Positions 1 through 64,000 of a DNA stretch of 64,000 bases are shown here, piece by piece. A program made the position numbers and the translations under genes. Numbering within the stretch: the first letter of the stretch is position 1; each line of letters begins with the position of its first letter. The DNA is from Spirochaetaceae bacterium (GTDB taxonomy: Bacteria > Spirochaetota > Spirochaetia > DSM-27196 > PWMO01): contig RECP01000056.1 of assembly GCA_007693945.1 (NCBI GenBank), positions 1 through 64,000 of the forward strand, given 5' to 3'. The notes under the pieces were generated by a model that was given only the letters and a program-made list of their open reading frames with translations, was not told the DNA's origin and did no database searches.

Positions 1-134
1 GCAGCCTCTGCGAGGACAAGTGAGCGGGGGTGCTCTCGAGGCAGGCGCGCAGGAGCTCCATGCCAACCGACCCCGCGCACCATATGGCGACGGCTGCCGC
101 TCGCCTGGGGTAAAGACAACGTCGGCGCATGCGG
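1..134 (+). repeat. Partial copy of a palindromic repeat, cut by the left window edge
   Basis: Bases 1-75 match 12046-12120 on the same strand with about one mismatch (position 42). Bases 61-134 instead match the reverse complement of 11920-11996. The two halves therefore join parts of the 12 kb copy that lie in opposite orientation there; the hinge is TGCCAACCGACCCCG at 61-75. Similarity ends near 134, and the terminal TTTTGGCCGTACGG arm is absent on this side. I see no coding function; short ORFs here are not credible. Confidence 0.8.
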
Positions 135-344
135 GGATACTGTCGGCTGACCAGGAAGTCTTCCTCCCTTACCAACAGAAGGAAACGGCACCCATACTTG
201 AACTGCCACGACTATCCCTTGTGTGTTAATACCCACTCAGTTACCATAGGCTACCAATCGAGACGCCCATGTGGTGAATCCTGGATTTCTGTGTGCCTTG
301 TATTTCAATCTCGGCAGACACATCTGCTGAAGGGAGGGACCCTG

Positions 345-1205
345 ATGATACGATTTGGCGGGCCGGTTATTCCAACGTTTGAGAGCACCGGATATGATGC
401 TGAAGCATATGCAACGCTTCACGAGCAGAAGGGATATCGAGCAGCTTACGTTCCTTCCGGGTTGAGAACTACCGAGACGCACGCAATCAGAGATCTGCGG
501 AGAGCGTTTGACAAGCGAGGAATAGTGTTTGCGGAACTCGGCATTTTCAACAATATGCTCGATACCGACCTGCCGAGCCGCAACGCGAACAGAGAGGAAG
601 TAATGCAGGGGTTGCATCTTGCGGAACTCATGCAAGCGCGCTGTTTTGTCGCGATTCTGGGGACTTTTGCGCATGGACGCTGTCGAGACGCTCACGTGGC
701 GGCAAACTTCGCTCGTGACGCCTTTGACGCTGCTGTCGAACTAGCTCGGCACTTCATTGATACGGTGGATCCTAAGCACACCTATTTCGCTTTTGAATCG
801 TTTCCCTTCAACGTGATTGATAGCCCGGAAGCTATCGCTCGGCTCGTGGAAGCGGTTGACCGTGAGAGGTTTGGCGTGCATCTTGATCTGGTTAATCTGA
901 TTAACTCACCGCGAAAGTACTTCTCCAGCGCAGACCTTATGAAGCAGTGCGTGAAACTGTTTGGGAACAAGATAGTATCCGCTCATGCCAAGGACATCAG
1001 ACTTCGTGTCCCGTCGATCTCGGTTATGTTTGAAGAAGTGATTCCGGGCCAGGGTAATCTTGATATGGCGGCCTATTTGACTGGCCTGAATCGATTGCCG
1101 AATGAGGTCCCGCTTATGCTGGAGCATCTAGAAACCGAAGAGGATTACGATCAGGCTGCAGACTACATACGTTTCACGGCCTCCACGCTGGATATCACTT
1201 TGTAG
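345..1205 (+). CDS. Sugar phosphate isomerase/epimerase (TIM barrel)
   Basis: Predicted 286-residue member of the xylose-isomerase-like TIM barrel (AP endonuclease 2) superfamily, cytosolic, probably interconverting a keto-sugar or sugar phosphate. Visible motifs are the metal-ligand signatures FAFESFPF (about residue 150), HLDLVN (about 178), SAHAKD (about 213) and PGQGNLD (about 236). I chose the ATG at 345 because AGGGAGG lies just upstream and the family starts here; the open frame extends back to 129 through unrelated sequence. It is followed by a divergently oriented transporter and then by a sugar kinase, consistent with a sugar-degradation locus. The substrate cannot be read from the sequence. 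Confidence 0.85.
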   Translation: MIRFGGPVIPTFESTGYDAEAYATLHEQKGYRAAYVPSGLRTTETHAIRDLRRAFDKRGIVFAELGIFNNMLDTDLPSRNANREEVMQGLHLAELMQARCFVAILGTFAHGRCRDAHVAANFARDAFDAAVELARHFIDTVDPKHTYFAFESFPFNVIDSPEAIARLVEAVDRERFGVHLDLVNLINSPRKYFSSADLMKQCVKLFGNKIVSAHAKDIRLRVPSISVMFEEVIPGQGNLDMAAYLTGLNRLPNEVPLMLEHLETEEDYDQAADYIRFTASTLDITL

Positions 1206-1496
1206 TCGAACTGACCGCAACATCATCAACGACATCCTGACGGAGGACGTGGCAGCGGTTGCGGACTTGATCCGGCGGCTCCTATTGACGGTCAAACGGG
1301 TAGCCAGGCGGTGCGGTTCTTGTTGATCGTTCTGGTGATTGCAGTTTCCTGCCGTCAATTGATGATCTTCTCATCGCCACTGCGTGTGAGTAGTGCTGCC
1401 GCCCGGCCGGGAGAATCGTAATGCAGTTGCTCGAGATCCAGACGAACGACCAACCAGCGAATCGCCTCAGTCGCAAAAACACCAGCGGTCTGCAGA
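1206..1496. other. Intergenic region without a recognisable gene
   Basis: About 290 bases between two convergent genes. Short ORFs occur on both strands, but none shows a recognisable motif or a ribosome binding site. No hairpin followed by a T-run was seen. Confidence 0.5.
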
Positions 1497-2297
1497 TCAG
1501 CTTGTCAGATAGAATGCTCCGGAGATGATCATCAGAGCGTACACAGCTTGCTGCACGCGTGCCTGGCGAAGTCCACGAAAAACGCGAAAACCCAGAACCA
1601 TGCCGATCACGCTACCGGTGATCGCGAAAGGAAATGTGATTAGCACGTCGGTTGACAAGGGACTTGACAGCAACACAAGGATCATACGCTGGACCAGGGC
1701 GATCCAGAAGAAAAACTGTGTAGTTGCGATGTATTCCTCTTTTGTCCGGGTAGCAGCCGAGTAGTAGAGTACAATCGGCGGGCCGGGAATGTTGAACATT
1801 CCGTTCATCATTCCCGAGACCAGACCGGCGATCGAAGCGTTTCTCACGGTCGGTTTGACTCTGAAGCGATTGCCAGCAATCATCAAGCTGACTGCCAGGA
1901 CAATCAACACCGCTCCAAGAATCCTGATCAGAAGCGCTTCCGGGGCGCTACCGATCAGGTGGACCCCCGCTGCGTTACCCGCAATCGCTACCATACTCGG
2001 AACGATTACGAGATGAAAGTTGATTCGATGGCGAAACCGAAACGTCATAATCGAGATCACAAGAAAACTACTAAACATGAGCAAGTGAGTAGAATCCGGA
2101 ATCGTCAGAACAGCCGGCCACAGTGCCATCGTGATCAGAGCAAAAGCGAACCCGCTAGTGGTCTGGACGAATGAAGCGAGAATAGCGGTAAGAAATACGA
2201 AGAGTACAATCCAGCCGTTCACCGTAGTTTTGTATTGAGTTTGCGGTCTCTTTTGATCAGACACGCTCTGTATATCATACCGACCGCCGTTCGTCAT
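1497..2297 (-). CDS. TauE/SafE family membrane transporter
   Basis: 266-residue integral membrane protein of the sulfite exporter TauE/SafE family (anion or organosulfonate export across the inner membrane). It has about eight hydrophobic segments, with the typical N-terminal glycine/proline-rich repeat after the first helix (TSGFAFALITMALWP) and a second one around GLVSGMMNGMFNIPGPP, which matches the two-fold family repeat. The extreme N-terminus (about 25 residues) is polar and the start is uncertain; a GTG at the beginning of VNGWIVLF would remove it. Its orientation is opposite to the flanking sugar genes. The substrate is not deducible. Confidence 0.8.
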   Translation of the reverse strand: MTNGGRYDIQSVSDQKRPQTQYKTTVNGWIVLFVFLTAILASFVQTTSGFAFALITMALWPAVLTIPDSTHLLMFSSFLVISIMTFRFRHRINFHLVIVPSMVAIAGNAAGVHLIGSAPEALLIRILGAVLIVLAVSLMIAGNRFRVKPTVRNASIAGLVSGMMNGMFNIPGPPIVLYYSAATRTKEEYIATTQFFFWIALVQRMILVLLSSPLSTDVLITFPFAITGSVIGMVLGFRVFRGLRQARVQQAVYALMIISGAFYLTS

Positions 2298-2299
2298 CC

Positions 2300-2591
2300 C
2301 GAATCAGGGATTCATCATCGCGCTGGGGCTCGTGGATGCCTGCATTGGTCCGATGATCACCTATACCTCATCTTCTCTGCCGCACTGCATGATCATGTTT
2401 GCCGACTACTTCAACACCGTCTCAACCGAGCTGGATGGCTGAAGCGGCATCGTCACGTGACCCTTTCACTGCTCCGCCCCTTCATTCTCAGCGTGGGACT
2501 GCTGAATGCCATCTGAACCTTACGGTTCTTGTTGCTGATCAGCGTCTTCTCCGTGTACTATATCAGGCGTCAACAACGGCCCATGAACTGA
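2300..2591 (+). pseudogene. Remnant of a carbohydrate ABC transporter permease (MalF/UgpA type)
   Basis: Three reading frames, interrupted by stops, together spell a permease C-terminus. One frame gives MIMFADYFNTVSTELDG, resembling the start of the EAA coupling loop of MalF-type permeases. The next gives RHVTLSLLRPFILSVGLLNA, the typical end of that loop plus the following membrane helix. The third gives LLISVFSVYYIRR, a plausible terminal helix and basic tail. The order is collinear, so frameshifts and an internal deletion explain it better than chance. No intact permease or solute-binding protein of this class lies nearby. It is immediately upstream of a sugar kinase gene. Confidence 0.55.
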
Positions 2592-2628
2592 AGCGGACGT
2601 ACGAATCACATAATGAGGTTCATCCATC

Positions 2629-4170
2629 TTGGCGGTAATGCTTGGAATAGACGTCGGTACTACCAACCTGAAAGCCGCCGCGTTTGACGACGCGGGCCGT
2701 GTGATAGCTGTCGAGGCTACACCCACAGCTCTTCACCGGGCCGGAAACGGTCTACAACACTACGACGCGGCCGAAGTGTGGTTAGCGGTGACCAAACTGG
2801 TACGTGCCGTCTGCGCACAGCTTCCCACGGATCGTGGGATAGACGCGGTCAGCGTAACGGGTATGGGCGAGGCGGTTGTTCCCGTTGATCGATCAGGCGA
2901 GCCGATTGGGCCGGTAATCCCCTGGTTTGACTCCCGTTCGGTCTCGAATGCACAGCAGCTTATTACCGATCCTGGCGCCGAGACCGTGTTCCGTATAACC
3001 GGCCTGGACTGCAGTCCGATTTTTTCGCTCACCAAGATAGCATGGATGAGGGATCACAATCCGGATATGGTCCGTCAGGTTGCCGTCTGGCTTTCGGTCG
3101 TAGACTTCGTAAACTTCCGGCTGACCGGCGTGGCTGCGACAGACTACACTGAGGCGTCACGGACCTTGCTGCTCGATCTCGCACAGAACGCCTGGTCGGA
3201 TGAGATGATTCGCGCGGGACGAATTGATGCGGCGACACTACCGCCGATCCTGGCAAGCGGAACGCGGCTTGGATCGGTCACGAACGCGGCCGCTGTCACC
3301 TCCGGGCTTAGTGAAGGGACCCCCGTGGTGGTCGGTGGCCACGACCATCTGTGTGGATCGCTTGCAGCTGGAATCCTGCTTGGTCGGCGCATTCTTGACT
3401 CCTCTGGTACCGCGGAAAGTTTCGTGGGGATATCCCGCGCCGATCAGCGTGTACCCGTTGAGTTCCGCGGCCTGCGACTGGGTCGCTATCTCGATCCCTC
3501 ACGTTGGGTCACCTGGGGCGGAATCATCGCCTCCGGTCGATCGGTGGACTGGGCCATTGACCGACTTGCTTCCGTGGCGGAATGGGGTTTCGCGGACTCC
3601 CGTGCACCTTACGACGCGGTAAACGCCGCGATCGAGGGCGTTCCGCCCGGTTCCCGGGCGCTCTTCTACATCCCCCACCTTCGCGGCTGTGGCGCGCCGC
3701 ACTGGAATCCTGAATCCCGCGGCGCTTTCATCGGCCTGTTGGACACACACACCCAGAAAGACATGTTGCGGGCAGTATTTGAGGGTCTCTGCTTTGAGGC
3801 GCGCACGATCGTCGAGTTGACTGAAAAGGTGTTTGGCACCACGGTCGACACGCTGAATGCCGTCGGCGGAGGAACACGCAGCTCGACCTGGCAGCAAATC
3901 AAGGCAGACGTAACCGGGAAACAGATAGAGGTTCCTGAGGTGCAGGAGGCAACCGTACTCGGCGCGGCGCTACTCGCTGGAGTGGGCATCGGCGTCTTTT
4001 CGGATCTGGAGACCGCATCCCGCGCAACCTACCGCACGCGAACCATTTACGCGCCTAACGCCGAGGCCCACGAGCGATACGGAGAATTCTATCGAGTCTA
4101 CGAGCAGCTCTACGCTACTCTTCTCCCGCTCAACGAGGCGCTAGGCAAGCTAGAACGACCAGGAGGCTGA
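2629..4170 (+). CDS. FGGY-family carbohydrate kinase (xylulokinase-like)
   Basis: About 513 residues, full length for the FGGY family, which phosphorylates pentuloses, hexuloses or polyols with ATP in the cytosol. The N-terminal phosphate-binding motif is GIDVGTTNLKAAAFD, a catalytic-region segment is GGHDHLCGSLAAG, and the C-terminal FGGY signature region is NAVGGGTRSSTWQQIKAD. The start may be TTG at 2629, spaced well from TGAGGT, or ATG at 2638, which gives the usual MLGIDVG terminus. The next gene begins 3 bases after the stop, indicating an operon. The substrate is not certain; xylulose-like or related ketoses are the default guess for the family. Confidence 0.88.
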   Translation: MAVMLGIDVGTTNLKAAAFDDAGRVIAVEATPTALHRAGNGLQHYDAAEVWLAVTKLVRAVCAQLPTDRGIDAVSVTGMGEAVVPVDRSGEPIGPVIPWFDSRSVSNAQQLITDPGAETVFRITGLDCSPIFSLTKIAWMRDHNPDMVRQVAVWLSVVDFVNFRLTGVAATDYTEASRTLLLDLAQNAWSDEMIRAGRIDAATLPPILASGTRLGSVTNAAAVTSGLSEGTPVVVGGHDHLCGSLAAGILLGRRILDSSGTAESFVGISRADQRVPVEFRGLRLGRYLDPSRWVTWGGIIASGRSVDWAIDRLASVAEWGFADSRAPYDAVNAAIEGVPPGSRALFYIPHLRGCGAPHWNPESRGAFIGLLDTHTQKDMLRAVFEGLCFEARTIVELTEKVFGTTVDTLNAVGGGTRSSTWQQIKADVTGKQIEVPEVQEATVLGAALLAGVGIGVFSDLETASRATYRTRTIYAPNAEAHERYGEFYRVYEQLYATLLPLNEALGKLERPGG

Positions 4171-4173
4171 CCC

Positions 4174-5271
4174 GTGACAAATAGCAGGACGCTTGCCAAG
4201 CGCCCATTAATTACCGAGCTCAACCGGGTTCAGCGGTTTTACACCGGCGGACTCTTGCTCGATCGCTGGCAGAACATGCCTGATCCCCGCGACGGCAGCT
4301 GGTCTGAAGAGTACCTGGTCATGACTACTGAATACCTCGGCCACTCCGACCGTGTCATCAACCACGGTCTCAGCCGGGTCAGGACCGACAACGGAACCAT
4401 TGAAACGCTGCGAGATCTTATTGCCTCCGACGAGGCTTCGTTTCTGGGGGCAGCGTACGCTGGCCAGACGTCAGGGCATTCCGGCGTCATGGCGCGAATC
4501 GGGGACTCCACCGTTCGATTGGTGATTCAGGCACATCCGCCGCAAGCGGGAGCACGGCGGTTTCTGAAGTGGCCGTTCGGGAAGACCGAGGCGTGGTACA
4601 TTCTCGACTCCCGGACCGTTGATGGTGTGCCCCCCCATATTTACGCAGGGTTCAGGCCAGGAGTAACCCGGAAACAATGGCGCCGCCTGTTCGACCAACA
4701 GGATATAGCCGGCATGCTCGAGGCGATGCATCGCATCGAGGTGAAGACCGGCGACGTGATCCTGATCGAAGCGGGAATGCCGCACGCAATGGGAAGCGGG
4801 TGTCTGTTTCTGGAAATCCACGAGCCGTGCGACTACACAATCCGCGTGGAGCGAAACTATCTGGGGCGGCCGATCACCGAAGACCAGCTCCATTACGGAA
4901 TCGGACTGGATGCGATGTTCGACCTCTTCGACTACGCAACCTTCGACGATGAAGCGATTCGCGCGAAGATCCTGCCCGCGCCGCACGTCGTTGAACGGAC
5001 ACAAGCGTCAACGCGTACGTGCGTCATCGACTACTCGCACACTGAACGCTTCATGGTCGAGGCAATCGAGCTTTCGGGCTCCTGCGTGCTCTCCGGCCTC
5101 GATCGGCACTCCATCGTTATCACGTCGCGCGGCAAGACCCGCTTCAAGTGGCCCGACGGTGAGTGCGTCGTGCCTCAGGGGCGAGGAGTGTTCCTACCGG
5201 CGTGCATCGAGACTCTCCACCTCAGCGGTCAGAGTGAGGTAGTCCGCGCCTTTCCGTTCCAGGTCGACTGA
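4174..5271 (+). CDS. Class I mannose-6-phosphate isomerase-like cupin protein
   Basis: 365-residue protein of the type I phosphomannose isomerase family (zinc-dependent aldose-ketose isomerase, double cupin). It begins with GTG at 4174, only 3 bases after the kinase stop, with AGGAGG inside the end of the kinase gene serving as ribosome binding site, so the two are translationally linked. Family signatures include KTEAWYILD (about residue 130), GDVILIEAGMPHAMGSG (about 192), where the PHA histidine is a typical metal ligand, and FLEIHEPCDYTIRVE. The C-terminal cupin is shorter and more divergent. With the neighbouring kinase and isomerases it likely feeds a sugar phosphate into glycolysis. 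The exact sugar is unknown. Confidence 0.82.
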   Translation: MTNSRTLAKRPLITELNRVQRFYTGGLLLDRWQNMPDPRDGSWSEEYLVMTTEYLGHSDRVINHGLSRVRTDNGTIETLRDLIASDEASFLGAAYAGQTSGHSGVMARIGDSTVRLVIQAHPPQAGARRFLKWPFGKTEAWYILDSRTVDGVPPHIYAGFRPGVTRKQWRRLFDQQDIAGMLEAMHRIEVKTGDVILIEAGMPHAMGSGCLFLEIHEPCDYTIRVERNYLGRPITEDQLHYGIGLDAMFDLFDYATFDDEAIRAKILPAPHVVERTQASTRTCVIDYSHTERFMVEAIELSGSCVLSGLDRHSIVITSRGKTRFKWPDGECVVPQGRGVFLPACIETLHLSGQSEVVRAFPFQVD

Positions 5272-5329
5272 CCTGACGATTTGGGCCGGTGCAACCGCTC
5301 TACGTCAGAGTACTGAGGAAAGCTACAGA

Positions 5330-6095
5330 GCCCATCACGCATGGGGATGGTCTGCGTAGCCGGAAATCGAAACCACCTTCGGAAAAACGCGCGTATTGCA
5401 GAAGATGCGAAACAGCTTCAGTCCGCCGCTCGTGGGCATCCTCGAGTCCGAAATCACGCCGTCGGGTCGGCCGATCACATACCAGTTCAACATCCTCATC
5501 TGCTTCCGATGCGGTGTCTACCACCGTGTTGCCACGGATACCCCCGATCAAGCTTTCGATAGCGAGTCCACAGTCGTCGCCGTATCGCATCGTCGCCGCA
5601 CGATGAGCGAATACGCGGGAGGTATTCGGGAGCGATCCGCTTACCGTCGTCCGACAGCGCAACCAGCATCGCGCCTGCCTTATCCTGGTTTTCGTTCAGG
5701 ACGTTCCAGTTGGCCATGTCCAGCGTGTTGAATCAGGAAGTGGCTCTTAGCCTGGGTTTAAACGTGCATCATGGTCGCCGACTTCTGCTCGATCTTTCTC
5801 TCGTAGTTTTCCTCCTCCAGGGTTTTCACGCTGGACGTCATCACTTTGAACTGCATGAAGATGTAGCCGAACTCATCATTGCGATCGGTCAGGGAGTCGG
5901 ATATCGGAAATGATGCCTGGATAGGCTCAAGTCGCCCGTATCACGTAGAAGTGCGGCGAGGCTGTGCTCGCGCTCGACCCATGATGCGTCCATAAGGAAG
6001 CCCACGACGGTGAACGAATAAAGACTACGACCAGTTGCGCCAGGGTGACACAAAAGATGAGTGGCGAAGTGAAGAGTCATAGTTGCTTCATTCAA
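5330..6095 (-). pseudogene. Decayed YesM-type sensor kinase fused by deletion to a YesN-type response regulator remnant
   Basis: Minus-strand frames joined across stops read as a histidine kinase of the YesM/LytS type: a HAMP-end and linker DEFGYIFMQFKVM followed by TLEEENYERKIEQKSAT, then HFLI with a shifted TLDMANWNVLNENQ (family: HFLYNTLDMINW). Further left, another frame reads PDGVISDSRMPTSGGLKLF and KVVSISGYAD, the phospho-acceptor and conserved Ser regions of a receiver domain. The kinase ATPase domain and the regulator's AraC output domain are missing. Such pairs normally control sugar ABC transporters, which fits the permease remnant at 2300-2591. Multiple frameshifts and stops make function very unlikely. 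Confidence 0.6.
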
Positions 6096-6396
6096 CTTCC
6101 TGCCTGCTACTAGCGACTCGAGTCCCTTACTCTGAGAGCCTGTCTTTTGATAGCTGCCGTTTCACTCGTCACCTGGCACGGTTCGATTATAGCAGTCTCC
6201 CGTGCAGTCCACGTCTGCACAAACACCGCTTCTGCTTAACTCCTCCGCACCCGACAGGGTGAGTTCGATCACCTCCGCCACCGCATATGAGCCGTTGCTG
6301 CGTTACGCCCGATGCGGCGTTGCCGTGAAACCGAGCAGGCACGGCCGATTCCACGAAGGATCCCGGTGATCAAAGCCCTCCCCCTGCATAGGCTGC
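6096..6396. other. Non-coding stretch between pseudogene and isomerase gene
   Basis: About 300 bases with no convincing gene. One minus-strand frame gives a short run AVAEVIELTLSGAEELS that looks protein-like, so it may be another fragment of decayed coding sequence, but I cannot assign a family. Confidence 0.4.
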
Positions 6397-7221
6397 TCAT
6401 TCGAGCGCGCTCCGGGACAGAGCGTCTCGCAGAACTGTCAGTCCTTCCTCAGCCTCAGCCTCGGCATCGGAATCAACTAGCGCCTCGATTGAGACGGCCG
6501 AAGTGTATCTGGCGCGGCGCAGGCAGCGGAAAACGCCGGCAAAATCGATGTGGCCTCGTCCGGGAACTCTCCGGTTTGAATCGGCGGCGTGAACATGGCC
6601 GATCCGTCCGGTGGCCTGTTTCAGTGCCTGCGGGATGGACGGATCCTCGATATTCATGTGGAACAGGTCTACAAGCACCGAGACGTGGTCCAGATCAAAC
6701 TCGCGCAGAAAGGAGAGCGTAGAAACCACCGTGGGAAAGCTGTCAATTTCGTAGCGATTGATGGGCTCCAGGTAGAATGGCGTGCTCGAAGCGCAGCAGT
6801 GCGTCATGAGTACGCGAACGCTCTCGGCGAGGGTTGCTTCGTATTGAGGTACGGAGCGGTCGCCTCTGCGGCCGCGAATGAACCCGATCGGAGCGCCGCC
6901 GCCGAGCAGCGCTACCGTATCAAGGTGTGCTCGTACGGCATCAATTGAATCGCGGCGGCGGCGTTCGACACTCTGAGCGAGATCAACTCCGGAGGCACCC
7001 ATCCAGATTCCGGCGACCATGCCGGACACTAAGCCTTCTCCGTCGAGCATACGCCGCAGTTCGCGCACCTGAGCTGCCGAGAGCTGCTCGTGTATGAAAA
7101 GATCGGTTCCGTCAAAGCCGATTCGCGCTGCCGCACTCAGAGCGTTCTTGAGGTTTCCTTCACGAAACAGTATCGGGCCAAACGCAACTGGACCCGTCGA
7201 TACCGTACAACAGAGTTTCAT
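6397..7221 (-). CDS. Sugar phosphate isomerase/epimerase (TIM barrel)
   Basis: 274-residue xylose-isomerase-like TIM-barrel protein. Visible elements: an N-terminal strand MKLCCTVSTGPVAF, the metal-site regions PFYLEPINRYE (Glu), SVLVDLFHMNIED (Asp and His), GHVHAADSN (His) and PGRGHIDF. I chose the ATG at 7221 because it gives a normal family N-terminus; the open frame continues about 180 codons upstream through sequence that belongs to the divergent aldolase gene. It shares a 160-base divergent control region with that aldolase. Its role is probably ketose epimerisation or isomerisation in the same catabolic route. Substrate unknown. Confidence 0.85.
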   Translation of the reverse strand: MKLCCTVSTGPVAFGPILFREGNLKNALSAAARIGFDGTDLFIHEQLSAAQVRELRRMLDGEGLVSGMVAGIWMGASGVDLAQSVERRRRDSIDAVRAHLDTVALLGGGAPIGFIRGRRGDRSVPQYEATLAESVRVLMTHCCASSTPFYLEPINRYEIDSFPTVVSTLSFLREFDLDHVSVLVDLFHMNIEDPSIPQALKQATGRIGHVHAADSNRRVPGRGHIDFAGVFRCLRRARYTSAVSIEALVDSDAEAEAEEGLTVLRDALSRSALE

Positions 7222-7260
7222 ATGCGGTGAGTGTACCACCGACGGCCTCCCCGGTGCAAC

Positions 7261-7295
7261 GAAAGATGGTGAAACACGTGTATATATGTTGAAAA
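7261..7295 (+). promoter_or_regulatory. Candidate DeoR-type operator with phased GAAA repeats
   Basis: In the divergent region between the isomerase and aldolase genes, GAAA occurs at 7261, 7271 and 7291, about one and two helical turns apart, within GAAAGATGGTGAAAC and GTTGAAAATTG. A similar GAAAATGGTGAAAT lies at 9648-9661, upstream of the racemase gene. DeoR-family regulators such as AgaR bind phased CTTTC-like repeats, and a deoR gene lies between the two sites. This is a suggestion only. Confidence 0.3.
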
Positions 7296-7383
7296 TTGTT
7301 TGCAACTGGTGTAGCATCACTTCCTGGCAACATCGGTGCATCGAGCCAGGCACCGCCATTGGCAACACGGACGAGGAGTCTTC

Positions 7384-8235
7384 GTGCGCATCAAGAACAT
7401 CACTACCCTGATCCAATCCCTGCCGTTCGGGACGTGGGCGATCCCAGCGTTCAACGTGTTCAACATGGAGTTTGCGCAGGCGGTTGTCGGCGCTGCGCAG
7501 GATGAACGTTCTCCCGTCATCCTGATGCTTGGTGATCCAATTCTTTCCTTTTGTGGCGTGGATATGCTGATCGATATCTGCGAATCCGTGATTGCCGGTG
7601 CGACCGTTCCGGTCTGTATCGCGCTCGATCACGGAAAGACCGAAGCCCACCTTATCCGCTGCGTGGAACGCGAAGCCGCGATCATGTACGATGGGTCCGA
7701 CCACGAGTTCGAAGCAAACATGTCCGAAACGCGTCGCTGGCTCGATATTGCTCATCAGCACGGTCTGTCGCTGGAGGCAGAGCTGGGCTCATTTGGCGCC
7801 GAGTTCGACGATTTGGCGTCGCCGGAGTCACGTATGACGACGCCCGAAGACTGCGCACGCTTCATCTCCGCAGTACCAGTCGATCTGCTGGCAGTCGGCG
7901 TCGGGAATTACCATGGAAAGTACAAGGGTGAACCCGAAATCGATGTCGCTCGTCTCCGTGAGATTGCGGCCGCGGTGCCCACTACACCGCTGGTGCTCCA
8001 CGGCGCATCGGGCATTCCCGCCGATACCATTCACCAGTGTCTTGATGCCGGAGTGAAGAAGGTGAACTTCGGGTACGACCTCAAGTTCGCCTTTGCCGAC
8101 GCGCTTCGTCGGGAGCTCGGTCGCGATCCGATGCCGACCCAACCCCCGGCGTTCCTCGCTCCCGCTCGCGACGCGGTTCGTCAGGTGGCCCGCGACCGTA
8201 TCAGAGACGTCTCCAGCAACGGCCTGATTGACTGA
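7384..8235 (+). CDS. Class II (zinc) fructose/tagatose-bisphosphate aldolase family protein
   Basis: 283-residue class II aldolase of the FbaA/GatY/KbaY family; cleaves a ketose bisphosphate or ketose phosphate to dihydroxyacetone phosphate and an aldehyde. The GTG start at 7384 is preceded by GAGGAG at good distance. Motifs in order: WAIPAFNVFN (about residue 20), ALDHG with the zinc His (about 82), AELGSFG (about 136), a GVGNYHGKYKG zinc His region (about 175), VLHGASG zinc His (about 205) and VKKVNFGYDLKFAF (about 223). It lies in a cluster with isomerases and a sugar kinase, so it probably performs the carbon-splitting step. The true substrate is not certain. Confidence 0.85.
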   Translation: MRIKNITTLIQSLPFGTWAIPAFNVFNMEFAQAVVGAAQDERSPVILMLGDPILSFCGVDMLIDICESVIAGATVPVCIALDHGKTEAHLIRCVEREAAIMYDGSDHEFEANMSETRRWLDIAHQHGLSLEAELGSFGAEFDDLASPESRMTTPEDCARFISAVPVDLLAVGVGNYHGKYKGEPEIDVARLREIAAAVPTTPLVLHGASGIPADTIHQCLDAGVKKVNFGYDLKFAFADALRRELGRDPMPTQPPAFLAPARDAVRQVARDRIRDVSSNGLID

Positions 8236-8262
8236 GGTTCCTGACAACCCCCGCAATGCTGC

Positions 8263-9066
8263 TTACACGGAAGGCTTTGGCACAACCACCACCGAGACAC
8301 CGGCGGCGGTAATCGCTTCACACGCCGTGGGATCGGCGTTCCAGTCGGTGATCACGGCGTACACCGAGTCGATCGGGCAAACGGTGCTCAGCGCTACGTT
8401 GCCGATCTTTGACGAGTCCGCGAGTACGATGACCTTTTTTCCGGCGGTGACCATGCACTTCTTCACGGCGGTTTCCTGCACGTCCAGATTAGTGCAGCCC
8501 TTCTCTACCGACACACCTCGAACCGACAGAAATACGCAATTGACGTTATACGATGCAAAGAACGACTCTGTCACCGATCCGACAAGGCAACGCGAGCTGT
8601 GACGTAGAGCGCCGCCGGACATCATGAGTGATATCTGCGGCGCCTCCTGCAACGTGGAGCCCACTTCCAGCGAGTTCGTCAGAACGGTGCACTCGTCCAG
8701 GCGAGCAATCTCGCGGGCCAACTCCACCATCGTCGTGCCGGCATCAAGGATAACCGACTCTCCGGGAGCGATGTACCTGACAGCTGCTCGAGCAATCGAC
8801 TCCTTCTCCGGCAAGTAGCGCTTCTGACGCACCCGGAACGGAGTCAGCAACCCGGGCCCTGAATTAGGCACCGCGCCGCCCTGGGTGCGGCGGAGCAGGC
8901 CCTCCTGTTCGAGAGCGGCCAGATCCCGTCTGATCGTATTCGCGGAAACGAGCAAACGATCGGAAAGATCGTCAACTTTTACCACCGAGCGCTGTTTAAG
9001 CAGGTTGAGAATACCCATACGCCGTTCCACCTGCAGCTGCCGTCCCTCTCCTGACTTAGTGTTCAC
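8263..9066 (-). CDS. DeoR/GlpR family transcriptional regulator
   Basis: 267-residue repressor with an N-terminal DeoR helix-turn-helix (RRMGILNLLKQ, then VKVDDLSDRLLVSANTIRRD, residues about 16-60) and the C-terminal DeoRC sugar-phosphate sensor domain (ESVILDAGTTMVELA and later VIVLADSSKIG). It starts with GTG at 9066 behind a strong AGGAGG. Members bind DNA until a phosphorylated sugar intermediate releases them. It is convergent with the aldolase gene and sits between it and the racemase gene, so it probably controls this local catabolic cluster. Confidence 0.9.
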   Translation of the reverse strand: MNTKSGEGRQLQVERRMGILNLLKQRSVVKVDDLSDRLLVSANTIRRDLAALEQEGLLRRTQGGAVPNSGPGLLTPFRVRQKRYLPEKESIARAAVRYIAPGESVILDAGTTMVELAREIARLDECTVLTNSLEVGSTLQEAPQISLMMSGGALRHSSRCLVGSVTESFFASYNVNCVFLSVRGVSVEKGCTNLDVQETAVKKCMVTAGKKVIVLADSSKIGNVALSTVCPIDSVYAVITDWNADPTACEAITAAGVSVVVVPKPSV

Positions 9067-9077
9067 ACCACCTCCTG

Positions 9078-9600
9078 CTACGCTTTAAAGGCTGTTTCGC
9101 TCGGATAGTTCACTGCGTCGGCGAACCTGAGGCTGATCGAGTTTGCTTTCACTGGCCAGGCAAGGACACCGGACTCAACCAGGTGGTCGAAGAACCAGCA
9201 TCGCCGGCCGTCAGCTCTCGCGGTGATGCCGCCGCTTGCAAAGGTCGGACCGCGCACGCTGTCGGGTTGCACTGATGCAACCGTGATCCCTGAGGTGTTG
9301 ACGTGCTTCATGTACTCCTTCAGACGGTCGGTACCCGTGGAGAAGACCGGAAAAGCGTTTTCGGTCACGCCGCCCACCATCCCGCAGAGGCTACTGACCA
9401 ATGCCATATCTTCCACTCGGTCGGACACCGGACGAACACCGCCAGGTTACGGCTCCATGAGTACCGGTTGACCGCGCCAAACGGTACACCAGTTTCCGAT
9501 ACCGATCTTGAGCACTGAAGGCGCCTTCCTGATACCGCCGTACGAGGCTCCCACGGAGTCGAGCCGCTCGCGCAGGCATTCAGTATTCAAACGCCATTGT
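9078..9600 (-). pseudogene. Broken ORF of unknown family
   Basis: The minus strand contains a 116-codon frame ending at 9078 whose text looks like real protein (FSTGTDRLKEYMKHVNTSG, WFFDHLVESGVLAWPVKAN). Immediately upstream a different frame also looks real (LKIGIGNWCTVWRGQPVLME) and stops near 9456. A frameshift between the two would join them into one chain of about 165 residues with no clear start. I do not recognise the family. It ends 12 bases upstream of the deoR start, so it may once have been an enzyme of the sugar cluster. Alternatively the downstream frame is a short intact gene starting at 9428. Confidence 0.4.
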
Positions 9601-9758
9601 ACACCGCAAACGAATGAAAGAAAAGCAGATTTGGCGTTCTTATGGTGGAAAATGGTGAAATAGGGATGAATTTGGTTGTTTTTCTTGACGTGAGCCATCT
9701 ATACCGCGTACACTGCTGAAGTCCCTGACTGCGGGTAGAATCAACAGGAGCCGAGAAC

Positions 9759-11195
9759 ATGCTGAATGTGAGTATCGAATATGGCGAAGGGATGATGGAC
9801 ATATCGCTGCCCGATTCCGCTGACATCTTTGTTCCTGGTGAGACTATTCCCGACCCTCCCGCTATCCCCGCGACTGCGATCATTGCGCGCACGCGAGAGT
9901 CACTAGACAACCCGCTGAACATGAAGCCTATCCAGCAACTGGTGAGCTCGGAGTCTCAGGTTGTCATTGTGTTCCCCGACAAGGTGAAGGGGGGCTTCCA
10001 GGACAACTCACATCGCAAAACCACTATTCCATTGATTCTGGAACAGTTAAGCGCGGTGGGGATCCCCGATGCAAATATCCTGCTGATCTGTTCGAACGGT
10101 CTGCACCGCAAAAACACCCGGGAGGAGATACGCTCGATCATCGGCGAAGAGGTTTTCGGGCGCTTCTGGCATTGCGGGCGCATCGTCAATCACGATTCGG
10201 AGGATTGGGACAACCTCGTCGATCTTGGTTCAGACGAGAACGGCAGCAGGGTCATTATGAATCGCAAGGTCTATGAGGCCGATCTCGCGATTCTGATTGG
10301 GCACACTTTGGGCAATCCCTACGGCGGCTACTCCGGCGGGTACAAACACAGCGCCACCGGCATTACGCACTGGCGCAGCATCGCCGAGCATCATGTTCCC
10401 GATGTTATGCATCGCGAAGACTTCATTCCGGTCAGCCACACCAGTCTAATGCGTCGGAAGTTCGATAGTATCAGTCAGCACATGGAGAGCAACATGAAGC
10501 GCCCGTTCTTCATCTGCGATGCAGTGTTAGATAGCAGGGCCCGGCAGATCGCCGTGTTCTCCGGATACGGCGTCGACGTGCAGCGCGAGTCGTTCACAGT
10601 AGCCAATAAACGTACCTACGTCCCTTGGGCCACAAAGAAGTTCAATGTGATGATCTTCGGCATGCCCAAGGCGTTTCACTACGGCAACGGCCACGGAACC
10701 AATCCGATTCTGATGCTACAGGCGATCAGCGCCAACGTCGTTCGCCATCGTCGTATCCTGGCGGACAACTGCGTGGTAATCTGTGCCTCGATCTGCAACG
10801 GCTACTTCCACGACGAGGAGTTTCCGTCCTATCGCGCCCTCTATGAGCTATTCCAGACAGACTATCACCAGACCCTGCCCGATCTTGCTCGATTCGGCGA
10901 ACAGTTCTCGCTTCGGCAGGAATGGATTGACGCCTACCGCTACGGCTACGGCTATCATCCCTTTCACGCCTTCTCCATGATTTCCTGTGGACATATCGCC
11001 GAAACCCACTGCGCCGCGATCTACATCGTAGGAGCACAGGAACCGGGGTACGCTCGCGGAATGGGCATGAAAACGCGGGCCACCGTAGATGAGGCGCTAA
11101 CCGATGCTGCGAAGATCGTCGGGCCGGACCCGAACATCCTGGTATTGCCGAAGACCTTCAAAGTCGCCGGCGTGCACCTGATGATGAAAGAGTAA
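9759..11195 (+). CDS. LarA-type nickel-dependent racemase/epimerase homologue (DUF2088)
   Basis: 478 residues, related to lactate racemase LarA, which uses the nickel-pincer nucleotide cofactor to invert 2-hydroxyacids. The start at 9759 follows AGGAG. The LarA His108 region is ICSNGLHRKNT, the cofactor-linking Lys184 region is YGGYSGGYKH, and the His200 region is SIAEHH. The position matching His174 (10 residues before the lysine) is Asn (GNPYGGYSGG), so the substrate may differ from lactate; sugar acids are plausible given the neighbours. No larB, larC or larE is present in the window, so the cofactor must come from elsewhere. The VOC gene starts 15 bases downstream, forming an operon. Confidence 0.78.
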   Translation: MLNVSIEYGEGMMDISLPDSADIFVPGETIPDPPAIPATAIIARTRESLDNPLNMKPIQQLVSSESQVVIVFPDKVKGGFQDNSHRKTTIPLILEQLSAVGIPDANILLICSNGLHRKNTREEIRSIIGEEVFGRFWHCGRIVNHDSEDWDNLVDLGSDENGSRVIMNRKVYEADLAILIGHTLGNPYGGYSGGYKHSATGITHWRSIAEHHVPDVMHREDFIPVSHTSLMRRKFDSISQHMESNMKRPFFICDAVLDSRARQIAVFSGYGVDVQRESFTVANKRTYVPWATKKFNVMIFGMPKAFHYGNGHGTNPILMLQAISANVVRHRRILADNCVVICASICNGYFHDEEFPSYRALYELFQTDYHQTLPDLARFGEQFSLRQEWIDAYRYGYGYHPFHAFSMISCGHIAETHCAAIYIVGAQEPGYARGMGMKTRATVDEALTDAAKIVGPDPNILVLPKTFKVAGVHLMMKE

Positions 11196-11210
11196 CCAAG
11201 GAGAGAGCGT

Positions 11211-11690
11211 ATGAGCGAAGTGAAGAGCCAATTCAAGAATCCGATCCAGATCGGGATCCTGGTCAAAGATGCCCGGAAGGTTTCCGAGAACCTGATGCAT
11301 ACGCTGGGAATCGGACCGTTCCGCATCGTGGATTTCCCGCCCCCCGATGCTCCCGGGCTGATCCGCGAGTATCACGGCAAGGCCGGCAATTTCACCGCCA
11401 AGTTCTACTTCGTCGATCTGGGCAATATCGAGCTGGAGCTGATCGAGCCGGTTTCCGGCGAGAATATCTGGTCTGATTACATCGAGCGCCACGGAACCTG
11501 CATTCATCACATCAAGTTTCTGATCGACGATCTGCACGCGACTGAGACCTATCTTGCCGAGCACGGGCTCCAGTGCTCGCAGAAGGGTTCTTCGGTCGGC
11601 AAGAACGCCGGCAAGGTGTGGGCTTTCTATGACTCGCACGATCGCTTCGGCTTTGACCTGGAGATCATGACGAAAAACCCGGTACAGTGA
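11211..11690 (+). CDS. VOC superfamily protein (glyoxalase / methylmalonyl-CoA epimerase-like)
   Basis: 159-residue vicinal-oxygen-chelate protein with two beta-alpha-beta-beta-beta modules: residues about 8-75 (IQIGILVKDARKVSENLMHTLG through ELELIEP) and about 90-155 (CIHHIKFLIDDLHATETYL through FDLEIM). The IQIG, ELELIEP, IHHIKF and DLEIM strands carry the usual metal-ligand positions (Gln, Glu, His, Glu). GGAGAG precedes the ATG. It is cotranscribed with the racemase homologue, suggesting an epimerase, dioxygenase or lyase step on a small acid. The substrate cannot be read from sequence. Confidence 0.8.
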   Translation: MSEVKSQFKNPIQIGILVKDARKVSENLMHTLGIGPFRIVDFPPPDAPGLIREYHGKAGNFTAKFYFVDLGNIELELIEPVSGENIWSDYIERHGTCIHHIKFLIDDLHATETYLAEHGLQCSQKGSSVGKNAGKVWAFYDSHDRFGFDLEIMTKNPVQ

Positions 11691-11905
11691 CCCGCGCGTT
11701 CTCTTACGTTGTCTGCCAAAAAAAGCGAACCGGGCTCCACTTACGGAACCATATAGGTACTCTGAGCTGACGGAAGCGGTACGACTGCATCAGGCCAACG
11801 GCGGCCGGAGCAAATTGCTACTGCTTGCTGACTATCTCAAGATCCTGCCTTTGGGTCTGTCTCGCAAGAGCAAAGCGAGGAAATCCCTGTTCGTGGCTGC
11901 AGCAA

Positions 11906-12131
11906 TTTTGGCCGTACGGCGCCGCACGCGCCGACGGTGTCCTTACCCCCAAGCGAGCGGCAGCCGTCGCCATATAGTGCACGGGATCGGTTGGCAGACA
12001 AATTTCCGCTGCGCCGCGCCCGAGAGCGACCCCGCGAACGTCTCCGCAGCCTCTGCGAGGACAAGTGAGCGGGGGTGCTCTCGAGGCGGGCGCGCAGGAG
12101 CTCCATGCCAACCGACCCCGTACGGCCAAAA
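11906..12131. repeat. 226-bp palindromic repeat with 14-bp terminal inverted repeats and an internal invertible-type core
   Basis: The ends are perfect 14-bp inverted repeats, TTTTGGCCGTACGG at 11906-11919 and CCGTACGGCCAAAA at 12118-12131. An internal inverted pair, CGGGATCGGTTGGCA (11982-11996) and TGCCAACCGACCCCG (12106-12120), bounds a 109-bp core. A copy at positions 1-134 has this core flipped relative to the adjoining arm. TCGTGGCTGC stands as a direct repeat outside both ends (11891-11900, 12144-12153). No ORF inside is credible. It resembles a miniature inverted-repeat element or a REP-like element. Confidence 0.75.
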
Positions 12132-12161
12132 TAAGAGTTGCTGTCGTGGCTGCGCGACGTG

Positions 12162-12196
12162 TTGCCATGAGAAGTCGCTGGCGTTAAACTGGTGGC
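12162..12196 (+). promoter_or_regulatory. Sigma70-like promoter for a leaderless transcript
   Basis: TTGCCA (12162-12167), a 17-base spacer and TAAACT (12185-12190). The GTG start at 12197 is 6 bases after the -10 box, so transcription should begin at or beside the start codon. No Shine-Dalgarno sequence is visible. Confidence 0.6.
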
Positions 12197-13306
12197 GTGT
12201 ACTCTGTTGAACTTACTCCTTCAGATGTTGATCGGCTGTCTGCTATTGGCCGGCTTCTGATCGATCAGAAGCGCGCTCGTATTGTCGTCAAGCCTCAACG
12301 ACCGGCCGACGGCCACTGGTTTGGCGGGGGCAACCTTGTCGAAGGGCCAGACGGAGCTTACTACCTCTGTGGCAGATACCGCAACGCCGGCGATTCACGC
12401 ACCGGAGTGGGTGCGGGGGAGCGAGGCCTCGAATTGGCGGTCTTCCGCAGCAGCAACGGGTGTACATCATTTGAGAAGGTACTGTCGCTGCCTAAACAAG
12501 CGCTCGGTGTGAACGACCTCACGGCGGTTTCCATCGAGGGATGCGCCATGCAATTCATCGATGACGGAGTGCGACTGTTTGTCTCTACGGAAAAAGCGGG
12601 AATCGGGTATCCACCAGCTCTTTCGGACTATCACAAGCCCGGCACCGGGGTTTGGACCATCGAAGAAATACGTGCCGCCGACGTCGCAGGGCTTGCATCA
12701 GCACCAGTCCGAACGGTTCTCTCAGGTGACGAACCGGAGTACCTCAACATCAAGGATCCCTTTCTCTATAACGAAGGCGGAAAGCAACGCCTGGGCTTTT
12801 GCACCCATCCGTTTACGTGGGCCAGTTCCAATACCGCCTCTGCGTGTGAAACAGAACCGGGAGTATTCTCTGCGCGCTTTGGGGTAGTTCCACGCGGTGC
12901 GGCGTGGGACGTGGCAATAACCCGAGTTACCTGTGTTGTGCCAGTCCCGCGGGTTGGCTGCTTCCGCGATCGCGCGTATTCGTTGGTGTTCTACGACGGC
13001 GGTGAATGCATGCACCAACACAGTGAGCATGAGAAGGCCGCACATCGGCCGCGGGGTTATTCCTGTGAAGAACTTGGTGGACTGGGTGTAACCTTGGACG
13101 GCGATTTCGAGACCTTCACTCGGCTGAGCCGTTTCCGCCCTGCTTTCGTCAGCCCGTGGGGAACCGGGTGTAGCCGCTATGTGAACGTGTGTTGGGGGAA
13201 GCAGAAGGTGTTTGCCACCTGGCAGCAAGGTCAGGCAGACGGCTCGCAGCCGTTGGTCTTGAACACAGTAGAACGTACAGAGATCGATCGGTTACTTCTT
13301 GCCTAA
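12197..13306 (+). CDS. Five-bladed beta-propeller glycoside hydrolase-like protein
   Basis: 369 residues, resembling glycosidases of the GH43/GH32/GH130 propeller fold. HWFGGGNLVEGPDGAYYLCGRY near residue 35 is the blade-one type strand-turn, with further bladed segments at LELAVFRSSNGCTSF, PEYLNIKDPFLYNEGGKQRLG (an Asp-Pro-Phe motif like the family's substrate-site acid) and CFRDRAYSLVFYDG. There is no signal peptide, so it probably acts in the cytosol, for example as a phosphorylase or on an imported oligosaccharide. The start is GTG at 12197, supported by the promoter spacing rather than by a ribosome binding site. The palindromic repeat lies directly upstream. Exact specificity unknown. 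Confidence 0.6.
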   Translation: MYSVELTPSDVDRLSAIGRLLIDQKRARIVVKPQRPADGHWFGGGNLVEGPDGAYYLCGRYRNAGDSRTGVGAGERGLELAVFRSSNGCTSFEKVLSLPKQALGVNDLTAVSIEGCAMQFIDDGVRLFVSTEKAGIGYPPALSDYHKPGTGVWTIEEIRAADVAGLASAPVRTVLSGDEPEYLNIKDPFLYNEGGKQRLGFCTHPFTWASSNTASACETEPGVFSARFGVVPRGAAWDVAITRVTCVVPVPRVGCFRDRAYSLVFYDGGECMHQHSEHEKAAHRPRGYSCEELGGLGVTLDGDFETFTRLSRFRPAFVSPWGTGCSRYVNVCWGKQKVFATWQQGQADGSQPLVLNTVERTEIDRLLLA

Positions 13307-13687
13307 ACGAAGTAGCGAAATACCCAATACTGTACGAAACGCGACGCAAGCTGCCGAATGCTCGCCTGGCAACGACTCGCAACGGCCGAGCCGGTGTTGA
13401 CCTGCGATCAGATCATCGCTATATCTCACGCGACTTTAGCCCGATCGAGATGCGTCCTGGTTTGTTCCGGGAACCGGATTACGGGTTGCAAGGACGAAAC
13501 AGTCAACGGTTTCATTCTGGCTCGTTGTCACTCGGAAATCGTTGGCCCATAGCTCACTTCAGGCTGTAGTAAGCCAAAGCTATTGCCAGTCTTGCCAGGC
13601 CCACAAGCCACTCGCGATTCCTGAGTCGGGCAGCACCGGCAATCACCTGTCGCTCATACAAATCCTGCCGATGCCTGAAAGGGTTCG
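13307..13687. other. Convergent intergenic region, no gene recognised
   Basis: About 380 bases between the convergent propeller and isomerase genes. Several short frames exist on each strand; none has a motif, ribosome binding site or continuity that would support a gene. No clear terminator hairpin with a T-run was seen. Confidence 0.5.
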
Positions 13688-15007
13688 TCACATTTGATCA
13701 AACTGCAGGCCGAATACATCGCTGACGATACGCGCGTTACGCGCTTGAGCCCCGGTCATGATGCACTGGTGGTGGGAAGAAACGCTTCGCATGAGCTGGT
13801 GACCGTCTTTTACCTCGATGACGCCACCGTTGAGGCAGTCTGAGCCGGGATACTGCGCGTAGCCTTTGAGTCTGCCCTCCATGACCCGCAGCCGATCCAG
13901 AGATGAATCGAGTTTGGCGAAGGTAATCGGACCGACAGCCAATCGCGCATCCATCATGTGGCTGTTATCGTTCACAATACCGAGAACACTGGGCCGCAAA
14001 CACCACTGGTCGCAAAACGACCGCGGAGCCAACGCGAAGTAGCCGCAGTGGGCCACCAGCAGATGATTCTCAGGGTTGTCAACGATTTCGGGAAAAGCCG
14101 GAATCCTCTCGTGCTTTAGTGCTGCCATTCCCATCAGAAACGGATAGATGTTGGTCATCACCGTCGGGACTGCCAACGACTTATACAGAATATGTTTGGT
14201 TGCCAGTGAAACGATATCCGCCTCGCAGGCCCACATAATACCCAGTTCATCGAACAGCATATTCCACGCCACGCAGGGCGTGGTATCGGAGAAGTGCGAC
14301 TCGTTCAGACAGTTGATGCCGACACCGAGAATGCCGTCAATGCCTGAGATGTCCTGCTTGACCGTGAGGTAGAGCTTGACCGCGGACGCAATAGCCTTTT
14401 CTGAGAGTCCGACAACAGGATAATCCCAGCGCGCCCACTCCTCCAGCGCCGTGCGTTCGTCCATTGACGATATGCGTTCCCCAAGTTCCCGATAGCTACG
14501 GTACTCGACACGCACCCCGAACCGCTGGCTGAGTTTGTGTCGGCACTGCTCTTCCCACCACCAGAATCGCTTGAAAATGCTGGCCTGCTGCCCTTCTCCG
14601 GGATTGTCCTGGTATATCAGAAATACCCCTTGCAACAGCTCGGACTTGACCCGTGCCGCCCGCAGCATGATACGCGCCTGGTCCACGCTATACGGTGCCA
14701 GGGTACTGATACCGTGCGACTCCAAAAAAGACATAATCTCCCAGTCCCACATTGAGACTGTACCAAACTCGGAAGTCAAGATAAGAATAGGAACCTTGAT
14801 GCCGGCAAACTCTTTTGTTCTGCTATACGCCTCACCGAGCAGTTGTGGGAATACTACCGCATCACTGTCAGCCGGTATTGTTGCCCCTATCGCGGTGGCC
14901 GGCAGAAACTCTGCGTCGTCAGCGAACAGCCGCCTGAGCGTGACAAGCTGCTGATCAAATTCGCCGTCTCGCCTTGAGAAGTAGACCGGTACTACGCGCG
15001 CTTTCAT
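13688..15007 (-). CDS. L-fucose/L-arabinose isomerase-like protein
   Basis: 439 residues resembling the L-fucose isomerase-like fold (FucI/AraA C-terminal domain superfamily). The N-terminal half has Rossmann-like segments (KARVVPVYFSRRDGEF, DAVVFPQLLGEAYS). The second half has a conserved acidic patch (GINCLNESHFSDTTPCVAW, MWACEADIVSLATKHIL) with Glu and Asp residues that could bind the metal, and HLLVAHCGYFALAP. It starts at 15007 behind GGAGAG. It is transcribed towards the propeller gene and lies 69 bases downstream of the second deoR gene, so the two probably form one unit. The sugar is not identifiable. Confidence 0.7.
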   Translation of the reverse strand: MKARVVPVYFSRRDGEFDQQLVTLRRLFADDAEFLPATAIGATIPADSDAVVFPQLLGEAYSRTKEFAGIKVPILILTSEFGTVSMWDWEIMSFLESHGISTLAPYSVDQARIMLRAARVKSELLQGVFLIYQDNPGEGQQASIFKRFWWWEEQCRHKLSQRFGVRVEYRSYRELGERISSMDERTALEEWARWDYPVVGLSEKAIASAVKLYLTVKQDISGIDGILGVGINCLNESHFSDTTPCVAWNMLFDELGIMWACEADIVSLATKHILYKSLAVPTVMTNIYPFLMGMAALKHERIPAFPEIVDNPENHLLVAHCGYFALAPRSFCDQWCLRPSVLGIVNDNSHMMDARLAVGPITFAKLDSSLDRLRVMEGRLKGYAQYPGSDCLNGGVIEVKDGHQLMRSVSSHHQCIMTGAQARNARIVSDVFGLQFDQM

Positions 15008-15076
15008 ACTCTGCTCTCCACCTGCGGTCGAACCGTTATCATTTTGTCTGCTGTGTCTGACACAACCTATTACCGA

Positions 15077-15871
15077 CTACTGCGGAGAAAGCGCCTCCAC
15101 ACCCAGCTGTTCGAGCAACCGCAGTTCTTTGGACTCGAATCGATCAGACACGATTACGTCAAACTCGCTGATCGCCGCAAACCGCGCAAAAGACTGGGTC
15201 CCGAACTTCTCGTGGTCACACAGCAAGTACCGTTTGGATGCCACCGAGATCATCATCTTCTTGATGTCGGCCTGATCAAGGTCAGGGGTTGAAGCCCCCT
15301 TTTCCAGATCGAAGTTGTTGGTTGCCATGAATGCCTTGTCCACCAGCAACCCGCTAAGCATCGCGCTTGAAAGCGAGCCGGTCACACAGCGAAACTGCTT
15401 ACGCACCACACCGCCGATCAATATCAGTGTTCCATCCTCATTGGCCGATAGTAGTACGCGAGCGATCTCGATATCGTTGGTTACTACAGTTAAGTCACGC
15501 TTTTGATGCAGCAGCCGCGCCAGTTCCAGTACCGTTGTACCGGTGTCGAGTATGATCGTGTCACCGTCTTCGATCAGCGAAAGTGCGGCGCTCGCGATCC
15601 TCTGCTTCTGCTCCAGGTTGTGGGTATGGCGTTCGTGCAGCGCCTCCTCGTAGCGCGTCTTGGTGATCACCATTGCGCCCCCGTGCGTACGCAGCAGCAG
15701 GCCGCGCCGCTCGAGCGCCCTCAGGTCGTTGCGGATTGTCGCACTGGAAACCTCGCATAGTGCCGTAAGATCATGTACGGTGGCCTTCTTGTACTTATGC
15801 ACGTACTCGACCACCTGTGCCTGGCGCTCTTCGGCAAATACTGTCCCGCTACGATCGGAATCGTTACTCAT
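15077..15871 (-). CDS. DeoR/GlpR family transcriptional regulator
   Basis: 264-residue regulator, with an N-terminal helix-turn-helix (RQAQVVEYVHKYKKATVHDL then CEVSSATIRNDLRALE, residues about 13-55) and the DeoRC sensor domain (DTIILDTGTTVLELARLL, later RYLLCDHEKFGTQSFA). Members respond to sugar phosphates. It is the upstream gene of the fucose-isomerase-like gene on the minus strand. It is distinct in sequence from the first DeoR protein of the window, so the region likely contains two separately controlled sugar modules. Confidence 0.9.
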   Translation of the reverse strand: MSNDSDRSGTVFAEERQAQVVEYVHKYKKATVHDLTALCEVSSATIRNDLRALERRGLLLRTHGGAMVITKTRYEEALHERHTHNLEQKQRIASAALSLIEDGDTIILDTGTTVLELARLLHQKRDLTVVTNDIEIARVLLSANEDGTLILIGGVVRKQFRCVTGSLSSAMLSGLLVDKAFMATNNFDLEKGASTPDLDQADIKKMMISVASKRYLLCDHEKFGTQSFARFAAISEFDVIVSDRFESKELRLLEQLGVEALSPQ

Positions 15872-16011
15872 CGGCTACCACCCGGCGGTAAGGGAAATGC
15901 AGCTCACCATGTTGACTGTCCTGAGCCTACAGCACCGACACAGTCACTTGGGAACTGTTTGCACACCATAATAACAAACAACGCGCCATTTCACCAGACA
16001 ACAATCAAAAA

Positions 16012-16060
16012 CTCGCATTTTGACCGCACGGAGAGTCGGTCGGCAGACGAAATACGGCGC
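16012..16060 (+). repeat. Diverged fragment of the palindromic repeat family
   Basis: TTTTGACCGCACGG at 16018-16031 matches the terminal arm TTTTGGCCGTACGG of the 12 kb element at 12 of 14 positions. It is followed by GTCGGTCGGCAGACGAAAT, close to ATCGGTTGGCAGACAAAT of the core edge at 11986-12003. In this copy the arm meets the core end found at the other side in the 12 kb copy, agreeing with the flipped order at position 1. The rest of the element is absent. It lies in the region between a deoR gene and an alcohol dehydrogenase gene. Confidence 0.45.
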
Positions 16061-16140
16061 GCCGCTGGCCTGCAAATAAAGAGGCTCATCCTTCGGTGGT
16101 TTGCTGATGCTCGGCGTGTTGTAGCAGTACATGTGGCCGG

Positions 16141-17337
16141 CTACAGCCGCGACAGCAGCATTGCTTCCACTGCTGCAGCATCGAGCTCCACCGGGTGGGA
16201 CTTACCACTAGTCGCAAAAGCTACAGCGCGAGCGGTCTCAACACCAAAGCCATAGCAACCCAGCCGAGGAATTCCGATCGCATCGGTCAACCGCGCAAGC
16301 TCTCCCACCAGAGCGGCCGCGTTGTCGTCATCCGCGCCACGGTCGCGACCGCTGAGCAGCACTCCGATACGCGCGTACTTGCGACGCGCCACCGCGTGTG
16401 CCGCGTTGTGCGGGTCGAGGCGCTCCAGGGTGAATCGTACAGAGGCCCCCAGCAGCGTGCCGCAGAAGACGCCGTGCGGTATCGTAAGCGCCGCTCCGGC
16501 CGGTGAGGCCGCGCCGTGCACGATACCGAGCCCGGCATTGGCAAGACAGATTCCGGAAAGATAGGCGGCGTAGGCCATGCCGGCGCGGGCTTCAATGTCG
16601 CTGCCGTCGTGCACCGCACGCTCGATACAACGGCCGGCCCACAGCAAGCCCGACTCAGCAAGGGCATCGGTGAATGGCGCAGCGGTAGTGGAGACGTAGG
16701 ACTCGATCAGCTGCGTTATGGCGTCCATTCCCGATGCGGCGGTGACCGACGCCGGACAGCCGACCGCCAGCTCGGGATCGACAATCGCGGCAACCGGGGC
16801 GTAGTTCTCGTGCCGCAGCGACTTCTTGAAACCACGCTCACCGATCTCGCTCAGCACGGCGTTCCTGGTGGCCTCGGTACCGGTCCCCCCGGTGGTTGGC
16901 AGAGCGTAGAGCGGTAGCGACCGCCCATCGGGAACACGGGTCCCGACACCTTCAAGATAATCGGCGACCGGGCCGTGCAGATGGAATGCGGCTGCCGCCG
17001 CTTTGCCGGCATCTATGGAACTGCCTCCGCCGATGGCAATAACCGCCTGCGCCTCGATTCTCCGCAACTCCGCGGCTACCTGGTCGACAAATGCCGGCCC
17101 CGGCTCTCCGTCAAGGGCGAAATCAACCCATTCCAAACCGGCGTCGCGCAGTTGTGCCTGCAACTGGCGCCACGCAGGCGAGACGCGCAGCGAGCGCGCC
17201 CCGGTGATGATTCCCGCGCGCGAGACGCCGGCATCGCGGAGCAGCGCTGCCAGTCCGTTGCGGGCTCCGACGCCGAACGAGAGCCGTGGGCAGCGCCCGA
17301 TGCTGAAGGAATCGATAGTCGGCAGGTGTGCGCTCAT
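16141..17337 (-). CDS. Iron-containing alcohol dehydrogenase family protein
   Basis: 398-residue group III alcohol dehydrogenase. It carries the nucleotide-binding GGGSSIDAGKA and the family signature PTTGGTGTEATRNAVL. Metal-site positions are Asp in ASGMDAITQLIE, His in GLGIVHGAASPAGA and His in IPHGVFCG. At the position equal to FucO His200 the residue is Gln (DAITQ), a change that I recall from other members of one subfamily. I start at the ATG at 17337, which gives MSAHLPTIDSFSIG; the frame extends further without sense. NAD(P)-dependent reduction of an aldehyde from sugar cleavage would fit, but no neighbour proves it. Confidence 0.87.
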   Translation of the reverse strand: MSAHLPTIDSFSIGRCPRLSFGVGARNGLAALLRDAGVSRAGIITGARSLRVSPAWRQLQAQLRDAGLEWVDFALDGEPGPAFVDQVAAELRRIEAQAVIAIGGGSSIDAGKAAAAAFHLHGPVADYLEGVGTRVPDGRSLPLYALPTTGGTGTEATRNAVLSEIGERGFKKSLRHENYAPVAAIVDPELAVGCPASVTAASGMDAITQLIESYVSTTAAPFTDALAESGLLWAGRCIERAVHDGSDIEARAGMAYAAYLSGICLANAGLGIVHGAASPAGAALTIPHGVFCGTLLGASVRFTLERLDPHNAAHAVARRKYARIGVLLSGRDRGADDDNAAALVGELARLTDAIGIPRLGCYGFGVETARAVAFATSGKSHPVELDAAAVEAMLLSRL

Positions 17338-17741
17338 GACATCCGGATTGTACGAACAAACCCCGCGTCTGTAAACACGCACACCACGCCGTACGTCAGT
17401 TGCAGGGCGGCACATCTCGGCATCTGCGGAAAGCATTGTGAACTGTTACGAACCTTGTGAACGGGTGCCAAAGCGGTTGCCGAAAGCTGTTCACGCGCTT
17501 GCGTACTTCGCAATACTTCCGGTGCAGAGCCGTATGAACGCCGGCGTTCCTGCTGCTGATTGAATAAACCGGGTATTTCAATGAGAAATCTCAGGACATT
17601 CACAAGTTTCGTAACACACCCAATACATTGTGGGAAAAATCGTTTCATGGGAAAAAAATCTTGTGTGAACCGTAAACACAGGCTATCATGGAGGCGGTTT
17701 GCACACCAACGCATATTTAAACCACAGTAGGAGGCGACAAG
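17338..17741 (+). promoter_or_regulatory. Intergenic region with sigma70-like promoter for the secreted protein
   Basis: The approximately 400-base region between divergent genes has no credible ORF. TTGTGT (17661-17666), a 17-base spacer and TATCAT (17684-17689) form a good promoter on the plus strand, giving a leader of about 46 bases ending in AGGAGG before the ATG at 17742. This gene thus has a normal leader, unlike several other genes in the window. Confidence 0.6.
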
Positions 17742-18524
17742 ATGCGCAAAACCATTCTGATTGCTATTGCAGCGGTAATCCTGATCGCGACACCCGCGTT
17801 CACACAGACGGTTGTCGAGCGGCACAATTTCTCTTCCATGGGCCAGTGGGTGCCGGGACCCGGCAACTGGTCGGTTTCCGGTAACCGACTGCACCAGAAC
17901 GACCCGCGCGAACCGCTGGCACGCGTCGACAAGCGGTTGGCTCAACACGGTACCTACCAGCTTGACTTCAACATCCGCTATGCCGACGGCGGCTATCGCA
18001 GCGCTCGCGACTTGCAGAATGAACATCTGCATGCCGGATTCGGCGTCCAGGTGGGAGTCAGCAATCCTCCCCTGCGAGGCAAGTCGTGGGGGCTCGGCGA
18101 GAGCTACCTGCTATGGCTGAACCTGGACACACGGCCCGAGACGCGCCGCGAAAAGCCTGAGCACTTCGGGTTTCGGGCCCAGGTGTATGAGAGCAAGTCC
18201 AATACCAACATGGATCTGATGCGCAGCCGGGAACTGCAGGCGCTGCTGGGATCACCGTTGGTCAGCATCGATATCGCTGAGGCAATGTATCGCGAATTGG
18301 GCTTCCTTATTGATATTGCCGACGTTGAGCCGTTTCTCTACCGCGACGTTCCCATAAGCATCCGGGTAAACACCCGCACCGGTGAGATCGGCGTCAAGGA
18401 CCCAACCGCACCGTTGCGATTCTTCTTCTCGGTCGATCCGGCTGTATTGCGCGGCAATTACATCGCGTTGCGAACCAACGGTCTCGCGGCAAACTTCAGC
18501 GACTTCGTTGTCACCAGCCGCTAG
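17742..18524 (+). CDS. Secreted protein of unknown function
   Basis: 260 residues with a clear type I signal peptide (MRKTILIAIAAVILIATPAFT, likely cleaved after about residue 21) and no other membrane segment, so it is exported to the periplasm or beyond. The mature part begins with a jelly-roll-like pattern (FSSMGQWVPGPGNWSVSGNRL) similar in style to concanavalin-type carbohydrate-binding or DUF1080-like domains, but I cannot assign a family. A strong AGGAGG precedes the start. It ends overlapping by 4 bases with the convergent DUF2779 gene. Confidence 0.7.
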   Translation: MRKTILIAIAAVILIATPAFTQTVVERHNFSSMGQWVPGPGNWSVSGNRLHQNDPREPLARVDKRLAQHGTYQLDFNIRYADGGYRSARDLQNEHLHAGFGVQVGVSNPPLRGKSWGLGESYLLWLNLDTRPETRREKPEHFGFRAQVYESKSNTNMDLMRSRELQALLGSPLVSIDIAEAMYRELGFLIDIADVEPFLYRDVPISIRVNTRTGEIGVKDPTAPLRFFFSVDPAVLRGNYIALRTNGLAANFSDFVVTSR

Positions 18525-19957
18525 GCGGACGGACTCTGATGGCAGAGGCGCATGAGCGCTTCTGCCATCAGCATCATCCCGAGACTATCTCGAGTGCAGT
18601 AGCTGAGCAGCGCACGGCGCTGTGCACGCAGAAGCGGACGTTCGCCGAGAACTGCGGCTGCAAACGTAACATTGGCCTCCAGACCGTTCCTGATCGCCAG
18701 ATCGTCGTAGCCGATACCGGCGAGCAACGGCAGGACCGTCTTCATCGAGAGACTGCCGCGCTGTTCATGATGGTAATACCAGAACTCGCGAAACGGTAGC
18801 GACAAGTCAATCAGTCGCTCGCCGACTGATTTCAAAGCCGCGGCGTACTGCGGCACCCAACTGCCGAGGCGCTGCAGCATGCGCGCTTCAAAATCGCGTC
18901 CGAACACGATCACACTTCCGCGCTCACCAATGTCGCGCAGCAGTCGCCGCACCATTCGGATTCGGTAATCCCGTGCTACAGTGCCGCAGAACCGGGCCTG
19001 TCTCACAGCGCCCCCCGGCCGCATCACGGTCTGCAGCGTATAGAGGAACGGCACGTGCTCCCAGACCCGTGTGCCGGCAAACGGAGGCAGCGGCGCGGAG
19101 AAAGCCTCAAAGTCAAGGAAACGCAACGGATAGCGCAGACCGGCCACGAATTCGCTCAGCAACCGATGATCGACATACGGTCGGCGCTGTCGCACGGCGT
19201 CAATCTGGATCAGCTGACGTCGAGTAAGCTTGATACCCGCAGGCAGATCGCACAGCGAGAGGGTACCGTTACGCACGAGATCGCGGCCTGTACGCGCTCC
19301 CAGGAACAAGGTCCGTGGGTCATCGATGGCCGGTTTTCCGGCGGCCTCGCTGCCGCAGTAACCGCACTCGCCTGGTCTGCCACACACCTCCAGCTGCTCC
19401 GGCGCATCAAACGAACCGTCTGCAATCGACCGCATCCTGCGCAGCACGACCTTGACCTGCTCCGTCAGTGCCGCCGCAGTAACGGTGACGTCGTCACGGA
19501 CCAGCAGTTCACCGTTGTCTATCCGTTCCCCGCGAACATATCCTCTGCGTGGATGGTAGATCACAACTCGGTCAAAACGAACACCGCACTCCATGGCAAC
19601 CAGGACCGTAAAGGCGGCCGCCATCACGTACGATCGCTTGCACCAGCTCCCCGAACGCACCAGCCCAAGCAGTCGCCCATCCGAATCGCTGCGCATAATG
19701 ACATCCGCGCACGCGCACAGGCCATTAGCGGTAAACTGTACTTCGTACTCTGCGCTGGACCCAGCCAGAAGCGTACGCAACCGCTCCAGCAGTGCCGCCC
19801 GACAGAGCCTTCTGTAACGAGTGCCCATCGGTTGCAGTTCACCGGCTGCACCGACGCGCCTCCGATCGCTCCTCAGCTGATCGTAGTAGTTGCGCGCACA
19901 GCTCAGGAACGTCGCAAACTGTTCGAGGTCGATGACCGCCTGTTGCGTTTCCGACAT
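18521..19957 (-). CDS. DUF2779 domain protein (nuclease-like)
   Basis: 478 residues. The C-terminal half has the DUF2779 signature RFLDFEAFSAPLPPFAGTR (about residue 290), an acidic DFE motif typical of RNase H-like exonuclease folds, plus VIVFGRDFEARML and YCTRDSLGMMLM with further acidic residues. The N-terminal part resembles Cas4/RecB-type modules, and CGRPGECGYCG (about 214) looks like part of an iron-sulfur cysteine cluster. The ATG at 19957 lies one base after the acetate kinase stop, so the two are translationally coupled. The function is inferred as nucleic-acid processing only. The functional link to acetate kinase is unclear. Confidence 0.7.
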   Translation of the reverse strand: MSETQQAVIDLEQFATFLSCARNYYDQLRSDRRRVGAAGELQPMGTRYRRLCRAALLERLRTLLAGSSAEYEVQFTANGLCACADVIMRSDSDGRLLGLVRSGSWCKRSYVMAAAFTVLVAMECGVRFDRVVIYHPRRGYVRGERIDNGELLVRDDVTVTAAALTEQVKVVLRRMRSIADGSFDAPEQLEVCGRPGECGYCGSEAAGKPAIDDPRTLFLGARTGRDLVRNGTLSLCDLPAGIKLTRRQLIQIDAVRQRRPYVDHRLLSEFVAGLRYPLRFLDFEAFSAPLPPFAGTRVWEHVPFLYTLQTVMRPGGAVRQARFCGTVARDYRIRMVRRLLRDIGERGSVIVFGRDFEARMLQRLGSWVPQYAAALKSVGERLIDLSLPFREFWYYHHEQRGSLSMKTVLPLLAGIGYDDLAIRNGLEANVTFAAAVLGERPLLRAQRRALLSYCTRDSLGMMLMAEALMRLCHQSPSA

Positions 19958-19958
19958 C

Positions 19959-21179
19959 TCACTGCGCGGGTTTGACCAGCCGGTGAGAGTCAATGGCAAT
20001 CTGCAGCTCTTCGTTGGTCGGGATTACAACGATATCCACCGGCGAATAGTCGCGCGAAATCAGCCCGCGTCGAGGCCCGTTCTCAAGGTTTTTGCGATAA
20101 TCCATGACGATTCCGATGTTCTCCAGCCGATTGCAGATCCGTTCCCGCATACGGGTGCCGTGCTGACCAATGCCGCCGGTGAACACCAGGATGTCCACCT
20201 TGACGAGGTTTGCCGCATACCCGCCGATATACTTGCGAATCCGGTAGGCGTAGACTTCGAGGGCGTCCAGCGCGTTGCGGTCACCGCGTTCGGCCGCCTC
20301 TTCGAGATCGCGCAGATCGTTAGAGACGCCCGAAAGCCCGAGCAAGCCGCTTTGCCGATTGAGCATGTCGTTTAGCTGCCCCGCGGTATAGCCGCGTTCG
20401 AGCAGATAGAAGATGATCGCCGGATCGATGTCGCCGCTGCGGGTACCCATCATCAGTCCTTCGAGCGGTGTAAATCCCATGGATGTGTCCACCGAAACCC
20501 CGTTGCGAATCGCGGTGATCGAGGCGCCGTTGCCGAGGTGGCACGAAATCACGTTGGTGTTCTCGGGCGACCGTTTCATGAACCTGACCGCCTCGTTGGC
20601 GACGTAGCGGTGGCTGGTTCCGTGAAACCCGTAGCGCCGGATTCTGTGTTTCTCGTAGAGCTCCCGCGGCAGACCGTAAAGATAGGCGGCCGGTGTCAGT
20701 GTCTGGTGAAACGCGGTATCAAAAACCGCCACTTGCGGAACGCCCGGGAGCGCCCGCATCGCCTCACGGATGCCGGTAAGGTTGGCCGGATTGTGCAGCG
20801 GCGCCAGTTCGATATTCTCCTCGATTGCCTGCAGAACGGAATCGTCGATGATGACCGACTGTGCGTAGCGCTCTCCCCCGTGCACCACGCGGTGACCGAC
20901 CCCCGTTATTGCTTCAAGACTATCGACAAACCCGTCTTTCTCGTCCACCAGCGCTTCGACCATCGCTCTGACCGCCGCCTCATGGTCCGGCACCGGTCGC
21001 TCGCGCCGGTATTGCCCACTGACCGACTCCTGAAGAATCACACCGCCGGCGCCGATGCGCTCCACCTGTCCGCGGCCGACACTGGTACGCTCGGGCATTG
21101 CATAGACTTCGTACTTCAGAGACGAGCTGCCGCAGTTGATCACGAGTATCAGGTCTGATTCTGCTCGATGTCTGACCAC
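19959..21179 (-). CDS. ackA: Acetate kinase
   Basis: Catalyses acetyl phosphate + ADP to acetate + ATP in the cytosol, the ATP-yielding step of acetate fermentation. About 406 residues, the family length. Motifs: LVINCGSSSLKYEVY at the N-terminus, GHRVVHGGERY (about residue 87), VAVFDTAFHQT (about 146), RRYGFHGTSHRYVA (about 175), HLGNGASI (about 208) and VFTGGIGQHG (about 323). The start is uncertain: GTG at 21179 fits a TTTACG-17-TACATT promoter ending 6 bases upstream, while ATG at 21206 would add 9 residues. No pta gene is nearby. The downstream gene begins one base after the stop. Confidence 0.93.
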   Translation of the reverse strand: MVRHRAESDLILVINCGSSSLKYEVYAMPERTSVGRGQVERIGAGGVILQESVSGQYRRERPVPDHEAAVRAMVEALVDEKDGFVDSLEAITGVGHRVVHGGERYAQSVIIDDSVLQAIEENIELAPLHNPANLTGIREAMRALPGVPQVAVFDTAFHQTLTPAAYLYGLPRELYEKHRIRRYGFHGTSHRYVANEAVRFMKRSPENTNVISCHLGNGASITAIRNGVSVDTSMGFTPLEGLMMGTRSGDIDPAIIFYLLERGYTAGQLNDMLNRQSGLLGLSGVSNDLRDLEEAAERGDRNALDALEVYAYRIRKYIGGYAANLVKVDILVFTGGIGQHGTRMRERICNRLENIGIVMDYRKNLENGPRRGLISRDYSPVDIVVIPTNEELQIAIDSHRLVKPAQ

Positions 21180-21242
21180 GAGGACAATGTACTGAGAATA
21201 CCGCATCGCGTAAACGAACTCTGCGTCAACACGCGCGCTTAC

Positions 21243-21279
21243 TTGTGACCCGCACGCAGGCCGTGGTAGCATCGGGTGC
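21243..21279 (+). promoter_or_regulatory. Sigma70-like promoter for a leaderless transcript
   Basis: TTGTGA (21243-21248), an 18-base spacer and TAGCAT (21267-21272), with the ATG at 21280 only 7 bases after the -10 box. No clear Shine-Dalgarno sequence is present. Confidence 0.55.
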
Positions 21280-22356
21280 ATGCCTTCACAGCTTGCGCAT
21301 CTGGTATTCGCCTCACAGAGCATCAAGGCCGCTTTTGATCACGTCCCGCTGCCGGTAGACTCACCCTATCTCGGTTTTGGAGCCCAGGGGCCGGACATCT
21401 TCTATCACAACAGGCGCCGCAAACCGTCCGGCCTGGAATACGGGGCCTTGCTGCATCGTCGCGGCTATGGCACCGCGGTAGCTGCACTGGTGAGCTACGG
21501 TACGCGCACGGGGTTACCCCTCGACTCGGACTACGGAGCCTACGTTGCCGCGTTCTCCACCCACGCTCTGCTGGACCGCATCATACATCCGTTCGTCAAC
21601 TACTTTGCCGGCTGGGCCGGATACCACCGGCTTGAAGGGCAGTCACTGCCGTTCCAGTTGCACGCCTACTTTGAAAGAGTACTCGACTGCCTGGTGCTCG
21701 AGCGACTCCGGGGCCTCAGCGCTGCGTCTTTCGATTTTGTGGCTACGTTCGACTGTGGAGAGCAAATCCCCGCCGACGTGGCCGCCGGGCTGGAGGCTGC
21801 ACTATGCGAGGTTACCGGCCGCGCCCGCAGCGACGCACAACTGAACGCGCGACTGCGTAACGCCTATCTGGACGCTCTCGGGTTCTATCGCACCACAAAT
21901 CTGATCGACAGGCCGCGCCTCCAGGTGCTCATGCAGCAGGTCGATGATCCGCACCGCCTGGCCCGCTGGTTAAGCCTGATACACCCGGTTGAGTTGCCAT
22001 CGGGGATCGATTTCACCAATGAAGCCCACGCCGGCTGGTATCATCCGTGCGGACCGACCGAGATGCGTCATGAGTCTTTCTGGGACCTGTGGAGGGTCGC
22101 CCTCGATACCGCCCCGGCGATGCTGCAGGCCATTGCGGCAGCCTGGGAGGGCGGAATCGAGCCGCAGGCACTGGTGGAGATAGTCGGCGATCAGAACCTG
22201 AGCGACGGGCGCCGCGTCGGGCGTCCGTGCCGCGACCGGCGCTGCGCACCGTTGCCGTTGGCGGATCACCTCACGCGCCTGGTGCACGCACGACGGGTGC
22301 GGAGGCTCAACGCCGAATCTGCAGCAACTCGTTCAGAAGGTCACCCAGAAGATTGA
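21280..22356 (+). CDS. Zinc-dependent phospholipase C-like protein
   Basis: 358 residues resembling the zinc-dependent phospholipase C / S1-P1 nuclease fold family. The pattern of His and Asp residues includes QLAHLVFASQSI near the start, GAQGPDIFYHNRR (about residue 40), YVAAFSTHALLDRIIHPFVNYF (about 90) and FQLHAYFERVLDCL, which are the expected trinuclear zinc ligand regions. There is no signal peptide, so an intracellular role is likely. It is divergent from ackA and overlaps the convergent permease gene by 50 bases. The substrate is unknown. Confidence 0.72.
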   Translation: MPSQLAHLVFASQSIKAAFDHVPLPVDSPYLGFGAQGPDIFYHNRRRKPSGLEYGALLHRRGYGTAVAALVSYGTRTGLPLDSDYGAYVAAFSTHALLDRIIHPFVNYFAGWAGYHRLEGQSLPFQLHAYFERVLDCLVLERLRGLSAASFDFVATFDCGEQIPADVAAGLEAALCEVTGRARSDAQLNARLRNAYLDALGFYRTTNLIDRPRLQVLMQQVDDPHRLARWLSLIHPVELPSGIDFTNEAHAGWYHPCGPTEMRHESFWDLWRVALDTAPAMLQAIAAAWEGGIEPQALVEIVGDQNLSDGRRVGRPCRDRRCAPLPLADHLTRLVHARRVRRLNAESAATRSEGHPED

Positions 22357-23131
22357 AGCTGAATACTGTCAGTCCAATAGCCAAACCGGGGTAGAACGCC
22401 AGCCACGGCGCGTCGAGGAGGTAGTTGCGTGCGCTACGGAGCATCAACCCCCAGCTCGGCTGCGGCGGCTGGGCACCAAGGCCCAGAAACGACAATGACG
22501 CTTCGATCACTATCGCCAGCGCAAACGTGACGGTGCACTGCACCACGATTTTGGGCAGCATGTTGGGCAGCAGGTGAACCGACACGATGCGTCGCAGCGG
22601 TGTACCCAGAGCGTGAGCCGACATAACGTAGGGCTCCTGCTTGAGCGTCAGCGTCTCAGCACGGACAATGCGGGCAAACAGGGGGCTGAAGATCACTCCG
22701 ATGGCCGCCATGACCTGTGGCAGGCCGTACCCGAACACGCTGACAACCGTAATCGCGAGCAGCACCGTAGGAAACGACAGAACGGCGTCCATCAGCAGCA
22801 TCAGGGCGCTATCCACCGGACCTTCGAGCAACCCGGCAGCCAGGCCGGTGACCAGCCCCAGCAGGAGCGCGATCCCCACCGAAACCAGCCCTACAAGCAG
22901 CGCCGCGCGCGCGCCGAAAATGATGCGCGACAGGACATCGCGGCCGAAGTCATCCGCCCCAAGCGGATAGCCGGCCGTTCCCGGCGAGGAGAAGCGAGCC
23001 GGGATATTCTGCACCAGCGGATCAGCCGGGGCGATCAGTGGAGCGGCAATTGCAACCAGCGCCAGAGTCCCGATATAGAGCAGGGTGCACCAGAGCACGA
23101 CCCGAGCGGCTGTCGCGATTCGCGGTTTCAT
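22307..23131 (-). CDS. Dipeptide/oligopeptide ABC transporter permease, DppC/OppC type
   Basis: 274-residue inner-membrane permease of the DppC family, with an N-terminal helix followed by ADPLVQNIPARFSSPGTAGYPLGADDFGRDVLSRIIFGAR in shortened form (the LGTDDFGRDVLSR signature) and the EAA loop region (EPYVMSAHALGTPLRRIVSVHLLPNM). About six membrane segments. It is the last gene of the transport operon, 6 bases after the binding-protein gene. Its 3' end overlaps a convergent gene by 50 bases. Confidence 0.88.
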   Translation of the reverse strand: MKPRIATAARVVLWCTLLYIGTLALVAIAAPLIAPADPLVQNIPARFSSPGTAGYPLGADDFGRDVLSRIIFGARAALLVGLVSVGIALLLGLVTGLAAGLLEGPVDSALMLLMDAVLSFPTVLLAITVVSVFGYGLPQVMAAIGVIFSPLFARIVRAETLTLKQEPYVMSAHALGTPLRRIVSVHLLPNMLPKIVVQCTVTFALAIVIEASLSFLGLGAQPPQPSWGLMLRSARNYLLDAPWLAFYPGLAIGLTVFSFNLLGDLLNELLQIRR

Positions 23132-23137
23132 CGGCGT

Positions 23138-24646
23138 TCAGCGCAGCCGCACGCGCCGTAGATCGTAGGTGTCGAGTTTGGCGTCCATGTGAAAACCCTC
23201 GACGTTCTCCCGCATCGCGATGTAGCGATAGTTCGATCCGACAAAGACAAACGGAACCTGCTCGGCCAGCAGCTGCAACACATCGCGGTAGAGTGCGCGG
23301 CGCTCTTCAAAGCCGGCAACTCGACGCGCCGCGCGGATCATTTCGGCCGCGTGGGGATCCGTCCAGCCTACGTAGTTATTGTCGCTCTCGAACATCGAGA
23401 GGCGACCATCGGGATCAAGCTTTCCGGTATGTCCGATTACCGTCAGATCAAAATTGCCACCGGCGTAGACGTCCGCCAACCACGTCGACCAGTCGACCAG
23501 ACGGATCCGTACGTCAAACCCGACCTCGGCCAGCATCTGCTGATACATCTCTCCGGCCCGCACGTGCGGTTCATAGTTCTGCGGCAGCACCAGATCGAGC
23601 GTGCGCATTGCGGCCCCGGCCTCTGCCACCAGTCGCCGCGCACGCTGCGGATTGTAGGGGTAGAGATCGGCGAGATCGACGTAGTAGGGGTCACCGTAGT
23701 CCATGAAGGTTCCGATCACTTTGCCCCCGGCATAGGCGACGTCCAGAATCGACTGCTTATCGACCGCATGGTTGATAGCCCGCCGCAACCGCAGATCGGA
23801 CAACGGATCGCGGCGTGTATTGATTGCCAGCACCATCACCAGCGATGACAATCCGGTGTCGAGCCGCGTGCGCGGATCCCTCTCGATCCGTGCAATATCG
23901 GTCGGGCCAACCATGTCAATGATGTGCAGGTCGCCGGTGAGCACTCCCTGCACCTGCACCGCAACCTCGGTTATGATGTTGAAGTGGACCCGCTCGACTA
24001 TCGGCACCGCGGGAATCCAGTAGTCGGGATTACGCAGCAGGGCGATTCGATTATCGCGAATCCACTGCTCGAAGCGAAACGGTCCCGTTCCCACCGGGTG
24101 CGCGGCGAAGTCGTGTTGCGCCGCGATCAGGCTCCGTGGCAGAATCGCGCTCCAACCGGTCGCCAGCGACGACAGCAGCGGAGAATAGGGATGGTCCAGC
24201 TCAAACACCACCGTGTATTCGTCCGGCGTACGGATCTCGCGCAGTGAAGCAAACTCTTTGGCGTGCGGCGATCCGAGTCCCGGATCGAGCAGCCGAGCGA
24301 AGGTAGCCGCAACGTCGGCAGCCGTCAACCGGTCACCGTTGTGAAAGCTCACCCCGCGCCGCAACTGGAATGTCCAGCTGAGGTTGTCCGTCGAGACCTG
24401 CCACGACTCCGCCAGCGCCGGAACGATGCGGCCGTCGTGATCCGGCTCGACAAGCGTATCGTACACACTTCTCAGCACTTGAAACGTCAGTGTGCCCTGG
24501 GTGGCCTGCGGATCGAGCGTGTCGGGGTTGCCCGACAACGCAAACCGCAACGTGTCACCCTGCGGCCGCGCAGCTTCAGGCGCTCCCCCGGCGTATATTG
24601 ACGCGGCTATCAAGGCCGCGAGTATCGAAAACGGTAACCGCCTCAT
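23138..24646 (-). CDS. Extracellular solute-binding protein family 5 (peptide/nickel type)
   Basis: 502-residue periplasmic binding protein of the DppA/OppA family that delivers a peptide, nickel chelate or similar ligand to the membrane complex. It has a signal peptide (MRRLPFSILAALIAASIYAGG) without a lipobox cysteine. Family features are LRFALSGNPDTLDPQATQG, ESWQVSTDNLSWTFQLRRGVSFHNGD (about residue 85), YSPLLSSLATGW and the conserved LRRAINHAVDKQSIL region (about 285). A strong GGAGGAG precedes the ATG, which follows the ATPase stop directly (TAGATG). The ligand is not deducible. Confidence 0.9.
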   Translation of the reverse strand: MRRLPFSILAALIAASIYAGGAPEAARPQGDTLRFALSGNPDTLDPQATQGTLTFQVLRSVYDTLVEPDHDGRIVPALAESWQVSTDNLSWTFQLRRGVSFHNGDRLTAADVAATFARLLDPGLGSPHAKEFASLREIRTPDEYTVVFELDHPYSPLLSSLATGWSAILPRSLIAAQHDFAAHPVGTGPFRFEQWIRDNRIALLRNPDYWIPAVPIVERVHFNIITEVAVQVQGVLTGDLHIIDMVGPTDIARIERDPRTRLDTGLSSLVMVLAINTRRDPLSDLRLRRAINHAVDKQSILDVAYAGGKVIGTFMDYGDPYYVDLADLYPYNPQRARRLVAEAGAAMRTLDLVLPQNYEPHVRAGEMYQQMLAEVGFDVRIRLVDWSTWLADVYAGGNFDLTVIGHTGKLDPDGRLSMFESDNNYVGWTDPHAAEMIRAARRVAGFEERRALYRDVLQLLAEQVPFVFVGSNYRYIAMRENVEGFHMDAKLDTYDLRRVRLR

Positions 24647-25450
24647 CTATCTCCTCCCCGGATCGGTATCGAACAGCCGTGGCGCACTCTGGAACAACAT
24701 CTGAGTATACGCTTGCTGCGGATGAGCAATTACGTCAGCTGCATCACCCTGTTCAACAATCCGACCCTGTTTCATGACCGCAATCGAATCACTGATGTAG
24801 GCCACAAGATTGAGATCATGCGATATGAAAAGATACGTGAGAGCGAGTTGATGTTTCAAGTCCAGCAGCAGATTAATGATCTGCGCCTGAATCGATACAT
24901 CCAGGCTCGAAACCGGCTCGTCCAGAATCAGGAACCGCGGATCCATCGCCAGTGCGCGGGCAATCACGATACGCTGCCGTTGACCACCGGAGAACTGCTC
25001 GGGATGATCACGGCCGCGCCGCGCCGGTATGCCGACCATCTCCAGCAGCTCGGCGACGCGACGCTCACGCGCACAGCGCGGCACACCACGATTGCGCAGC
25101 CCTTCGGCGACGCTTGCCGCGACGCTGCGGCGCGGATTGAGAGCTGCGTGCGGATCCTGCACGACGATCTGCGCGCGTTGCCGAAACAGCTTCATCTGAG
25201 CGCGGGATAGCACAGCCGGGTTGAGCCCGTCGATCTCTACGCTTCCCGCACTGGGCCGGTCCAGGTAGAGCACCGCCCGCGCCAGGGTACTCTTGCCGCT
25301 TCCCGACTCACCGACCAGCCCCATGATTGTATTGCAGCCGATAGTGAGCGTCACGTCGTCCACCGCGCGTACTGTACGCGCCCGCCGCTTCAGCAGCCCG
25401 GCTCCGTAGTGGACCTTGGACAAACCCTCGATGCAAACCAGATCATCCAT
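24647..25450 (-). CDS. ABC transporter ATP-binding protein, DppF/OppF type
   Basis: 267 residues; couples ATP hydrolysis to peptide uptake. Walker A GESGSGKS (about residue 44), Q-loop VVQDPHAALNPR, signature FSGGQRQRIVIARAL (about 150), Walker B FLILDEPVSSLD and H-loop ISHDLNLV are all intact. The C-terminal ITPxP-type oligopeptide tail is short (AHPQQAYTQMLFQSAPR). I start at 25450 (MDDLVCIEGLSK); the gene overlaps the upstream ATPase gene by 8 bases, so translation is coupled. Confidence 0.9.
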   Translation of the reverse strand: MDDLVCIEGLSKVHYGAGLLKRRARTVRAVDDVTLTIGCNTIMGLVGESGSGKSTLARAVLYLDRPSAGSVEIDGLNPAVLSRAQMKLFRQRAQIVVQDPHAALNPRRSVAASVAEGLRNRGVPRCARERRVAELLEMVGIPARRGRDHPEQFSGGQRQRIVIARALAMDPRFLILDEPVSSLDVSIQAQIINLLLDLKHQLALTYLFISHDLNLVAYISDSIAVMKQGRIVEQGDAADVIAHPQQAYTQMLFQSAPRLFDTDPGRR

Positions 25451-26459
25451 CGGCCAGACTCCCACACGCCACGTCCTCCGCAAAGTGACACGCGCTGAGC
25501 CGCTGCAGCGTACCTGCAGGCACACGTAACAGCGGCAGTTCGCGGCGACAGAGATCGGTGGCCATCGGGCAGCGCGGCGCGAATGCGCAGCCGGCCGGCA
25601 TCTCTTCCGGGTCGGGAACGCCGCCGGGAATGGCCGCCAGCCGTTGTCCGCGGCGCGCCGGGTCCGGTGTCGCCGCGATCAGTCGATCGGTGTACGGATG
25701 CGATGCACACTCGAAAAGCTCGCGGCTGGCTGCCTGTTCGACGATACGCCCGGCGTAAAGCACCGAGACATCGTCCGCGAAACCTCGAACCAGCGGCAGA
25801 TCGTGCGAGATGAACAGGATCGCGGTGCCTAACTCGTGCCGCACCCGGTCCAGCAACGCCAGGATCTGCGCCTGTATGGACGCATCGAGCGCCGTGGTCG
25901 GTTCGTCGGCGATCAGCACCTCCGGGCGACACGCAATAGCCGACGCTATTGCCACCCTCTGCTTCATACCGCCGGACAGCTCGTGCGGGAACGCACGCAA
26001 GACTTCGCGACCGTTGAGCTCCACCATATCGAGCAGGCCGCGCGCTTCCAGCAGCGCCTCATGACGTCCAAGCCCATTGTGGTAGCGCAGCACCTCGGCA
26101 ACCTGCGCACCGATCCGCATCGACGGATTGAGGTGCTTGTCGGGCTGCTGAAAAACCATCGTGATGCGCTTACCTCTGATGGCCCGCAGGCTGCGGTCAG
26201 ACAGCGACAACAGGTCTGCGTCGTGGTAAAGGATCCGCCCGCCGGTCTCCGCACTGCGCGGCAGAAGCCCGAGCACCGCCTTGGCGCTGACTGTCTTACC
26301 CGCCCCCGACTCACCCACCAAGGCATGCACCGATGCCGGTCGCAGTACAAGGTCAACTCCCCGCACCACCGTGACCACTGACCGCCGGCCGCTGAAACGC
26401 ACCGACAGATTCTCGAAGCGCAGGACGCTGTGCGCCGAGCGGCGCGTTTCAGTTTCCAT
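25443..26459 (-). CDS. ABC transporter ATP-binding protein, DppD/OppD type
   Basis: 338 residues; the second ATPase of the peptide transporter. Walker A GESGAGKT (about residue 52), Q-loop VFQQPDKHLNP, signature LSGGMKQRVAIASAI (about 165), Walker B VLIADEPTTALD, H-loop ISHDLPLV. It carries the DppD-type C-terminal extension with cysteines (PAGCAFAPRCPMATDLCRRE, about residue 290), which in relatives can bind an iron-sulfur cluster. ATG directly follows the permease stop (TGAATG). Confidence 0.9.
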   Translation of the reverse strand: METETRRSAHSVLRFENLSVRFSGRRSVVTVVRGVDLVLRPASVHALVGESGAGKTVSAKAVLGLLPRSAETGGRILYHDADLLSLSDRSLRAIRGKRITMVFQQPDKHLNPSMRIGAQVAEVLRYHNGLGRHEALLEARGLLDMVELNGREVLRAFPHELSGGMKQRVAIASAIACRPEVLIADEPTTALDASIQAQILALLDRVRHELGTAILFISHDLPLVRGFADDVSVLYAGRIVEQAASRELFECASHPYTDRLIAATPDPARRGQRLAAIPGGVPDPEEMPAGCAFAPRCPMATDLCRRELPLLRVPAGTLQRLSACHFAEDVACGSLADG

Positions 26460-27386
26460 TCAGCCTACTCGAATCCGCGGATTTATCACCGCGTACAGCA
26501 CATCGGCCAGGAAGTTGATCACGGAGAACACTACCGCTATGAAGACCACCCCGCCCTGGATCAGAGGAAAGTCGCGGCCGTGAATCGCCGACAGAAACAG
26601 CCTTCCCAGTCCCGGCAGCGAGAATACCTGTTCGATGATGACCGCTCCTCCGAGCAGATAGCCGAACTGAATCCCCGCAACGGTAATCACCGGCAGCAGT
26701 GCGTTGCGCAACGCGTGTCGCAGCACGACGCGCCACACCGGAAAGCCCTTGGCTTCGGCAGCCAGAACGTATTCCTTGTCAAGCTCCTCGGTCATCGACG
26801 AGCGGACGAAACGTACCAGTACCGCTGCTCTTTCGGTTGCCAGCGCGATGACCGGAAGCACCCAGTGCAGCGGAGTATCGGCCCCGAACAACGGCAGCCA
26901 TCCCAGTTGGACCGAAAACAGCAGCAACAGCATAATCGCAAGCCAGAAACCGGGGATTGCCATTCCGACCTGCGCAAAAAGCAATCCAAGCCCGTCCCAC
27001 AGTGTCCAGCGCTTCACCGCCGCGACTACGCCGATTGGAATTGCCAACGTCAGTGCGAGTGCGAACGAAAGCAGTGCCAGCATCGCGGTAAGCGGAAATC
27101 GCTGCAGAATGAGGTCGATCACCCGTTCGTTGGAGAAGTACGACGTGCCGAAGTCAAATCGCAGGCTCGCCCGGAGCCACGAAACGTATTGGACGCCGAG
27201 GGGCTGATCGGTTCCGAGCCGAGCGCGAATTGCACTCACCTGCTGCTCGGTCGCCTCCATCCCGGCGATGGTTAGCGCCGGATCACCGGGTATGACACGA
27301 ACCGTGACGAAAACTATGGTTGTGATCAGAAGAACGGTCAGTAGCAGCCTGGCTGTGCGTCGGAGAAGCAGTTCGATTATCGCCAT
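26460..27386 (-). CDS. Dipeptide/oligopeptide ABC transporter permease, DppB/OppB type
   Basis: 308-residue inner-membrane permease with the family N-terminus (LLLRRTARLLLTVLLITTIV then RVIPGDPALTIAG), the LGTDQPLGVQYVSWLRASLR region and the EAA loop (DKEYVLAAEAKGFPVWRVVLRHALRNA). It is the first transporter gene and starts 24 bases after the cheY stop, with GAGG just ahead of the ATG. The operon order B-D-F-A-C, with the binding protein between the ATPases and the second permease, differs from the common A-B-C-D-F order. Confidence 0.9.
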   Translation of the reverse strand: MAIIELLLRRTARLLLTVLLITTIVFVTVRVIPGDPALTIAGMEATEQQVSAIRARLGTDQPLGVQYVSWLRASLRFDFGTSYFSNERVIDLILQRFPLTAMLALLSFALALTLAIPIGVVAAVKRWTLWDGLGLLFAQVGMAIPGFWLAIMLLLLFSVQLGWLPLFGADTPLHWVLPVIALATERAAVLVRFVRSSMTEELDKEYVLAAEAKGFPVWRVVLRHALRNALLPVITVAGIQFGYLLGGAVIIEQVFSLPGLGRLFLSAIHGRDFPLIQGGVVFIAVVFSVINFLADVLYAVINPRIRVG

Positions 27387-27410
27387 GGCCTCGTTGCGGA
27401 CGTTGCGCTG

Positions 27411-27845
27411 CTACTTGAGGGAATTGAGTATGCGCTCTAACACTTTTTGGCGGTCCAGCGGTTTTATGATGTAGTTCCTGGCCCCGATCATGAGCGATTT
27501 CTTGACCAGATCAGTCTTGCCGAGCGCGCTGATCATCACGACCCGCGCATTGCTGTCGAAGTCCATGATCTGCTGCAGCGCGGTAACTCCGTCCATCTTG
27601 GGCATGGTGACGTCCATGGTCACCAGGTCGACTCCGGGGTGGAGTTCCTTGAACCTCTCGACGCCGACCTGACCGTCGGGCGCCGTAGCCACGACCTCGA
27701 ATCCAGCCGAGGTAAGAATCTGGGTCAACTGCTTGGCCACAAACATCGAGTCATCGACAACAAGGACGCGATACGGGGTTCCGTCGGGCTTGAATCCTTC
27801 GGGTTCCCTGTCATTCATAGTTGGCAGGTCGCCCCTGCTTATCAT
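27411..27845 (-). CDS. cheY: CheY-like chemotaxis response regulator
   Basis: 144-residue single receiver domain. Acidic pocket VLVVDDSM (about residue 27), phospho-acceptor Asp in LVTMDVTMPKMDG (about 76), MISALGK (Ser at the Thr87 position of E. coli CheY) and the conserved Lys in YIIKPLDRQKVLERI. The text is close to spirochaete CheY proteins with an N-terminal extension. I start at 27845 because GGAGG lies about 10 bases upstream; ATG at 27818 would shorten it by 9 residues. It has its own promoter and is followed by the peptide transporter operon after 24 bases, so the two may be cotranscribed. It likely controls flagellar rotation or another output. Confidence 0.88.
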   Translation of the reverse strand: MISRGDLPTMNDREPEGFKPDGTPYRVLVVDDSMFVAKQLTQILTSAGFEVVATAPDGQVGVERFKELHPGVDLVTMDVTMPKMDGVTALQQIMDFDSNARVVMISALGKTDLVKKSLMIGARNYIIKPLDRQKVLERILNSLK

Positions 27846-27867
27846 TGTCCGCGAGCCTCCACTACAA

Positions 27868-27896
27868 CTTATAAGGCAAAGCGGACGATTATTCAA
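27868..27896 (-). promoter_or_regulatory. Sigma70-like promoter of cheY
   Basis: On the minus strand TTGAAT (27896-27891), a 17-base spacer and TATAAG (27873-27868). The transcript would carry a leader of about 16 bases including GGAGG before the cheY start. Confidence 0.6.
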
Positions 27897-28202
27897 GGAA
27901 CCGCAACTACCACCAAGCATGGTGAAAACCGTTGAGTCGGGCAGTTGGGCCACCGCCGGAGCCGAGCGACTGAGAAAAGCCCTCCAGGCGTACAGACCGC
28001 CCGGGCGGTGACTCACCCAGTGCTGGTCAACTCCGGCAATCTGCGCGTGGGTCGGTTCGGGATCACGATGACGTAACGGTTTATGGTGATTATGGTACAA
28101 GCGATACAGCAGCATTCGCTGCATGAGATTCAAGATCTCTCATACCGTCTTACACTCAGCTGTTCGTGCTGCTGATTCAGCTTTCACCAAGCTTCGTGCC
28201 AG

Positions 28203-28246
28203 TTAAAAAAAGGATGCGAGCCTTGAAGCCGGGATCAAGACTCGCA
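28203..28246 (-). terminator. Rho-independent terminator of the NtrC-type regulator transcript
   Basis: Stem TGCGAG/CTCGCA plus CTTGA/TCAAG (28215-28246) around the loop AGCCGGGA. Read on the minus strand, it is followed by TCC and a run of seven T (complement of 28205-28211). It lies about 280 bases downstream of the regulator gene at 28528-29937. A second small stem CCTG/CAGG (28247-28260) with TGGGTTTTT follows on the plus side. Confidence 0.7.
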
Positions 28247-28527
28247 CCTGCCAGATCAGGTGGGTTTTTACATACTTTTTTACATCACATTTTTAACTTG
28301 TTCAACTGACTATAGTAATGCAGGAATCGTGCCAACAGATCGTGATCGATTTATTTGCTTATAATGGAAAGCAATAGCCGCGGGTTTCGAAGAAGCTGCC
28401 TGGAATAAAAGGTCATGCAGTTTGCATAGAAGAACTGCAACACGGGCGTAACTGCATTCAGACAATAGGCTTACGCAGGCATGCAGAAATCATAACTATG
28501 CAATACGCATAGGGATCGGTATGAGGG
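28247..28527. other. AT-richer non-coding region with short inverted repeats
   Basis: No gene is recognisable. Two perfect short palindromes occur: ATGCA-GTT-TGCAT at 28415-28427 and CTATGC-AATAC-GCATAG at 28496-28512, the latter just past the end of the NtrC-type gene. TTTTTAACTTG with TATAGT further on could be a weak plus-strand promoter. The lower GC content than the surroundings suggests a regulatory or small-RNA role, not shown. Confidence 0.4.
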
Positions 28528-29937
28528 TTATTGCGACTGCTTCAGTCGTCGACTCAGGGTCGATTGTGAGACCCCCAGCAGGCGCGCCGCTATCGACTGA
28601 TTGCCCTGCGCCTTGGCCATCGCCTCGGAGAACATGAATTCCTCGACTTCGCGTAACGTCGGAAATCGTTGCCCGTACGACAGAGGCTGATTACCTTCAA
28701 CGGCTAAGGCATCCGATTCCGCGCCGGTCTGTTCTTCAATATACGTACGGAACACGGATAGTGACAGAATCCCGCCACTGTGTCGGCTCATCGCGTCGTA
28801 GATCATGGACTGCAGCTCGCGCACATTGCCGGGGAACTGGTAGTTGGACAGCAGCGTGTAGAGTTCCTTTGGAACGGTCGGCTTCTTCTTACTCAGCGTG
28901 ACGGCGGTTTCCTCGAGGAAGCGCTGCACCAGTAACGGTATATCCTCAAGCCGATGGCGCAAAGGAGGGAGGTGCACGTGGTGCGCCATCAGCCGGTAGT
29001 ATAGATCCTTGCGGAAACTCCCCTCACGCTGCCCGGCATTGAGGTCCGCGTTGGTCGCGGCAATCACGCGCGCATCACTCGATTGCGGCTTGTCTGCTCC
29101 CAGCGGATAGTACTCGCGTTCCTGCAGCAGTCTCAGCAACTTGACCTGTGGGCCCAGTTCCAGATCACCGATCTCGTCCAGAAAAAGCGTGCCGCCGGAC
29201 GCTTGCTCAATGAGACCCGGCCGGTTGGTGTCGGCACCGGTAAACGCCCCACGGCGGTGTCCGAAGAGCGTATCGGAGAACATCGTGTCGTCGAGCCCGG
29301 ACACGTTGACCGGCACGAAGTCTCCATCTTTCTGCGACAGACGGTGAATCACTCGGGCAACCATTTCCTTTCCGGTGCCGCTTTCGCCGGTAATCAGTAC
29401 CGCTTTGGGGCTGCCGGCCACCGCCTCCATGTACCGAAACAGTTTCTGCATCTGGGGACTGTTGGTGACAATTTCGCTGAACGCTTCGGGGTGCTCGAGT
29501 CCGGCGCCATCGTCGCCGGTGGATAGAATGTGTACCTCATCCTGGAGTTCACGGATCTTCAGCGCATGGTTGACGGCGGTTACCAATCGGTTGGGTTCGA
29601 CCGGCTTTGCCATGAAGTCAAACGCTCCGATCTTCATGCACTGCACTGCCGTGTCGACTTTATCCTCGCCGGTCAGGATAATCACGGGAATCTCGGGAAA
29701 CTCGGTAGTGATCTCGGGCAGCAGTTCCTGACCCGAGATGTAAGGCATGTTGAGATCCAGCAGGATCACCGACACCCTGCTGGAGCGCAGCACCTCCATC
29801 ACGCGCCGCGAATCTTCGCACACGATCAGATTGTCGAAGTCATGCGCACCGAGAATAGTGGCATAGAGCTCCGACGTTACAATGTCGTCATCAACAATGA
29901 GAACGGCCGGGCTCTCGGAAACGGTCCTGGTAGCCAT
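28528..29937 (-). CDS. Sigma54-dependent NtrC-family response regulator
   Basis: 469 residues: receiver domain 1-125 (VLIVDDDI, phospho-acceptor in [21 protein letters not shown]), AAA+ domain about 145-385 with Walker A GESGTGKE, sigma54-contact loop GAFTGAD, Walker [12 protein letters not shown], and a Fis-type helix-turn-helix at the end ([18 protein letters not shown]). It activates sigma54 promoters upon phosphorylation by an unlinked histidine kinase. The promoter TTGACG-18-TAATTA ends only 10 bases before the ATG, leaving a leader of a few bases. A terminator lies downstream. Target genes cannot be named from this window. Confidence 0.92.
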
Positions 29938-29947
29938 GCTATGGCTA

Positions 29948-29977
29948 TAATTATCGGGTAATTACGCGATTCGTCAA
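29948..29977 (-). promoter_or_regulatory. Promoter with almost no leader, NtrC-type gene
   Basis: On the minus strand TTGACG (29977-29972), an 18-base spacer and TAATTA (29953-29948). The ATG at 29937 starts 10 bases after the -10 box, so a leader of only about 3 bases is expected. No Shine-Dalgarno sequence is seen. Confidence 0.5.
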
Positions 29978-30157
29978 GGAACCCCCGGACATTCGACAAT
30001 TCTGATTCTGGCCAGCCGGTGGAAAACGGCGCGCAGCAGCAGCGAGCAAGGCTCCACGATGGACCTCTGCCCCTCGGCGTTGATGCTCGCTGCGCTGCGG
30101 ACTGAAGCAGAACTGCTTGTCTCCGGCAACCGCACAGCCTGCCCGTGCAACGCGCGC

Positions 30158-30186
30158 TTGACAGCCGCACGGCGGCTTCGTATTGT
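30158..30186 (+). promoter_or_regulatory. Consensus sigma70-like promoter of the rhomboid-prfA-prmC-rel unit
   Basis: TTGACA (30158-30163), a 17-base spacer and TATTGT (30181-30186). The leader to the ATG at 30223 is about 30 bases and contains AAAGGAGA. Confidence 0.7.
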
Positions 30187-30222
30187 GTTAGGCGGCAATT
30201 CAGACCAGGCAAAGGAGATAGC

Positions 30223-30780
30223 ATGCGAATCAGTTACAATGCCCCGGTCACCTTGACCTACGCCTTGCTGTCCACCGCCGCCCTGGTGGCCGACATCCTA
30301 ACCGGTCGGGCACTGACGGCCGCGTTCTTCTCCATTGGTCCGACGCTCGACTTCAGTAGCCCGCTGCAGTGGCTGCGGCTTGTCACGCACGTTGTTGGGC
30401 ATGCGGACTGGACACACTTGATCAGTAACTTTGCCTTCATCTTGTTGCTGGGTCCGATTCTTGAAGAAAAGTACGGCTCAACCGGGATTCTTTTCATGAT
30501 CCTGTTGACCGCCCTGATCACGGGACTGCTGAACGTGCTGCTGCTATCGACCGGACTTCTGGGTGCCAGTGGCGTGGTTTTCATGATGATTCTTCTGGGG
30601 TCGTTTTCCAAAGCTCGCCAGGGCGAGATCCCGTTGACCTTCATCCTGGTCGCGCTACTCTACCTGACCCGCGAGGTAATTACGTCTGTGCGTCAGGAGA
30701 ACATCTCACAGTTCGCCCATGTTGTCGGCGGCATCTGCGGCAGCCTTTTCGGACTGTGGAAGCCGGGCAGATCCGGCTGA
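30223..30780 (+). CDS. Rhomboid family intramembrane serine protease
   Basis: 185-residue membrane protein with about six hydrophobic segments. The catalytic serine is in GASGVVFMM (about residue 114) and the catalytic histidine in FAHVVGGICG (about 165); WTHLISNFAFILLLGPILEE (about 65) is the conserved HxxxN region of the second helix. It cleaves transmembrane substrates within the bilayer. AAAGGAGA precedes the ATG at 30223. It is the first gene ahead of prfA, 51 bases upstream. Confidence 0.85.
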   Translation: MRISYNAPVTLTYALLSTAALVADILTGRALTAAFFSIGPTLDFSSPLQWLRLVTHVVGHADWTHLISNFAFILLLGPILEEKYGSTGILFMILLTALITGLLNVLLLSTGLLGASGVVFMMILLGSFSKARQGEIPLTFILVALLYLTREVITSVRQENISQFAHVVGGICGSLFGLWKPGRSG

Positions 30781-30831
30781 GATCCGCACCGGCCGGGTGT
30801 TGCCACGACTGCCGGTGCAGAGGGAGCGTCC

Positions 30832-31894
<1,063 letters not shown>

Positions 31895-31902
<8 letters not shown>

Positions 31903-32785
31903 TCGCGACGTGCGATCGATTCGTGCCGCACTGCGCGAAGGAAGTGCGGCATTGCGCGCGGCCGGACTCGAGACTCCGTGGCTCGATGCGGTAGTGCTGC
32001 TCTGTCATGCGTTCGGTATCCCGAAGGAGCGCCTCTTCGCGCGGATGGAAGATCAACTTCCAGCCGGTACTTGCCGTACCTACGAGGACGCTCTCAAGCG
32101 CCGCGGGGCTGGTGAGCCCGTGAGCTACATCCGCGGCATCAAAGAGTTCTATGGCCGCGAGTTTCTTGTCGATCACCGCGTGCTGGCACCGCGCCCCGAC
32201 ACCGAAACCTTGATCGAGGCTGCACTCGAGGTCATCGACACTGATCCGGGCATTACTACGGTCCACGACTGCTGCACCGGCAGCGGGTGCGTCGCCATCA
32301 CGCTGGCAGCTGAACGTCCGCGCCTGCGGGTGAGCGCCAGTGACATCTCCGCACCGGCACTCGAGGTCTGCCGCCAAAACGTGCGCCGCCTGGCAGCCGG
32401 TCGCGTCAGGCTCTACCACAGCGACCTGCTGCAGACCGTGGCGGGCAGCTTCGATCTGATCGTTGCAAATCCACCCTACATAACCGATGATGAAGTAAAG
32501 CGCATGATCGACAGCGGGTGGCCCGAGCCGAAGCTGGCACTGGCCGGCGGTCCAGACGGGCTTGACCTTGTGCGTCGGCTGGTGACCGAGTCTATAGATC
32601 ATCTAAGCGCGAATCGTTATCTTATGTTAGAGGGTGCGTTCGACCAACGAGCGTCGGTGTTCGACGTATTCCAGAAGAACGGATTACGCGGTGTCTATGC
32701 CCGCCGGGATCTGGCCGGCCGGGATCGAGTGTACGTGGGTCGAAGGGGCCTGGTGAACGATGATCCAGACGCTGGAGGAGTTTAG
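31895..32785 (+). CDS. prmC: Release factor glutamine methyltransferase
   Basis: 296-residue SAM-dependent methyltransferase that modifies the GGQ glutamine of release factors. The SAM-binding loop is DCCTGSGCVAITLA (about residue 126) and the catalytic motif is VANPPYITDDE (about 190); LAPRPDTETLIE precedes them as usual. The start lies within the end of prfA, and the 3' end overlaps rel by 26 bases, indicating tight translational coupling. Confidence 0.94.
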
Positions 32786-34784
32786 AAGAAAAATCCTCAT
32801 GTACTCACCCTCGGAGCAGCAACAGGTGCTGCTGGCCACCGAACTGTCCGAGAGGCTGCACCAGGGGCAGTTCCGGGAATCCGGCGACCCCTACTTCGTT
32901 CATCCTCTGCAGGTAGCCGACATTCTGGTCGACCTCAAGATGGATGCCGCGACTGTGACGGCGGCCTTGCTGCACGACGTACTTGAGGATACCGCAAAGA
33001 GTCGTACCGATCTGCGCAAGGAGTTTGGGCGTGAGGTCGAACAGCTGGTGTTCGGCGTCACCAAGATATCTACCGTCAAGGCCAAACACAAAAACGTGCA
33101 GGAGACCGAGACTATCCGCAAGATGCTGTTTGCGATGGTCAAGGATATTCGCGTCATCCTGATCAAGCTGGCTGACAAGCTGCACAACATGCGTACGCTG
33201 GAGTTCAAGAATGAGGAGGTGCGGCGGCGCCAGATCGCCCAGGAATGCCTCGACATCTACGCTCCGCTGGCCGGCCGCCTCGGTATCTCATGGATCAAGG
33301 ACGAGCTGGAAGATCTGGCCCTGAAGAACCTGCATCGCGAAAGCTATGATCAGATCAAGGCGTTTGTATCACAGAAACGCGAGGTGCGTGCCGGGTATCT
33401 GCAGCGCGTGGAGGCGGCGATCCTGGAGGCCGGTCGACATGAACACGTTGATCTGGAAGTCGAGGCGCGTGCCAAGCATTTCTACTCGATCTATCAGAAG
33501 ATGAAGAAACGCAGCAAGTCGATCGACGAGATTTACGACCTGCTCGGCCTCCGGATTCTGTGCGGCAGCGATAGCGAATGCTACACCGTGCTGGGAATCG
33601 TGCATCGACTCTGGCCTCCTATTGAGGGACGCTTCAAGGACTACATCGCGATGCCCAAGGCCAATCGGTACCAGAGCCTGCACACCACCGTACTCGGTTT
33701 TGACGGCAAGCTGCTTGAGATCCAGATCCGGACCGGCGATATGAACCAGACCGCGGAATACGGTATCGCGGCGCACTGGCTCTACAAGGAGGGGCGCAAT
33801 TCCAACGGGGGTCCGCGCCACGACCTGGCGATTATCTCACGCGTCCGGGACCTCAACGGCTTGCGTATCACCTCGGGTGAGTTCCTGGAGGAGATCAAGC
33901 GCGAGATCCTCAAGGACTCGATCTACGTATTCACGCCCAAAGGCGAGGCGATCCAACTGCCGAAAGGCGCCACCGCCATCGATTTTGCCTACCACATTCA
34001 CACCGAAATCGGCAATCACACCGTAGGGGCCAAGGCCGACGGCAACATTATTCCGCTGCGTGAGCCGCTGAAGAATACGCAGGTGATTGAGATTCTCACC
34101 TCGCCCAACGCACATCCGCACGTCAACTGGCTGCGGTACGTCCGTACGGCGCGGGCTCGCTCCAAGATCCGCCACTGGCTGAACAAACACGATGACAGCC
34201 TGATCATCGAGCGCAGTATTGTGGCGCGCAAGAAGGAGCAGCCGCCTCCGGCACCGGTCCAGCCGGAACCTGAGACTGCTGTCGAGCCTGGACCGACACA
34301 GATCCTCGACCCCACCAAGGTCGGGGTACGGATCGGCAACGAGCGCAACATGATGATACGGTTCGCCGGCTGCTGCAATCCTACCATCGGCGATCCGATA
34401 GTCGGCTACATATCGCGCGGGCGCGGAATCATCGTTCATCGACGCGACTGCTCCAACGTCAAACACATCAACGACTTTCCCGAGCGTACGATCGAGGTCG
34501 AATGGGAGACGGTCTCACCGCGCGAGACGCGCCGCTTCCGCGTAGTGGCGCGTCGCACCTCGGATCTCTTCTCGGAGATCGAAGGCGCGGTGCGCAAGTT
34601 TCGTGGTCACCTGATCGAGGGACGGGTCGACGAGAACGAGGCGGGCAACCTCGAGGCGTTCTTTACCATGGAGCTTGACCGGCGCGAGGACTTCAAGACG
34701 GTCATGAAGAGCATTCGAACTATTCCGTCCGTGATGAACATCACCGACGCATCGCTCAACCAGTACACTACCGCGCGCCCCTGA
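32760..34784 (+). CDS. rel: Bifunctional (p)ppGpp synthetase/hydrolase
   Basis: 674-residue RelA/SpoT homologue. The hydrolase HD domain (residues about 30-190) has FVHPLQVADIL, the HDVLEDT motif and KLADKLHNMRTL. The synthetase domain (about 235-345) has GLRILCG, FKDYIAMPKANRYQSLHTTVLG and EIQIRTGDMNQTAEYGIAAHW. TGS (about 390-450) has DSIYVFTPKGEAIQLPKGATAIDFAYHIHT in shortened form, and an ACT domain ends the protein. Both active sites look intact, so it makes and degrades the alarmone. A Pro/Glu-rich linker (about 500-520) precedes the ACT region. Confidence 0.94.
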   Translation: MIQTLEEFRRKILMYSPSEQQQVLLATELSERLHQGQFRESGDPYFVHPLQVADILVDLKMDAATVTAALLHDVLEDTAKSRTDLRKEFGREVEQLVFGVTKISTVKAKHKNVQETETIRKMLFAMVKDIRVILIKLADKLHNMRTLEFKNEEVRRRQIAQECLDIYAPLAGRLGISWIKDELEDLALKNLHRESYDQIKAFVSQKREVRAGYLQRVEAAILEAGRHEHVDLEVEARAKHFYSIYQKMKKRSKSIDEIYDLLGLRILCGSDSECYTVLGIVHRLWPPIEGRFKDYIAMPKANRYQSLHTTVLGFDGKLLEIQIRTGDMNQTAEYGIAAHWLYKEGRNSNGGPRHDLAIISRVRDLNGLRITSGEFLEEIKREILKDSIYVFTPKGEAIQLPKGATAIDFAYHIHTEIGNHTVGAKADGNIIPLREPLKNTQVIEILTSPNAHPHVNWLRYVRTARARSKIRHWLNKHDDSLIIERSIVARKKEQPPPAPVQPEPETAVEPGPTQILDPTKVGVRIGNERNMMIRFAGCCNPTIGDPIVGYISRGRGIIVHRRDCSNVKHINDFPERTIEVEWETVSPRETRRFRVVARRTSDLFSEIEGAVRKFRGHLIEGRVDENEAGNLEAFFTMELDRREDFKTVMKSIRTIPSVMNITDASLNQYTTARP

Positions 34785-34872
34785 TTGCTCAGTGTGACCC
34801 TCTTGCTTGCCGCCGACCGGCTGCAGCAGTACATTACCGGTACATTACCTGACTATTACAGGAGGATTTAAG

Positions 34873-35373
34873 ATGGCAACGATTACCGTCAAGGGAACCC
34901 CCACGCAGACAATCGGCGAACTGCCGGCCAGGGGAACCAAAGCACCCGATTTCGTCCTGACCAGGGCAGACCTCAGCGATGTTGGTCTGGGAGACTTCGC
35001 CGGCAAAAAAAAGGTCCTCAATATTGTCACCAGCCTCGACACCAGCACGTGTGCCGTTTCGGCCAAGCGCTTTGACGAAGCAGTCAAGACGATGCCGGAT
35101 ACCGTCATCCTGACCATCAGCAACGATCTGCCCTTCGCGCAGAACCGTTTCTGCTCGGCGGAGAGCGTTGACAATGTGATTACGCTGTCTCAGTTGCGCA
35201 ATCGTGATTTCGGAGTGAATTACGGTGTAGCCATCACCGACGGTCCGTTGGCCGGCCTGCTGGCTCGTTCGGTGGTTGTTCTGGATGCCGATGATACGGT
35301 AGTCTATACCCAACAGGTTTCGGAGAATTCTCAGGAACCCGACTACGAGAAAGCGATAGCGGCTGCCAGGTAG
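34873..35373 (+). CDS. tpx: Thiol peroxidase
   Basis: 166-residue atypical 2-Cys peroxiredoxin, reducing hydroperoxides with thioredoxin. The peroxidatic Cys is in DTSTCAVSAKRFDE (about residue 59) and the resolving Cys in NRFCSAESVDN (about 93), with APDFVLTRADLSDVGLGDF before them. An ideal GGAGG at 34861-34865 precedes the ATG; the frame extends further upstream without family similarity. The family has TPVC where this protein has TSTC. Confidence 0.92.
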   Translation: MATITVKGTPTQTIGELPARGTKAPDFVLTRADLSDVGLGDFAGKKKVLNIVTSLDTSTCAVSAKRFDEAVKTMPDTVILTISNDLPFAQNRFCSAESVDNVITLSQLRNRDFGVNYGVAITDGPLAGLLARSVVVLDADDTVVYTQQVSENSQEPDYEKAIAAAR

Positions 35374-35417
35374 TGCGGCAGAATCGCTAACCGCGTCGCT
35401 GCAGTCAGGCGGTGGGT

Positions 35418-36215
35418 ATGATCGAACAGGTCGCTATTCTGGGTTTCGGCAATATGGGCGAAGCGCTGGTGCGTGGATTGCGCGAGCGGCAACCTCGCAT
35501 TGGCGTGTCGGTGCTTGAGAAGCGCGAGGAGCGCCGTGAGCGTGCCCGAGAACTGGGTGCCACGGTGTTCGACTCGGCTGCGTTTGACGCGTTCATGGCA
35601 ACCTCAGACACCGTCGTGCTGTCGATCAAGCCGCAGGATCTTTCCGCGATTGCCACCCGTGGCGGTTCACCGTTCGCAGCGAAGCAGGTTATCTCGGTTC
35701 TGGCCGGCACCTCCCTGGAAACGCTGCGACAGCGGTTGGGCACCGATTCGGTGGCCAGGCTGATGCCCAGTCTGACCGCGCAGATCGGTCGCGCGGTAGT
35801 CGGCGTTGCGTTTGCCGACGACGTTCCGCAGGAACTGCGGCGCAATGCGCTGGCCATAGCGGCAGTCATCGGCAGCGCACACGAGGTGCCCGAGCAAATG
35901 ATGGCGGCCGTCACCGGCCTGTCCGGTTCGGGCGTGGCGTATGTGTTTGCGTTTATCCACGCTCTGGCGCTCGGCGGAACCCGTGCCGGAATACCGTACC
36001 CGCAGTCGCTGGAAATTGCGCGTGAAGTAACCGCGGGCGCCGCCGATTTCCTGGCTGCCGGCGGTGAACACCCGGTCAGCGCGCTTACCCGCGTCACCTC
36101 GCCCGCAGGAACCACCATAGAGGGCATCGCCGCGCTCGAGCGCAACGGCTTCAGCGCCGCCGTCATTGAGGCGGTCGCGGCGGCTGTGACCCGCGCTATC
36201 GAACTGGAACGGTAG
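35418..36215 (+). CDS. proC: Pyrroline-5-carboxylate reductase
   Basis: 265-residue enzyme of the last step of proline synthesis (pyrroline-5-carboxylate to proline with NAD(P)H). The Rossmann motif GFGNMGEALVRGL is at residues about 8-20. Later elements are ILAGTSLETLR-type (LAGTSLETLRQRLG), RLMPSLTAQIG and the family signature TGLSGSGVAYVFAFIHALALGG (shortened here). The ATG at 35418 is preferred over the in-frame GTG at 35412. Confidence 0.92.
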   Translation: MIEQVAILGFGNMGEALVRGLRERQPRIGVSVLEKREERRERARELGATVFDSAAFDAFMATSDTVVLSIKPQDLSAIATRGGSPFAAKQVISVLAGTSLETLRQRLGTDSVARLMPSLTAQIGRAVVGVAFADDVPQELRRNALAIAAVIGSAHEVPEQMMAAVTGLSGSGVAYVFAFIHALALGGTRAGIPYPQSLEIAREVTAGAADFLAAGGEHPVSALTRVTSPAGTTIEGIAALERNGFSAAVIEAVAAAVTRAIELER

Positions 36216-36222
36216 CTGTGGC

Positions 36223-36251
36223 TTGCACCTGAACTCCGCCCTGGGTATGAT
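36223..36251 (+). promoter_or_regulatory. Sigma70-like promoter for a leaderless serS transcript
   Basis: TTGCAC (36223-36228), a 17-base spacer and TATGAT (36246-36251). The serS ATG at 36260 starts 8 bases after the -10 box. No Shine-Dalgarno sequence lies between. Confidence 0.65.
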
Positions 36252-36259
36252 TGCTCATC

Positions 36260-37540
36260 ATGCTCGATCCAAAATTCATCCGCGATAACGCTGAGGCCGT
36301 TCAGCTCAATATCCAACAGCGAAACATGCAAGCCGACGTCCAGACCTTCGTCAAGCTCTACGACCGGCGCAGCGGTGCGATCCGGGAACTTGAGAACCTG
36401 CGTGCACAACGCAACGAGAACGCCAACAAGATGAAGGGCGGACCGCCGCCGGCAGAGCGTGAACGGCTGATCCGGGAAGGCAAGCAACTCAAGGCGCGGA
36501 TTCCGGAACTGGAACAGCGACTGAAGCAGATCGAGGAAGACTTGACGCGCGAGGCAGAGCGCATTCCCAACATGATGCATCCCGAGGCACCTATCGGCGT
36601 CGGTGACCAGGCTAACCGCGAGATCAAGCGCATCGGGGAGGTTCCGCAGTTCGATTTCGCCGTCAGAGACCACGTTGAGATCGGTGAGACCCTCGACCTT
36701 CTTGACTTTGAAACCGCTACGCGGGTATCGGGAACCAAGTTCTACTATCTCAAGAATGAGGCCGTGATTCTCGAGTTGGCGTTGTGCCGCTTCGCACTTG
36801 ACGTGCTGCAGAAACGCGGCTTCGTACCGATGATGACGCCCGACATTGCCCGCGAAGAGGTAGTGGCCGGCATCGGCTACAATCCTCGCGGCCCCGAGAC
36901 CAATATCTACTCGCTGCAGGACGATGACGGCTGTCTGGTAGGTACCGCCGAGATCACCCTGGGCGGCTATTACGCCGGCAGGATTCTGGAGGCCGAAGAA
37001 CTTCCCATCAGGCTGGCAGGAATCTCGCACTGTTTCCGCCGCGAAGCCGGCGCCGCCGGACAGTTCTCGAAAGGGCTCTACCGGGTACACCAGTTCACCA
37101 AGGTCGAGATGTTTGTCTACTGCCGGCCAGATCAGTCTGATGACGTACTCGAGGAGCTGCGCGAGATTGAGGAGCAGATATTTACTACACTCGAGGTTCC
37201 GTATCGCGTGGTCGATACCTGCAGCGGCGATCTTGGCGCCCCGGCGTACCGCAAATACGACCTGGAAGCGTGGATGCCCGGTCGCGGCGAGTCGGGGGAC
37301 TGGGGAGAGATCACCAGCACCTCCAACTGCACCGACTATCAGGCACGCCGGCTGGGCGCCCGCTACCGCGATGGAACCAGCCGCCGGTTTGTCCACATGC
37401 TCAACGGAACCGCAATCGCTGTCTCGCGGACCCTGATCGCGCTGTTGGAGAACTTTCAGCAGGCCGACGGATCGGTGCGTATTCCGGCGGCGCTGGCGGC
37501 CTACACCGGCTTTGACCGCATTGCACCCCGCAAGCCCTGA
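36260..37540 (+). CDS. serS: Seryl-tRNA synthetase
   Basis: 426-residue class II synthetase charging tRNA-Ser. It begins with the typical MLDPKFIRDN, followed by the long N-terminal coiled-coil arm (residues about 25-100) and the class II core. Motif 2 is around HCFRREAGAAGQFSKGLYRVHQF and motif 3 around NGTAIAVSRTLIALLEN. The start at 36260 is chosen by family similarity and by the promoter spacing; a TTG at 36251 would add three residues but lies inside the -10 box. The next gene overlaps its 3' end or starts 4 bases later. Confidence 0.95.
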   Translation: MLDPKFIRDNAEAVQLNIQQRNMQADVQTFVKLYDRRSGAIRELENLRAQRNENANKMKGGPPPAERERLIREGKQLKARIPELEQRLKQIEEDLTREAERIPNMMHPEAPIGVGDQANREIKRIGEVPQFDFAVRDHVEIGETLDLLDFETATRVSGTKFYYLKNEAVILELALCRFALDVLQKRGFVPMMTPDIAREEVVAGIGYNPRGPETNIYSLQDDDGCLVGTAEITLGGYYAGRILEAEELPIRLAGISHCFRREAGAAGQFSKGLYRVHQFTKVEMFVYCRPDQSDDVLEELREIEEQIFTTLEVPYRVVDTCSGDLGAPAYRKYDLEAWMPGRGESGDWGEITSTSNCTDYQARRLGARYRDGTSRRFVHMLNGTAIAVSRTLIALLENFQQADGSVRIPAALAAYTGFDRIAPRKP

Positions 37541-38648
37541 CCGCGTGCTGATCATTGCGGAGATCGGTACTTCCCACGGCGGGGATCTGCTGCGCGCGCG
37601 CGAACTGATCGCCGCGGCCGCCGAAGCCGGTGCCGACTGCGCCAAGTTCCAGTACGTAATCGCCGCCGAGATCCTGCACCCCGCTACCGGCCTGGTCGAG
37701 CTTCCCGGCGGCGCGGTTGATCTCTATCGGCGCTTTGAAACGCTGCAGCAACCGCAGGCATTCTACCGACAGCTTATCGATGCGTGCCGCGCAGCCGGCA
37801 TCGAGTTTCTGTGCACGCCCTTCGGTGCCGAAAGCGCCCGGCGGTTGCAGCAGCTCGGCGTGACCAGGTTCAAGGTTGCCTCCCCCGAGCTCAACCACGC
37901 GCCGCTGCTGCGTCAGCTGGCGGGCTACGGCAAGCCGCTGATTCTCTCTACCGGTGTGTCACTGCTCGGTGACATTGAGCGCGCGCTCGGGCAACTGCGC
38001 GGCGTGGCAGTCACTCTGCTGCACTGCGTGACTGCCTATCCCGCTCCCGAACAGCAGTACAACCTGCGGCTGTTGCCGCTGTTGCAGCGCCTGTTCGGCG
38101 TGCCGTGCGGCGTCTCCGATCATTCCGCCGACCCGCTGCTCGTGCCGACGGTGGCCGCGGCGCTCGGCGCGGCGGTAATCGAGAAGCACATTACGTTGAC
38201 GCACGACGGTGACGGTCTGGATGACCCGATAGCGGTCACGCCGGTCGATTTCGCACGCATGGTGCGCATGGCGCGCGCAGCGGCCGAGGCGCGGCCGCCG
38301 GCGGCAGTATCGGACCTCACGCCCGAGCGGCTCACTGAACTCCAGCGCGAGTTCGGCCGCCGGCGCGTCGAAGCGGTTCTCGGTGACGGGCGTAAGGGCC
38401 TGGCGGCGGCCGAACTGGCAAACTACGGTCGCAGCAATCGCTCGCTGCACGCGCTGCGCGACATCCCGGCCGGTGCCACCGTGGCTTCCGATGCGGTGGC
38501 GGTGCTGCGCAGCGAGCACAACCTCAGCCCCGGGCTCTCGCCGTGGCTGCTCGATGCGGTGATCGGAGCGGTCGCCGCCCGCGACATCGCGGACGGCGCC
38601 GGCATCGTGTGGGAAGATCTTATCAGGCGCCGCGGGCACGATGAGTGA
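37512..38648 (+). CDS. N-acetylneuraminate synthase (NeuB) family protein with SAF domain
   Basis: 378 residues, NeuB/PseI family: condenses phosphoenolpyruvate with an N-acetyl hexosamine sugar to a nonulosonic acid for surface glycans or flagellin glycosylation. TIM barrel (about 10-280): IIAEIGTSHGGDLLRA, GADCAKFQY, KVASPELNH, ILSTGVSLLG, LLHCVTAYP, GVSDHSADP and IEKHITLTHDGDG. A C-terminal SAF/antifreeze-like domain (about 305-370) has LHALRDIPAGATV. The start is TTG at 37512 within serS, or GTG at 37545. No partner sugar-processing genes are seen nearby, so the exact sugar is open. Confidence 0.87.
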   Translation: MTALHPASPDRVLIIAEIGTSHGGDLLRARELIAAAAEAGADCAKFQYVIAAEILHPATGLVELPGGAVDLYRRFETLQQPQAFYRQLIDACRAAGIEFLCTPFGAESARRLQQLGVTRFKVASPELNHAPLLRQLAGYGKPLILSTGVSLLGDIERALGQLRGVAVTLLHCVTAYPAPEQQYNLRLLPLLQRLFGVPCGVSDHSADPLLVPTVAAALGAAVIEKHITLTHDGDGLDDPIAVTPVDFARMVRMARAAAEARPPAAVSDLTPERLTELQREFGRRRVEAVLGDGRKGLAAAELANYGRSNRSLHALRDIPAGATVASDAVAVLRSEHNLSPGLSPWLLDAVIGAVAARDIADGAGIVWEDLIRRRGHDE

Positions 38649-38669
38649 GCTCGATTGGCGGCTCAGGGC

Positions 38670-41393
38670 TCAGCTGCGGCTCTCCTGCAGGAACTTGCGC
38701 AAGACGGTCTGCAGAATCCCGCCGTTGCGGTAGTATTCGACCTCCACCGGGCTGTCAATGCGGCAGCGGGTAGTGAACGCGACACTGGTTCCGTCCTCGC
38801 GGGCAGCCGTAACCACCACGTCCTGAGCCGGTTTGAGATCATCGTCGATCGCAAACGCGTACTGCTCGCCGCCGTCAAGTCCGATGCTCCGGTAGCTCTC
38901 GCCCTCGGCGAACTGCAACGGCAACACTCCCATACCTACCAGATTACTGCGATGGATACGCTCAAACGACTCGGCGATCACAACCCGAATCCCAAGCAGG
39001 AAAGAGCCTTTGGCGGCCCAGTCGCGGCTCGAGCCCATACCGTAGTCCTTGCCGGCCAGCACGATCGACGGCGTACCCTCTTTGCGGTAGCGCTCGGCAG
39101 CCTCGAAAATGCTGACCCGTTCACCGGTCGGGTGATGCACCGTCCAGCTGCCCTCGGTTCCGGGCGCCAGAAGGTTGCGGAACCGTATGTTGGCAAAGGT
39201 GCCGCGGGTCATGACGCGATCGTTACCGCGGCGACTGCCGTAGGAGTTGAAGTCGCGCACCTCAACCCCCATCGATAGCAGATAGCGTCCGGCCGGGCTG
39301 TCGGGATCGATGGCTCCTGCGGGACTGATGTGATCGGTGGTGATGCTGTCACCGGCCATCACGAGGCAGCGGGCCGCGCTGATCGGCGCAATCGGCCTCG
39401 CATCAGGCGTCATCTGGTCGAAGAAACTCGGTTCCTGAATATAGGTGCTGCTATCGTCCCACTGGTAGAGATCAGAGCCGGCGAGCTCGATACTGTTCCA
39501 CTGCGGATTCGAGGTCTCGAGACCGCGGTAACTCTCGATGAATGCATCACGGTCAAGCGCCTTCTGCACGTACTCGGCCAGCTCCTCATCGCTGGGCCAG
39601 ATGTCTCTCATGAAAACCGGAGCGCCGGATGAGTCGCACCCGAGCGGCTCAGTCTCGAGATCGATGTCCATGTTGCCGGCCAGCGCGTACGCCACCACCA
39701 GCGGAGGTGATGCCAGAAAATTGGCTCTGGTATGCGGGTTGATGCGGCCTTCAAAGTTCCGGTTGCCGGAGAGAACCCCGGCCACAACCAGCCCGGCCTC
39801 CTCGACCGCTTGCCGGACAGGTTCGGGCAGCGGTCCGGAGTTCCCGATGCAGGTGGTGCAACCGTAGCCAACCAGGTAGAAGCCCAGCTGCTCCAGGTAG
39901 GGCATCAACCCCGCTCGTTGCAGGTACTCGGTGACCACCATCGAACCCGGCGCAAAGCTGGTTTTGATAAACGGCCTGGTGGATAGCCCCTTCTCAACCG
40001 CCTTCTTGGCCAGCAGCCCGGCTGCCAGCAATACCGACGGATTGCTGGTGTTGGTGCAACTGGTAATCGCGGCAATCACGACATCACCGTGGGTCAACTC
40101 GCCCGAATGGCCGTTGATCCTGACCGGCGCTTTGGCGTTCAGCTGCGCGGCGTCGAGCTGAAAACCGCGCTCGTCGTAGGAGGCGGTAAGGCTTGTGCGC
40201 CAGCTGCTCTTGACCTGACCGAGCGCGATACGATCCTGCGGCCGCTTGGGTCCGGCCACGCTGGCCTCGACGCTGTCCAGATCGAGCTCGAGAACCGTCT
40301 CGAAATCGGGATCGGGAGTATCGTCAGTGCGGAATACCCCCTGCTCCACGGCGTAGAGTTCAGCCAGGTCTATGACCTCCTGCGGACGTCCGGTGGCGTA
40401 CATGTAGTCGAGGCACTGCTGATCAATCGGGAAGTACCCGATAGTGGCGCCGTATTCGGGTGCCATATTGGATATGGTGGCACGGTCGGGAACGGTCATG
40501 GCCGACAGTCCGCGGCCGAAGAATTCCACGAATTTGCCGACCACGCCGTGCCGGCGCAGCATCTCGGTGATTGTCAGTACCAGATCGGTTGCAGTGATGC
40601 CGCTGCGCAGCCGTCCGGTCAGCCTCACACCGACTACGCGCGGCGCCAGCATGAATAGCGGCTGTCCGAGCATCGCCGCTTCAGCCTCAATACCGCCCAC
40701 ACCCCAGCCTACGATGCCCAGACCGTTGATCATCGGCGTGTGCGAATCGGTACCGACCAGTGAATCAAAGAAGGCCAGCGTCCGCCCGCCAACCTCGCTG
40801 GTCTGAACGATCTTGCCCAGGTACTCGAGGTTGACCTGGTGGCAGATTCCGCTGGCCGGCGGCACCACGTGAAAGTTCCGCAGCGCAGCCTGTCCCCAAC
40901 GCAGGAACTCGTACCGCTCGCGGTTGCGCTGAAACTCCAGCTGTGCGTTCTGGCGCAGGGCATCGGAGCTGTTGAAATAGTCGACCTGGACGGAGTGATC
41001 GATCACCAGATTAACCATCAGTTCAGGGTTGATCCGTTTCGGGTCGCCCCCGAGCCGGGCCATTGCGCTGCGCATCGCTGCAAGGTCCACAACGCAGGGG
41101 ACACCGGTGAAATCCTGCAGCAGGACGCGTGCCGGTTTGAAGGGCACCTCGATCGAATCCGGCCTGTGCGGGTCGTACGTCAGGAGACTGTCGACGTGTT
41201 CGCGAGTCACTTCGCGCCCGTTCTCGCTGCGCAGAACCGATTCCAGCAGTACCTTGATCGAAACCGGGTACCGATCGACGTGGGGATAACCGTTCTGCGC
41301 CAATCTGCGCAGACTGACGTAATCAAACTTGCCAAAGGGCGTCGTGAGCGTCGAAAGTAGTCCCAGTGAATCGTTGATTCTCTCAGTAGTCAT
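38670..41393 (-). CDS. acnA: Aconitate hydratase
   Basis: 907 residues, AcnA/IRP type; converts citrate to isocitrate using a [4Fe-4S] cluster. Cluster cysteines are in [15 protein letters not shown] and [18 protein letters not shown] (residues about 440-510). [16 protein letters not shown] marks the substrate region and the C-terminal swivel domain has [11 protein letters not shown] and [24 protein letters not shown] precedes the ATG. It is divergent from the E1-lipoyl-KASIII fusion gene with a 128-base shared control region. The stop comes 21 bases from the convergent neuB-like gene. Confidence 0.96.
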
Positions 41394-41521
41394 GCAACTC
41401 TCCTTGTCCTGCTGTCGTCATAATAGTGGTATATGAGTGTCGACTTCAACATACCCGCGTGGTATAGTTCTGGTCGACAAAACAAAACCTTAGTATAACT
41501 ATAACCTATGGAGGATCCGCA
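41394..41521. promoter_or_regulatory. Divergent control region between acnA and the E1-lipoyl-KASIII fusion
   Basis: AT-rich for this genome. Plus-strand candidates include TTCTGG-17-TAGTAT and the nearby TATAAC pair (around 41493-41507) before GGAGG and the GTG at 41522. Minus-strand TATA-like boxes also occur. I cannot assign the exact promoters. A shared region allows coordinated control of the TCA enzyme and the fusion protein. Confidence 0.4.
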
Positions 41522-44500
41522 GTGAGCGGCAATCAAAATCATAGCGAAACAGTACGGAAGCTCCTTAGCAGTTACCGGCATATGGTCACTTCGCGCGAAA
41601 TCGACCTCCTCGAACAGGATTTCACCGGGCGCGGCGAGGCGTTCTTTCACGTCTCGGGGGCTGGACACGAGGCAACCGCCGTACTCAATCATCACCTTAT
41701 TTCGGACGACTGGCTGCATGTCCACTACCGCGACAAGGCACTGATGCTGGCACGTGGTATTTCGATCGAGATGTTCTTTCTCGCAACCTTCAGCAAGGAT
41801 GCCTCGCACTCGCGCGGCAGGCAGATGAATGCCCACATGAGCGCCCCGGAACTCAACGTACTGAGCCTGGTCGGACCGGTCGGCAACAGCGCGCTGCAGG
41901 CCGCCGGCGTGGCTCAGGTGGTAAAGCCCCGGCCCGCCAACCCGATTGTACTGTGCGCGCTGGGAGACGGCATGACGCAGCAGGGCGAGGTACTCGAGGG
42001 TATCGCGCACGCGGTGCGCGACCAGCTTCCGGTGCTCTTTGTGATTCAGGACAACAGCTTTGCGATATCAACGACAACCGGCGGCAGAACCTTCTACAGC
42101 ACGCCCCACGGCGACGCCCAAAGCTTCTACGATGTGCCGATTACGCGCATCGACGGACGTGATGCGCCGCGAAGCCTGCAGGTATTCGGAGAGCTCGTGT
42201 CGGGGATGCGGCGCGACCGGCGGCCGCAGATCGCGGTTTTCCAGGTGGACCGTCTTTCCAACCACACCAACGCCGATGACCAGCGTATGTACCGCAGCGC
42301 TGAGGAGATCGCGGCGGTACAGGCGTCCGGTGATCCGATCATCCGTCTGCAACACTACCTGAACGACGAGGGCGTGCCGCGCTCCGAGCTGGATGCAATT
42401 GCCGCTGACGTACGCGAACAGGTCAGAAACGCTGCGTATCGTGCGCAGCGTAGCGCAGAGCCTGTCGCGGCGTTCGGTGCGTCCAGGCCGCTGCCGGTGC
42501 CGCTGGGCGACCGCAACGCCGAATACCGTGGCGATCCGTCCGCGGCACCGCAACAGAAGCCGCTGACCATGCTCGAGTCGATCCGGGAAGTGCTGCGGCT
42601 GCAGATGGAGAAAAACCCGGACGTGGTGCTGTTCGGCGAAGACATCGAGGATCCCAAGGGCGACGTTTTTGGCGTGACACGCGGACTGACCACCGCCTAC
42701 GGTGACCGTGTCCGCAACTCACCGCTGGCCGAGGCGTCGATTGTCGGCATCACAATCGGGCAGGCGCTGGCGGGCAAGCGGCCGGTTGCGTTTCTGCAGT
42801 TCGCGGACTTCCTGCCGATCGCCTACAATCAGATCTTCGCCGAGCTCGGCAGCATGTACTGGCGCACCGACGGTGGCTGGCAGGCGCCGGTCATTGTTAT
42901 GGTCACCTGCGGCGGCTACAAACCGGGCCTCGGCCCGTTCCATGCCTCGAGCCTGGAAGCACTGGCCGCCCACACGCCCGGTGTCGACGTATTCATGCCG
43001 TCAACCGCCGGCGATGCGGCCGGGCTGCTCAACGCGGCGTTCCAGTCCGGGCGGCCTACCCTGTTCTTCTACCCCAAGAGTTGCCTCAACGATCGTGACA
43101 GCGCGACCAGCGGCGACATCCAACGCCACCTGGTGCCTATCGGCACCGCGCGGTTTGTACGCCGCGGCAGCGACATCACTCTGGTCGGCTGGGGCAATAC
43201 CGTTCCGCTGTGCAGCAAGACCGGCGACGCGCTGGCCGAGATCGGCGTACAGGCCGACGTCATTGACCTGCGCTCCATAGTTCCCTGGGATGCCGAGACC
43301 GTCCTGGCGTCCGCCGAACGCAGCGGCCGACTGGTAGTAGTGCACGAAGACAACCACACTGCCGGTTTTGGCGCCGAGGTGGTAGCCACCGTCAACGAAC
43401 GCGCTTCACGCAGGATCGAGTGTCGTCGCGTCACGCGGCCGGACACCTACGTACCGTTCAATTTCGCCAATCAGCTCGAAGTGCTGCCGACGTACAAGCG
43501 AACCCTGGAGACTGCGGTGGCGCTGCTCGGCGGGCAGCTACGCTGGAAGCTACCGCAGGCGGCACTCAAGAACACCTACATGGTCGAGGCAATCGGTTCG
43601 AGCCCGTCGGATGAATCGATCACGGTGGTCGAGTGGAAGATCAAGCCGGGAGAAACAATCGAGTCCGGAACCCTGCTGGCTGAACTCGAGGCCGACAAGG
43701 CCGCCGTCGAGTTGCGCTCGCCGGTCTCGGGAGAAGTCAGCGCGTTGCTGGTCGAAGAGGGCCAGCTGGTAAAGGTCGGAACCCACATCGTGCAGGTGAC
43801 AACCGCAGATCAGGACGACAGCGAGTCGTTCAAGCAGGTAACGCGTGAGAATCCCGGCACACCGCTTATAAGCGAGATTGCAGCCAACGGAGACGGCGGC
43901 GGCGGGAACCGTGCCGTCAATGCGGCCGCGGCCGCCGTGGCCACGGCATCGCGCAACGGGCGCCGGACCGTGGAAGTCGCCATATTCGGAGTGTGCGGCG
44001 CAAAGGGATCGCGGATCGTATCCAACCGTGAGATCTCGCTGATGTGTCCGCAATGGGGCGCCGACGACATCCTCAAGCGTACCGGTATTGAATCGCGACC
44101 CTGGCTGGCCGAAGGCGAGTCGCCGATCGACCTGGCAACCGCTGCCACCCGTCGTCTGCTGGACGGATCGGGCGTCGACTTCGATCAGATCGGAACGATC
44201 ATCTGCGCTACCGAGACCCCGATCATGAACACCCCGGCCAGCGCGGCCCTGATTCAGGAGCGCATCAAGGGCACGCGCGAGGGATTCCTGTCGGCGGCGT
44301 ACGACGTCAACGCGGCCTGCTCCGGCTACGTCTACGCACTGCAGAACGCCTACGATATTCTGACCAACGAGCCCGACAAGCTTGTGCTTGTGGTCACTAC
44401 CGAAGCGCTCTCGCCGCGCACCAATACCGCCGACCCGCAGACTGCGCCGATCTTCGGTGACGCGGCAACCGCCACGCTGGTGGGAGTCACCGGCGCTGCC

Positions 44501-44941
44501 CACGGCGGCATGCCGATCAGAGCACGGCTCTACCGGCCGGTACTGGGAGCCAGCGGGGAAGACGGCAGCGTGCTGCGCGTGCCGGCCGACCCGGCTGACT
44601 CCATCTACATGGACGGGCCAAAGGTTTTCGTGGAGGCCGTACGCGGGATGATCGAGAGCCTCGAGCGTGCCTGTGCCGTGGCAGGCATCGGCGTCAAGGA
44701 TCTCGATCTGATTGTGCCTCACCAGGCAAACCAGCGTATCATCAACGCCGTACAGCAGCGCGCCAGGGTGCCGCGGCAGAAGGTGTTCAGCAATATACGC
44801 TATAACGGCAACACGTCGTCGAGCACCATTCCGCTCTGTCTCGAGACCATATTCAGTCAGCGCTACGATGGAGCCTACCTCGGCCTGTCGGCGTTTGGAG
44901 GGGGCTTTACCTTTGGCGGTGCCGTGCTGCGTGTGGTATAA
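41522..44941 (+). CDS. E1alpha-E1beta-lipoyl-KASIII fusion protein (2-oxoacid dehydrogenase joined to FabH-like synthase)
   Basis: One uninterrupted 1139-residue frame, GTG start behind GGAGG. Residues about 1-330: thiamine-diphosphate E1 alpha (GDGMTQQGE at 148, then DNSFAIS). About 343-675: E1 beta (LFGEDIEDPKGDVFGVTRGL, RVRNSPLAEASIVGITIGQA). About 684-762: lipoyl domain with the modified lysine in EADKAAV (Lys726). About 816-1139: FabH-like ketoacyl synthase III with Cys933 (NAACSGY), His1067 (VPHQAN) and Asn1097 (NGNTSSS), spaced as in FabH. No E2 acyltransferase (HxxxDG) or E3 is encoded. Inference: oxidative decarboxylation of a branched 2-oxoacid loads the lipoyl arm, which hands the acyl group to the synthase to start a fatty acid or related chain. 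Confidence 0.88.
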   Translation: MSGNQNHSETVRKLLSSYRHMVTSREIDLLEQDFTGRGEAFFHVSGAGHEATAVLNHHLISDDWLHVHYRDKALMLARGISIEMFFLATFSKDASHSRGRQMNAHMSAPELNVLSLVGPVGNSALQAAGVAQVVKPRPANPIVLCALGDGMTQQGEVLEGIAHAVRDQLPVLFVIQDNSFAISTTTGGRTFYSTPHGDAQSFYDVPITRIDGRDAPRSLQVFGELVSGMRRDRRPQIAVFQVDRLSNHTNADDQRMYRSAEEIAAVQASGDPIIRLQHYLNDEGVPRSELDAIAADVREQVRNAAYRAQRSAEPVAAFGASRPLPVPLGDRNAEYRGDPSAAPQQKPLTMLESIREVLRLQMEKNPDVVLFGEDIEDPKGDVFGVTRGLTTAYGDRVRNSPLAEASIVGITIGQALAGKRPVAFLQFADFLPIAYNQIFAELGSMYWRTDGGWQAPVIVMVTCGGYKPGLGPFHASSLEALAAHTPGVDVFMPSTAGDAAGLLNAAFQSGRPTLFFYPKSCLNDRDSATSGDIQRHLVPIGTARFVRRGSDITLVGWGNTVPLCSKTGDALAEIGVQADVIDLRSIVPWDAETVLASAERSGRLVVVHEDNHTAGFGAEVVATVNERASRRIECRRVTRPDTYVPFNFANQLEVLPTYKRTLETAVALLGGQLRWKLPQAALKNTYMVEAIGSSPSDESITVVEWKIKPGETIESGTLLAELEADKAAVELRSPVSGEVSALLVEEGQLVKVGTHIVQVTTADQDDSESFKQVTRENPGTPLISEIAANGDGGGGNRAVNAAAAAVATASRNGRRTVEVAIFGVCGAKGSRIVSNREISLMCPQWGADDILKRTGIESRPWLAEGESPIDLATAATRRLLDGSGVDFDQIGTIICATETPIMNTPASAALIQERIKGTREGFLSAAYDVNAACSGYVYALQNAYDILTNEPDKLVLVVTTEALSPRTNTADPQTAPIFGDAATATLVGVTGAAHGGMPIRARLYRPVLGASGEDGSVLRVPADPADSIYMDGPKVFVEAVRGMIESLERACAVAGIGVKDLDLIVPHQANQRIINAVQQRARVPRQKVFSNIRYNGNTSSSTIPLCLETIFSQRYDGAYLGLSAFGGGFTFGGAVLRVV

Positions 44942-44974
44942 TTCGAGCTACAACGCCGGGGGGAGGTCACACAA

Positions 44975-45790
44975 GTGAAACACTGGATACGCAGAGAGCT
45001 TCTGGTAGCAGCGGCAGTGACCATCGTAGTTGCGTGTGCGACGGTACCGGTCACGGAACGGCGTCAGTTGCGCCTGATACCGCGTTCGGAGCTGCTCGGC
45101 ATGAGCTTCACGCAGTACGACCTCTTTCTGAGCGAAAACCCCGTCATCAGCGGCACCGCCGAGGCCCGGATGGTCGAGCGTGTCGGCAGCCGGATTGCCG
45201 ATGCTGTCCACGATTACATGCGCCAGATCGGTCGGGTCGAAGACCTGCGGGGCTACGACTGGGAGTTTCGTCTGGTTGACGATGACACGGTCAACGCCTG
45301 GTGTATGCCGGGCGGAAAGGTCGTGGTCTACAGCGGCATTCTGCCGGTAACCGCCAGCGAGGCAGGCCTGGCGGTAGTCATGGGGCATGAGGTGGCGCAC
45401 GCGGTTGCCGAGCACGGCAACGAACGCATGAGCCAGGTGTTGATGACTCAGTTGGGCGGCGCGGCGCTTTCGGTGGCAATGCGCGACCGGCCCCAGGAGA
45501 CCCGCACCCTCTGGATGGCAGCCTACGGTCTGGGAGCCCAAGTCGGGGTGCTGCTGCCGTACAGCCGCCTGCACGAGAGTGAAGCCGATGAGCTGGGACT
45601 GATATTCATGGCGATGGCCGGCTACGATCCGCGAGAAGCGGTAACGTTCTGGCAACGTATGGCCGACGCTCGCGGCGGTCCGGCGCCACCGGAGCTGGTG
45701 AGCACTCATCCGGCGGACTCGCGTCGCATTCGTGACCTGGAGCGCGCCCTCCCGCAAGCGCTGGAGTACTATGAGGCCGCCCTGCGCTGA
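44975..45790 (+). CDS. M48 family zinc metallopeptidase, probable lipoprotein
   Basis: 271 residues. It has a hydrophobic N-terminus ending in a lipobox-like VVAC (Cys about residue 21), so it is probably a membrane-anchored periplasmic lipoprotein. The zinc motif is HEVAH in VMGHEVAHAVAEHGNERM (about residue 140) and the third ligand Glu is in LHESEADELGLIFMAMAGYDP (about 195). It is similar to the LoiP/BepA-like peptidases that control outer-membrane protein quality. GGGGAGG precedes the GTG start. It starts 33 bases after the fusion gene and could be cotranscribed. Confidence 0.87.
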   Translation: MKHWIRRELLVAAAVTIVVACATVPVTERRQLRLIPRSELLGMSFTQYDLFLSENPVISGTAEARMVERVGSRIADAVHDYMRQIGRVEDLRGYDWEFRLVDDDTVNAWCMPGGKVVVYSGILPVTASEAGLAVVMGHEVAHAVAEHGNERMSQVLMTQLGGAALSVAMRDRPQETRTLWMAAYGLGAQVGVLLPYSRLHESEADELGLIFMAMAGYDPREAVTFWQRMADARGGPAPPELVSTHPADSRRIRDLERALPQALEYYEAALR

Positions 45791-45837
45791 CCCCCACGGG
45801 CCGCACGCTCGCGGGCTGCCGGCCCACGCAATAGAAA

Positions 45838-45879
45838 CGGCTTCCAGGGTAAAGGAGGTCGGAAAACCCCTGGAAGCCG
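45838..45879 (+). ncRNA. Hairpin with perfect 12-bp stem and an anti-SD-complementary loop
   Basis: Stem CGGCTTCCAGGG (45838-45849) pairs perfectly with CCCTGGAAGCCG (45868-45879). The 18-base loop contains TAAAGGAGGT (45850-45859), the full complement of a typical 16S rRNA 3' end, followed by CGGAAAAC. It lies 47 bases after the M48 peptidase stop, with no T-run and no start codon at translation distance. A second hairpin at 56700-56731 has a different stem but almost the same loop. Function unknown. Confidence 0.5.
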
Positions 45880-45934
45880 ACAGACCGTGCGATAGACGGC
45901 GATTTGCCGCACTCTACCTGACAAACAACCAACG

Positions 45935-46819
45935 GTGAAAAAGGTAACACTCGAAACGCCTGATACCTCGCGACACGCACGGCAGTCGCCCGCGTTGCCG
46001 CAGCCACTCCGCCGCCGGCCACAGCCCGACGGTACGCGGCAGGTCGGCTGGGCGATTGTGACCGGCGGTACCAGCGGGATCGGGCGGGCCTACGCCGCTG
46101 AGCTGGCACGACGCGGGCACTCGGTGCTGATTACCGGCCGGCGCCGCGCGCAACTCGATGCGGTTGCCCGCAGCATCGCCGCCGAGAGTGGCGTCACGGT
46201 TGAACCGTGGATCGTCGAACTGGGCGACCCGCGGGCGCGCACGGCGTTTCTCGACCGCGTGCGCCAATGCCGGCCGCTGGATATTGTTGTGGCCAACGCC
46301 GGATTCGGGTACGCCGAGCCGTTTGTCAACGGCCCGCTCAGACAGGCCGAGGCCATGATCGCAGTGCACGTCACGTCGGTGGTGGAGCTGTTCCACGCGG
46401 TGATACCGACGATGATCGACCGCGGCTGCGGCAGCCTGGTTGCCGTGAGCTCGCTGGCGTCACACCTGCCGGTTCCGGGAGGCGAGACCTACGTCGCCAC
46501 CAAGAGCTTTCTCAATAGTTTCTGCGAGTCGCTGGCGGTTGGCCTCAGCCCGTATGGCCTGCGCGTCCAGACGCTGCTGCCCGGGTTCACCCGTACCGAC
46601 TTCCATCGCTACGACCCGGACTTCGCCGCCCGCCGCTCGGCCGTCCGGCTGCTTCACTGGGACACGCCCGAAACCGTGGTCCGCGCCTCGCTTGTAGCTC
46701 TGGACCGCAACCGGACCGTGTGCATACCGGGTTGGCGCAACCGGCTGGCCGCGCGGCTGCTGGCACTGCTGCCGCGGACGCTGGTGCGCGCACTGATGCG
46801 CCGGACGGCTGCCCGATAG
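45935..46819 (+). CDS. Short-chain dehydrogenase/reductase
   Basis: 294-residue NAD(P)-dependent oxidoreductase of the classical SDR type. The cofactor motif TGGTSGIGRAYAAEL (about residue 44), NAG in VVANAGFGYAEP (about 120), the catalytic Ser in LVAVSSLASH (about 173) and the Tyr-Lys pair in YVATKSFLNSF (about 187) are present. The first 35 residues are polar and basic, and the GTG start at 45935 lacks a good ribosome binding site, so the start may lie later. Substrate unknown; relatives act on fatty acyl or steroid-like substrates. Confidence 0.83.
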   Translation: MKKVTLETPDTSRHARQSPALPQPLRRRPQPDGTRQVGWAIVTGGTSGIGRAYAAELARRGHSVLITGRRRAQLDAVARSIAAESGVTVEPWIVELGDPRARTAFLDRVRQCRPLDIVVANAGFGYAEPFVNGPLRQAEAMIAVHVTSVVELFHAVIPTMIDRGCGSLVAVSSLASHLPVPGGETYVATKSFLNSFCESLAVGLSPYGLRVQTLLPGFTRTDFHRYDPDFAARRSAVRLLHWDTPETVVRASLVALDRNRTVCIPGWRNRLAARLLALLPRTLVRALMRRTAAR

Positions 46820-46902
46820 AAGGCCGCTGGAAATGCAGCAAAATATGGGCCGTATCTGGGAAAGCGGTGTTCATGTACTATACTCTTCTGGGTGAGAGCA
46901 GC

Positions 46903-48744
46903 ATGAACGTCGGCAGCCGAAGACCAGACTACCCTGTTCCACACTACGTCCGCGGCACGGATCGCGACCGCGATCAGATGCTTTCGCAGATCGGCGGATT
47001 CTCACCCGATGAACGACGGATTTTCCACCTGCTGTGCGCCATGTGGCAGCCGGAGATTCCCTACACCAGGGCACTGGCTCGTACCGAGCGCGAGGACCCA
47101 CGCTTCGCACAGGTGCTCACCACGCTGATGGACAAACTGCAACGGGGGCGCCTCGGCCTCGTGCTGACCAGCGCTCGCGACGGCATCGGAACTCCGCGGG
47201 CGCTGGTGCTGACCACCCAGGACTCGCCGCCGTTCTTTACCGCGTTGGTCGAAGAACAGTGGTCAAAGTTGGCGGCCGATCCCACCCTGCCGCTGCCTAC
47301 ATCCGATCTGCTGGCTGAGCTGCACGTCAAACTGCCGCCAACGGCAGCCAGGCCGGCAACAATGACCGATGTCACGCGTATGACTCTGGAAGCGCCGGCG
47401 TCGGACCACTACGTCGTGTCGGTCAGCCTGCCGGAGATCAGAGGGCTGCTGGTTTCTTCGGCAGCTACCGCGCAAGTCGTGCCGGCTGTACTGCGTAAAC
47501 TGCGTCACCGTCTGGATAACATCAATCTGATCGGTCTGATAGCGCGACTCAACAGAGCCAGCCTTACCGACGTCAAACGGCGCATCGATTCTTCGGACGC
47601 CGCCGCGTGGCGCACGGTAATCGAAGCGCTGCTGGAGAACCGCGCGGACGTCGAACGCGTTTCGGTTCCGCCGGCTGAGGAGTTACTGGCCGCTGCGGCG
47701 GTAATGCGTGGTTATATCGAGGCGCGCATCGAACTGAGACGCCAGCAGCAGCTAAGCGAGCAACAGCGGATCCGGCTGGCTTCCGAATTCGAGGAGAAGG
47801 TACGCCTTGCCGACGGGTACGTGCTGGCGGAAGAGGAGTTCAAGGCCCTGCTGCACCAACAGGTCCCCGGCGCTGATCCGGAGACCCGGCTGCAGCGTCA
47901 CTCGTTGTTGCAGCGGTTGACGGAGGTCCCCGCCGGACGCCACCTGCCGCGGGTTGTCGTGCTTGCCGAGACCGCGCTGCACCGCGACCACGTCTACATG
48001 GTGCTGTTGCAGCGCATCAGCCACCTCGGCGACCTGATCCGTAAAGAGTACGTCCACCAAATGCAGCTGCTGCTGCAGTCCTCCGATCGCGACCGCTTTG
48101 TGTTCTTCTACTCCCTTGACAACTGGGAGGCTGATATCGAGCAGCGCATAGCCGCGCGCGATCCGCTGGTTGCGGAGCTTCTGCGGCAGCCGAAACTGGT
48201 AGCCGAAGCGGTGGTACACGCCTGCCGAACGCGCCTGCATATCACTGACCCGCGCGAGATCAAGCGCAGTCTGCAGGTGCTGTTCGAACCAGGCGGGGTG
48301 ACGTTGCGGCCCCGCAACCGGCTTCTGGCGCTTGACCTGTCGGCGATCCTCGAGGTTGCCTACGCCAGACTCGGAAAGCTGAAGCAGTTCGTTCTGCGCA
48401 TCTCGGGCCGGCTGGAGATCATGCGCCAGCGTTTCGAGGATGTCACTGCCGACTCCAGAACCGGGAGACCACCGCGGGTCACCGGGCGCGGTAGAATTGC
48501 CGATGCGCTGGCACAACTGGAACGCGGCTCGGCTGATCCGGTCGAAACCTCGTCAGCAGCGGATGCTCCATCGTCGGTCACCGCCGCCGACCATGAGAAG
48601 CCCGACGGCGACACACCACGCTGGGGCGGCATGGGTTCCCGCGCCCGCAGGAGCAGCCCCCAAACGGTACACCGGCCCTACTCCAGGAGACAGCAGGAGA
48701 GCGCCTGGAGCGAGTTCGAGAAGAACATCCGCAGGAAAACCTGA
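46903..48744 (+). CDS. Conserved-looking large protein of unknown function
   Basis: 613 residues, no signal peptide or membrane helix. The N-terminal part (about 30-75) has a helical segment (FSPDERRIFHLLCAMWQPEIPY) that may be a winged-helix-like module. The middle is rich in charged helices with possible coiled coil (RQQQLSEQQRIRLASEFEEKV, about 290-330) and the C-terminus is a low-complexity polar and basic tail (about 530-613). I do not recognise the family. TATACT at 46879-46884 could be its -10 box, with a leader of about 12 bases containing GAGAG; the open frame extends upstream to 46720 but overlaps the SDR gene there. Confidence 0.7.
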   Translation: MNVGSRRPDYPVPHYVRGTDRDRDQMLSQIGGFSPDERRIFHLLCAMWQPEIPYTRALARTEREDPRFAQVLTTLMDKLQRGRLGLVLTSARDGIGTPRALVLTTQDSPPFFTALVEEQWSKLAADPTLPLPTSDLLAELHVKLPPTAARPATMTDVTRMTLEAPASDHYVVSVSLPEIRGLLVSSAATAQVVPAVLRKLRHRLDNINLIGLIARLNRASLTDVKRRIDSSDAAAWRTVIEALLENRADVERVSVPPAEELLAAAAVMRGYIEARIELRRQQQLSEQQRIRLASEFEEKVRLADGYVLAEEEFKALLHQQVPGADPETRLQRHSLLQRLTEVPAGRHLPRVVVLAETALHRDHVYMVLLQRISHLGDLIRKEYVHQMQLLLQSSDRDRFVFFYSLDNWEADIEQRIAARDPLVAELLRQPKLVAEAVVHACRTRLHITDPREIKRSLQVLFEPGGVTLRPRNRLLALDLSAILEVAYARLGKLKQFVLRISGRLEIMRQRFEDVTADSRTGRPPRVTGRGRIADALAQLERGSADPVETSSAADAPSSVTAADHEKPDGDTPRWGGMGSRARRSSPQTVHRPYSRRQQESAWSEFEKNIRRKT

Positions 48745-48773
48745 GTCACGGCACTGCCGGATCGGTGCGCAGG

Positions 48774-49628
48774 CTAGCCGAACACCTTCTGCAGCGCACC
48801 GCGCATCACGTCAACGGGCGCCTCCAGGCCGGTCCACATCTTGAATCCAATCGCGCCCTGGTACACAAGCATCCCGAGCCCGTCGAGCGTAATTGCGCCG
48901 CGATCGCGTGCCAGATCCAGAAAAGCCGTCTGCGGTGGATTGGGAATCACGTCGCAGACCACCATACCTTCGCGCACAGTCTGCATATCGACATCCGGGA
49001 GCGCCCCGACATCGGGAAACAGCCCGATACTGGTAGCGTTGACCAAAACATCCACATCCGCATCCACGGCTACGGTAGCATCCCACCGGCGGAACCGAAC
49101 CTCACTGCCGGTGTTGCGCTGCAGCAGATCTACCAGGGCCTCCGCGCGCTCGACCGAACGGTTGACCAGATCAATGCGTGCCGCACCGGCGTTGGCAAGC
49201 TCAACACAAATCGCGCGCGAGGCGCCACCGGCTCCCAGCACCATCACCCGTTTACCGCAGGGGTCGATCCCGGCGTCGTCGCTCAGCGAGCGCAGGAACC
49301 CCTTCCCGTCCGTATTCTCGCCGATCAACCGGTCACCGTCGCGGCGCACCGTGTTGACCGCGCCCATCACGGCTGCGTCGGGGGCTACTTCGTCCAGGTG
49401 ATCGATAACCGCCACCTTATGCGGGATCGTCAGATTGATTCCCCGCATGTTCATTGCACGCATCCCGGCCACCGCGGCCGCCAGATCGCGCGGCAGAACC
49501 TCGATTGTGAGGTACTTCCAGCGGATCCCGAGGTGCGCAAAAGCGGCATCCTGCATGACACAGGTGGGGTTCTCGGCCACCGGATGTCCGAATACTCCTA
49601 CCAGGTTATCCAGATACGACTGCTCCAT
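48774..49628 (-). CDS. aroE: Shikimate dehydrogenase
   Basis: 284 residues; reduces 3-dehydroshikimate to shikimate with NADPH in aromatic amino acid synthesis. Substrate-site motifs are GHPVAENPTC-like start (VFGHPVAENPTCVMQDAAF), NLTIPHK with the catalytic Lys (about residue 70) and DGKGFLRSL; the cofactor motif is VLGAGGASRAICVEL (about 133). AAGGAGA precedes the ATG. The upstream flavoprotein gene ends 13 bases before, so an operon is possible. Other aro genes are not in the window. Confidence 0.93.
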   Translation of the reverse strand: MEQSYLDNLVGVFGHPVAENPTCVMQDAAFAHLGIRWKYLTIEVLPRDLAAAVAGMRAMNMRGINLTIPHKVAVIDHLDEVAPDAAVMGAVNTVRRDGDRLIGENTDGKGFLRSLSDDAGIDPCGKRVMVLGAGGASRAICVELANAGAARIDLVNRSVERAEALVDLLQRNTGSEVRFRRWDATVAVDADVDVLVNATSIGLFPDVGALPDVDMQTVREGMVVCDVIPNPPQTAFLDLARDRGAITLDGLGMLVYQGAIGFKMWTGLEAPVDVMRGALQKVFG

Positions 49629-49641
49629 CGGTGTTCTCCTT

Positions 49642-51186
49642 TCAGCTGCGTTTTACTCGTTTACGTACGACGCGACTGCAGTTGTACCCGGCTGCGCCGA
49701 AGATCCCGCCGCCCGGATGCATGCCGGCGTTTGCCATGAACAGTCCCGGCAGCGGCGACTCGTATCCGGCCAGTTCCGGCAGCGGGCGAAACACAAACAT
49801 CTGGTCGGTTACCATCTCAACGTGCATCACATTGGCGTTGGGCATATTGTGTTTCTCGGATATCACCGCCGGTGTCTGTGCATAGATGTCGCGAACCGCG
49901 CCGCGGGTACCCGGTGCGTATCGCTCGACCACTCCCAGCAGTCGTTCGACTTCGCGCTTTTCAATCTCGGGCCACGAAAGCCCCTGCCGCAGCCGATACG
50001 GGTAATACTGGCCCCAGACGAACAGGGTGTGCTTGTCGGCAGGAGCCAGCGTAGGATCAACCGCGCTGAAGGTCATACCGATCGCCGCCGGGTTCTCGGA
50101 CGGCAGCCCCTTGAGGTAGTCCGCGTAGGCATCGTGAACGTACTGCACCGACGGGCAGAGCAACTGCAGACCGTTGTGAATGCGGTCCGCGGCAACCCGG
50201 TACTGCGGCAGGGCATCCATGGCGCAGCGCAACACCATACCGAAGCCGTTGCCGACCTGGACCTTTTCGACGCGTGAACGCAAGCTCGGTGGGGTCCAGT
50301 CCCGCAACAGCTGCAGGTAGGTCACCCACAGATGTGCGCTTGCCACCACCGCTCGACCGGTGATGGTGGTGCCATGCACGGTCTCGGCGCCACAGGCGCG
50401 GCCGTTTTCAACCAGGATACGCTTGACCTCCTGCCCGGGCAGTATCTGTCCGCCGTGAGCCTCTATGCAGCGCGCCAGAGCTTGAGTCAGCATACCCGAG
50501 CCACCCTTCGGCCGCGCCGGCCCGCGCTTGTGTATGATCGAGTGCCAGCCGACGAACTCTGCCGACATGGCATCAATTGGAGCAGGGCCGCTTTGCGCTC
50601 CCCACCATACCAGGGCTGAGCGCAGCTGTTCGCTCTCAAAACTGTCATTGACAAACCTGCCGTAGCTCTGAAACAGGGTGCGAATCAGATCGGTCCTCGG
50701 GAAGTCGCGGTCGTGGAACTTCTTCAGGAAAAGTGTGCGTCCGAGGTTGGCAGTAGTCGGCCTGTTGAGAAAGAAGTCAAACACCGCCTCGTTCAGCGGC
50801 TGCCAGCGGCGTACGAAGGTGCGGTATGCATCCGCGTCGTGCTCGCTGACCTGCGCGATGCTGCGGCACGTGCGATCAAGATCCTGGTAAAACTGGACAC
50901 AGCTACCGTCTTCAAACGGCGCCGACATGAACGGATCGAGCGGAATGTACTCCAGACCGTAGCGCTCCAGTTCCAGGTCAGCCACAATCGGCGTGTGGTG
51001 GATCATGAAGTGCAGCGAACCGCCGACATCCATCCGGAATCCGCCGAACATCTCCTCGGTGCACACCGCTCCACCAACCGTGTCGCGCCGCTCGAGCACC
51101 GTAACCCGGTAGCCCCAGCGCGCCAGATAGGCGGCACACACCAGGGCATTATGTCCGCTACCCACGACAACGATATCGGTATCCAT
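49642..51186 (-). CDS. FAD-dependent oxidoreductase, phytoene desaturase/PYROXD2-like
   Basis: 514 residues. The N-terminal dinucleotide-binding motif VVVGSGHNALVCAAYLARWGYRV (shortened) is followed by the family segment GGAVCTEEMFGGFRMDVGGS and, near the end, PGLFMANAGMHPGGGIFGAAG, as in CrtI-type desaturases and carotenoid isomerases. I start at 51186 because a TTGCAA-17-TATAAC promoter ends 6 bases upstream; the frame itself extends 9 codons further through that promoter. No carotenoid genes are near, so the substrate is open. Confidence 0.85.
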   Translation of the reverse strand: MDTDIVVVGSGHNALVCAAYLARWGYRVTVLERRDTVGGAVCTEEMFGGFRMDVGGSLHFMIHHTPIVADLELERYGLEYIPLDPFMSAPFEDGSCVQFYQDLDRTCRSIAQVSEHDADAYRTFVRRWQPLNEAVFDFFLNRPTTANLGRTLFLKKFHDRDFPRTDLIRTLFQSYGRFVNDSFESEQLRSALVWWGAQSGPAPIDAMSAEFVGWHSIIHKRGPARPKGGSGMLTQALARCIEAHGGQILPGQEVKRILVENGRACGAETVHGTTITGRAVVASAHLWVTYLQLLRDWTPPSLRSRVEKVQVGNGFGMVLRCAMDALPQYRVAADRIHNGLQLLCPSVQYVHDAYADYLKGLPSENPAAIGMTFSAVDPTLAPADKHTLFVWGQYYPYRLRQGLSWPEIEKREVERLLGVVERYAPGTRGAVRDIYAQTPAVISEKHNMPNANVMHVEMVTDQMFVFRPLPELAGYESPLPGLFMANAGMHPGGGIFGAAGYNCSRVVRKRVKRS

Positions 51187-51192
51187 TGCTCC

Positions 51193-51221
51193 GTTATACG
51201 GCATACGCGCCAAGTTTGCAA
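51193..51221 (-). promoter_or_regulatory. Sigma70-like promoter for a leaderless transcript (flavoprotein gene)
   Basis: On the minus strand TTGCAA (51221-51216), a 17-base spacer and TATAAC (51198-51193). The ATG at 51186 comes 6 bases after the -10 box. A GGAG lies only 2 bases before the ATG, too close for normal Shine-Dalgarno use. Confidence 0.6.
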
Positions 51222-51242
51222 CAAATGGCGGTCGATCGCAGC

Positions 51243-51266
51243 AATCCGCATTTTGACCGCACGGAG
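51243..51266 (+). repeat. Short sequence shared with 16012-16033
   Basis: CGCATTTTGACCGCACGGAG occurs here (51248-51267) and at 16014-16033 identically over 20 bases. Its core TTTTGACCGCACGG resembles the terminal arm of the 12 kb palindromic repeat. It may be a relic of the same element family or a shared binding site, in both cases in an intergenic control region. Confidence 0.4.
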
Positions 51267-51287
51267 CGCGCGTGGCGCCAGCTGCTG

Positions 51288-51316
51288 TTGAGCGCCGCCG
51301 CGGTGTACGGTAAGAT
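51288..51316 (+). promoter_or_regulatory. Sigma70-like promoter for a leaderless transcript
   Basis: TTGAGC (51288-51293), a 17-base spacer and TAAGAT (51311-51316), with the ATG at 51324 starting 7 bases after the -10 box. No Shine-Dalgarno sequence is present. Confidence 0.6.
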
Positions 51317-51323
51317 ACCCGGC

Positions 51324-52559
51324 ATGCTGGATATGGTAATCATCGGAGGCGGGGTACACGGCACCTACCTGTCGCACGTAATCAGCGCGCGCCTGGGATT
51401 CAGGGAACTCGCCGTGGTCGACCCCTATCGGCAGCCGTTGACCGTCTGGGGGCGTCACACACAGGCTTGCGGCATGCGCTATCTGCGCTCCCCGAGCAGT
51501 CACAATCTGGATCTCGATTTTCACGCACTGCGTGAGTTTGCTGTCCGGCGCGGTTGGGACCGCAATACAGCGTTTATTCCTCCCTACGCACGGCCGCTGC
51601 TGCGCCTGTTTGACGAACACGCCGCCGCGGTGATCCGTGAGAACGGTCTGCAGCGATGGCGCCACACGGGCACCGTGCGCGACCTGATCCTGCATGACGA
51701 CCACGTCACGGTGACAACCGAACACCAACGACTGCGCGCCCGTTACGCGCTACTGGCGGTCGGCCGCAGCGCGGCACTCTGCTATCCCCGCTGGAGCGCG
51801 GCGCTGGCCGCCGCCGGCGACGTCGTCGACCACGTACTTGCGCCGACGTTTTGCCGCCAACGCCTACTGCACAGCGACAGTCCGGTTATCGTTGGTGCGG
51901 GGGCAAGCGGAGTGCAACTGGCGCTCGCAACCGCGGCCGAATCCGGCACCCCGGTGACCGTGATCAGTGAACACGAAATCCGTGTGCGAAGCTTTGACAG
52001 TGATCCCTGCTTCATCGGACCGCGCTGCGCCCGGCACTTTCTGGCCGAAACCGATTACAGTCGGCGTCGTGCCATGATCATCGCCGCGCGCGATCCCGGC
52101 TCGGTCCCCGAAGAGGTGGCGCTGCAGCTGTCGCGGTTTCGCGATCAGGGGGCGGTGCGAATCATCACGGCCGCGGTCCGTTCAGTGCGGCAGACAGGCG
52201 GGCGGATCCGGCTCCAGCTGGCAAACGGAATCGATATCCAGTCGGACTGCGTGACCGTGGCTACCGGATTCGCCCCCGGCCCGCCCGGTGGTGCTCTGGT
52301 GCAGCAGGTCGCTGAGCGCTACAATCTGGCGCGCAGCGCGGATGGCTTTCCGCTGCCGGACGGATTCCTGCGCTGGCATCCGCGGCTGTTTGTAAGCGGT
52401 GCGCTGGCCGAACTCGAGCTGGGGCCCTTTGCTCCCAACATAATTGGCGCTATCGCGGCGGCAAAGCGAGTGGGGGCGTTTTTGCTGCAGCGTGACGCCC
52501 CGCACCGGCACCACTGGGTGCCGTTGTCGCGGCTGTGGGACAGCGCGCAGTCGGCCTGA
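51324..52559 (+). CDS. FAD/NAD(P)-binding protein (flavin monooxygenase-like)
   Basis: 411 residues. The FAD motif VIIGGGVHGTYLSHVI is at the N-terminus and a second nucleotide motif VIVGAGASGVQLALATA is at about residue 190. VTVATGFAPGPPGG is the usual ATG-type motif near residue 310. The layout resembles ornithine/lysine N-hydroxylase and related flavin monooxygenases, but the substrate is unknown. The ATG at 51324 is set by the promoter spacing and by the start of the FAD motif. It is divergent from another flavoprotein gene. Confidence 0.8.
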   Translation: MLDMVIIGGGVHGTYLSHVISARLGFRELAVVDPYRQPLTVWGRHTQACGMRYLRSPSSHNLDLDFHALREFAVRRGWDRNTAFIPPYARPLLRLFDEHAAAVIRENGLQRWRHTGTVRDLILHDDHVTVTTEHQRLRARYALLAVGRSAALCYPRWSAALAAAGDVVDHVLAPTFCRQRLLHSDSPVIVGAGASGVQLALATAAESGTPVTVISEHEIRVRSFDSDPCFIGPRCARHFLAETDYSRRRAMIIAARDPGSVPEEVALQLSRFRDQGAVRIITAAVRSVRQTGGRIRLQLANGIDIQSDCVTVATGFAPGPPGGALVQQVAERYNLARSADGFPLPDGFLRWHPRLFVSGALAELELGPFAPNIIGAIAAAKRVGAFLLQRDAPHRHHWVPLSRLWDSAQSA

Positions 52560-52596
52560 CCCAATGGCCGATGGTCGACGAAGAGCGTTCGGCCGG

Positions 52597-54048
52597 TCAG
52601 ACCGGTTCGAGCGTTGCCATACGGGCCTGGAACTCCAGAATGCTGGTGCGGATGCTGGCGAAGATCGCCGGAAACACAACGTTGTAAAAATAGGCTTTCT
52701 GTACCATCCATTGTTTACGCGATTCGAACGTCGTGTTAAGCGCCTGCACGTACTGCTCCATGTGGAGATCGTAGTTCTCGAACTCCGCCGCCGGCTGCTG
52801 TTCCTCGAGACTGTACTTGACGGTATCCTGGTAGCGGCCGAGACTGCGGAAGAGCTCGTAGAGTGAGTACTGTTTCTCGATGAACGTGCCTACGCGGACC
52901 GCGTCTCCCGAGAAGCGTCGCAACAGGGCGTCGTACTTGCGCGGATGCATGCTGCGAAATATAAACGCTTTGCGCAACGTCACATCCTTGCTGCGGAACA
53001 CGTCCTCGATGGCGGCGATCACGTAACGGTTGCCGCGGTAGTACTGCAGCAACGCAACAATCCGATCGGCACCGGCTTCACCCTTCTCCAGCAGCAGCGC
53101 AGCCTGGTCGCGGATACTCTCGGGCAGCCCCGGATTGACCTCGATGCTGTAGCTGCGGAACACCGCGTCCTTCTTGTCCCTCAGCTCCACCTTGCTGTAA
53201 CGGAACAGCTCCTCTTTGGTGAGACTGCGATAGTAGCCGAACAGCGCCCGCGCCTCTTTGCGAAAACGGTCATAGTAGGCGTCGACCACGCCGGACTCTT
53301 CGAGCACCCGGTAGAACCGCTCCGAAATCCGCAGGCCTCCCACCGGAGCTGTTGACTCCATGCGCTTGGCCTCGATGACCGGCAGTCCGACGATGTCCCA
53401 CTGCTTGGCGCCGTCGGGCCCGAAGTTACCGATTGTCACTTCACCGATATTGGCTCCGATGCGGATGCGGATCTGGAACAAAGCGTTGAATGCCGAAGAG
53501 ACCTCGATGCTGGAGCGCAGTGCGGCTATTATGTCAAAGGCCCGTTTCAGCAGATCACGCGTCTCGGGGTTGGCGGCCTCGGCCAGGAAGCGGTCGTTGG
53601 CCTGATTGAACAGCACGCAGACCCGCTGCATCTCGATGCAGGTGTAGAACAGCTCACGCGCTATATAGCGCGTAGCTTCCTGCTCGCTCATGTTCTTGAC
53701 CTGCGGATCGATGATGCCGCCGTAGTGGAACATCAGGCTGTCGCCCTCAATCTTGTTGAGATAGCCGCCGTGGCGCTTCAGTACCGAGTTGAACGCCGTG
53801 TAGAGCCCGTTGAGTACTTCCTGGTTCTCCTGCGGGCTGAGAAACTTGGAGAGAAAGGTATAGTCGGCGATGTCCATGAAGGCGATGCCCATGGTGGTCA
53901 CCACCGAACTCTTGGGGATTCCGCCAATGTCGAGAATCGCGTCAACAAGCTGCTTGGGCAGGTAGTAGTCTTCGATCTCCTTGCGGAGTTGAAACTCGCG
54001 GCTATCGAATCCCGTCAGAGAGGACGCCAATCTGTTCCCGTTGTCCAT
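52597..54048 (-). CDS. Class III nucleotide cyclase domain protein
   Basis: 483 residues. The catalytic domain lies at residues about 45-250, with the metal-binding first Asp in IAFMDIADYTFLSK and the second in LNKIEGDSLMFHYGG (about 105), RIGANIGEVTIGNFG and a substrate region around QWDIVGLPVIEAKRME (about 215). The long C-terminal half (about 260-483) is helical, with no recognised domain. There is no membrane segment, so it is a soluble cyclase or a cyclase-like sensor. A TATACT box lies 14 bases before the ATG with AAGG close to it. It lies 60 bases from the end of ligA, on the same strand. Confidence 0.8.
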   Translation of the reverse strand: MDNGNRLASSLTGFDSREFQLRKEIEDYYLPKQLVDAILDIGGIPKSSVVTTMGIAFMDIADYTFLSKFLSPQENQEVLNGLYTAFNSVLKRHGGYLNKIEGDSLMFHYGGIIDPQVKNMSEQEATRYIARELFYTCIEMQRVCVLFNQANDRFLAEAANPETRDLLKRAFDIIAALRSSIEVSSAFNALFQIRIRIGANIGEVTIGNFGPDGAKQWDIVGLPVIEAKRMESTAPVGGLRISERFYRVLEESGVVDAYYDRFRKEARALFGYYRSLTKEELFRYSKVELRDKKDAVFRSYSIEVNPGLPESIRDQAALLLEKGEAGADRIVALLQYYRGNRYVIAAIEDVFRSKDVTLRKAFIFRSMHPRKYDALLRRFSGDAVRVGTFIEKQYSLYELFRSLGRYQDTVKYSLEEQQPAAEFENYDLHMEQYVQALNTTFESRKQWMVQKAYFYNVVFPAIFASIRTSILEFQARMATLEPV

Positions 54049-54107
54049 TCGGCCTTAATCATAGTATACCTCTCAGCGATCTGCAAACGGTGGCCATCAG
54101 ACAGCTC

Positions 54108-55994
54108 TCAGGCGTGCAACTGCTGCAGCAGCTCGTGAAACCGCTGCTCGGAGATGATGCTGACTCCGAGCACACGCGCTTTCCGGAGCTTGCTGGTGTT
54201 GGCATCGGGATCACTGGTGACCAGCCAGGTGAGGCCCTCGCTGACACTGCCTCTGGGAATCCCGCCGTATCTTCTCACCAGCTCTTCGGCCTCTGAGCGT
54301 TTCATGGATGTCAGTGCGCCGGTAAAGCAGAAGCTCTGTCCCGCCAGGGCGCGCGACTCGATGCTGTTTCCAATACTGATCATCCCGGTTTGCAGCACTC
54401 GCTGCATCTCCTCGTAGAGCAGCCGAACCCCCTCTACCAGTGCGCCGGCGGTAGCCTCTCCTATGCCTTCGGTTTGCTCCGCCAGCCGGGCCGGCTCGGC
54501 GTCGCGCAGCGCCTCGAGACTGTCGTATCCCGAACGGACCGCCTTTTCGACAATCAGCGCGCCGATACCCTCGATGTTGAAGCCGGCAACAAAGCGCGCC
54601 AGCGACACCTCCGAAACCGCAAAGAGATTTCGCAACGCGCGCCTGGCGATCCCCTCGCCCATGCGCTCCAGTTCAACGATATCTGCTTCCGTCAGCGAGT
54701 AGAGATCGTGAATCCGCCGCACGCGGCCGGCATCAAACAGCTTCTGAAGCAGTACCGGACCGAAGTCCTTGATGTCCAGCACTTCGATCCACTTCCTGAC
54801 CCGGTGCAGAGCACGCTTGGCACACTGCATGTTGGGACAGTAGAGCCGAGTTCCCTCATCCGCCAGGGTACTGCCGCACGTGCCGCAGACCGTGGGAACC
54901 GTAATCTCGCGCGCATCCTGCGGGTTCTCTACCAGCGCTTCGATCTTGGGTATGATCTCGCCGCGCTTGGTAATGCGCACGGTAGAACCGATTCTGAGAC
55001 CCATCTCACGGATCAGGCGCGGATTGGCCAGATTGGCGCGCCTGACGGTGGTCCCCGCCAGTCGCACCGGATCGGTTACGGCGATCGGGGTGTAGATGTG
55101 ACCCGATTCGCTCCAGATCACCTCGCGCACAACGGTAGTCTGCTCCTCGAGCGCAAACTTGAACGCAATCTGCTTCTCGGGTCGCGCCCGGCGCACGTCG
55201 TCAGGATCGATTTCGAGTCCCTTGACTACCAGACCGTCGATATCGAAATCGAGCGTCTCCCGCTGCCGGGTGATCTCGTCGCGATAGACGATCACATCGT
55301 TGACGGTGGGGCATTGCCGGTACTCAACGACCCGGAACCCCTGCCGGGCCAGCCACTCGAGCTTGCTGACTTCATCGTCAAAGAAGAGATCATCTTCCTC
55401 GTGGACCGCGTCGTAGCAGATGATCTGCAGCCGTTCCGCGCCACGGCCGTCCTTACGCTTCATAACGCCGTTGGCGGCGTTGCGGCAATTGGCCTTATCG
55501 GGGTAGAACTCGCGGTGCACAGTGCGTGACATCATCACCTCGCCACGGACGCCGCCGCTGAATCCGGGCGTAATCCGCGGCGGCACGCCCTGCATACGGC
55601 CGACGTTGGCGGTGATGTCGTCACCCGTGCGGCCGTCGCCGCGGGTGATCCCGTAGAGGAAACGGCCGTCGCGGTACTGCAGCTCAATACTGGCGCCGTC
55701 CATCTTGAACTGCGCGATGTAGACCGGATGCTCAACCCGCGAAGCCCATCTCAGAAACGCTTCAGCATCCGCGGCCTTGTCCTGACTGTGCATCGGCATC
55801 AGATGAGCGCGTTTGGCGAACCGGTCGGACTGGTCGGCACCCACTGTCTCGAGAATCGGGCTATCGGGTTTGAGCCGCTTGAGCTCATCCCAGAGCTGAT
55901 CGAACTCGGCATCGGAGATCTCCGGTTCGTGATTGTAGTACAGGTCCTGATGGTGACGAATCAGACGCTCCAGCTCTTTGACTCGATCTGTCAT
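54108..55994 (-). CDS. ligA: NAD-dependent DNA ligase
   Basis: 628 residues, shorter than typical LigA (about 670). The N-terminal Ia domain (YYNHEPEISDAEFDQLWDELKR), the adenylation motif with the active-site Lys in AQFKMDGASIEL (about residue 107; family KxDG), RGDGRTGDDIT, the zinc finger CGTCGS...CPNMQCAKR (about 375-395), helix-hairpin-helix repeats and a C-terminal BRCT domain (SFCFTGALTSMKRSEAEELV) are all seen. The KMDG in place of the usual KLDG and the short length suggest a diverged form. Transcription starts from a -10 box shared with the divergent thpR gene. Confidence 0.9.
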   Translation of the reverse strand: MTDRVKELERLIRHHQDLYYNHEPEISDAEFDQLWDELKRLKPDSPILETVGADQSDRFAKRAHLMPMHSQDKAADAEAFLRWASRVEHPVYIAQFKMDGASIELQYRDGRFLYGITRGDGRTGDDITANVGRMQGVPPRITPGFSGGVRGEVMMSRTVHREFYPDKANCRNAANGVMKRKDGRGAERLQIICYDAVHEEDDLFFDDEVSKLEWLARQGFRVVEYRQCPTVNDVIVYRDEITRQRETLDFDIDGLVVKGLEIDPDDVRRARPEKQIAFKFALEEQTTVVREVIWSESGHIYTPIAVTDPVRLAGTTVRRANLANPRLIREMGLRIGSTVRITKRGEIIPKIEALVENPQDAREITVPTVCGTCGSTLADEGTRLYCPNMQCAKRALHRVRKWIEVLDIKDFGPVLLQKLFDAGRVRRIHDLYSLTEADIVELERMGEGIARRALRNLFAVSEVSLARFVAGFNIEGIGALIVEKAVRSGYDSLEALRDAEPARLAEQTEGIGEATAGALVEGVRLLYEEMQRVLQTGMISIGNSIESRALAGQSFCFTGALTSMKRSEAEELVRRYGGIPRGSVSEGLTWLVTSDPDANTSKLRKARVLGVSIISEQRFHELLQQLHA

Positions 55995-56014
55995 GGCACG
56001 CTACTATAGCATCG
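55978..56014. promoter_or_regulatory. Overlapping divergent promoters of thpR and ligA
   Basis: For thpR: TTGACT (55978-55983), an 18-base spacer and TACTAT (56002-56007), with ATG at 56015, 7 bases on. For ligA on the minus strand: TATAGT (56008-56003) lies 8 bases before the ATG at 55994, with a weaker -35. The two -10 boxes overlap almost fully, and neither gene has a Shine-Dalgarno sequence. Confidence 0.55.
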
Positions 56015-56719
56015 ATGGAGCGCAAACGGCTATTCCTGGCGATTAAGCCGCCGCCGGAAATCTGCCAGACGATCGCCGCGACGGCCGAAGGTGCGCTGCG
56101 GCCGCCGCGACACGACGCCGGCGCTCCGGGCGCGCGCCCCGCGCTGAAACTGATCGCGACGGCCAATCTTCATATCACGCTGCTGTTTCTGGGCGATACC
56201 CCGGTTGAGCGCATCGCCGACATCCACAGAGCCGTCACCCCGCACGCCGAGCGCCGGCAGCCGTTTCGGCTGTCGCTGGCGGCCTTCGGCTGCTTTCCCT
56301 CGCCGCGCAATCCGCGCGTGGTCTGGATCGGACTGGCCGATCCGGCGGCGGTACTGGGCGCCTTGCAGGCCGACATCCGTGACGCATTGGGAACTGCCGG
56401 ATTCACGCTCGAGAACCGCCCGTTCCGAGCCCACATAACGGCCGCTTACGTCAGGCGTGACGCACGGCAAGCAGCCGCTGCGGTACGCGCTTTCCTGCAG
56501 CGCGCCAACAACGCACTGCAGCTGCCGGCGCCGCACTTCACGGCACGTGAGATCCGGCTGTATGAAAGCGAACTCCGGCCCTCGGGCGCACGGCACCACA
56601 CGCTATGGTCGATCGATCTGCAGCGCTGCGCCGCCGGAAACGCAGCCGGAACACAAAAAAAGCCTCCTCCCGACGCGGCGGAGGAGGCTGAGGAGGCGCC
56701 CCCGGAGGAAAGGAGGTAG
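56015..56719 (+). CDS. thpR: RNA 2',3'-cyclic phosphodiesterase (2'-5' RNA ligase family)
   Basis: 234 residues; the two catalytic HxT motifs are HITL in TANLHITLLFLGDTP (about residue 52) and HITA in FRAHITAAYVRR (about 139), 2H phosphoesterase superfamily. The C-terminal tail (about 205-234) is rich in Ala, Glu and Pro and low complexity. The stop codon lies inside the loop of the hairpin at 56700-56731. It is leaderless by promoter spacing and divergent from ligA. Confidence 0.88.
   Translation: MERKRLFLAIKPPPEICQTIAATAEGALRPPRHDAGAPGARPALKLIATANLHITLLFLGDTPVERIADIHRAVTPHAERRQPFRLSLAAFGCFPSPRNPRVVWIGLADPAAVLGALQADIRDALGTAGFTLENRPFRAHITAAYVRRDARQAAAAVRAFLQRANNALQLPAPHFTAREIRLYESELRPSGARHHTLWSIDLQRCAAGNAAGTQKKPPPDAAEEAEEAPPEERR
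56655..56689 (-). terminator. Rho-independent terminator on the minus strand, inside the thpR 3' end
   Basis: Stem AGCCTCCTCC (56661-56670) pairs perfectly with GGAGGAGGCT (56680-56689). On the minus strand it is followed by seven to eight T (complement of 56654-56661). It lies about 220 bases past the lipA stop and sits within the coding tail of thpR, so it serves lipA transcription. Confidence 0.75.
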
Positions 56720-56731
56720 AAACCTCCGGGG
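56700..56731 (+). ncRNA. Second hairpin with AAAGGAGGT loop
   Basis: Stem CCCCGGAGG (56700-56708) pairs perfectly with CCTCCGGGG (56723-56731). The 14-base loop is AAAGGAGGTAGAAA. It overlaps the end of thpR. The loop is nearly the same as at 45850-45867 (AAAGGAGGT, one to two bases, then GAAA), while the stem differs and stays paired. The GA-rich local composition weakens the case. Function unknown. Confidence 0.45.
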
Positions 56732-56732
56732 A

Positions 56733-56846
56733 CTAAAACCAAAATCCGATGGAGGCAGAAAAAGACATCTGTTCCTGGTATGAATAACCACGCAGCGCGC
56801 CAAAGGTAACAGAATTTCGAAACCTGGATCCGAGCAAGGTCCGCAT
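56733..56846 (-). other. 37-codon ORF resembling the C-terminal strand of an outer membrane beta-barrel
   Basis: Downstream of lipA and in the same frame, ATG at 56846 to TAG at 56735-56733 reads to a C-terminus of YSYQEQMSFSASIGFWF, with alternating hydrophobic residues and a terminal Phe as in outer membrane beta-barrel signatures. Upstream in frame it runs open to the lipA stop. It is too short to be a barrel; a remnant of a lost gene is possible, and so is chance. Confidence 0.25.
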
Positions 56847-56912
56847 GCCGCCGACACCGCAGTCGTGCGGTCCCGGGCAGAAGCTTCGCCCGGCTTCCAC
56901 AGGCGGCAGCGG

Positions 56913-57836
56913 CTACACGTCTTGCGCCGCGGCGCCGCGGTAGAGTGGATGCACCCGCCGGCGGTAACTCTCATACTGCTCGCCGGCGTGATAGGATGAG
57001 CGTACCAGCGGACCGGCCTCGCAGTGGTCAAATCCTTTCTCCAGCGCGCGCTGCTTGAGCTCGGCGAACTCGTCGGGCGTCCAGTACCGCCGCACCGGTA
57101 TGTGGGTCTTTGAGGGTTGCAGGTACTGTCCGAGGTTCATCACCGTAACCCCGTTTTCCAGCAGATCATCCATCGACTGCAGTACCTCTTCACGGGTCTC
57201 TCCCAGCCCGAGCATCATGCTCGATTTGACCACCGCCTCGGGGTCAAGTTGACCGGCGATACGCAGGAAGGCCAGGGAGCGATCGTAATCCGACCGTGAC
57301 CGTACAAGGCGGGTCAGCCGGCGGGTCGTCTCGATATTATGACTCATGATCTCGGGCCGGCTCCGGCTCACAATTTCGATACTGTGGCGATCGCCCATCA
57401 GGTCGGATGACAGCACCTCCACCGAGCAGTCCGGTGCCTGCCGGTGGATCTCGCGTACGGTGGCGGCCAGTACGGCTGCACCACCGTCATCGAGGTCGTC
57501 GCGGTTAACCATCGTGATTACGACGTGGCGCAGTTGCATATCGACAACTGATTCGGCCACACGCCCCGGTTCGCCCCAATCCACGGCGCCCGGAAGCCCG
57601 GTCTTGACGGCACAGAAACGGCAACGCCGGGTGCACGTATCACCGAGAATCATGAAGGTCGCGGTGCGATAATCTCCCCAGCATTCATGAATGTTGGGAC
57701 ACCGGGCCTCCTCACAGACCGTGTTGAGCTGTCTGGAACGCATCATGTGCTTCAGATGCCGATAACTCTCGGTTGTATTGAGATGGGTTCGCAGCCAGTG
57801 CGGCTTGCGTTGCGTCGGTCGGTCGGCAGTACTCAT
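56913..57836 (-). CDS. lipA: Lipoyl synthase
   Basis: 307-residue radical SAM enzyme inserting two sulfurs into octanoyl groups on lipoyl domains. The auxiliary cluster cysteines are [12 protein letters not shown] (about residue 38) and the radical SAM cluster CTRRCRFC (about 67). ELLSSDLMG and [13 protein letters not shown] follow, and the C-terminal RSSYHAGE with the conserved Ser-Ser is near residue 285. It likely matures the lipoyl domain of the fusion protein at 41522-44941 and other 2-oxoacid complexes. A leader of about 10 bases with AGGGA precedes the ATG. Confidence 0.94.
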
Positions 57837-57900
57837 CGCTGGTCCCTGCCGCTACTATAGCGAATCGACGGCCGAAAGGAAACCGCTGCGGCGCTTAATG

Positions 57901-57935
57901 TTGACTGTCAAGATCAGTTTCTTCATACTCAACCC
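57901..57935 (+). promoter_or_regulatory. Sigma70-like promoter for a leaderless transcript (reductase-miaB-mtaB operon)
   Basis: TTGACT (57901-57906), a 17-base spacer and CATACT (57924-57929), with the ATG at 57936 starting 6 bases after the -10 box. No Shine-Dalgarno sequence is present. Confidence 0.6.
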
Positions 57936-58607
57936 ATGAGTACAGCTGCACCTCGCGGCCGGGGTGTCACTCACGCCGTAGAGCTGGTGCGCGACCTGGG
58001 CGCGGATACGTTTGTGATTCGGCTGCAACGCAACCAACTGGCGTTTCAGCCCGGACAGTACATCACCGTGGGGCTGCCCGGTGAAACGGATGCACGCGAA
58101 TACTCGATCTACTCGGCGCCTGAAGACGACTACCTCGAGATTCTGGTCAAGAGAGTTGACGGCGGCTACATCTCGCCGCGGTTACGACGCGTGCAACCGG
58201 CGCAGTTGCTGAACGTTGACGGACCGTTCGGGTTCTTCACCATCGCAGAGACCGAACGCCTTGCTTCGCGCTTCTACTTTGTTGCCACCGGAACCGGTAT
58301 CGCACCGTTTCACAGCTTCACCCGCGCTTACCCCGCAATCGATTACACGCTGCTGCACGGGGTCCGGCACACCAGCGAGCGCTATGAAATGTACAGCTAC
58401 GACCGCTCACGCTACGTCGCGTGCATCTCGCGCCGCCGGGATGGTGATTTCACCGGACGCGTCACCGACTGGCTGCGCCGCTACCCGGTGCAGCCTGATG
58501 CGCTCTGTTACCTTTGCGGCAACTGCGATATGATTTACGAAGCCTTTGACATTCTCAAGGATCATGGCGTTCCCGCGGAACGCCTGTTTGCCGAGGTGTA
58601 CTTCTGA
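57936..58607 (+). CDS. Ferredoxin-NAD(P) reductase-type flavoprotein
   Basis: 223 residues. FAD-binding domain with REYSIYSAPEDD (about residue 49), then SPRLRRVQPAQLLNVDGPFG; NAD(P)-binding domain with FVATGTGIAPFHSF (about 113) and the C-terminal YLCGNCDMIYEAFDILKDHG (about 188). It probably supplies electrons to ferredoxin/flavodoxin or directly to radical SAM enzymes. It is the first gene of an operon with miaB and mtaB, whose reductive steps need such a donor (inference). The stop overlaps the miaB start (TGATG). Confidence 0.85.
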   Translation: MSTAAPRGRGVTHAVELVRDLGADTFVIRLQRNQLAFQPGQYITVGLPGETDAREYSIYSAPEDDYLEILVKRVDGGYISPRLRRVQPAQLLNVDGPFGFFTIAETERLASRFYFVATGTGIAPFHSFTRAYPAIDYTLLHGVRHTSERYEMYSYDRSRYVACISRRRDGDFTGRVTDWLRRYPVQPDALCYLCGNCDMIYEAFDILKDHGVPAERLFAEVYF

Positions 58608-59992
58608 TGTTGCAATACTGCCTGGTACCGCTTGGTTGCCAGATGAATCTCTCTGATTCGGAGCGCATCCGGACCGTACTCGAGTCGATGGGTTTCGAAC
58701 GCACCGACGATGAGAGCCGGGCCGACCTGCTGGGCATTGTAGCCTGCTCGGTACGTCAGAAGGCAATCGACAAGGTATACGCCAGGATCCACAAGTGGAA
58801 CCAATGGAAGAACCGGCGCGCGCTGCTGACGTTTATCTCCGGCTGTATCCTGCCCTCCGACCGCGAGAAACTCCTGCGGCGCTTCGACCTGCTGTTCACG
58901 ATCAACGAACTGCCTCAGCTGCCGGACATGATCCGCCAGTACGGGGTGGTGACACCGCTTGCCGGCGTCCCGCAACAATCATCCGGAGAAGAGGGCATAC
59001 CGCCGCCGGGAATCGACGACCAAAGCACCGGCTACTGGCACATCAGACCGACCTACTCGTCGAGTTTCGAGGCCTACGTTCCCATCCAGAACGGCTGCGA
59101 CAAGTTCTGTACGTTCTGCGCGGTGCCCTACACCCGCGGACGCGAGGTCTCGCGGCCGTCCGGGGAAATCCTGGCCGAAGTCGAACGTCTGGTTCAACAC
59201 GGCTACCGTTCAATCACGCTGCTGGGCCAGAACGTCAACTCGTACGGCCAGGACCGCAACAGCCAGGAGATCGGCTTTGCCGAACTGCTGCGTCGCATCG
59301 GACAGCTCGGACGGCGGTTTGAGGAGCCATTCTGGCTCTACTTCACCTCACCGCACCCGCACGATATGAGCGATGAAGTCATCGACGTGATTGCCGAATA
59401 CCCCTGCCTCGCAAAACAGATTCACCTTCCGCTGCAGTCCGGCGACGACAGGGTTCTGATCCGCATGAACCGCAACTACCGCGTGAGCCGCTACCACCGC
59501 GTGGTGGAGAAGATCCGTGCAACCATACCGCAGGCTACGCTCTTTACCGATATCATCGTGGGCTTCAGCGGTGAAACTGAAGAACAGTTCCAGAACACCG
59601 TAGCTGCAATGCGCGAATTGCGCTTCAACATGGCCTATGTCGCCATGTACTCGCCGCGCCCCGGTGCCGCGAGTTCTCGCTGGGCCGACGACGTGCCGCA
59701 CGAAGAGAAGCGGCGGCGGCTGCACCTGCTTTCTGATGTGCTGCACGAGACATCGGGCCGTTACAACCGGTCTCTGCTGGGAACGCGACACACCGTGCTG
59801 GTCGAAGGCACGGACCGTAAACCGGGCTATCTTTCGGGCCGCACCGAAGGACGGCTTATCGTCCGCTTCGCCGGCGATGCGGTCATCGAAGGCAGCCACG
59901 CCGAGGTCTGCATAACCGAGGCTGCCCCGTTGTCGCTTACCGGAGAACTGATTGGCGTACGCCGGCCGGCTGCCGTCGGGGGCACTCGCTGA
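58607..59992 (+). CDS. miaB: tRNA-2-methylthio-N6-dimethylallyladenosine synthase
   Basis: 461 residues. N-terminal UPF0004 domain with three cluster cysteines (LGCQMNLSDSERI, GIVACSVRQKA, ISGCILPSD), radical SAM CxxxCxxC in GCDKFCTFCAVPYTRGRE (about residue 163), GQNVNSYGQD, LPLQSGDDRVLIRMNR and a C-terminal TRAM domain. It adds a methylthio group to i6A37 of tRNA. The MiaB assignment rests on the GCQMN motif. It overlaps the genes on both sides by one base. Confidence 0.92.
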   Translation: MLQYCLVPLGCQMNLSDSERIRTVLESMGFERTDDESRADLLGIVACSVRQKAIDKVYARIHKWNQWKNRRALLTFISGCILPSDREKLLRRFDLLFTINELPQLPDMIRQYGVVTPLAGVPQQSSGEEGIPPPGIDDQSTGYWHIRPTYSSSFEAYVPIQNGCDKFCTFCAVPYTRGREVSRPSGEILAEVERLVQHGYRSITLLGQNVNSYGQDRNSQEIGFAELLRRIGQLGRRFEEPFWLYFTSPHPHDMSDEVIDVIAEYPCLAKQIHLPLQSGDDRVLIRMNRNYRVSRYHRVVEKIRATIPQATLFTDIIVGFSGETEEQFQNTVAAMRELRFNMAYVAMYSPRPGAASSRWADDVPHEEKRRRLHLLSDVLHETSGRYNRSLLGTRHTVLVEGTDRKPGYLSGRTEGRLIVRFAGDAVIEGSHAEVCITEAAPLSLTGELIGVRRPAAVGGTR

Positions 59993-61362
59993 TGCAGCCG
60001 CACCATGTCGCGCCGCAGAACCGCGCGTTGAGGCCGCACGACGACCGGCGCGTCGCCTTTCAGACCCTGGGGTGCCGCCTCAACCAGTTTGAGACCGACT
60101 CGCTGGCGGGCGCGTTCGAAAGCGCGGGCTATACTGTGGTGCCGTTCGAAGAGCCCGCCGAGGCCTATATCGTCAACACCTGTACCGTTACCAACAAGGC
60201 GGACCGCAAGTCGCGCAACACCATAAACCGCGCAATGCGCCACAAGAGAGGTGTGGTCGTCGTAACCGGCTGCTTTGTTGAAAGCCACCGGCGGCAACTC
60301 GAAACGCATCCCGGGACCTTTGTGGTCGACAACGCCCGCAAGCGGCACGTCGTTGAGCTTGTCGACGCTCACCTGCGCGGAGAGATTCTGCATCCGCAGT
60401 CCCTCGACGTTGATTTGTTCGGTTACCCGGTTACCGCACCGATCTTCCGCACGCGCAGCATGGTCAAGATTCAGGACGGCTGCGACAACTTCTGCACCTT
60501 CTGCATTATCCCCTTCGTGCGCGGGCGCGCCCGAAGCCGCGATCCGCGGTCCATTCTCGAACACGCCCGTCGGGCGCTTGACAAAGGGTACCGCGAAATC
60601 GTGATCACCGGCGTCAACGTCAGCCGCTATGATCACGGCCAGACCGGTTTCAGCGCTCTCGTTGAACAGATGCTCGAACTCGAAGGCAGCTATCGGCTGC
60701 GCATTTCGTCGATGGAGCCTGATTCGCTCGATGACCGTTTCTACGATCTGTTAAACCATCCGCGCATGTGCCCTCAGCTGCACCTCTGCCTGCAGAGCGG
60801 CAGCGACAGCGTTCTGCAGCAGATGCGCAGACAGTACAGCGTAGCTCAGTACAGGGCGATACTTGAGCGAATCCGCGCCCGCCGTCCGGATTTCAACATC
60901 ACCACTGACGTGCTGGTCGGGTTTCCCGGAGAGAGCGAAGCCGACTTCGAGTCTACCTGCGCGCTCTGCAACGAGATCGGCTTCGGCCACATCCACACCT
61001 TTGCGTACTCGAGGCGCAGCGGTACCCGCGCCGATCGCATGTCTGCTCAGATACCCGAGGTGGTCAAGCAACTGCGCTCCGAGCGCATCCGGGCAATCGC
61101 TGCCGACAGCAAACGGCGTTACCGACGCGGCTTTGTCGGCCGTACCCAGCAGCTGCTGGTAGAGCAGATCGATCCCCGGAGCGGCCTGGCGCGAGGCTAC
61201 GGTGAACACTACCTGCCGCTGATAACGGACGCCGCCGGGCTCGAACGCAACAGCCTTGTAACGGTTGTGCTGCGCGATCTCGACGACGGTGACGATCCGC
61301 TGCTGCGCGCTACGGTGTTGAAATCAGTATCTGCCGGCGGCACGCAAAAGCCGGTCACGTAG
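59992..61362 (+). CDS. mtaB: tRNA t6A37 methylthiotransferase
   Basis: 456 residues, MiaB/RimO-type radical SAM protein. N-terminal cysteines in TLGCRLNQFETDS, VNTCTVTNKAD and VTGCFVES, radical SAM CxxxCxxC in GCDNFCTFCIIPFVRGRARS (about residue 163), and LHLCLQSGSDSVLQQMRR. TCTVTNKAD and the GCRLNQ start favour MtaB over RimO. The Sua5-type gene, which starts the t6A pathway whose product MtaB modifies, is next to it on the other strand, with 3' ends overlapping by 39 bases. Confidence 0.88.
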   Translation: MQPHHVAPQNRALRPHDDRRVAFQTLGCRLNQFETDSLAGAFESAGYTVVPFEEPAEAYIVNTCTVTNKADRKSRNTINRAMRHKRGVVVVTGCFVESHRRQLETHPGTFVVDNARKRHVVELVDAHLRGEILHPQSLDVDLFGYPVTAPIFRTRSMVKIQDGCDNFCTFCIIPFVRGRARSRDPRSILEHARRALDKGYREIVITGVNVSRYDHGQTGFSALVEQMLELEGSYRLRISSMEPDSLDDRFYDLLNHPRMCPQLHLCLQSGSDSVLQQMRRQYSVAQYRAILERIRARRPDFNITTDVLVGFPGESEADFESTCALCNEIGFGHIHTFAYSRRSGTRADRMSAQIPEVVKQLRSERIRAIAADSKRRYRRGFVGRTQQLLVEQIDPRSGLARGYGEHYLPLITDAAGLERNSLVTVVLRDLDDGDDPLLRATVLKSVSAGGTQKPVT

Positions 61363-62394
61363 CGCGCGTCCCATGCCGGCCGCCGGCGGCAGCTCGGCGA
61401 TGATCGTTTCGCAACCGCCCTGATCGCAGGCGCGCAGGCAGCGGTAGAGTTCGCGCGCATAGTGATCCAGCGAGTCAAAACCAAACAGCAGGCTGCACCC
61501 GCGGTGCTGCACCTCCCCGGACTGCAGCGGGCGCAAAGCCAACAGCGCGGTGGCGCAGCCCCCGTAGCGGTCGAGCGCAACCGCGAGATCGGCGCGCTCG
61601 ACTGCTATCAGGGCGGCCTCCGGCCGGTAGTGCCGGTACCGGGTTCCGGGTGCTTCAGCGGGTCCTTCAGCAGCGTCCAATGCGCCGTATTCCGGACCGC
61701 TGCACAGTTCAACCGTAGCGCTGCCGGACTCTGCGCTGTTGCCTGCCGCGGCGTCCAATCGAGCGAGGTCGGCGATTGCCTCGCGCAGCATCTCGCGCGT
61801 GACCGCCCCTTCGCGCAGCACGCGCACGCGACCGCTTTCGACTCGCACGACGGTCGACTCCAGCCCGATCTCGCAATCCGGCCCGCGCACAATAGCCTCG
61901 ACCCGGCCGTCCATGTGCTCCAGCGCGGAATCGAAATCGGTCGGACTCGGCCGCCCGGAGCGGTTGGCGCTCGGCGCGGCCACCGGAAATCCGCAGTGAG
62001 TCAGGATGGCGCGGGCCACCGGACTGGACGGAATGCGTACCGCCACGCTGCACAGGCCCGCGGTAACCACGTCGGGAATGCGTTGCGACCGAGGTACGAT
62101 GATGGTGAACGGTCCCGGCGAGAAGCGTTCCAGCAACAGGCGGGCGGCCGGCTCGATCCGCTGTGCCACCAGCGGCAGCTGATCCAGACCCGCCAGATGC
62201 ACGATCAGGGGGTTGCCTGTGGGCCGCCCCTTGGCGGCAAAAATCCTCGAGCATGCCCGCGGGTCAAAGGCGTTGGCTCCCAACCCGTAGACGGTTTCGG
62301 TGGGGAATACAACCAGGCCGCCCGCTCGCAGAATATCGGCAGCTCGCCAGGCGTGGGCCGGATCGAGGATGATGGTAGGATCACGCGCCGTCAC
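61324..62394 (-). CDS. L-threonylcarbamoyladenylate synthase, Sua5 type
   Basis: 356 residues with the YrdC domain (about 10-200: GGLVVFPTETVYGLGANAFD, AAKGRPTGNPLIVHL, PSANRSGRPSPTD) and a C-terminal Sua5 domain (about 235-355). It makes the threonylcarbamoyl-AMP used for tRNA t6A37. The start is GTG at 62394; TATAAT (62410-62405 on the minus strand) ends 10 bases before it, inside the stop region of the Rieske gene. It lies next to mtaB, which modifies t6A further. Confidence 0.92.
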   Translation of the reverse strand: MTARDPTIILDPAHAWRAADILRAGGLVVFPTETVYGLGANAFDPRACSRIFAAKGRPTGNPLIVHLAGLDQLPLVAQRIEPAARLLLERFSPGPFTIIVPRSQRIPDVVTAGLCSVAVRIPSSPVARAILTHCGFPVAAPSANRSGRPSPTDFDSALEHMDGRVEAIVRGPDCEIGLESTVVRVESGRVRVLREGAVTREMLREAIADLARLDAAAGNSAESGSATVELCSGPEYGALDAAEGPAEAPGTRYRHYRPEAALIAVERADLAVALDRYGGCATALLALRPLQSGEVQHRGCSLLFGFDSLDHYARELYRCLRACDQGGCETIIAELPPAAGMGRALRDRLLRAAGRY

Positions 62395-62405
62395 AACAGC
62401 GGTTA

Positions 62406-62708
62406 TTATAGCTTAACCCAGATGTAGCCGTCTTCGACCTTGACCGGAAAAGTTCTGACTCCACGCGTCGCCGGGAAATCCTTGACCGCGCCGCTGCGAA
62501 TATCGAAGCGCGATCCGTGCTTGGGACAGTACACATCTCCGTTGACAACCATGCCCTCCGCCAGCTGCGAATACTCGTGCGAGCAGATGTTGTCAATCGC
62601 GTAGATGCCGTCGTCGAGCTTGAAGATCGCAACTTCCTTGCGACGGTGCACAAACTTGAAGGACCGCTGAAAATCCTCCACTGCTACTGCCTTCTGCCAT
62701 TTGGCCAC
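62406..62708 (-). CDS. Rieske [2Fe-2S] ferredoxin-like protein
   Basis: 100-residue soluble Rieske protein with the cluster motifs CSHEYSQ (about residue 39) and CPKHGSRFD (about 60), giving two Cys and two His ligands. The GTG at 62708 is preferred over an upstream ATG because GGGAGAG lies 6 bases ahead. Such proteins often accompany SUF operons, which matches the sufD gene just upstream, where it may act in electron supply or cluster assembly. Confidence 0.87.
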   Translation of the reverse strand: MAKWQKAVAVEDFQRSFKFVHRRKEVAIFKLDDGIYAIDNICSHEYSQLAEGMVVNGDVYCPKHGSRFDIRSGAVKDFPATRGVRTFPVKVEDGYIWVKL

Positions 62709-62780
62709 GGTAGGCTCTCCCTTGAGTGATGTACTGTGCCGCACATCGCGGCGCAGTTGCCGCAGTCAGGCGGGCGGCTG

Positions 62781-63998
62781 CTATTCGTCGTCGACGTCGT
62801 ACTGTGCCAGAATCCGTTGCTCCACCAGCTCGCGCAGCCGTTCCCGTACCTGCAGCGGAGCGCGGTTTATGACCTCTTCCAGAAACCCCTGCACAAGCAT
62901 GATTCTGGCAACATCAGAGGGGAGCCCGCGCGACTGCAGGTAGAAGAGCTGCAGCGGATCAATCTTGCCGGTAGTTGATCCATGGCTGCACTTGACGTCA
63001 TCGGTATTTATGTTGAGGCCCGGGATGGAATCCGCCCGCGCACCGTTATTGAGCAGCAGCGTGTTGTTGGTCAGGTACGCGTCGGTCTGCGATGCGTTGC
63101 GCGCTACGCGGATAAGCCCCTGGTAGATCGCGTGGGACTCATCCTTCACGGCGCCCTTGTAGAACGTGCGGCTGTTGGCGTTGAAGGCGTTATGAGACTG
63201 TACGGTGCGCAGGTCCATGTGCTGGTCGCGCGAGGCAAAATAGAGCCCGTCGAGATCGATATCACCACCGGTTTCGTTGAGGTCGGCATCAAAGCGCAGT
63301 TTGCTGAACATACCACCGAAGTTCGACACAAAACTGTGGAAGCCGGCATCCCTGCCAATGTCGGCACGCCCGTTACTGAACGTCGTTGAATCTACGTTGA
63401 GATCGTAGTGGGTGAAAAGGTCAAAATAGGCCGCGGCAGCCACGTCGACGTCGATCGCTTCGTTGATCAACACCTCGCCCTCGTCGTCACCGGTAACCGA
63501 GTGCAGCAACGTTGCGCGGGCCCCCTCTTCGAGCACGGCAATCACCTGCGGTGCCGATAGCGCCTGATCTGCGCCGTTGTCAAACTGGACTTCGAAAGGG
63601 ACCTTGACCTCCACAAACCGCGGTACGTAGAGCACCACCCCGTGGGTCCAGGTTGCGTAGTGCCAGGCAAGGATGCGATTCTCGAAACTTTGGCTGCGCT
63701 GCTCGAGCAGACGCCGCACCGCATCGACGGCGGCGGCGTGCTGTGCCGAATTGTTGCCGACCCCGTCGTCAAGCAGCACCGAGAGCGGACCAAAGACCAC
63801 CCCCTGCCGCGCAAGGCCGGCATCGAGTGATGCCTCGCTACATTGCCCGTTGCGGAACCGTATCACCCCGGAGCGTTCGGCACCGTCTACGCTCCCGGCA
63901 ATCTGCGGTGGTTGGACCACCGCAGCCGGCGCAAGCCCATAGCTGTCAAAATCGTACGACGAGATATCAGAGCGGCGCCACTCTTCGTCCTCCGTGGT
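62781..63998 (-). CDS. sufD: Fe-S cluster assembly protein SufD, partial at the right edge
   Basis: C-terminal 405 residues of a SufB/SufD-family scaffold component. The first visible codons include EDEEWRRSDIS, the N-terminal motif typical of SufD, so only a short part lies beyond the window. The beta-helix core (about residues 90-350) has LHSVTGDDEGEVLINE, DLNETGGDIDLDG, DQHMDLRTVQSHN and the conserved HGSTTGKIDPLQLFYL segment. It works with SufB and SufC to build Fe-S clusters. The Rieske gene follows 72 bases downstream. Confidence 0.9.
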   Translation of the reverse strand, partial: TTEDEEWRRSDISSYDFDSYGLAPAAVVQPPQIAGSVDGAERSGVIRFRNGQCSEASLDAGLARQGVVFGPLSVLLDDGVGNNSAQHAAAVDAVRRLLEQRSQSFENRILAWHYATWTHGVVLYVPRFVEVKVPFEVQFDNGADQALSAPQVIAVLEEGARATLLHSVTGDDEGEVLINEAIDVDVAAAAYFDLFTHYDLNVDSTTFSNGRADIGRDAGFHSFVSNFGGMFSKLRFDADLNETGGDIDLDGLYFASRDQHMDLRTVQSHNAFNANSRTFYKGAVKDESHAIYQGLIRVARNASQTDAYLTNNTLLLNNGARADSIPGLNINTDDVKCSHGSTTGKIDPLQLFYLQSRGLPSDVARIMLVQGFLEEVINRAPLQVRERLRELVEQRILAQYDVDDE

Positions 63999-64000
63999 TG

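Follow-up and report, generated by a model that had tools for sequence, protein, structure and literature searches.

A single gene in the 64,000-nucleotide stretch of Spirochaetaceae DNA analyzed here (the window) codes for an E1alpha-E1beta-lipoyl-KASIII fusion that likely starts branched-chain fatty acid synthesis independently of CoA. We put the probability of this reading at about 0.72; there is no biochemistry behind it, and the substrate and chemistry are inferred. The protein can be viewed as a 2-oxoacid dehydrogenase in which a KASIII condensing enzyme would take the place of the E2 acyltransferase step. Its E1 halves are predicted to bind thiamine diphosphate (ThDP), to decarboxylate a 2-oxoacid, most likely a branched one from Val, Leu, or Ile, and to acylate the lipoyl group on Lys726. 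Flexible linkers would allow the lipoyl arm to visit the KASIII pocket and deliver the acyl group to Cys933; condensation with malonyl-ACP, supported by His1067 and Asn1097, would then produce a branched 3-ketoacyl-ACP. The primer would need no CoA, and a free E3 would reoxidize the dihydrolipoyl group. Lipoylation, acyl transfer, the use of a branched substrate with malonyl-ACP as the extender, and the nature of the lipid product are all inferred from sequence alone.

A conserved four-domain gene

The reading frame is uninterrupted from its GTG start, and its parts and two features of its surroundings are as follows:

38670..41393, - strand: acnA (aconitase), divergent neighbor; context, with no functional link shown
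41510..41514, + strand: GGAGG, Shine-Dalgarno-like, 7 bases 5' of the GTG (read from the sequence)
41522..44941, + strand: whole gene, E1alpha-E1beta-lipoyl-KASIII fusion, 1,139 aa (ORF, Pfam, orthologues)
41576..42463, + strand: E1alpha domain, aa 19-314 (PF00676), with conserved Arg70, Asn178, and His248
42563..43480, + strand: E1beta domain, aa 348-653 (PF02779 and PF02780), with conserved Glu404 and His474
43589..43816, + strand: lipoyl domain, aa 690-765 (PF00364), with the Lys726 codon at 43697-43699, within EADKA
43817..43966, + strand: linker, aa 766-815, predicted disordered and differing in length among orthologues
43967..44938, + strand: KASIII domain, aa 816-1139 (PF08545 and PF08541; Pfam, alignment)
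44318-44320, 44720-44722, and 44810-44812, + strand: KASIII catalytic codons for Cys933, His1067, and Asn1097
56913..57836, - strand: lipA (lipoyl synthase), same contig at a distance of ~12 kb; its product synthesizes the cofactor required at Lys726

The architecture is shown by six Pfam matches, all far over curated cutoffs: E1_dh (19-314; 135 bits), Transket_pyr (348-522; 86.7 bits), Transketolase_C (541-653; 102 bits), Biotin_lipoyl (699-758; 56.8 bits), ACP_syn_III (927-992), and ACP_syn_III_C (1052-1137). Arg70, Asn178, and His248 correspond to Arg114, Asn222, and His291 of human BCKDH alpha, and Glu404 and His474 to Glu76 and His146 of human BCKDH beta. Foldseek matches are to branched-chain and pyruvate E1beta structures and to FabH structures; the AlphaFold2 model (mean pLDDT of 83, falling below 50 at 764-776 and 788-815) was used solely for domain borders and disorder. 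The initial annotation, which had described one uninterrupted frame with these four domains, the catalytic residues Lys726, Cys933, His1067, and Asn1097, and a catalytic spacing almost that of Escherichia coli FabH, holds on each count: the residues are at those sites and the spacing is 134 and 30 residues, compared with 132 and 30 in FabH (112/244/274). Its statement that there is no E2 and no E3 holds for the protein, where Pfam finds no E2 acyltransferase domain (PF00198), no ACP domain, and no E3-binding domain in the linker, and no E3 is present, although the genome encodes four of each elsewhere. The fusion is an E1 with a genuine lipoyl domain, not a complete dehydrogenase complex. There is no NCBIfam model for the whole protein, and the KASIII part scores 197.3 bits against the fabH model TIGR00747, under its curated cutoff of 292.1.

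The catalytic residues are intact throughout the family. In an alignment of 28 full-length sequences (the window protein and 27 orthologues with 49 to 81% identity), Lys726, Cys933, His1067, and Asn1097 are invariant, as are Arg70 and the ThDP and reductive-acylation residues Asn178, His248, Glu404, and His474. Comparison with two congeners gives dN/dS values of 0.04 to 0.20 for every domain, indicating purifying selection, and the lipoyl-KASIII linker is the fastest-evolving part. A search of other genomes found the four-domain architecture in 68 of 297 sampled Spirochaetia genomes and scattered other lineages. Most genomes of the window organism's order carry it; named relatives place the window genome (3.73 Mb in 140 contigs) in the Spirochaetales. 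An assembly error, which the initial annotation had raised as a possible refutation, is excluded because the same architecture recurs across dozens of independent assemblies, including single-contig genomes and contigs of several other lineages.

The fusion is rare outside the Spirochaetia. A GTDB contig scan added copies with 47 to 58% identity from Accumulibacter (two), Pirellulaceae, a beta-proteobacterium, Rheinheimera, a Baikal gamma-proteobacterium, and Marinobacter halodurans. Wide presence in Pseudomonadota was not found, with the fusion in only 1 of 299 sampled genomes, the center genome itself; scattered horizontal transfer is therefore likely, albeit inferred. No plasmid-borne full-length copies are present in PLSDB. 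One further candidate (G177) was rejected, because there a fused E1 of the ordinary kind precedes a normal E2. We found no description of such a fusion in the open-access literature searched, which is weak evidence of absence.

The CoA-adenine site and a two-gene counterpart

The adenine of CoA, when bound to FabH, stacks between Trp32 and Arg151 (PMC4606726). We aligned the fusion KASIII domains with E. coli FabH, whose sequence we checked against PDB 1hn9, and with spirochaete FabHs. Both residues are present in all 22 spirochaete FabHs (16 plus six more) and in none of the 38 fusions, which instead have Asp (27), Glu (6), Gly (4), or Ala (1) at position 32 and, in 27, Pro at position 151. 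The window protein has Asp849 in place of Trp32, Thr904 at the position of Phe87, and a replacement of Arg151. All 38 fusions retain Cys112, His244, and Arg249, and 37 retain Asn274 (the other has a gap there); position 257 is basic (Lys or Arg) in all. Arg249 and the residue at 257 thus remain on the ACP/CoA face. The eroded site fits a primer that would not arrive as acyl-CoA, with malonyl-ACP still docking, but this is an inference, and loss of the adenine site is also compatible with an acyl-ACP donor. The fusion KASIII shares the fold, the Cys-His-Asn triad, Arg249, and the basic residue at 257 with FabH, and differs in the loss of Trp32 and Arg151, the Thr at 87, and its fusion behind a lipoyl arm; with neither the CoA site nor the model cutoff met, it is not a standard FabH.

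A two-gene counterpart is present in six other spirochaete genomes (G014, G055, G058, G060, G090, and G091). Five have a complete lipoyl-KASIII protein of ~500 aa with a fused E1alpha-beta gene (~656 to 697 aa) directly before it (loci L105, L106, and L132 to L134); in G091 a contig end truncates the gene, leaving only the KASIII end visible. The linker scores as an E3-binding domain (PF02817, cutoff 23.7) in L106 (36.4 bits) and L133 (31.1 bits), and the other complete copies have similar stretches scoring below it. By sequence, this second protein is laid out like an E2 chain in which KASIII replaces the acyltransferase. Its CoA site is also altered, with Trp32 changed to Tyr and residue 36 to Val in 6/6; Arg151 is kept, and the KASIII is closer to FabH than that of the fusion. 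Placement of the E1 domains of the two versions in a single clade is rejected (AU test, P = 3e-5), showing that the two-gene E1 has a separate origin. Recruitment of KASIII on two occasions is not supported by the KASIII tree alone, in which one clade is not rejected (AU test, P = 0.46), and erosion of the CoA site could accordingly be a single event at this domain. The one-gene version (68/297 genomes) and two-gene version (6/297) do not overlap in any sampled genome; this fits functional equivalence, although the counts are uncorrected for relatedness.

The initial annotation proposed that the synthase cysteine could accept the acyl group directly from the lipoyl arm. Such a transfer is well supported by converging independent evidence, since the CoA-adenine residues are lost, the two-gene KASIII occupies the place of the E2 acyltransferase, and the E1 reductive-acylation histidines are kept, but it is inferred and unproven.

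Related E1s, substrate, and genomic context

The nearest non-spirochaete E1alpha-beta proteins (38 to 41% identity, in PLSDB) are at three Streptomyces loci (L125 to L127), which from gene content we take to be streptogramin-type clusters. Among the sampled E1s, they form the fully supported sister group of the fusion E1, and they sit directly before a PKS/NRPS that starts with lipoyl-E2 acyltransferase-ACP-ketosynthase. Handover of a lipoyl-bound acyl group to an assembly line thus has a close precedent, with the E2 still there. The virginiamycin M PKS is depicted with a matching BCDH loading domain (PMC10006238); its starter is a valine-derived isobutyryl group. Such a loading module resembles the fusion in its sister E1alpha-beta fusion and in loading the lipoyl acyl group straight into an assembly line; it differs in that lipoyl-E2-ACP fronts a PKS/NRPS in an antibiotic cluster, whereas in the stand-alone fusion gene KASIII replaces both E2 and ACP. 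The branched-chain 2-oxoacid dehydrogenase complex likewise has a ThDP E1 with two reductive-acylation histidines, a lipoyl arm, and a need for E3, but the fusion lacks the E2 acyltransferase and E3-binding domain, and its predicted acyl acceptor is the KASIII cysteine rather than CoA.

Branched primers, which the initial annotation had suggested as one possible product, are moderately supported by the E1alpha similarity, the Thr at position 87, and the lack of another recognized branched-chain dehydrogenase in two genomes; a branched 2-oxoacid substrate remains inferred. E1alpha scores are higher with branched-chain E1s (Thermus, 133 bits; human, 105 bits) than with a pyruvate E1 (86 bits). 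The E1beta motif QFADF is nearer to QFADY of the Thermus and human branched-chain enzymes than to QFFGF of Geobacillus PDH, although the best E1beta score is, marginally, with Geobacillus PDH. Position 87 of KASIII is Thr in 34/38 fusions; Phe87 favors acetyl-CoA and Thr87 longer acyl substrates (PMC3734052). A small acyl group is possible, because the E1alpha pocket residues Gly118 and Val120, invariant in the alignment, look pyruvate dehydrogenase-like relative to the human enzymes.

In two near-complete fusion-bearing genomes, G011 (a single contig of 3,285,855 bp) and G057 (99% complete), we found a single E2, which belongs to a complex with E1 subunits that pass pyruvate dehydrogenase cutoffs, and one long PFOR-like protein over its cutoff; no other recognized branched-chain dehydrogenase was found in either. 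We take G011 to be, probably, Spirochaeta africana. S. asiatica and S. dissipatitropha are distinguished by their lack of iso-C15:0 (PMC4511686), which implies that S. africana has it; if so, and if G011 is this species, the fusion would be the best candidate for the source of its branched primer. The same report bears on Salinispira pacifica (11.7% iso-C15:0), which we take to be G007 and in which the better fusion copy reads with two frameshifts and the second is fragmentary. Iso-C15:0 alongside damaged-looking copies counts against our main reading, and whether the frameshifts are real or sequencing errors is undecided. Iso-C13:0 and iso-C15:0 are major acids of Oceanispirochaeta (PMC11129491), whose genome is outside our comparison.

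The fusion gene stands alone in most spirochaetes. The acnA gene is divergent from it in 28 of 47 related loci, and no conserved operon partners are seen across these loci, which also counts against our main reading. A biosynthetic cluster was considered and rejected: the neighbors (acnA, an M48 protease, SDR, GreA/GreB, flavodoxin, and others) are unrelated and clade dependent, consistent with a solo unit. Homologues of lipoate ligase/octanoyltransferase are elsewhere in the window genome, which also has two ordinary FabHs and four E2s, all apart from the fusion, four lipoamide dehydrogenases (E3) over the cutoff, none at the fusion locus, and a further fused E1alpha-beta accompanied by an E2 and E3 of its own, the presence of which counts against our main reading. 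The fusion would thus be an additional initiator that can draw on E3 in trans, and the initial expectation that E3 must come from elsewhere holds, with four candidates.

Alternative explanations and significance

The most serious rival, although unlikely, retains direct transfer with a nonbranched substrate (pyruvate, 2-oxobutyrate, or a ketose phosphate), giving straight-chain, odd-chain, or hydroxylated products. The PDH-like Gly118 and Val120 and the marginal E1beta preference for Geobacillus PDH favor it, as does the precedent of NapB/QncN-type E1-lipoyl proteins, which use ketoses. Against it are the higher E1alpha scores with branched-chain enzymes, the QFADF motif, and the Thr at KASIII position 87, which speaks against acetyl preference (PMC3734052); moreover, pyruvate is already served by PDH and the PFOR-like protein in G011 and G057.

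It is very unlikely that KASIII substitutes for the missing E2 as an acyltransferase, transferring the lipoyl-bound acyl group to CoA, ACP, or some other acceptor. KASIII-fold acyltransferases do exist, and the domain occupies the exact place of the E2 acyltransferase, but His1067 and Asn1097, which are required for decarboxylative condensation, are invariant, and loss of the CoA-adenine residues speaks against CoA as the acceptor. That loss in 38/38 fusions also weighs on the proposal that the domains are fused for coregulation only, with a free E2 passing the acyl group to CoA and KASIII acting as an ordinary acyl-CoA FabH. The four free E2s of the window genome would permit this, but the only E2 in G011 and G057 is of the pyruvate type, and the two-gene version joins lipoyl and KASIII, not E1, in one chain; we regard it as extremely unlikely.

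In the textbook view, FabH takes acyl-CoA to begin bacterial fatty acid synthesis, and a separate dehydrogenase complex makes branched primers as acyl-CoA. One protein that does both jobs with an eroded CoA site would start membrane lipids in a different manner, independent of the CoA pool and with direct commitment of amino acid-derived carbon. Our preferred reading, a CoA-independent initiator, makes testable the question of whether a lipoyl thioester can be a direct donor to a condensing enzyme, and the fusion would be a compact part for engineering branched lipids. It could explain iso fatty acids in spirochaetes without a CoA-forming branched-chain dehydrogenase. A bolder version, toward which the balance tips only slightly, is that the E2 acyltransferase has been replaced twice, separately, by a lipoyl-accepting condensing enzyme, and that many free-living spirochaetes can start fatty acid synthesis from a 2-oxoacid without ever passing through acyl-CoA.

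Genes around the fusion

The window also carries the following genes:
56913-57836 (-), lipA, lipoyl synthase, ~12 kb from the fusion
49642-51213 (-), CrtO/CrtI-like carotenoid oxidoreductase, scoring under the CrtO cut-off
37512-38648 (+), NeuB/PseI-like synthase, scoring under both curated cut-offs

The spacing between lipA and the fusion is similar in G002, another sampled genome. The NeuB/PseI-like synthase gene adjoins serS and acnA, an arrangement kept in many relatives. We note that at two spirochaete loci, L040 and L066, a flavodoxin-like gene lies immediately 3' of the fusion (L040, 5893-6525; L066, 9267-9893) and a DUF6657 gene lies upstream.

Two-gene version and Streptomyces plasmid clusters

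In the two-gene version (L105, L106, L132, L133, and L134, in genomes G060, G055, G058, G014, and G090, respectively), a fused E1alpha-beta gene is followed by a lipoyl-(E3-binding)-KASIII gene, and all five synthases have Tyr at the Trp32 position. We conclude that this E1 has an origin separate from that of the fusion E1. Streptogramin-type clusters on Streptomyces plasmids (L125, 13929-30214; L126; and L127) each have an E1alpha-beta gene directly 5' of a PKS/NRPS, whose first domains are lipoyl-E2-ACP-KS.

Irregular copies

The L066 fusion (55% identity) is on a 35-kb contig of a public MAG titled Borreliella garinii, almost certainly a misassignment. In L055 (2138-3088) and G029:C2, ~300 to 400 aa of extra open frame precede the fusion; no Pfam domains were found in the L055 extension, and the true start of that fusion is therefore probably downstream of the beginning of the open frame.

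In the complete genome G007, the sequence of one fusion copy appears as three overlapping frames separated by two apparent frameshifts (L110, 5823-9315), and a second copy is in fragments (L112, 3755-5896). We take G007 to be, probably, Salinispira pacifica, which is reported to produce iso-C15:0 (PMC4511686).
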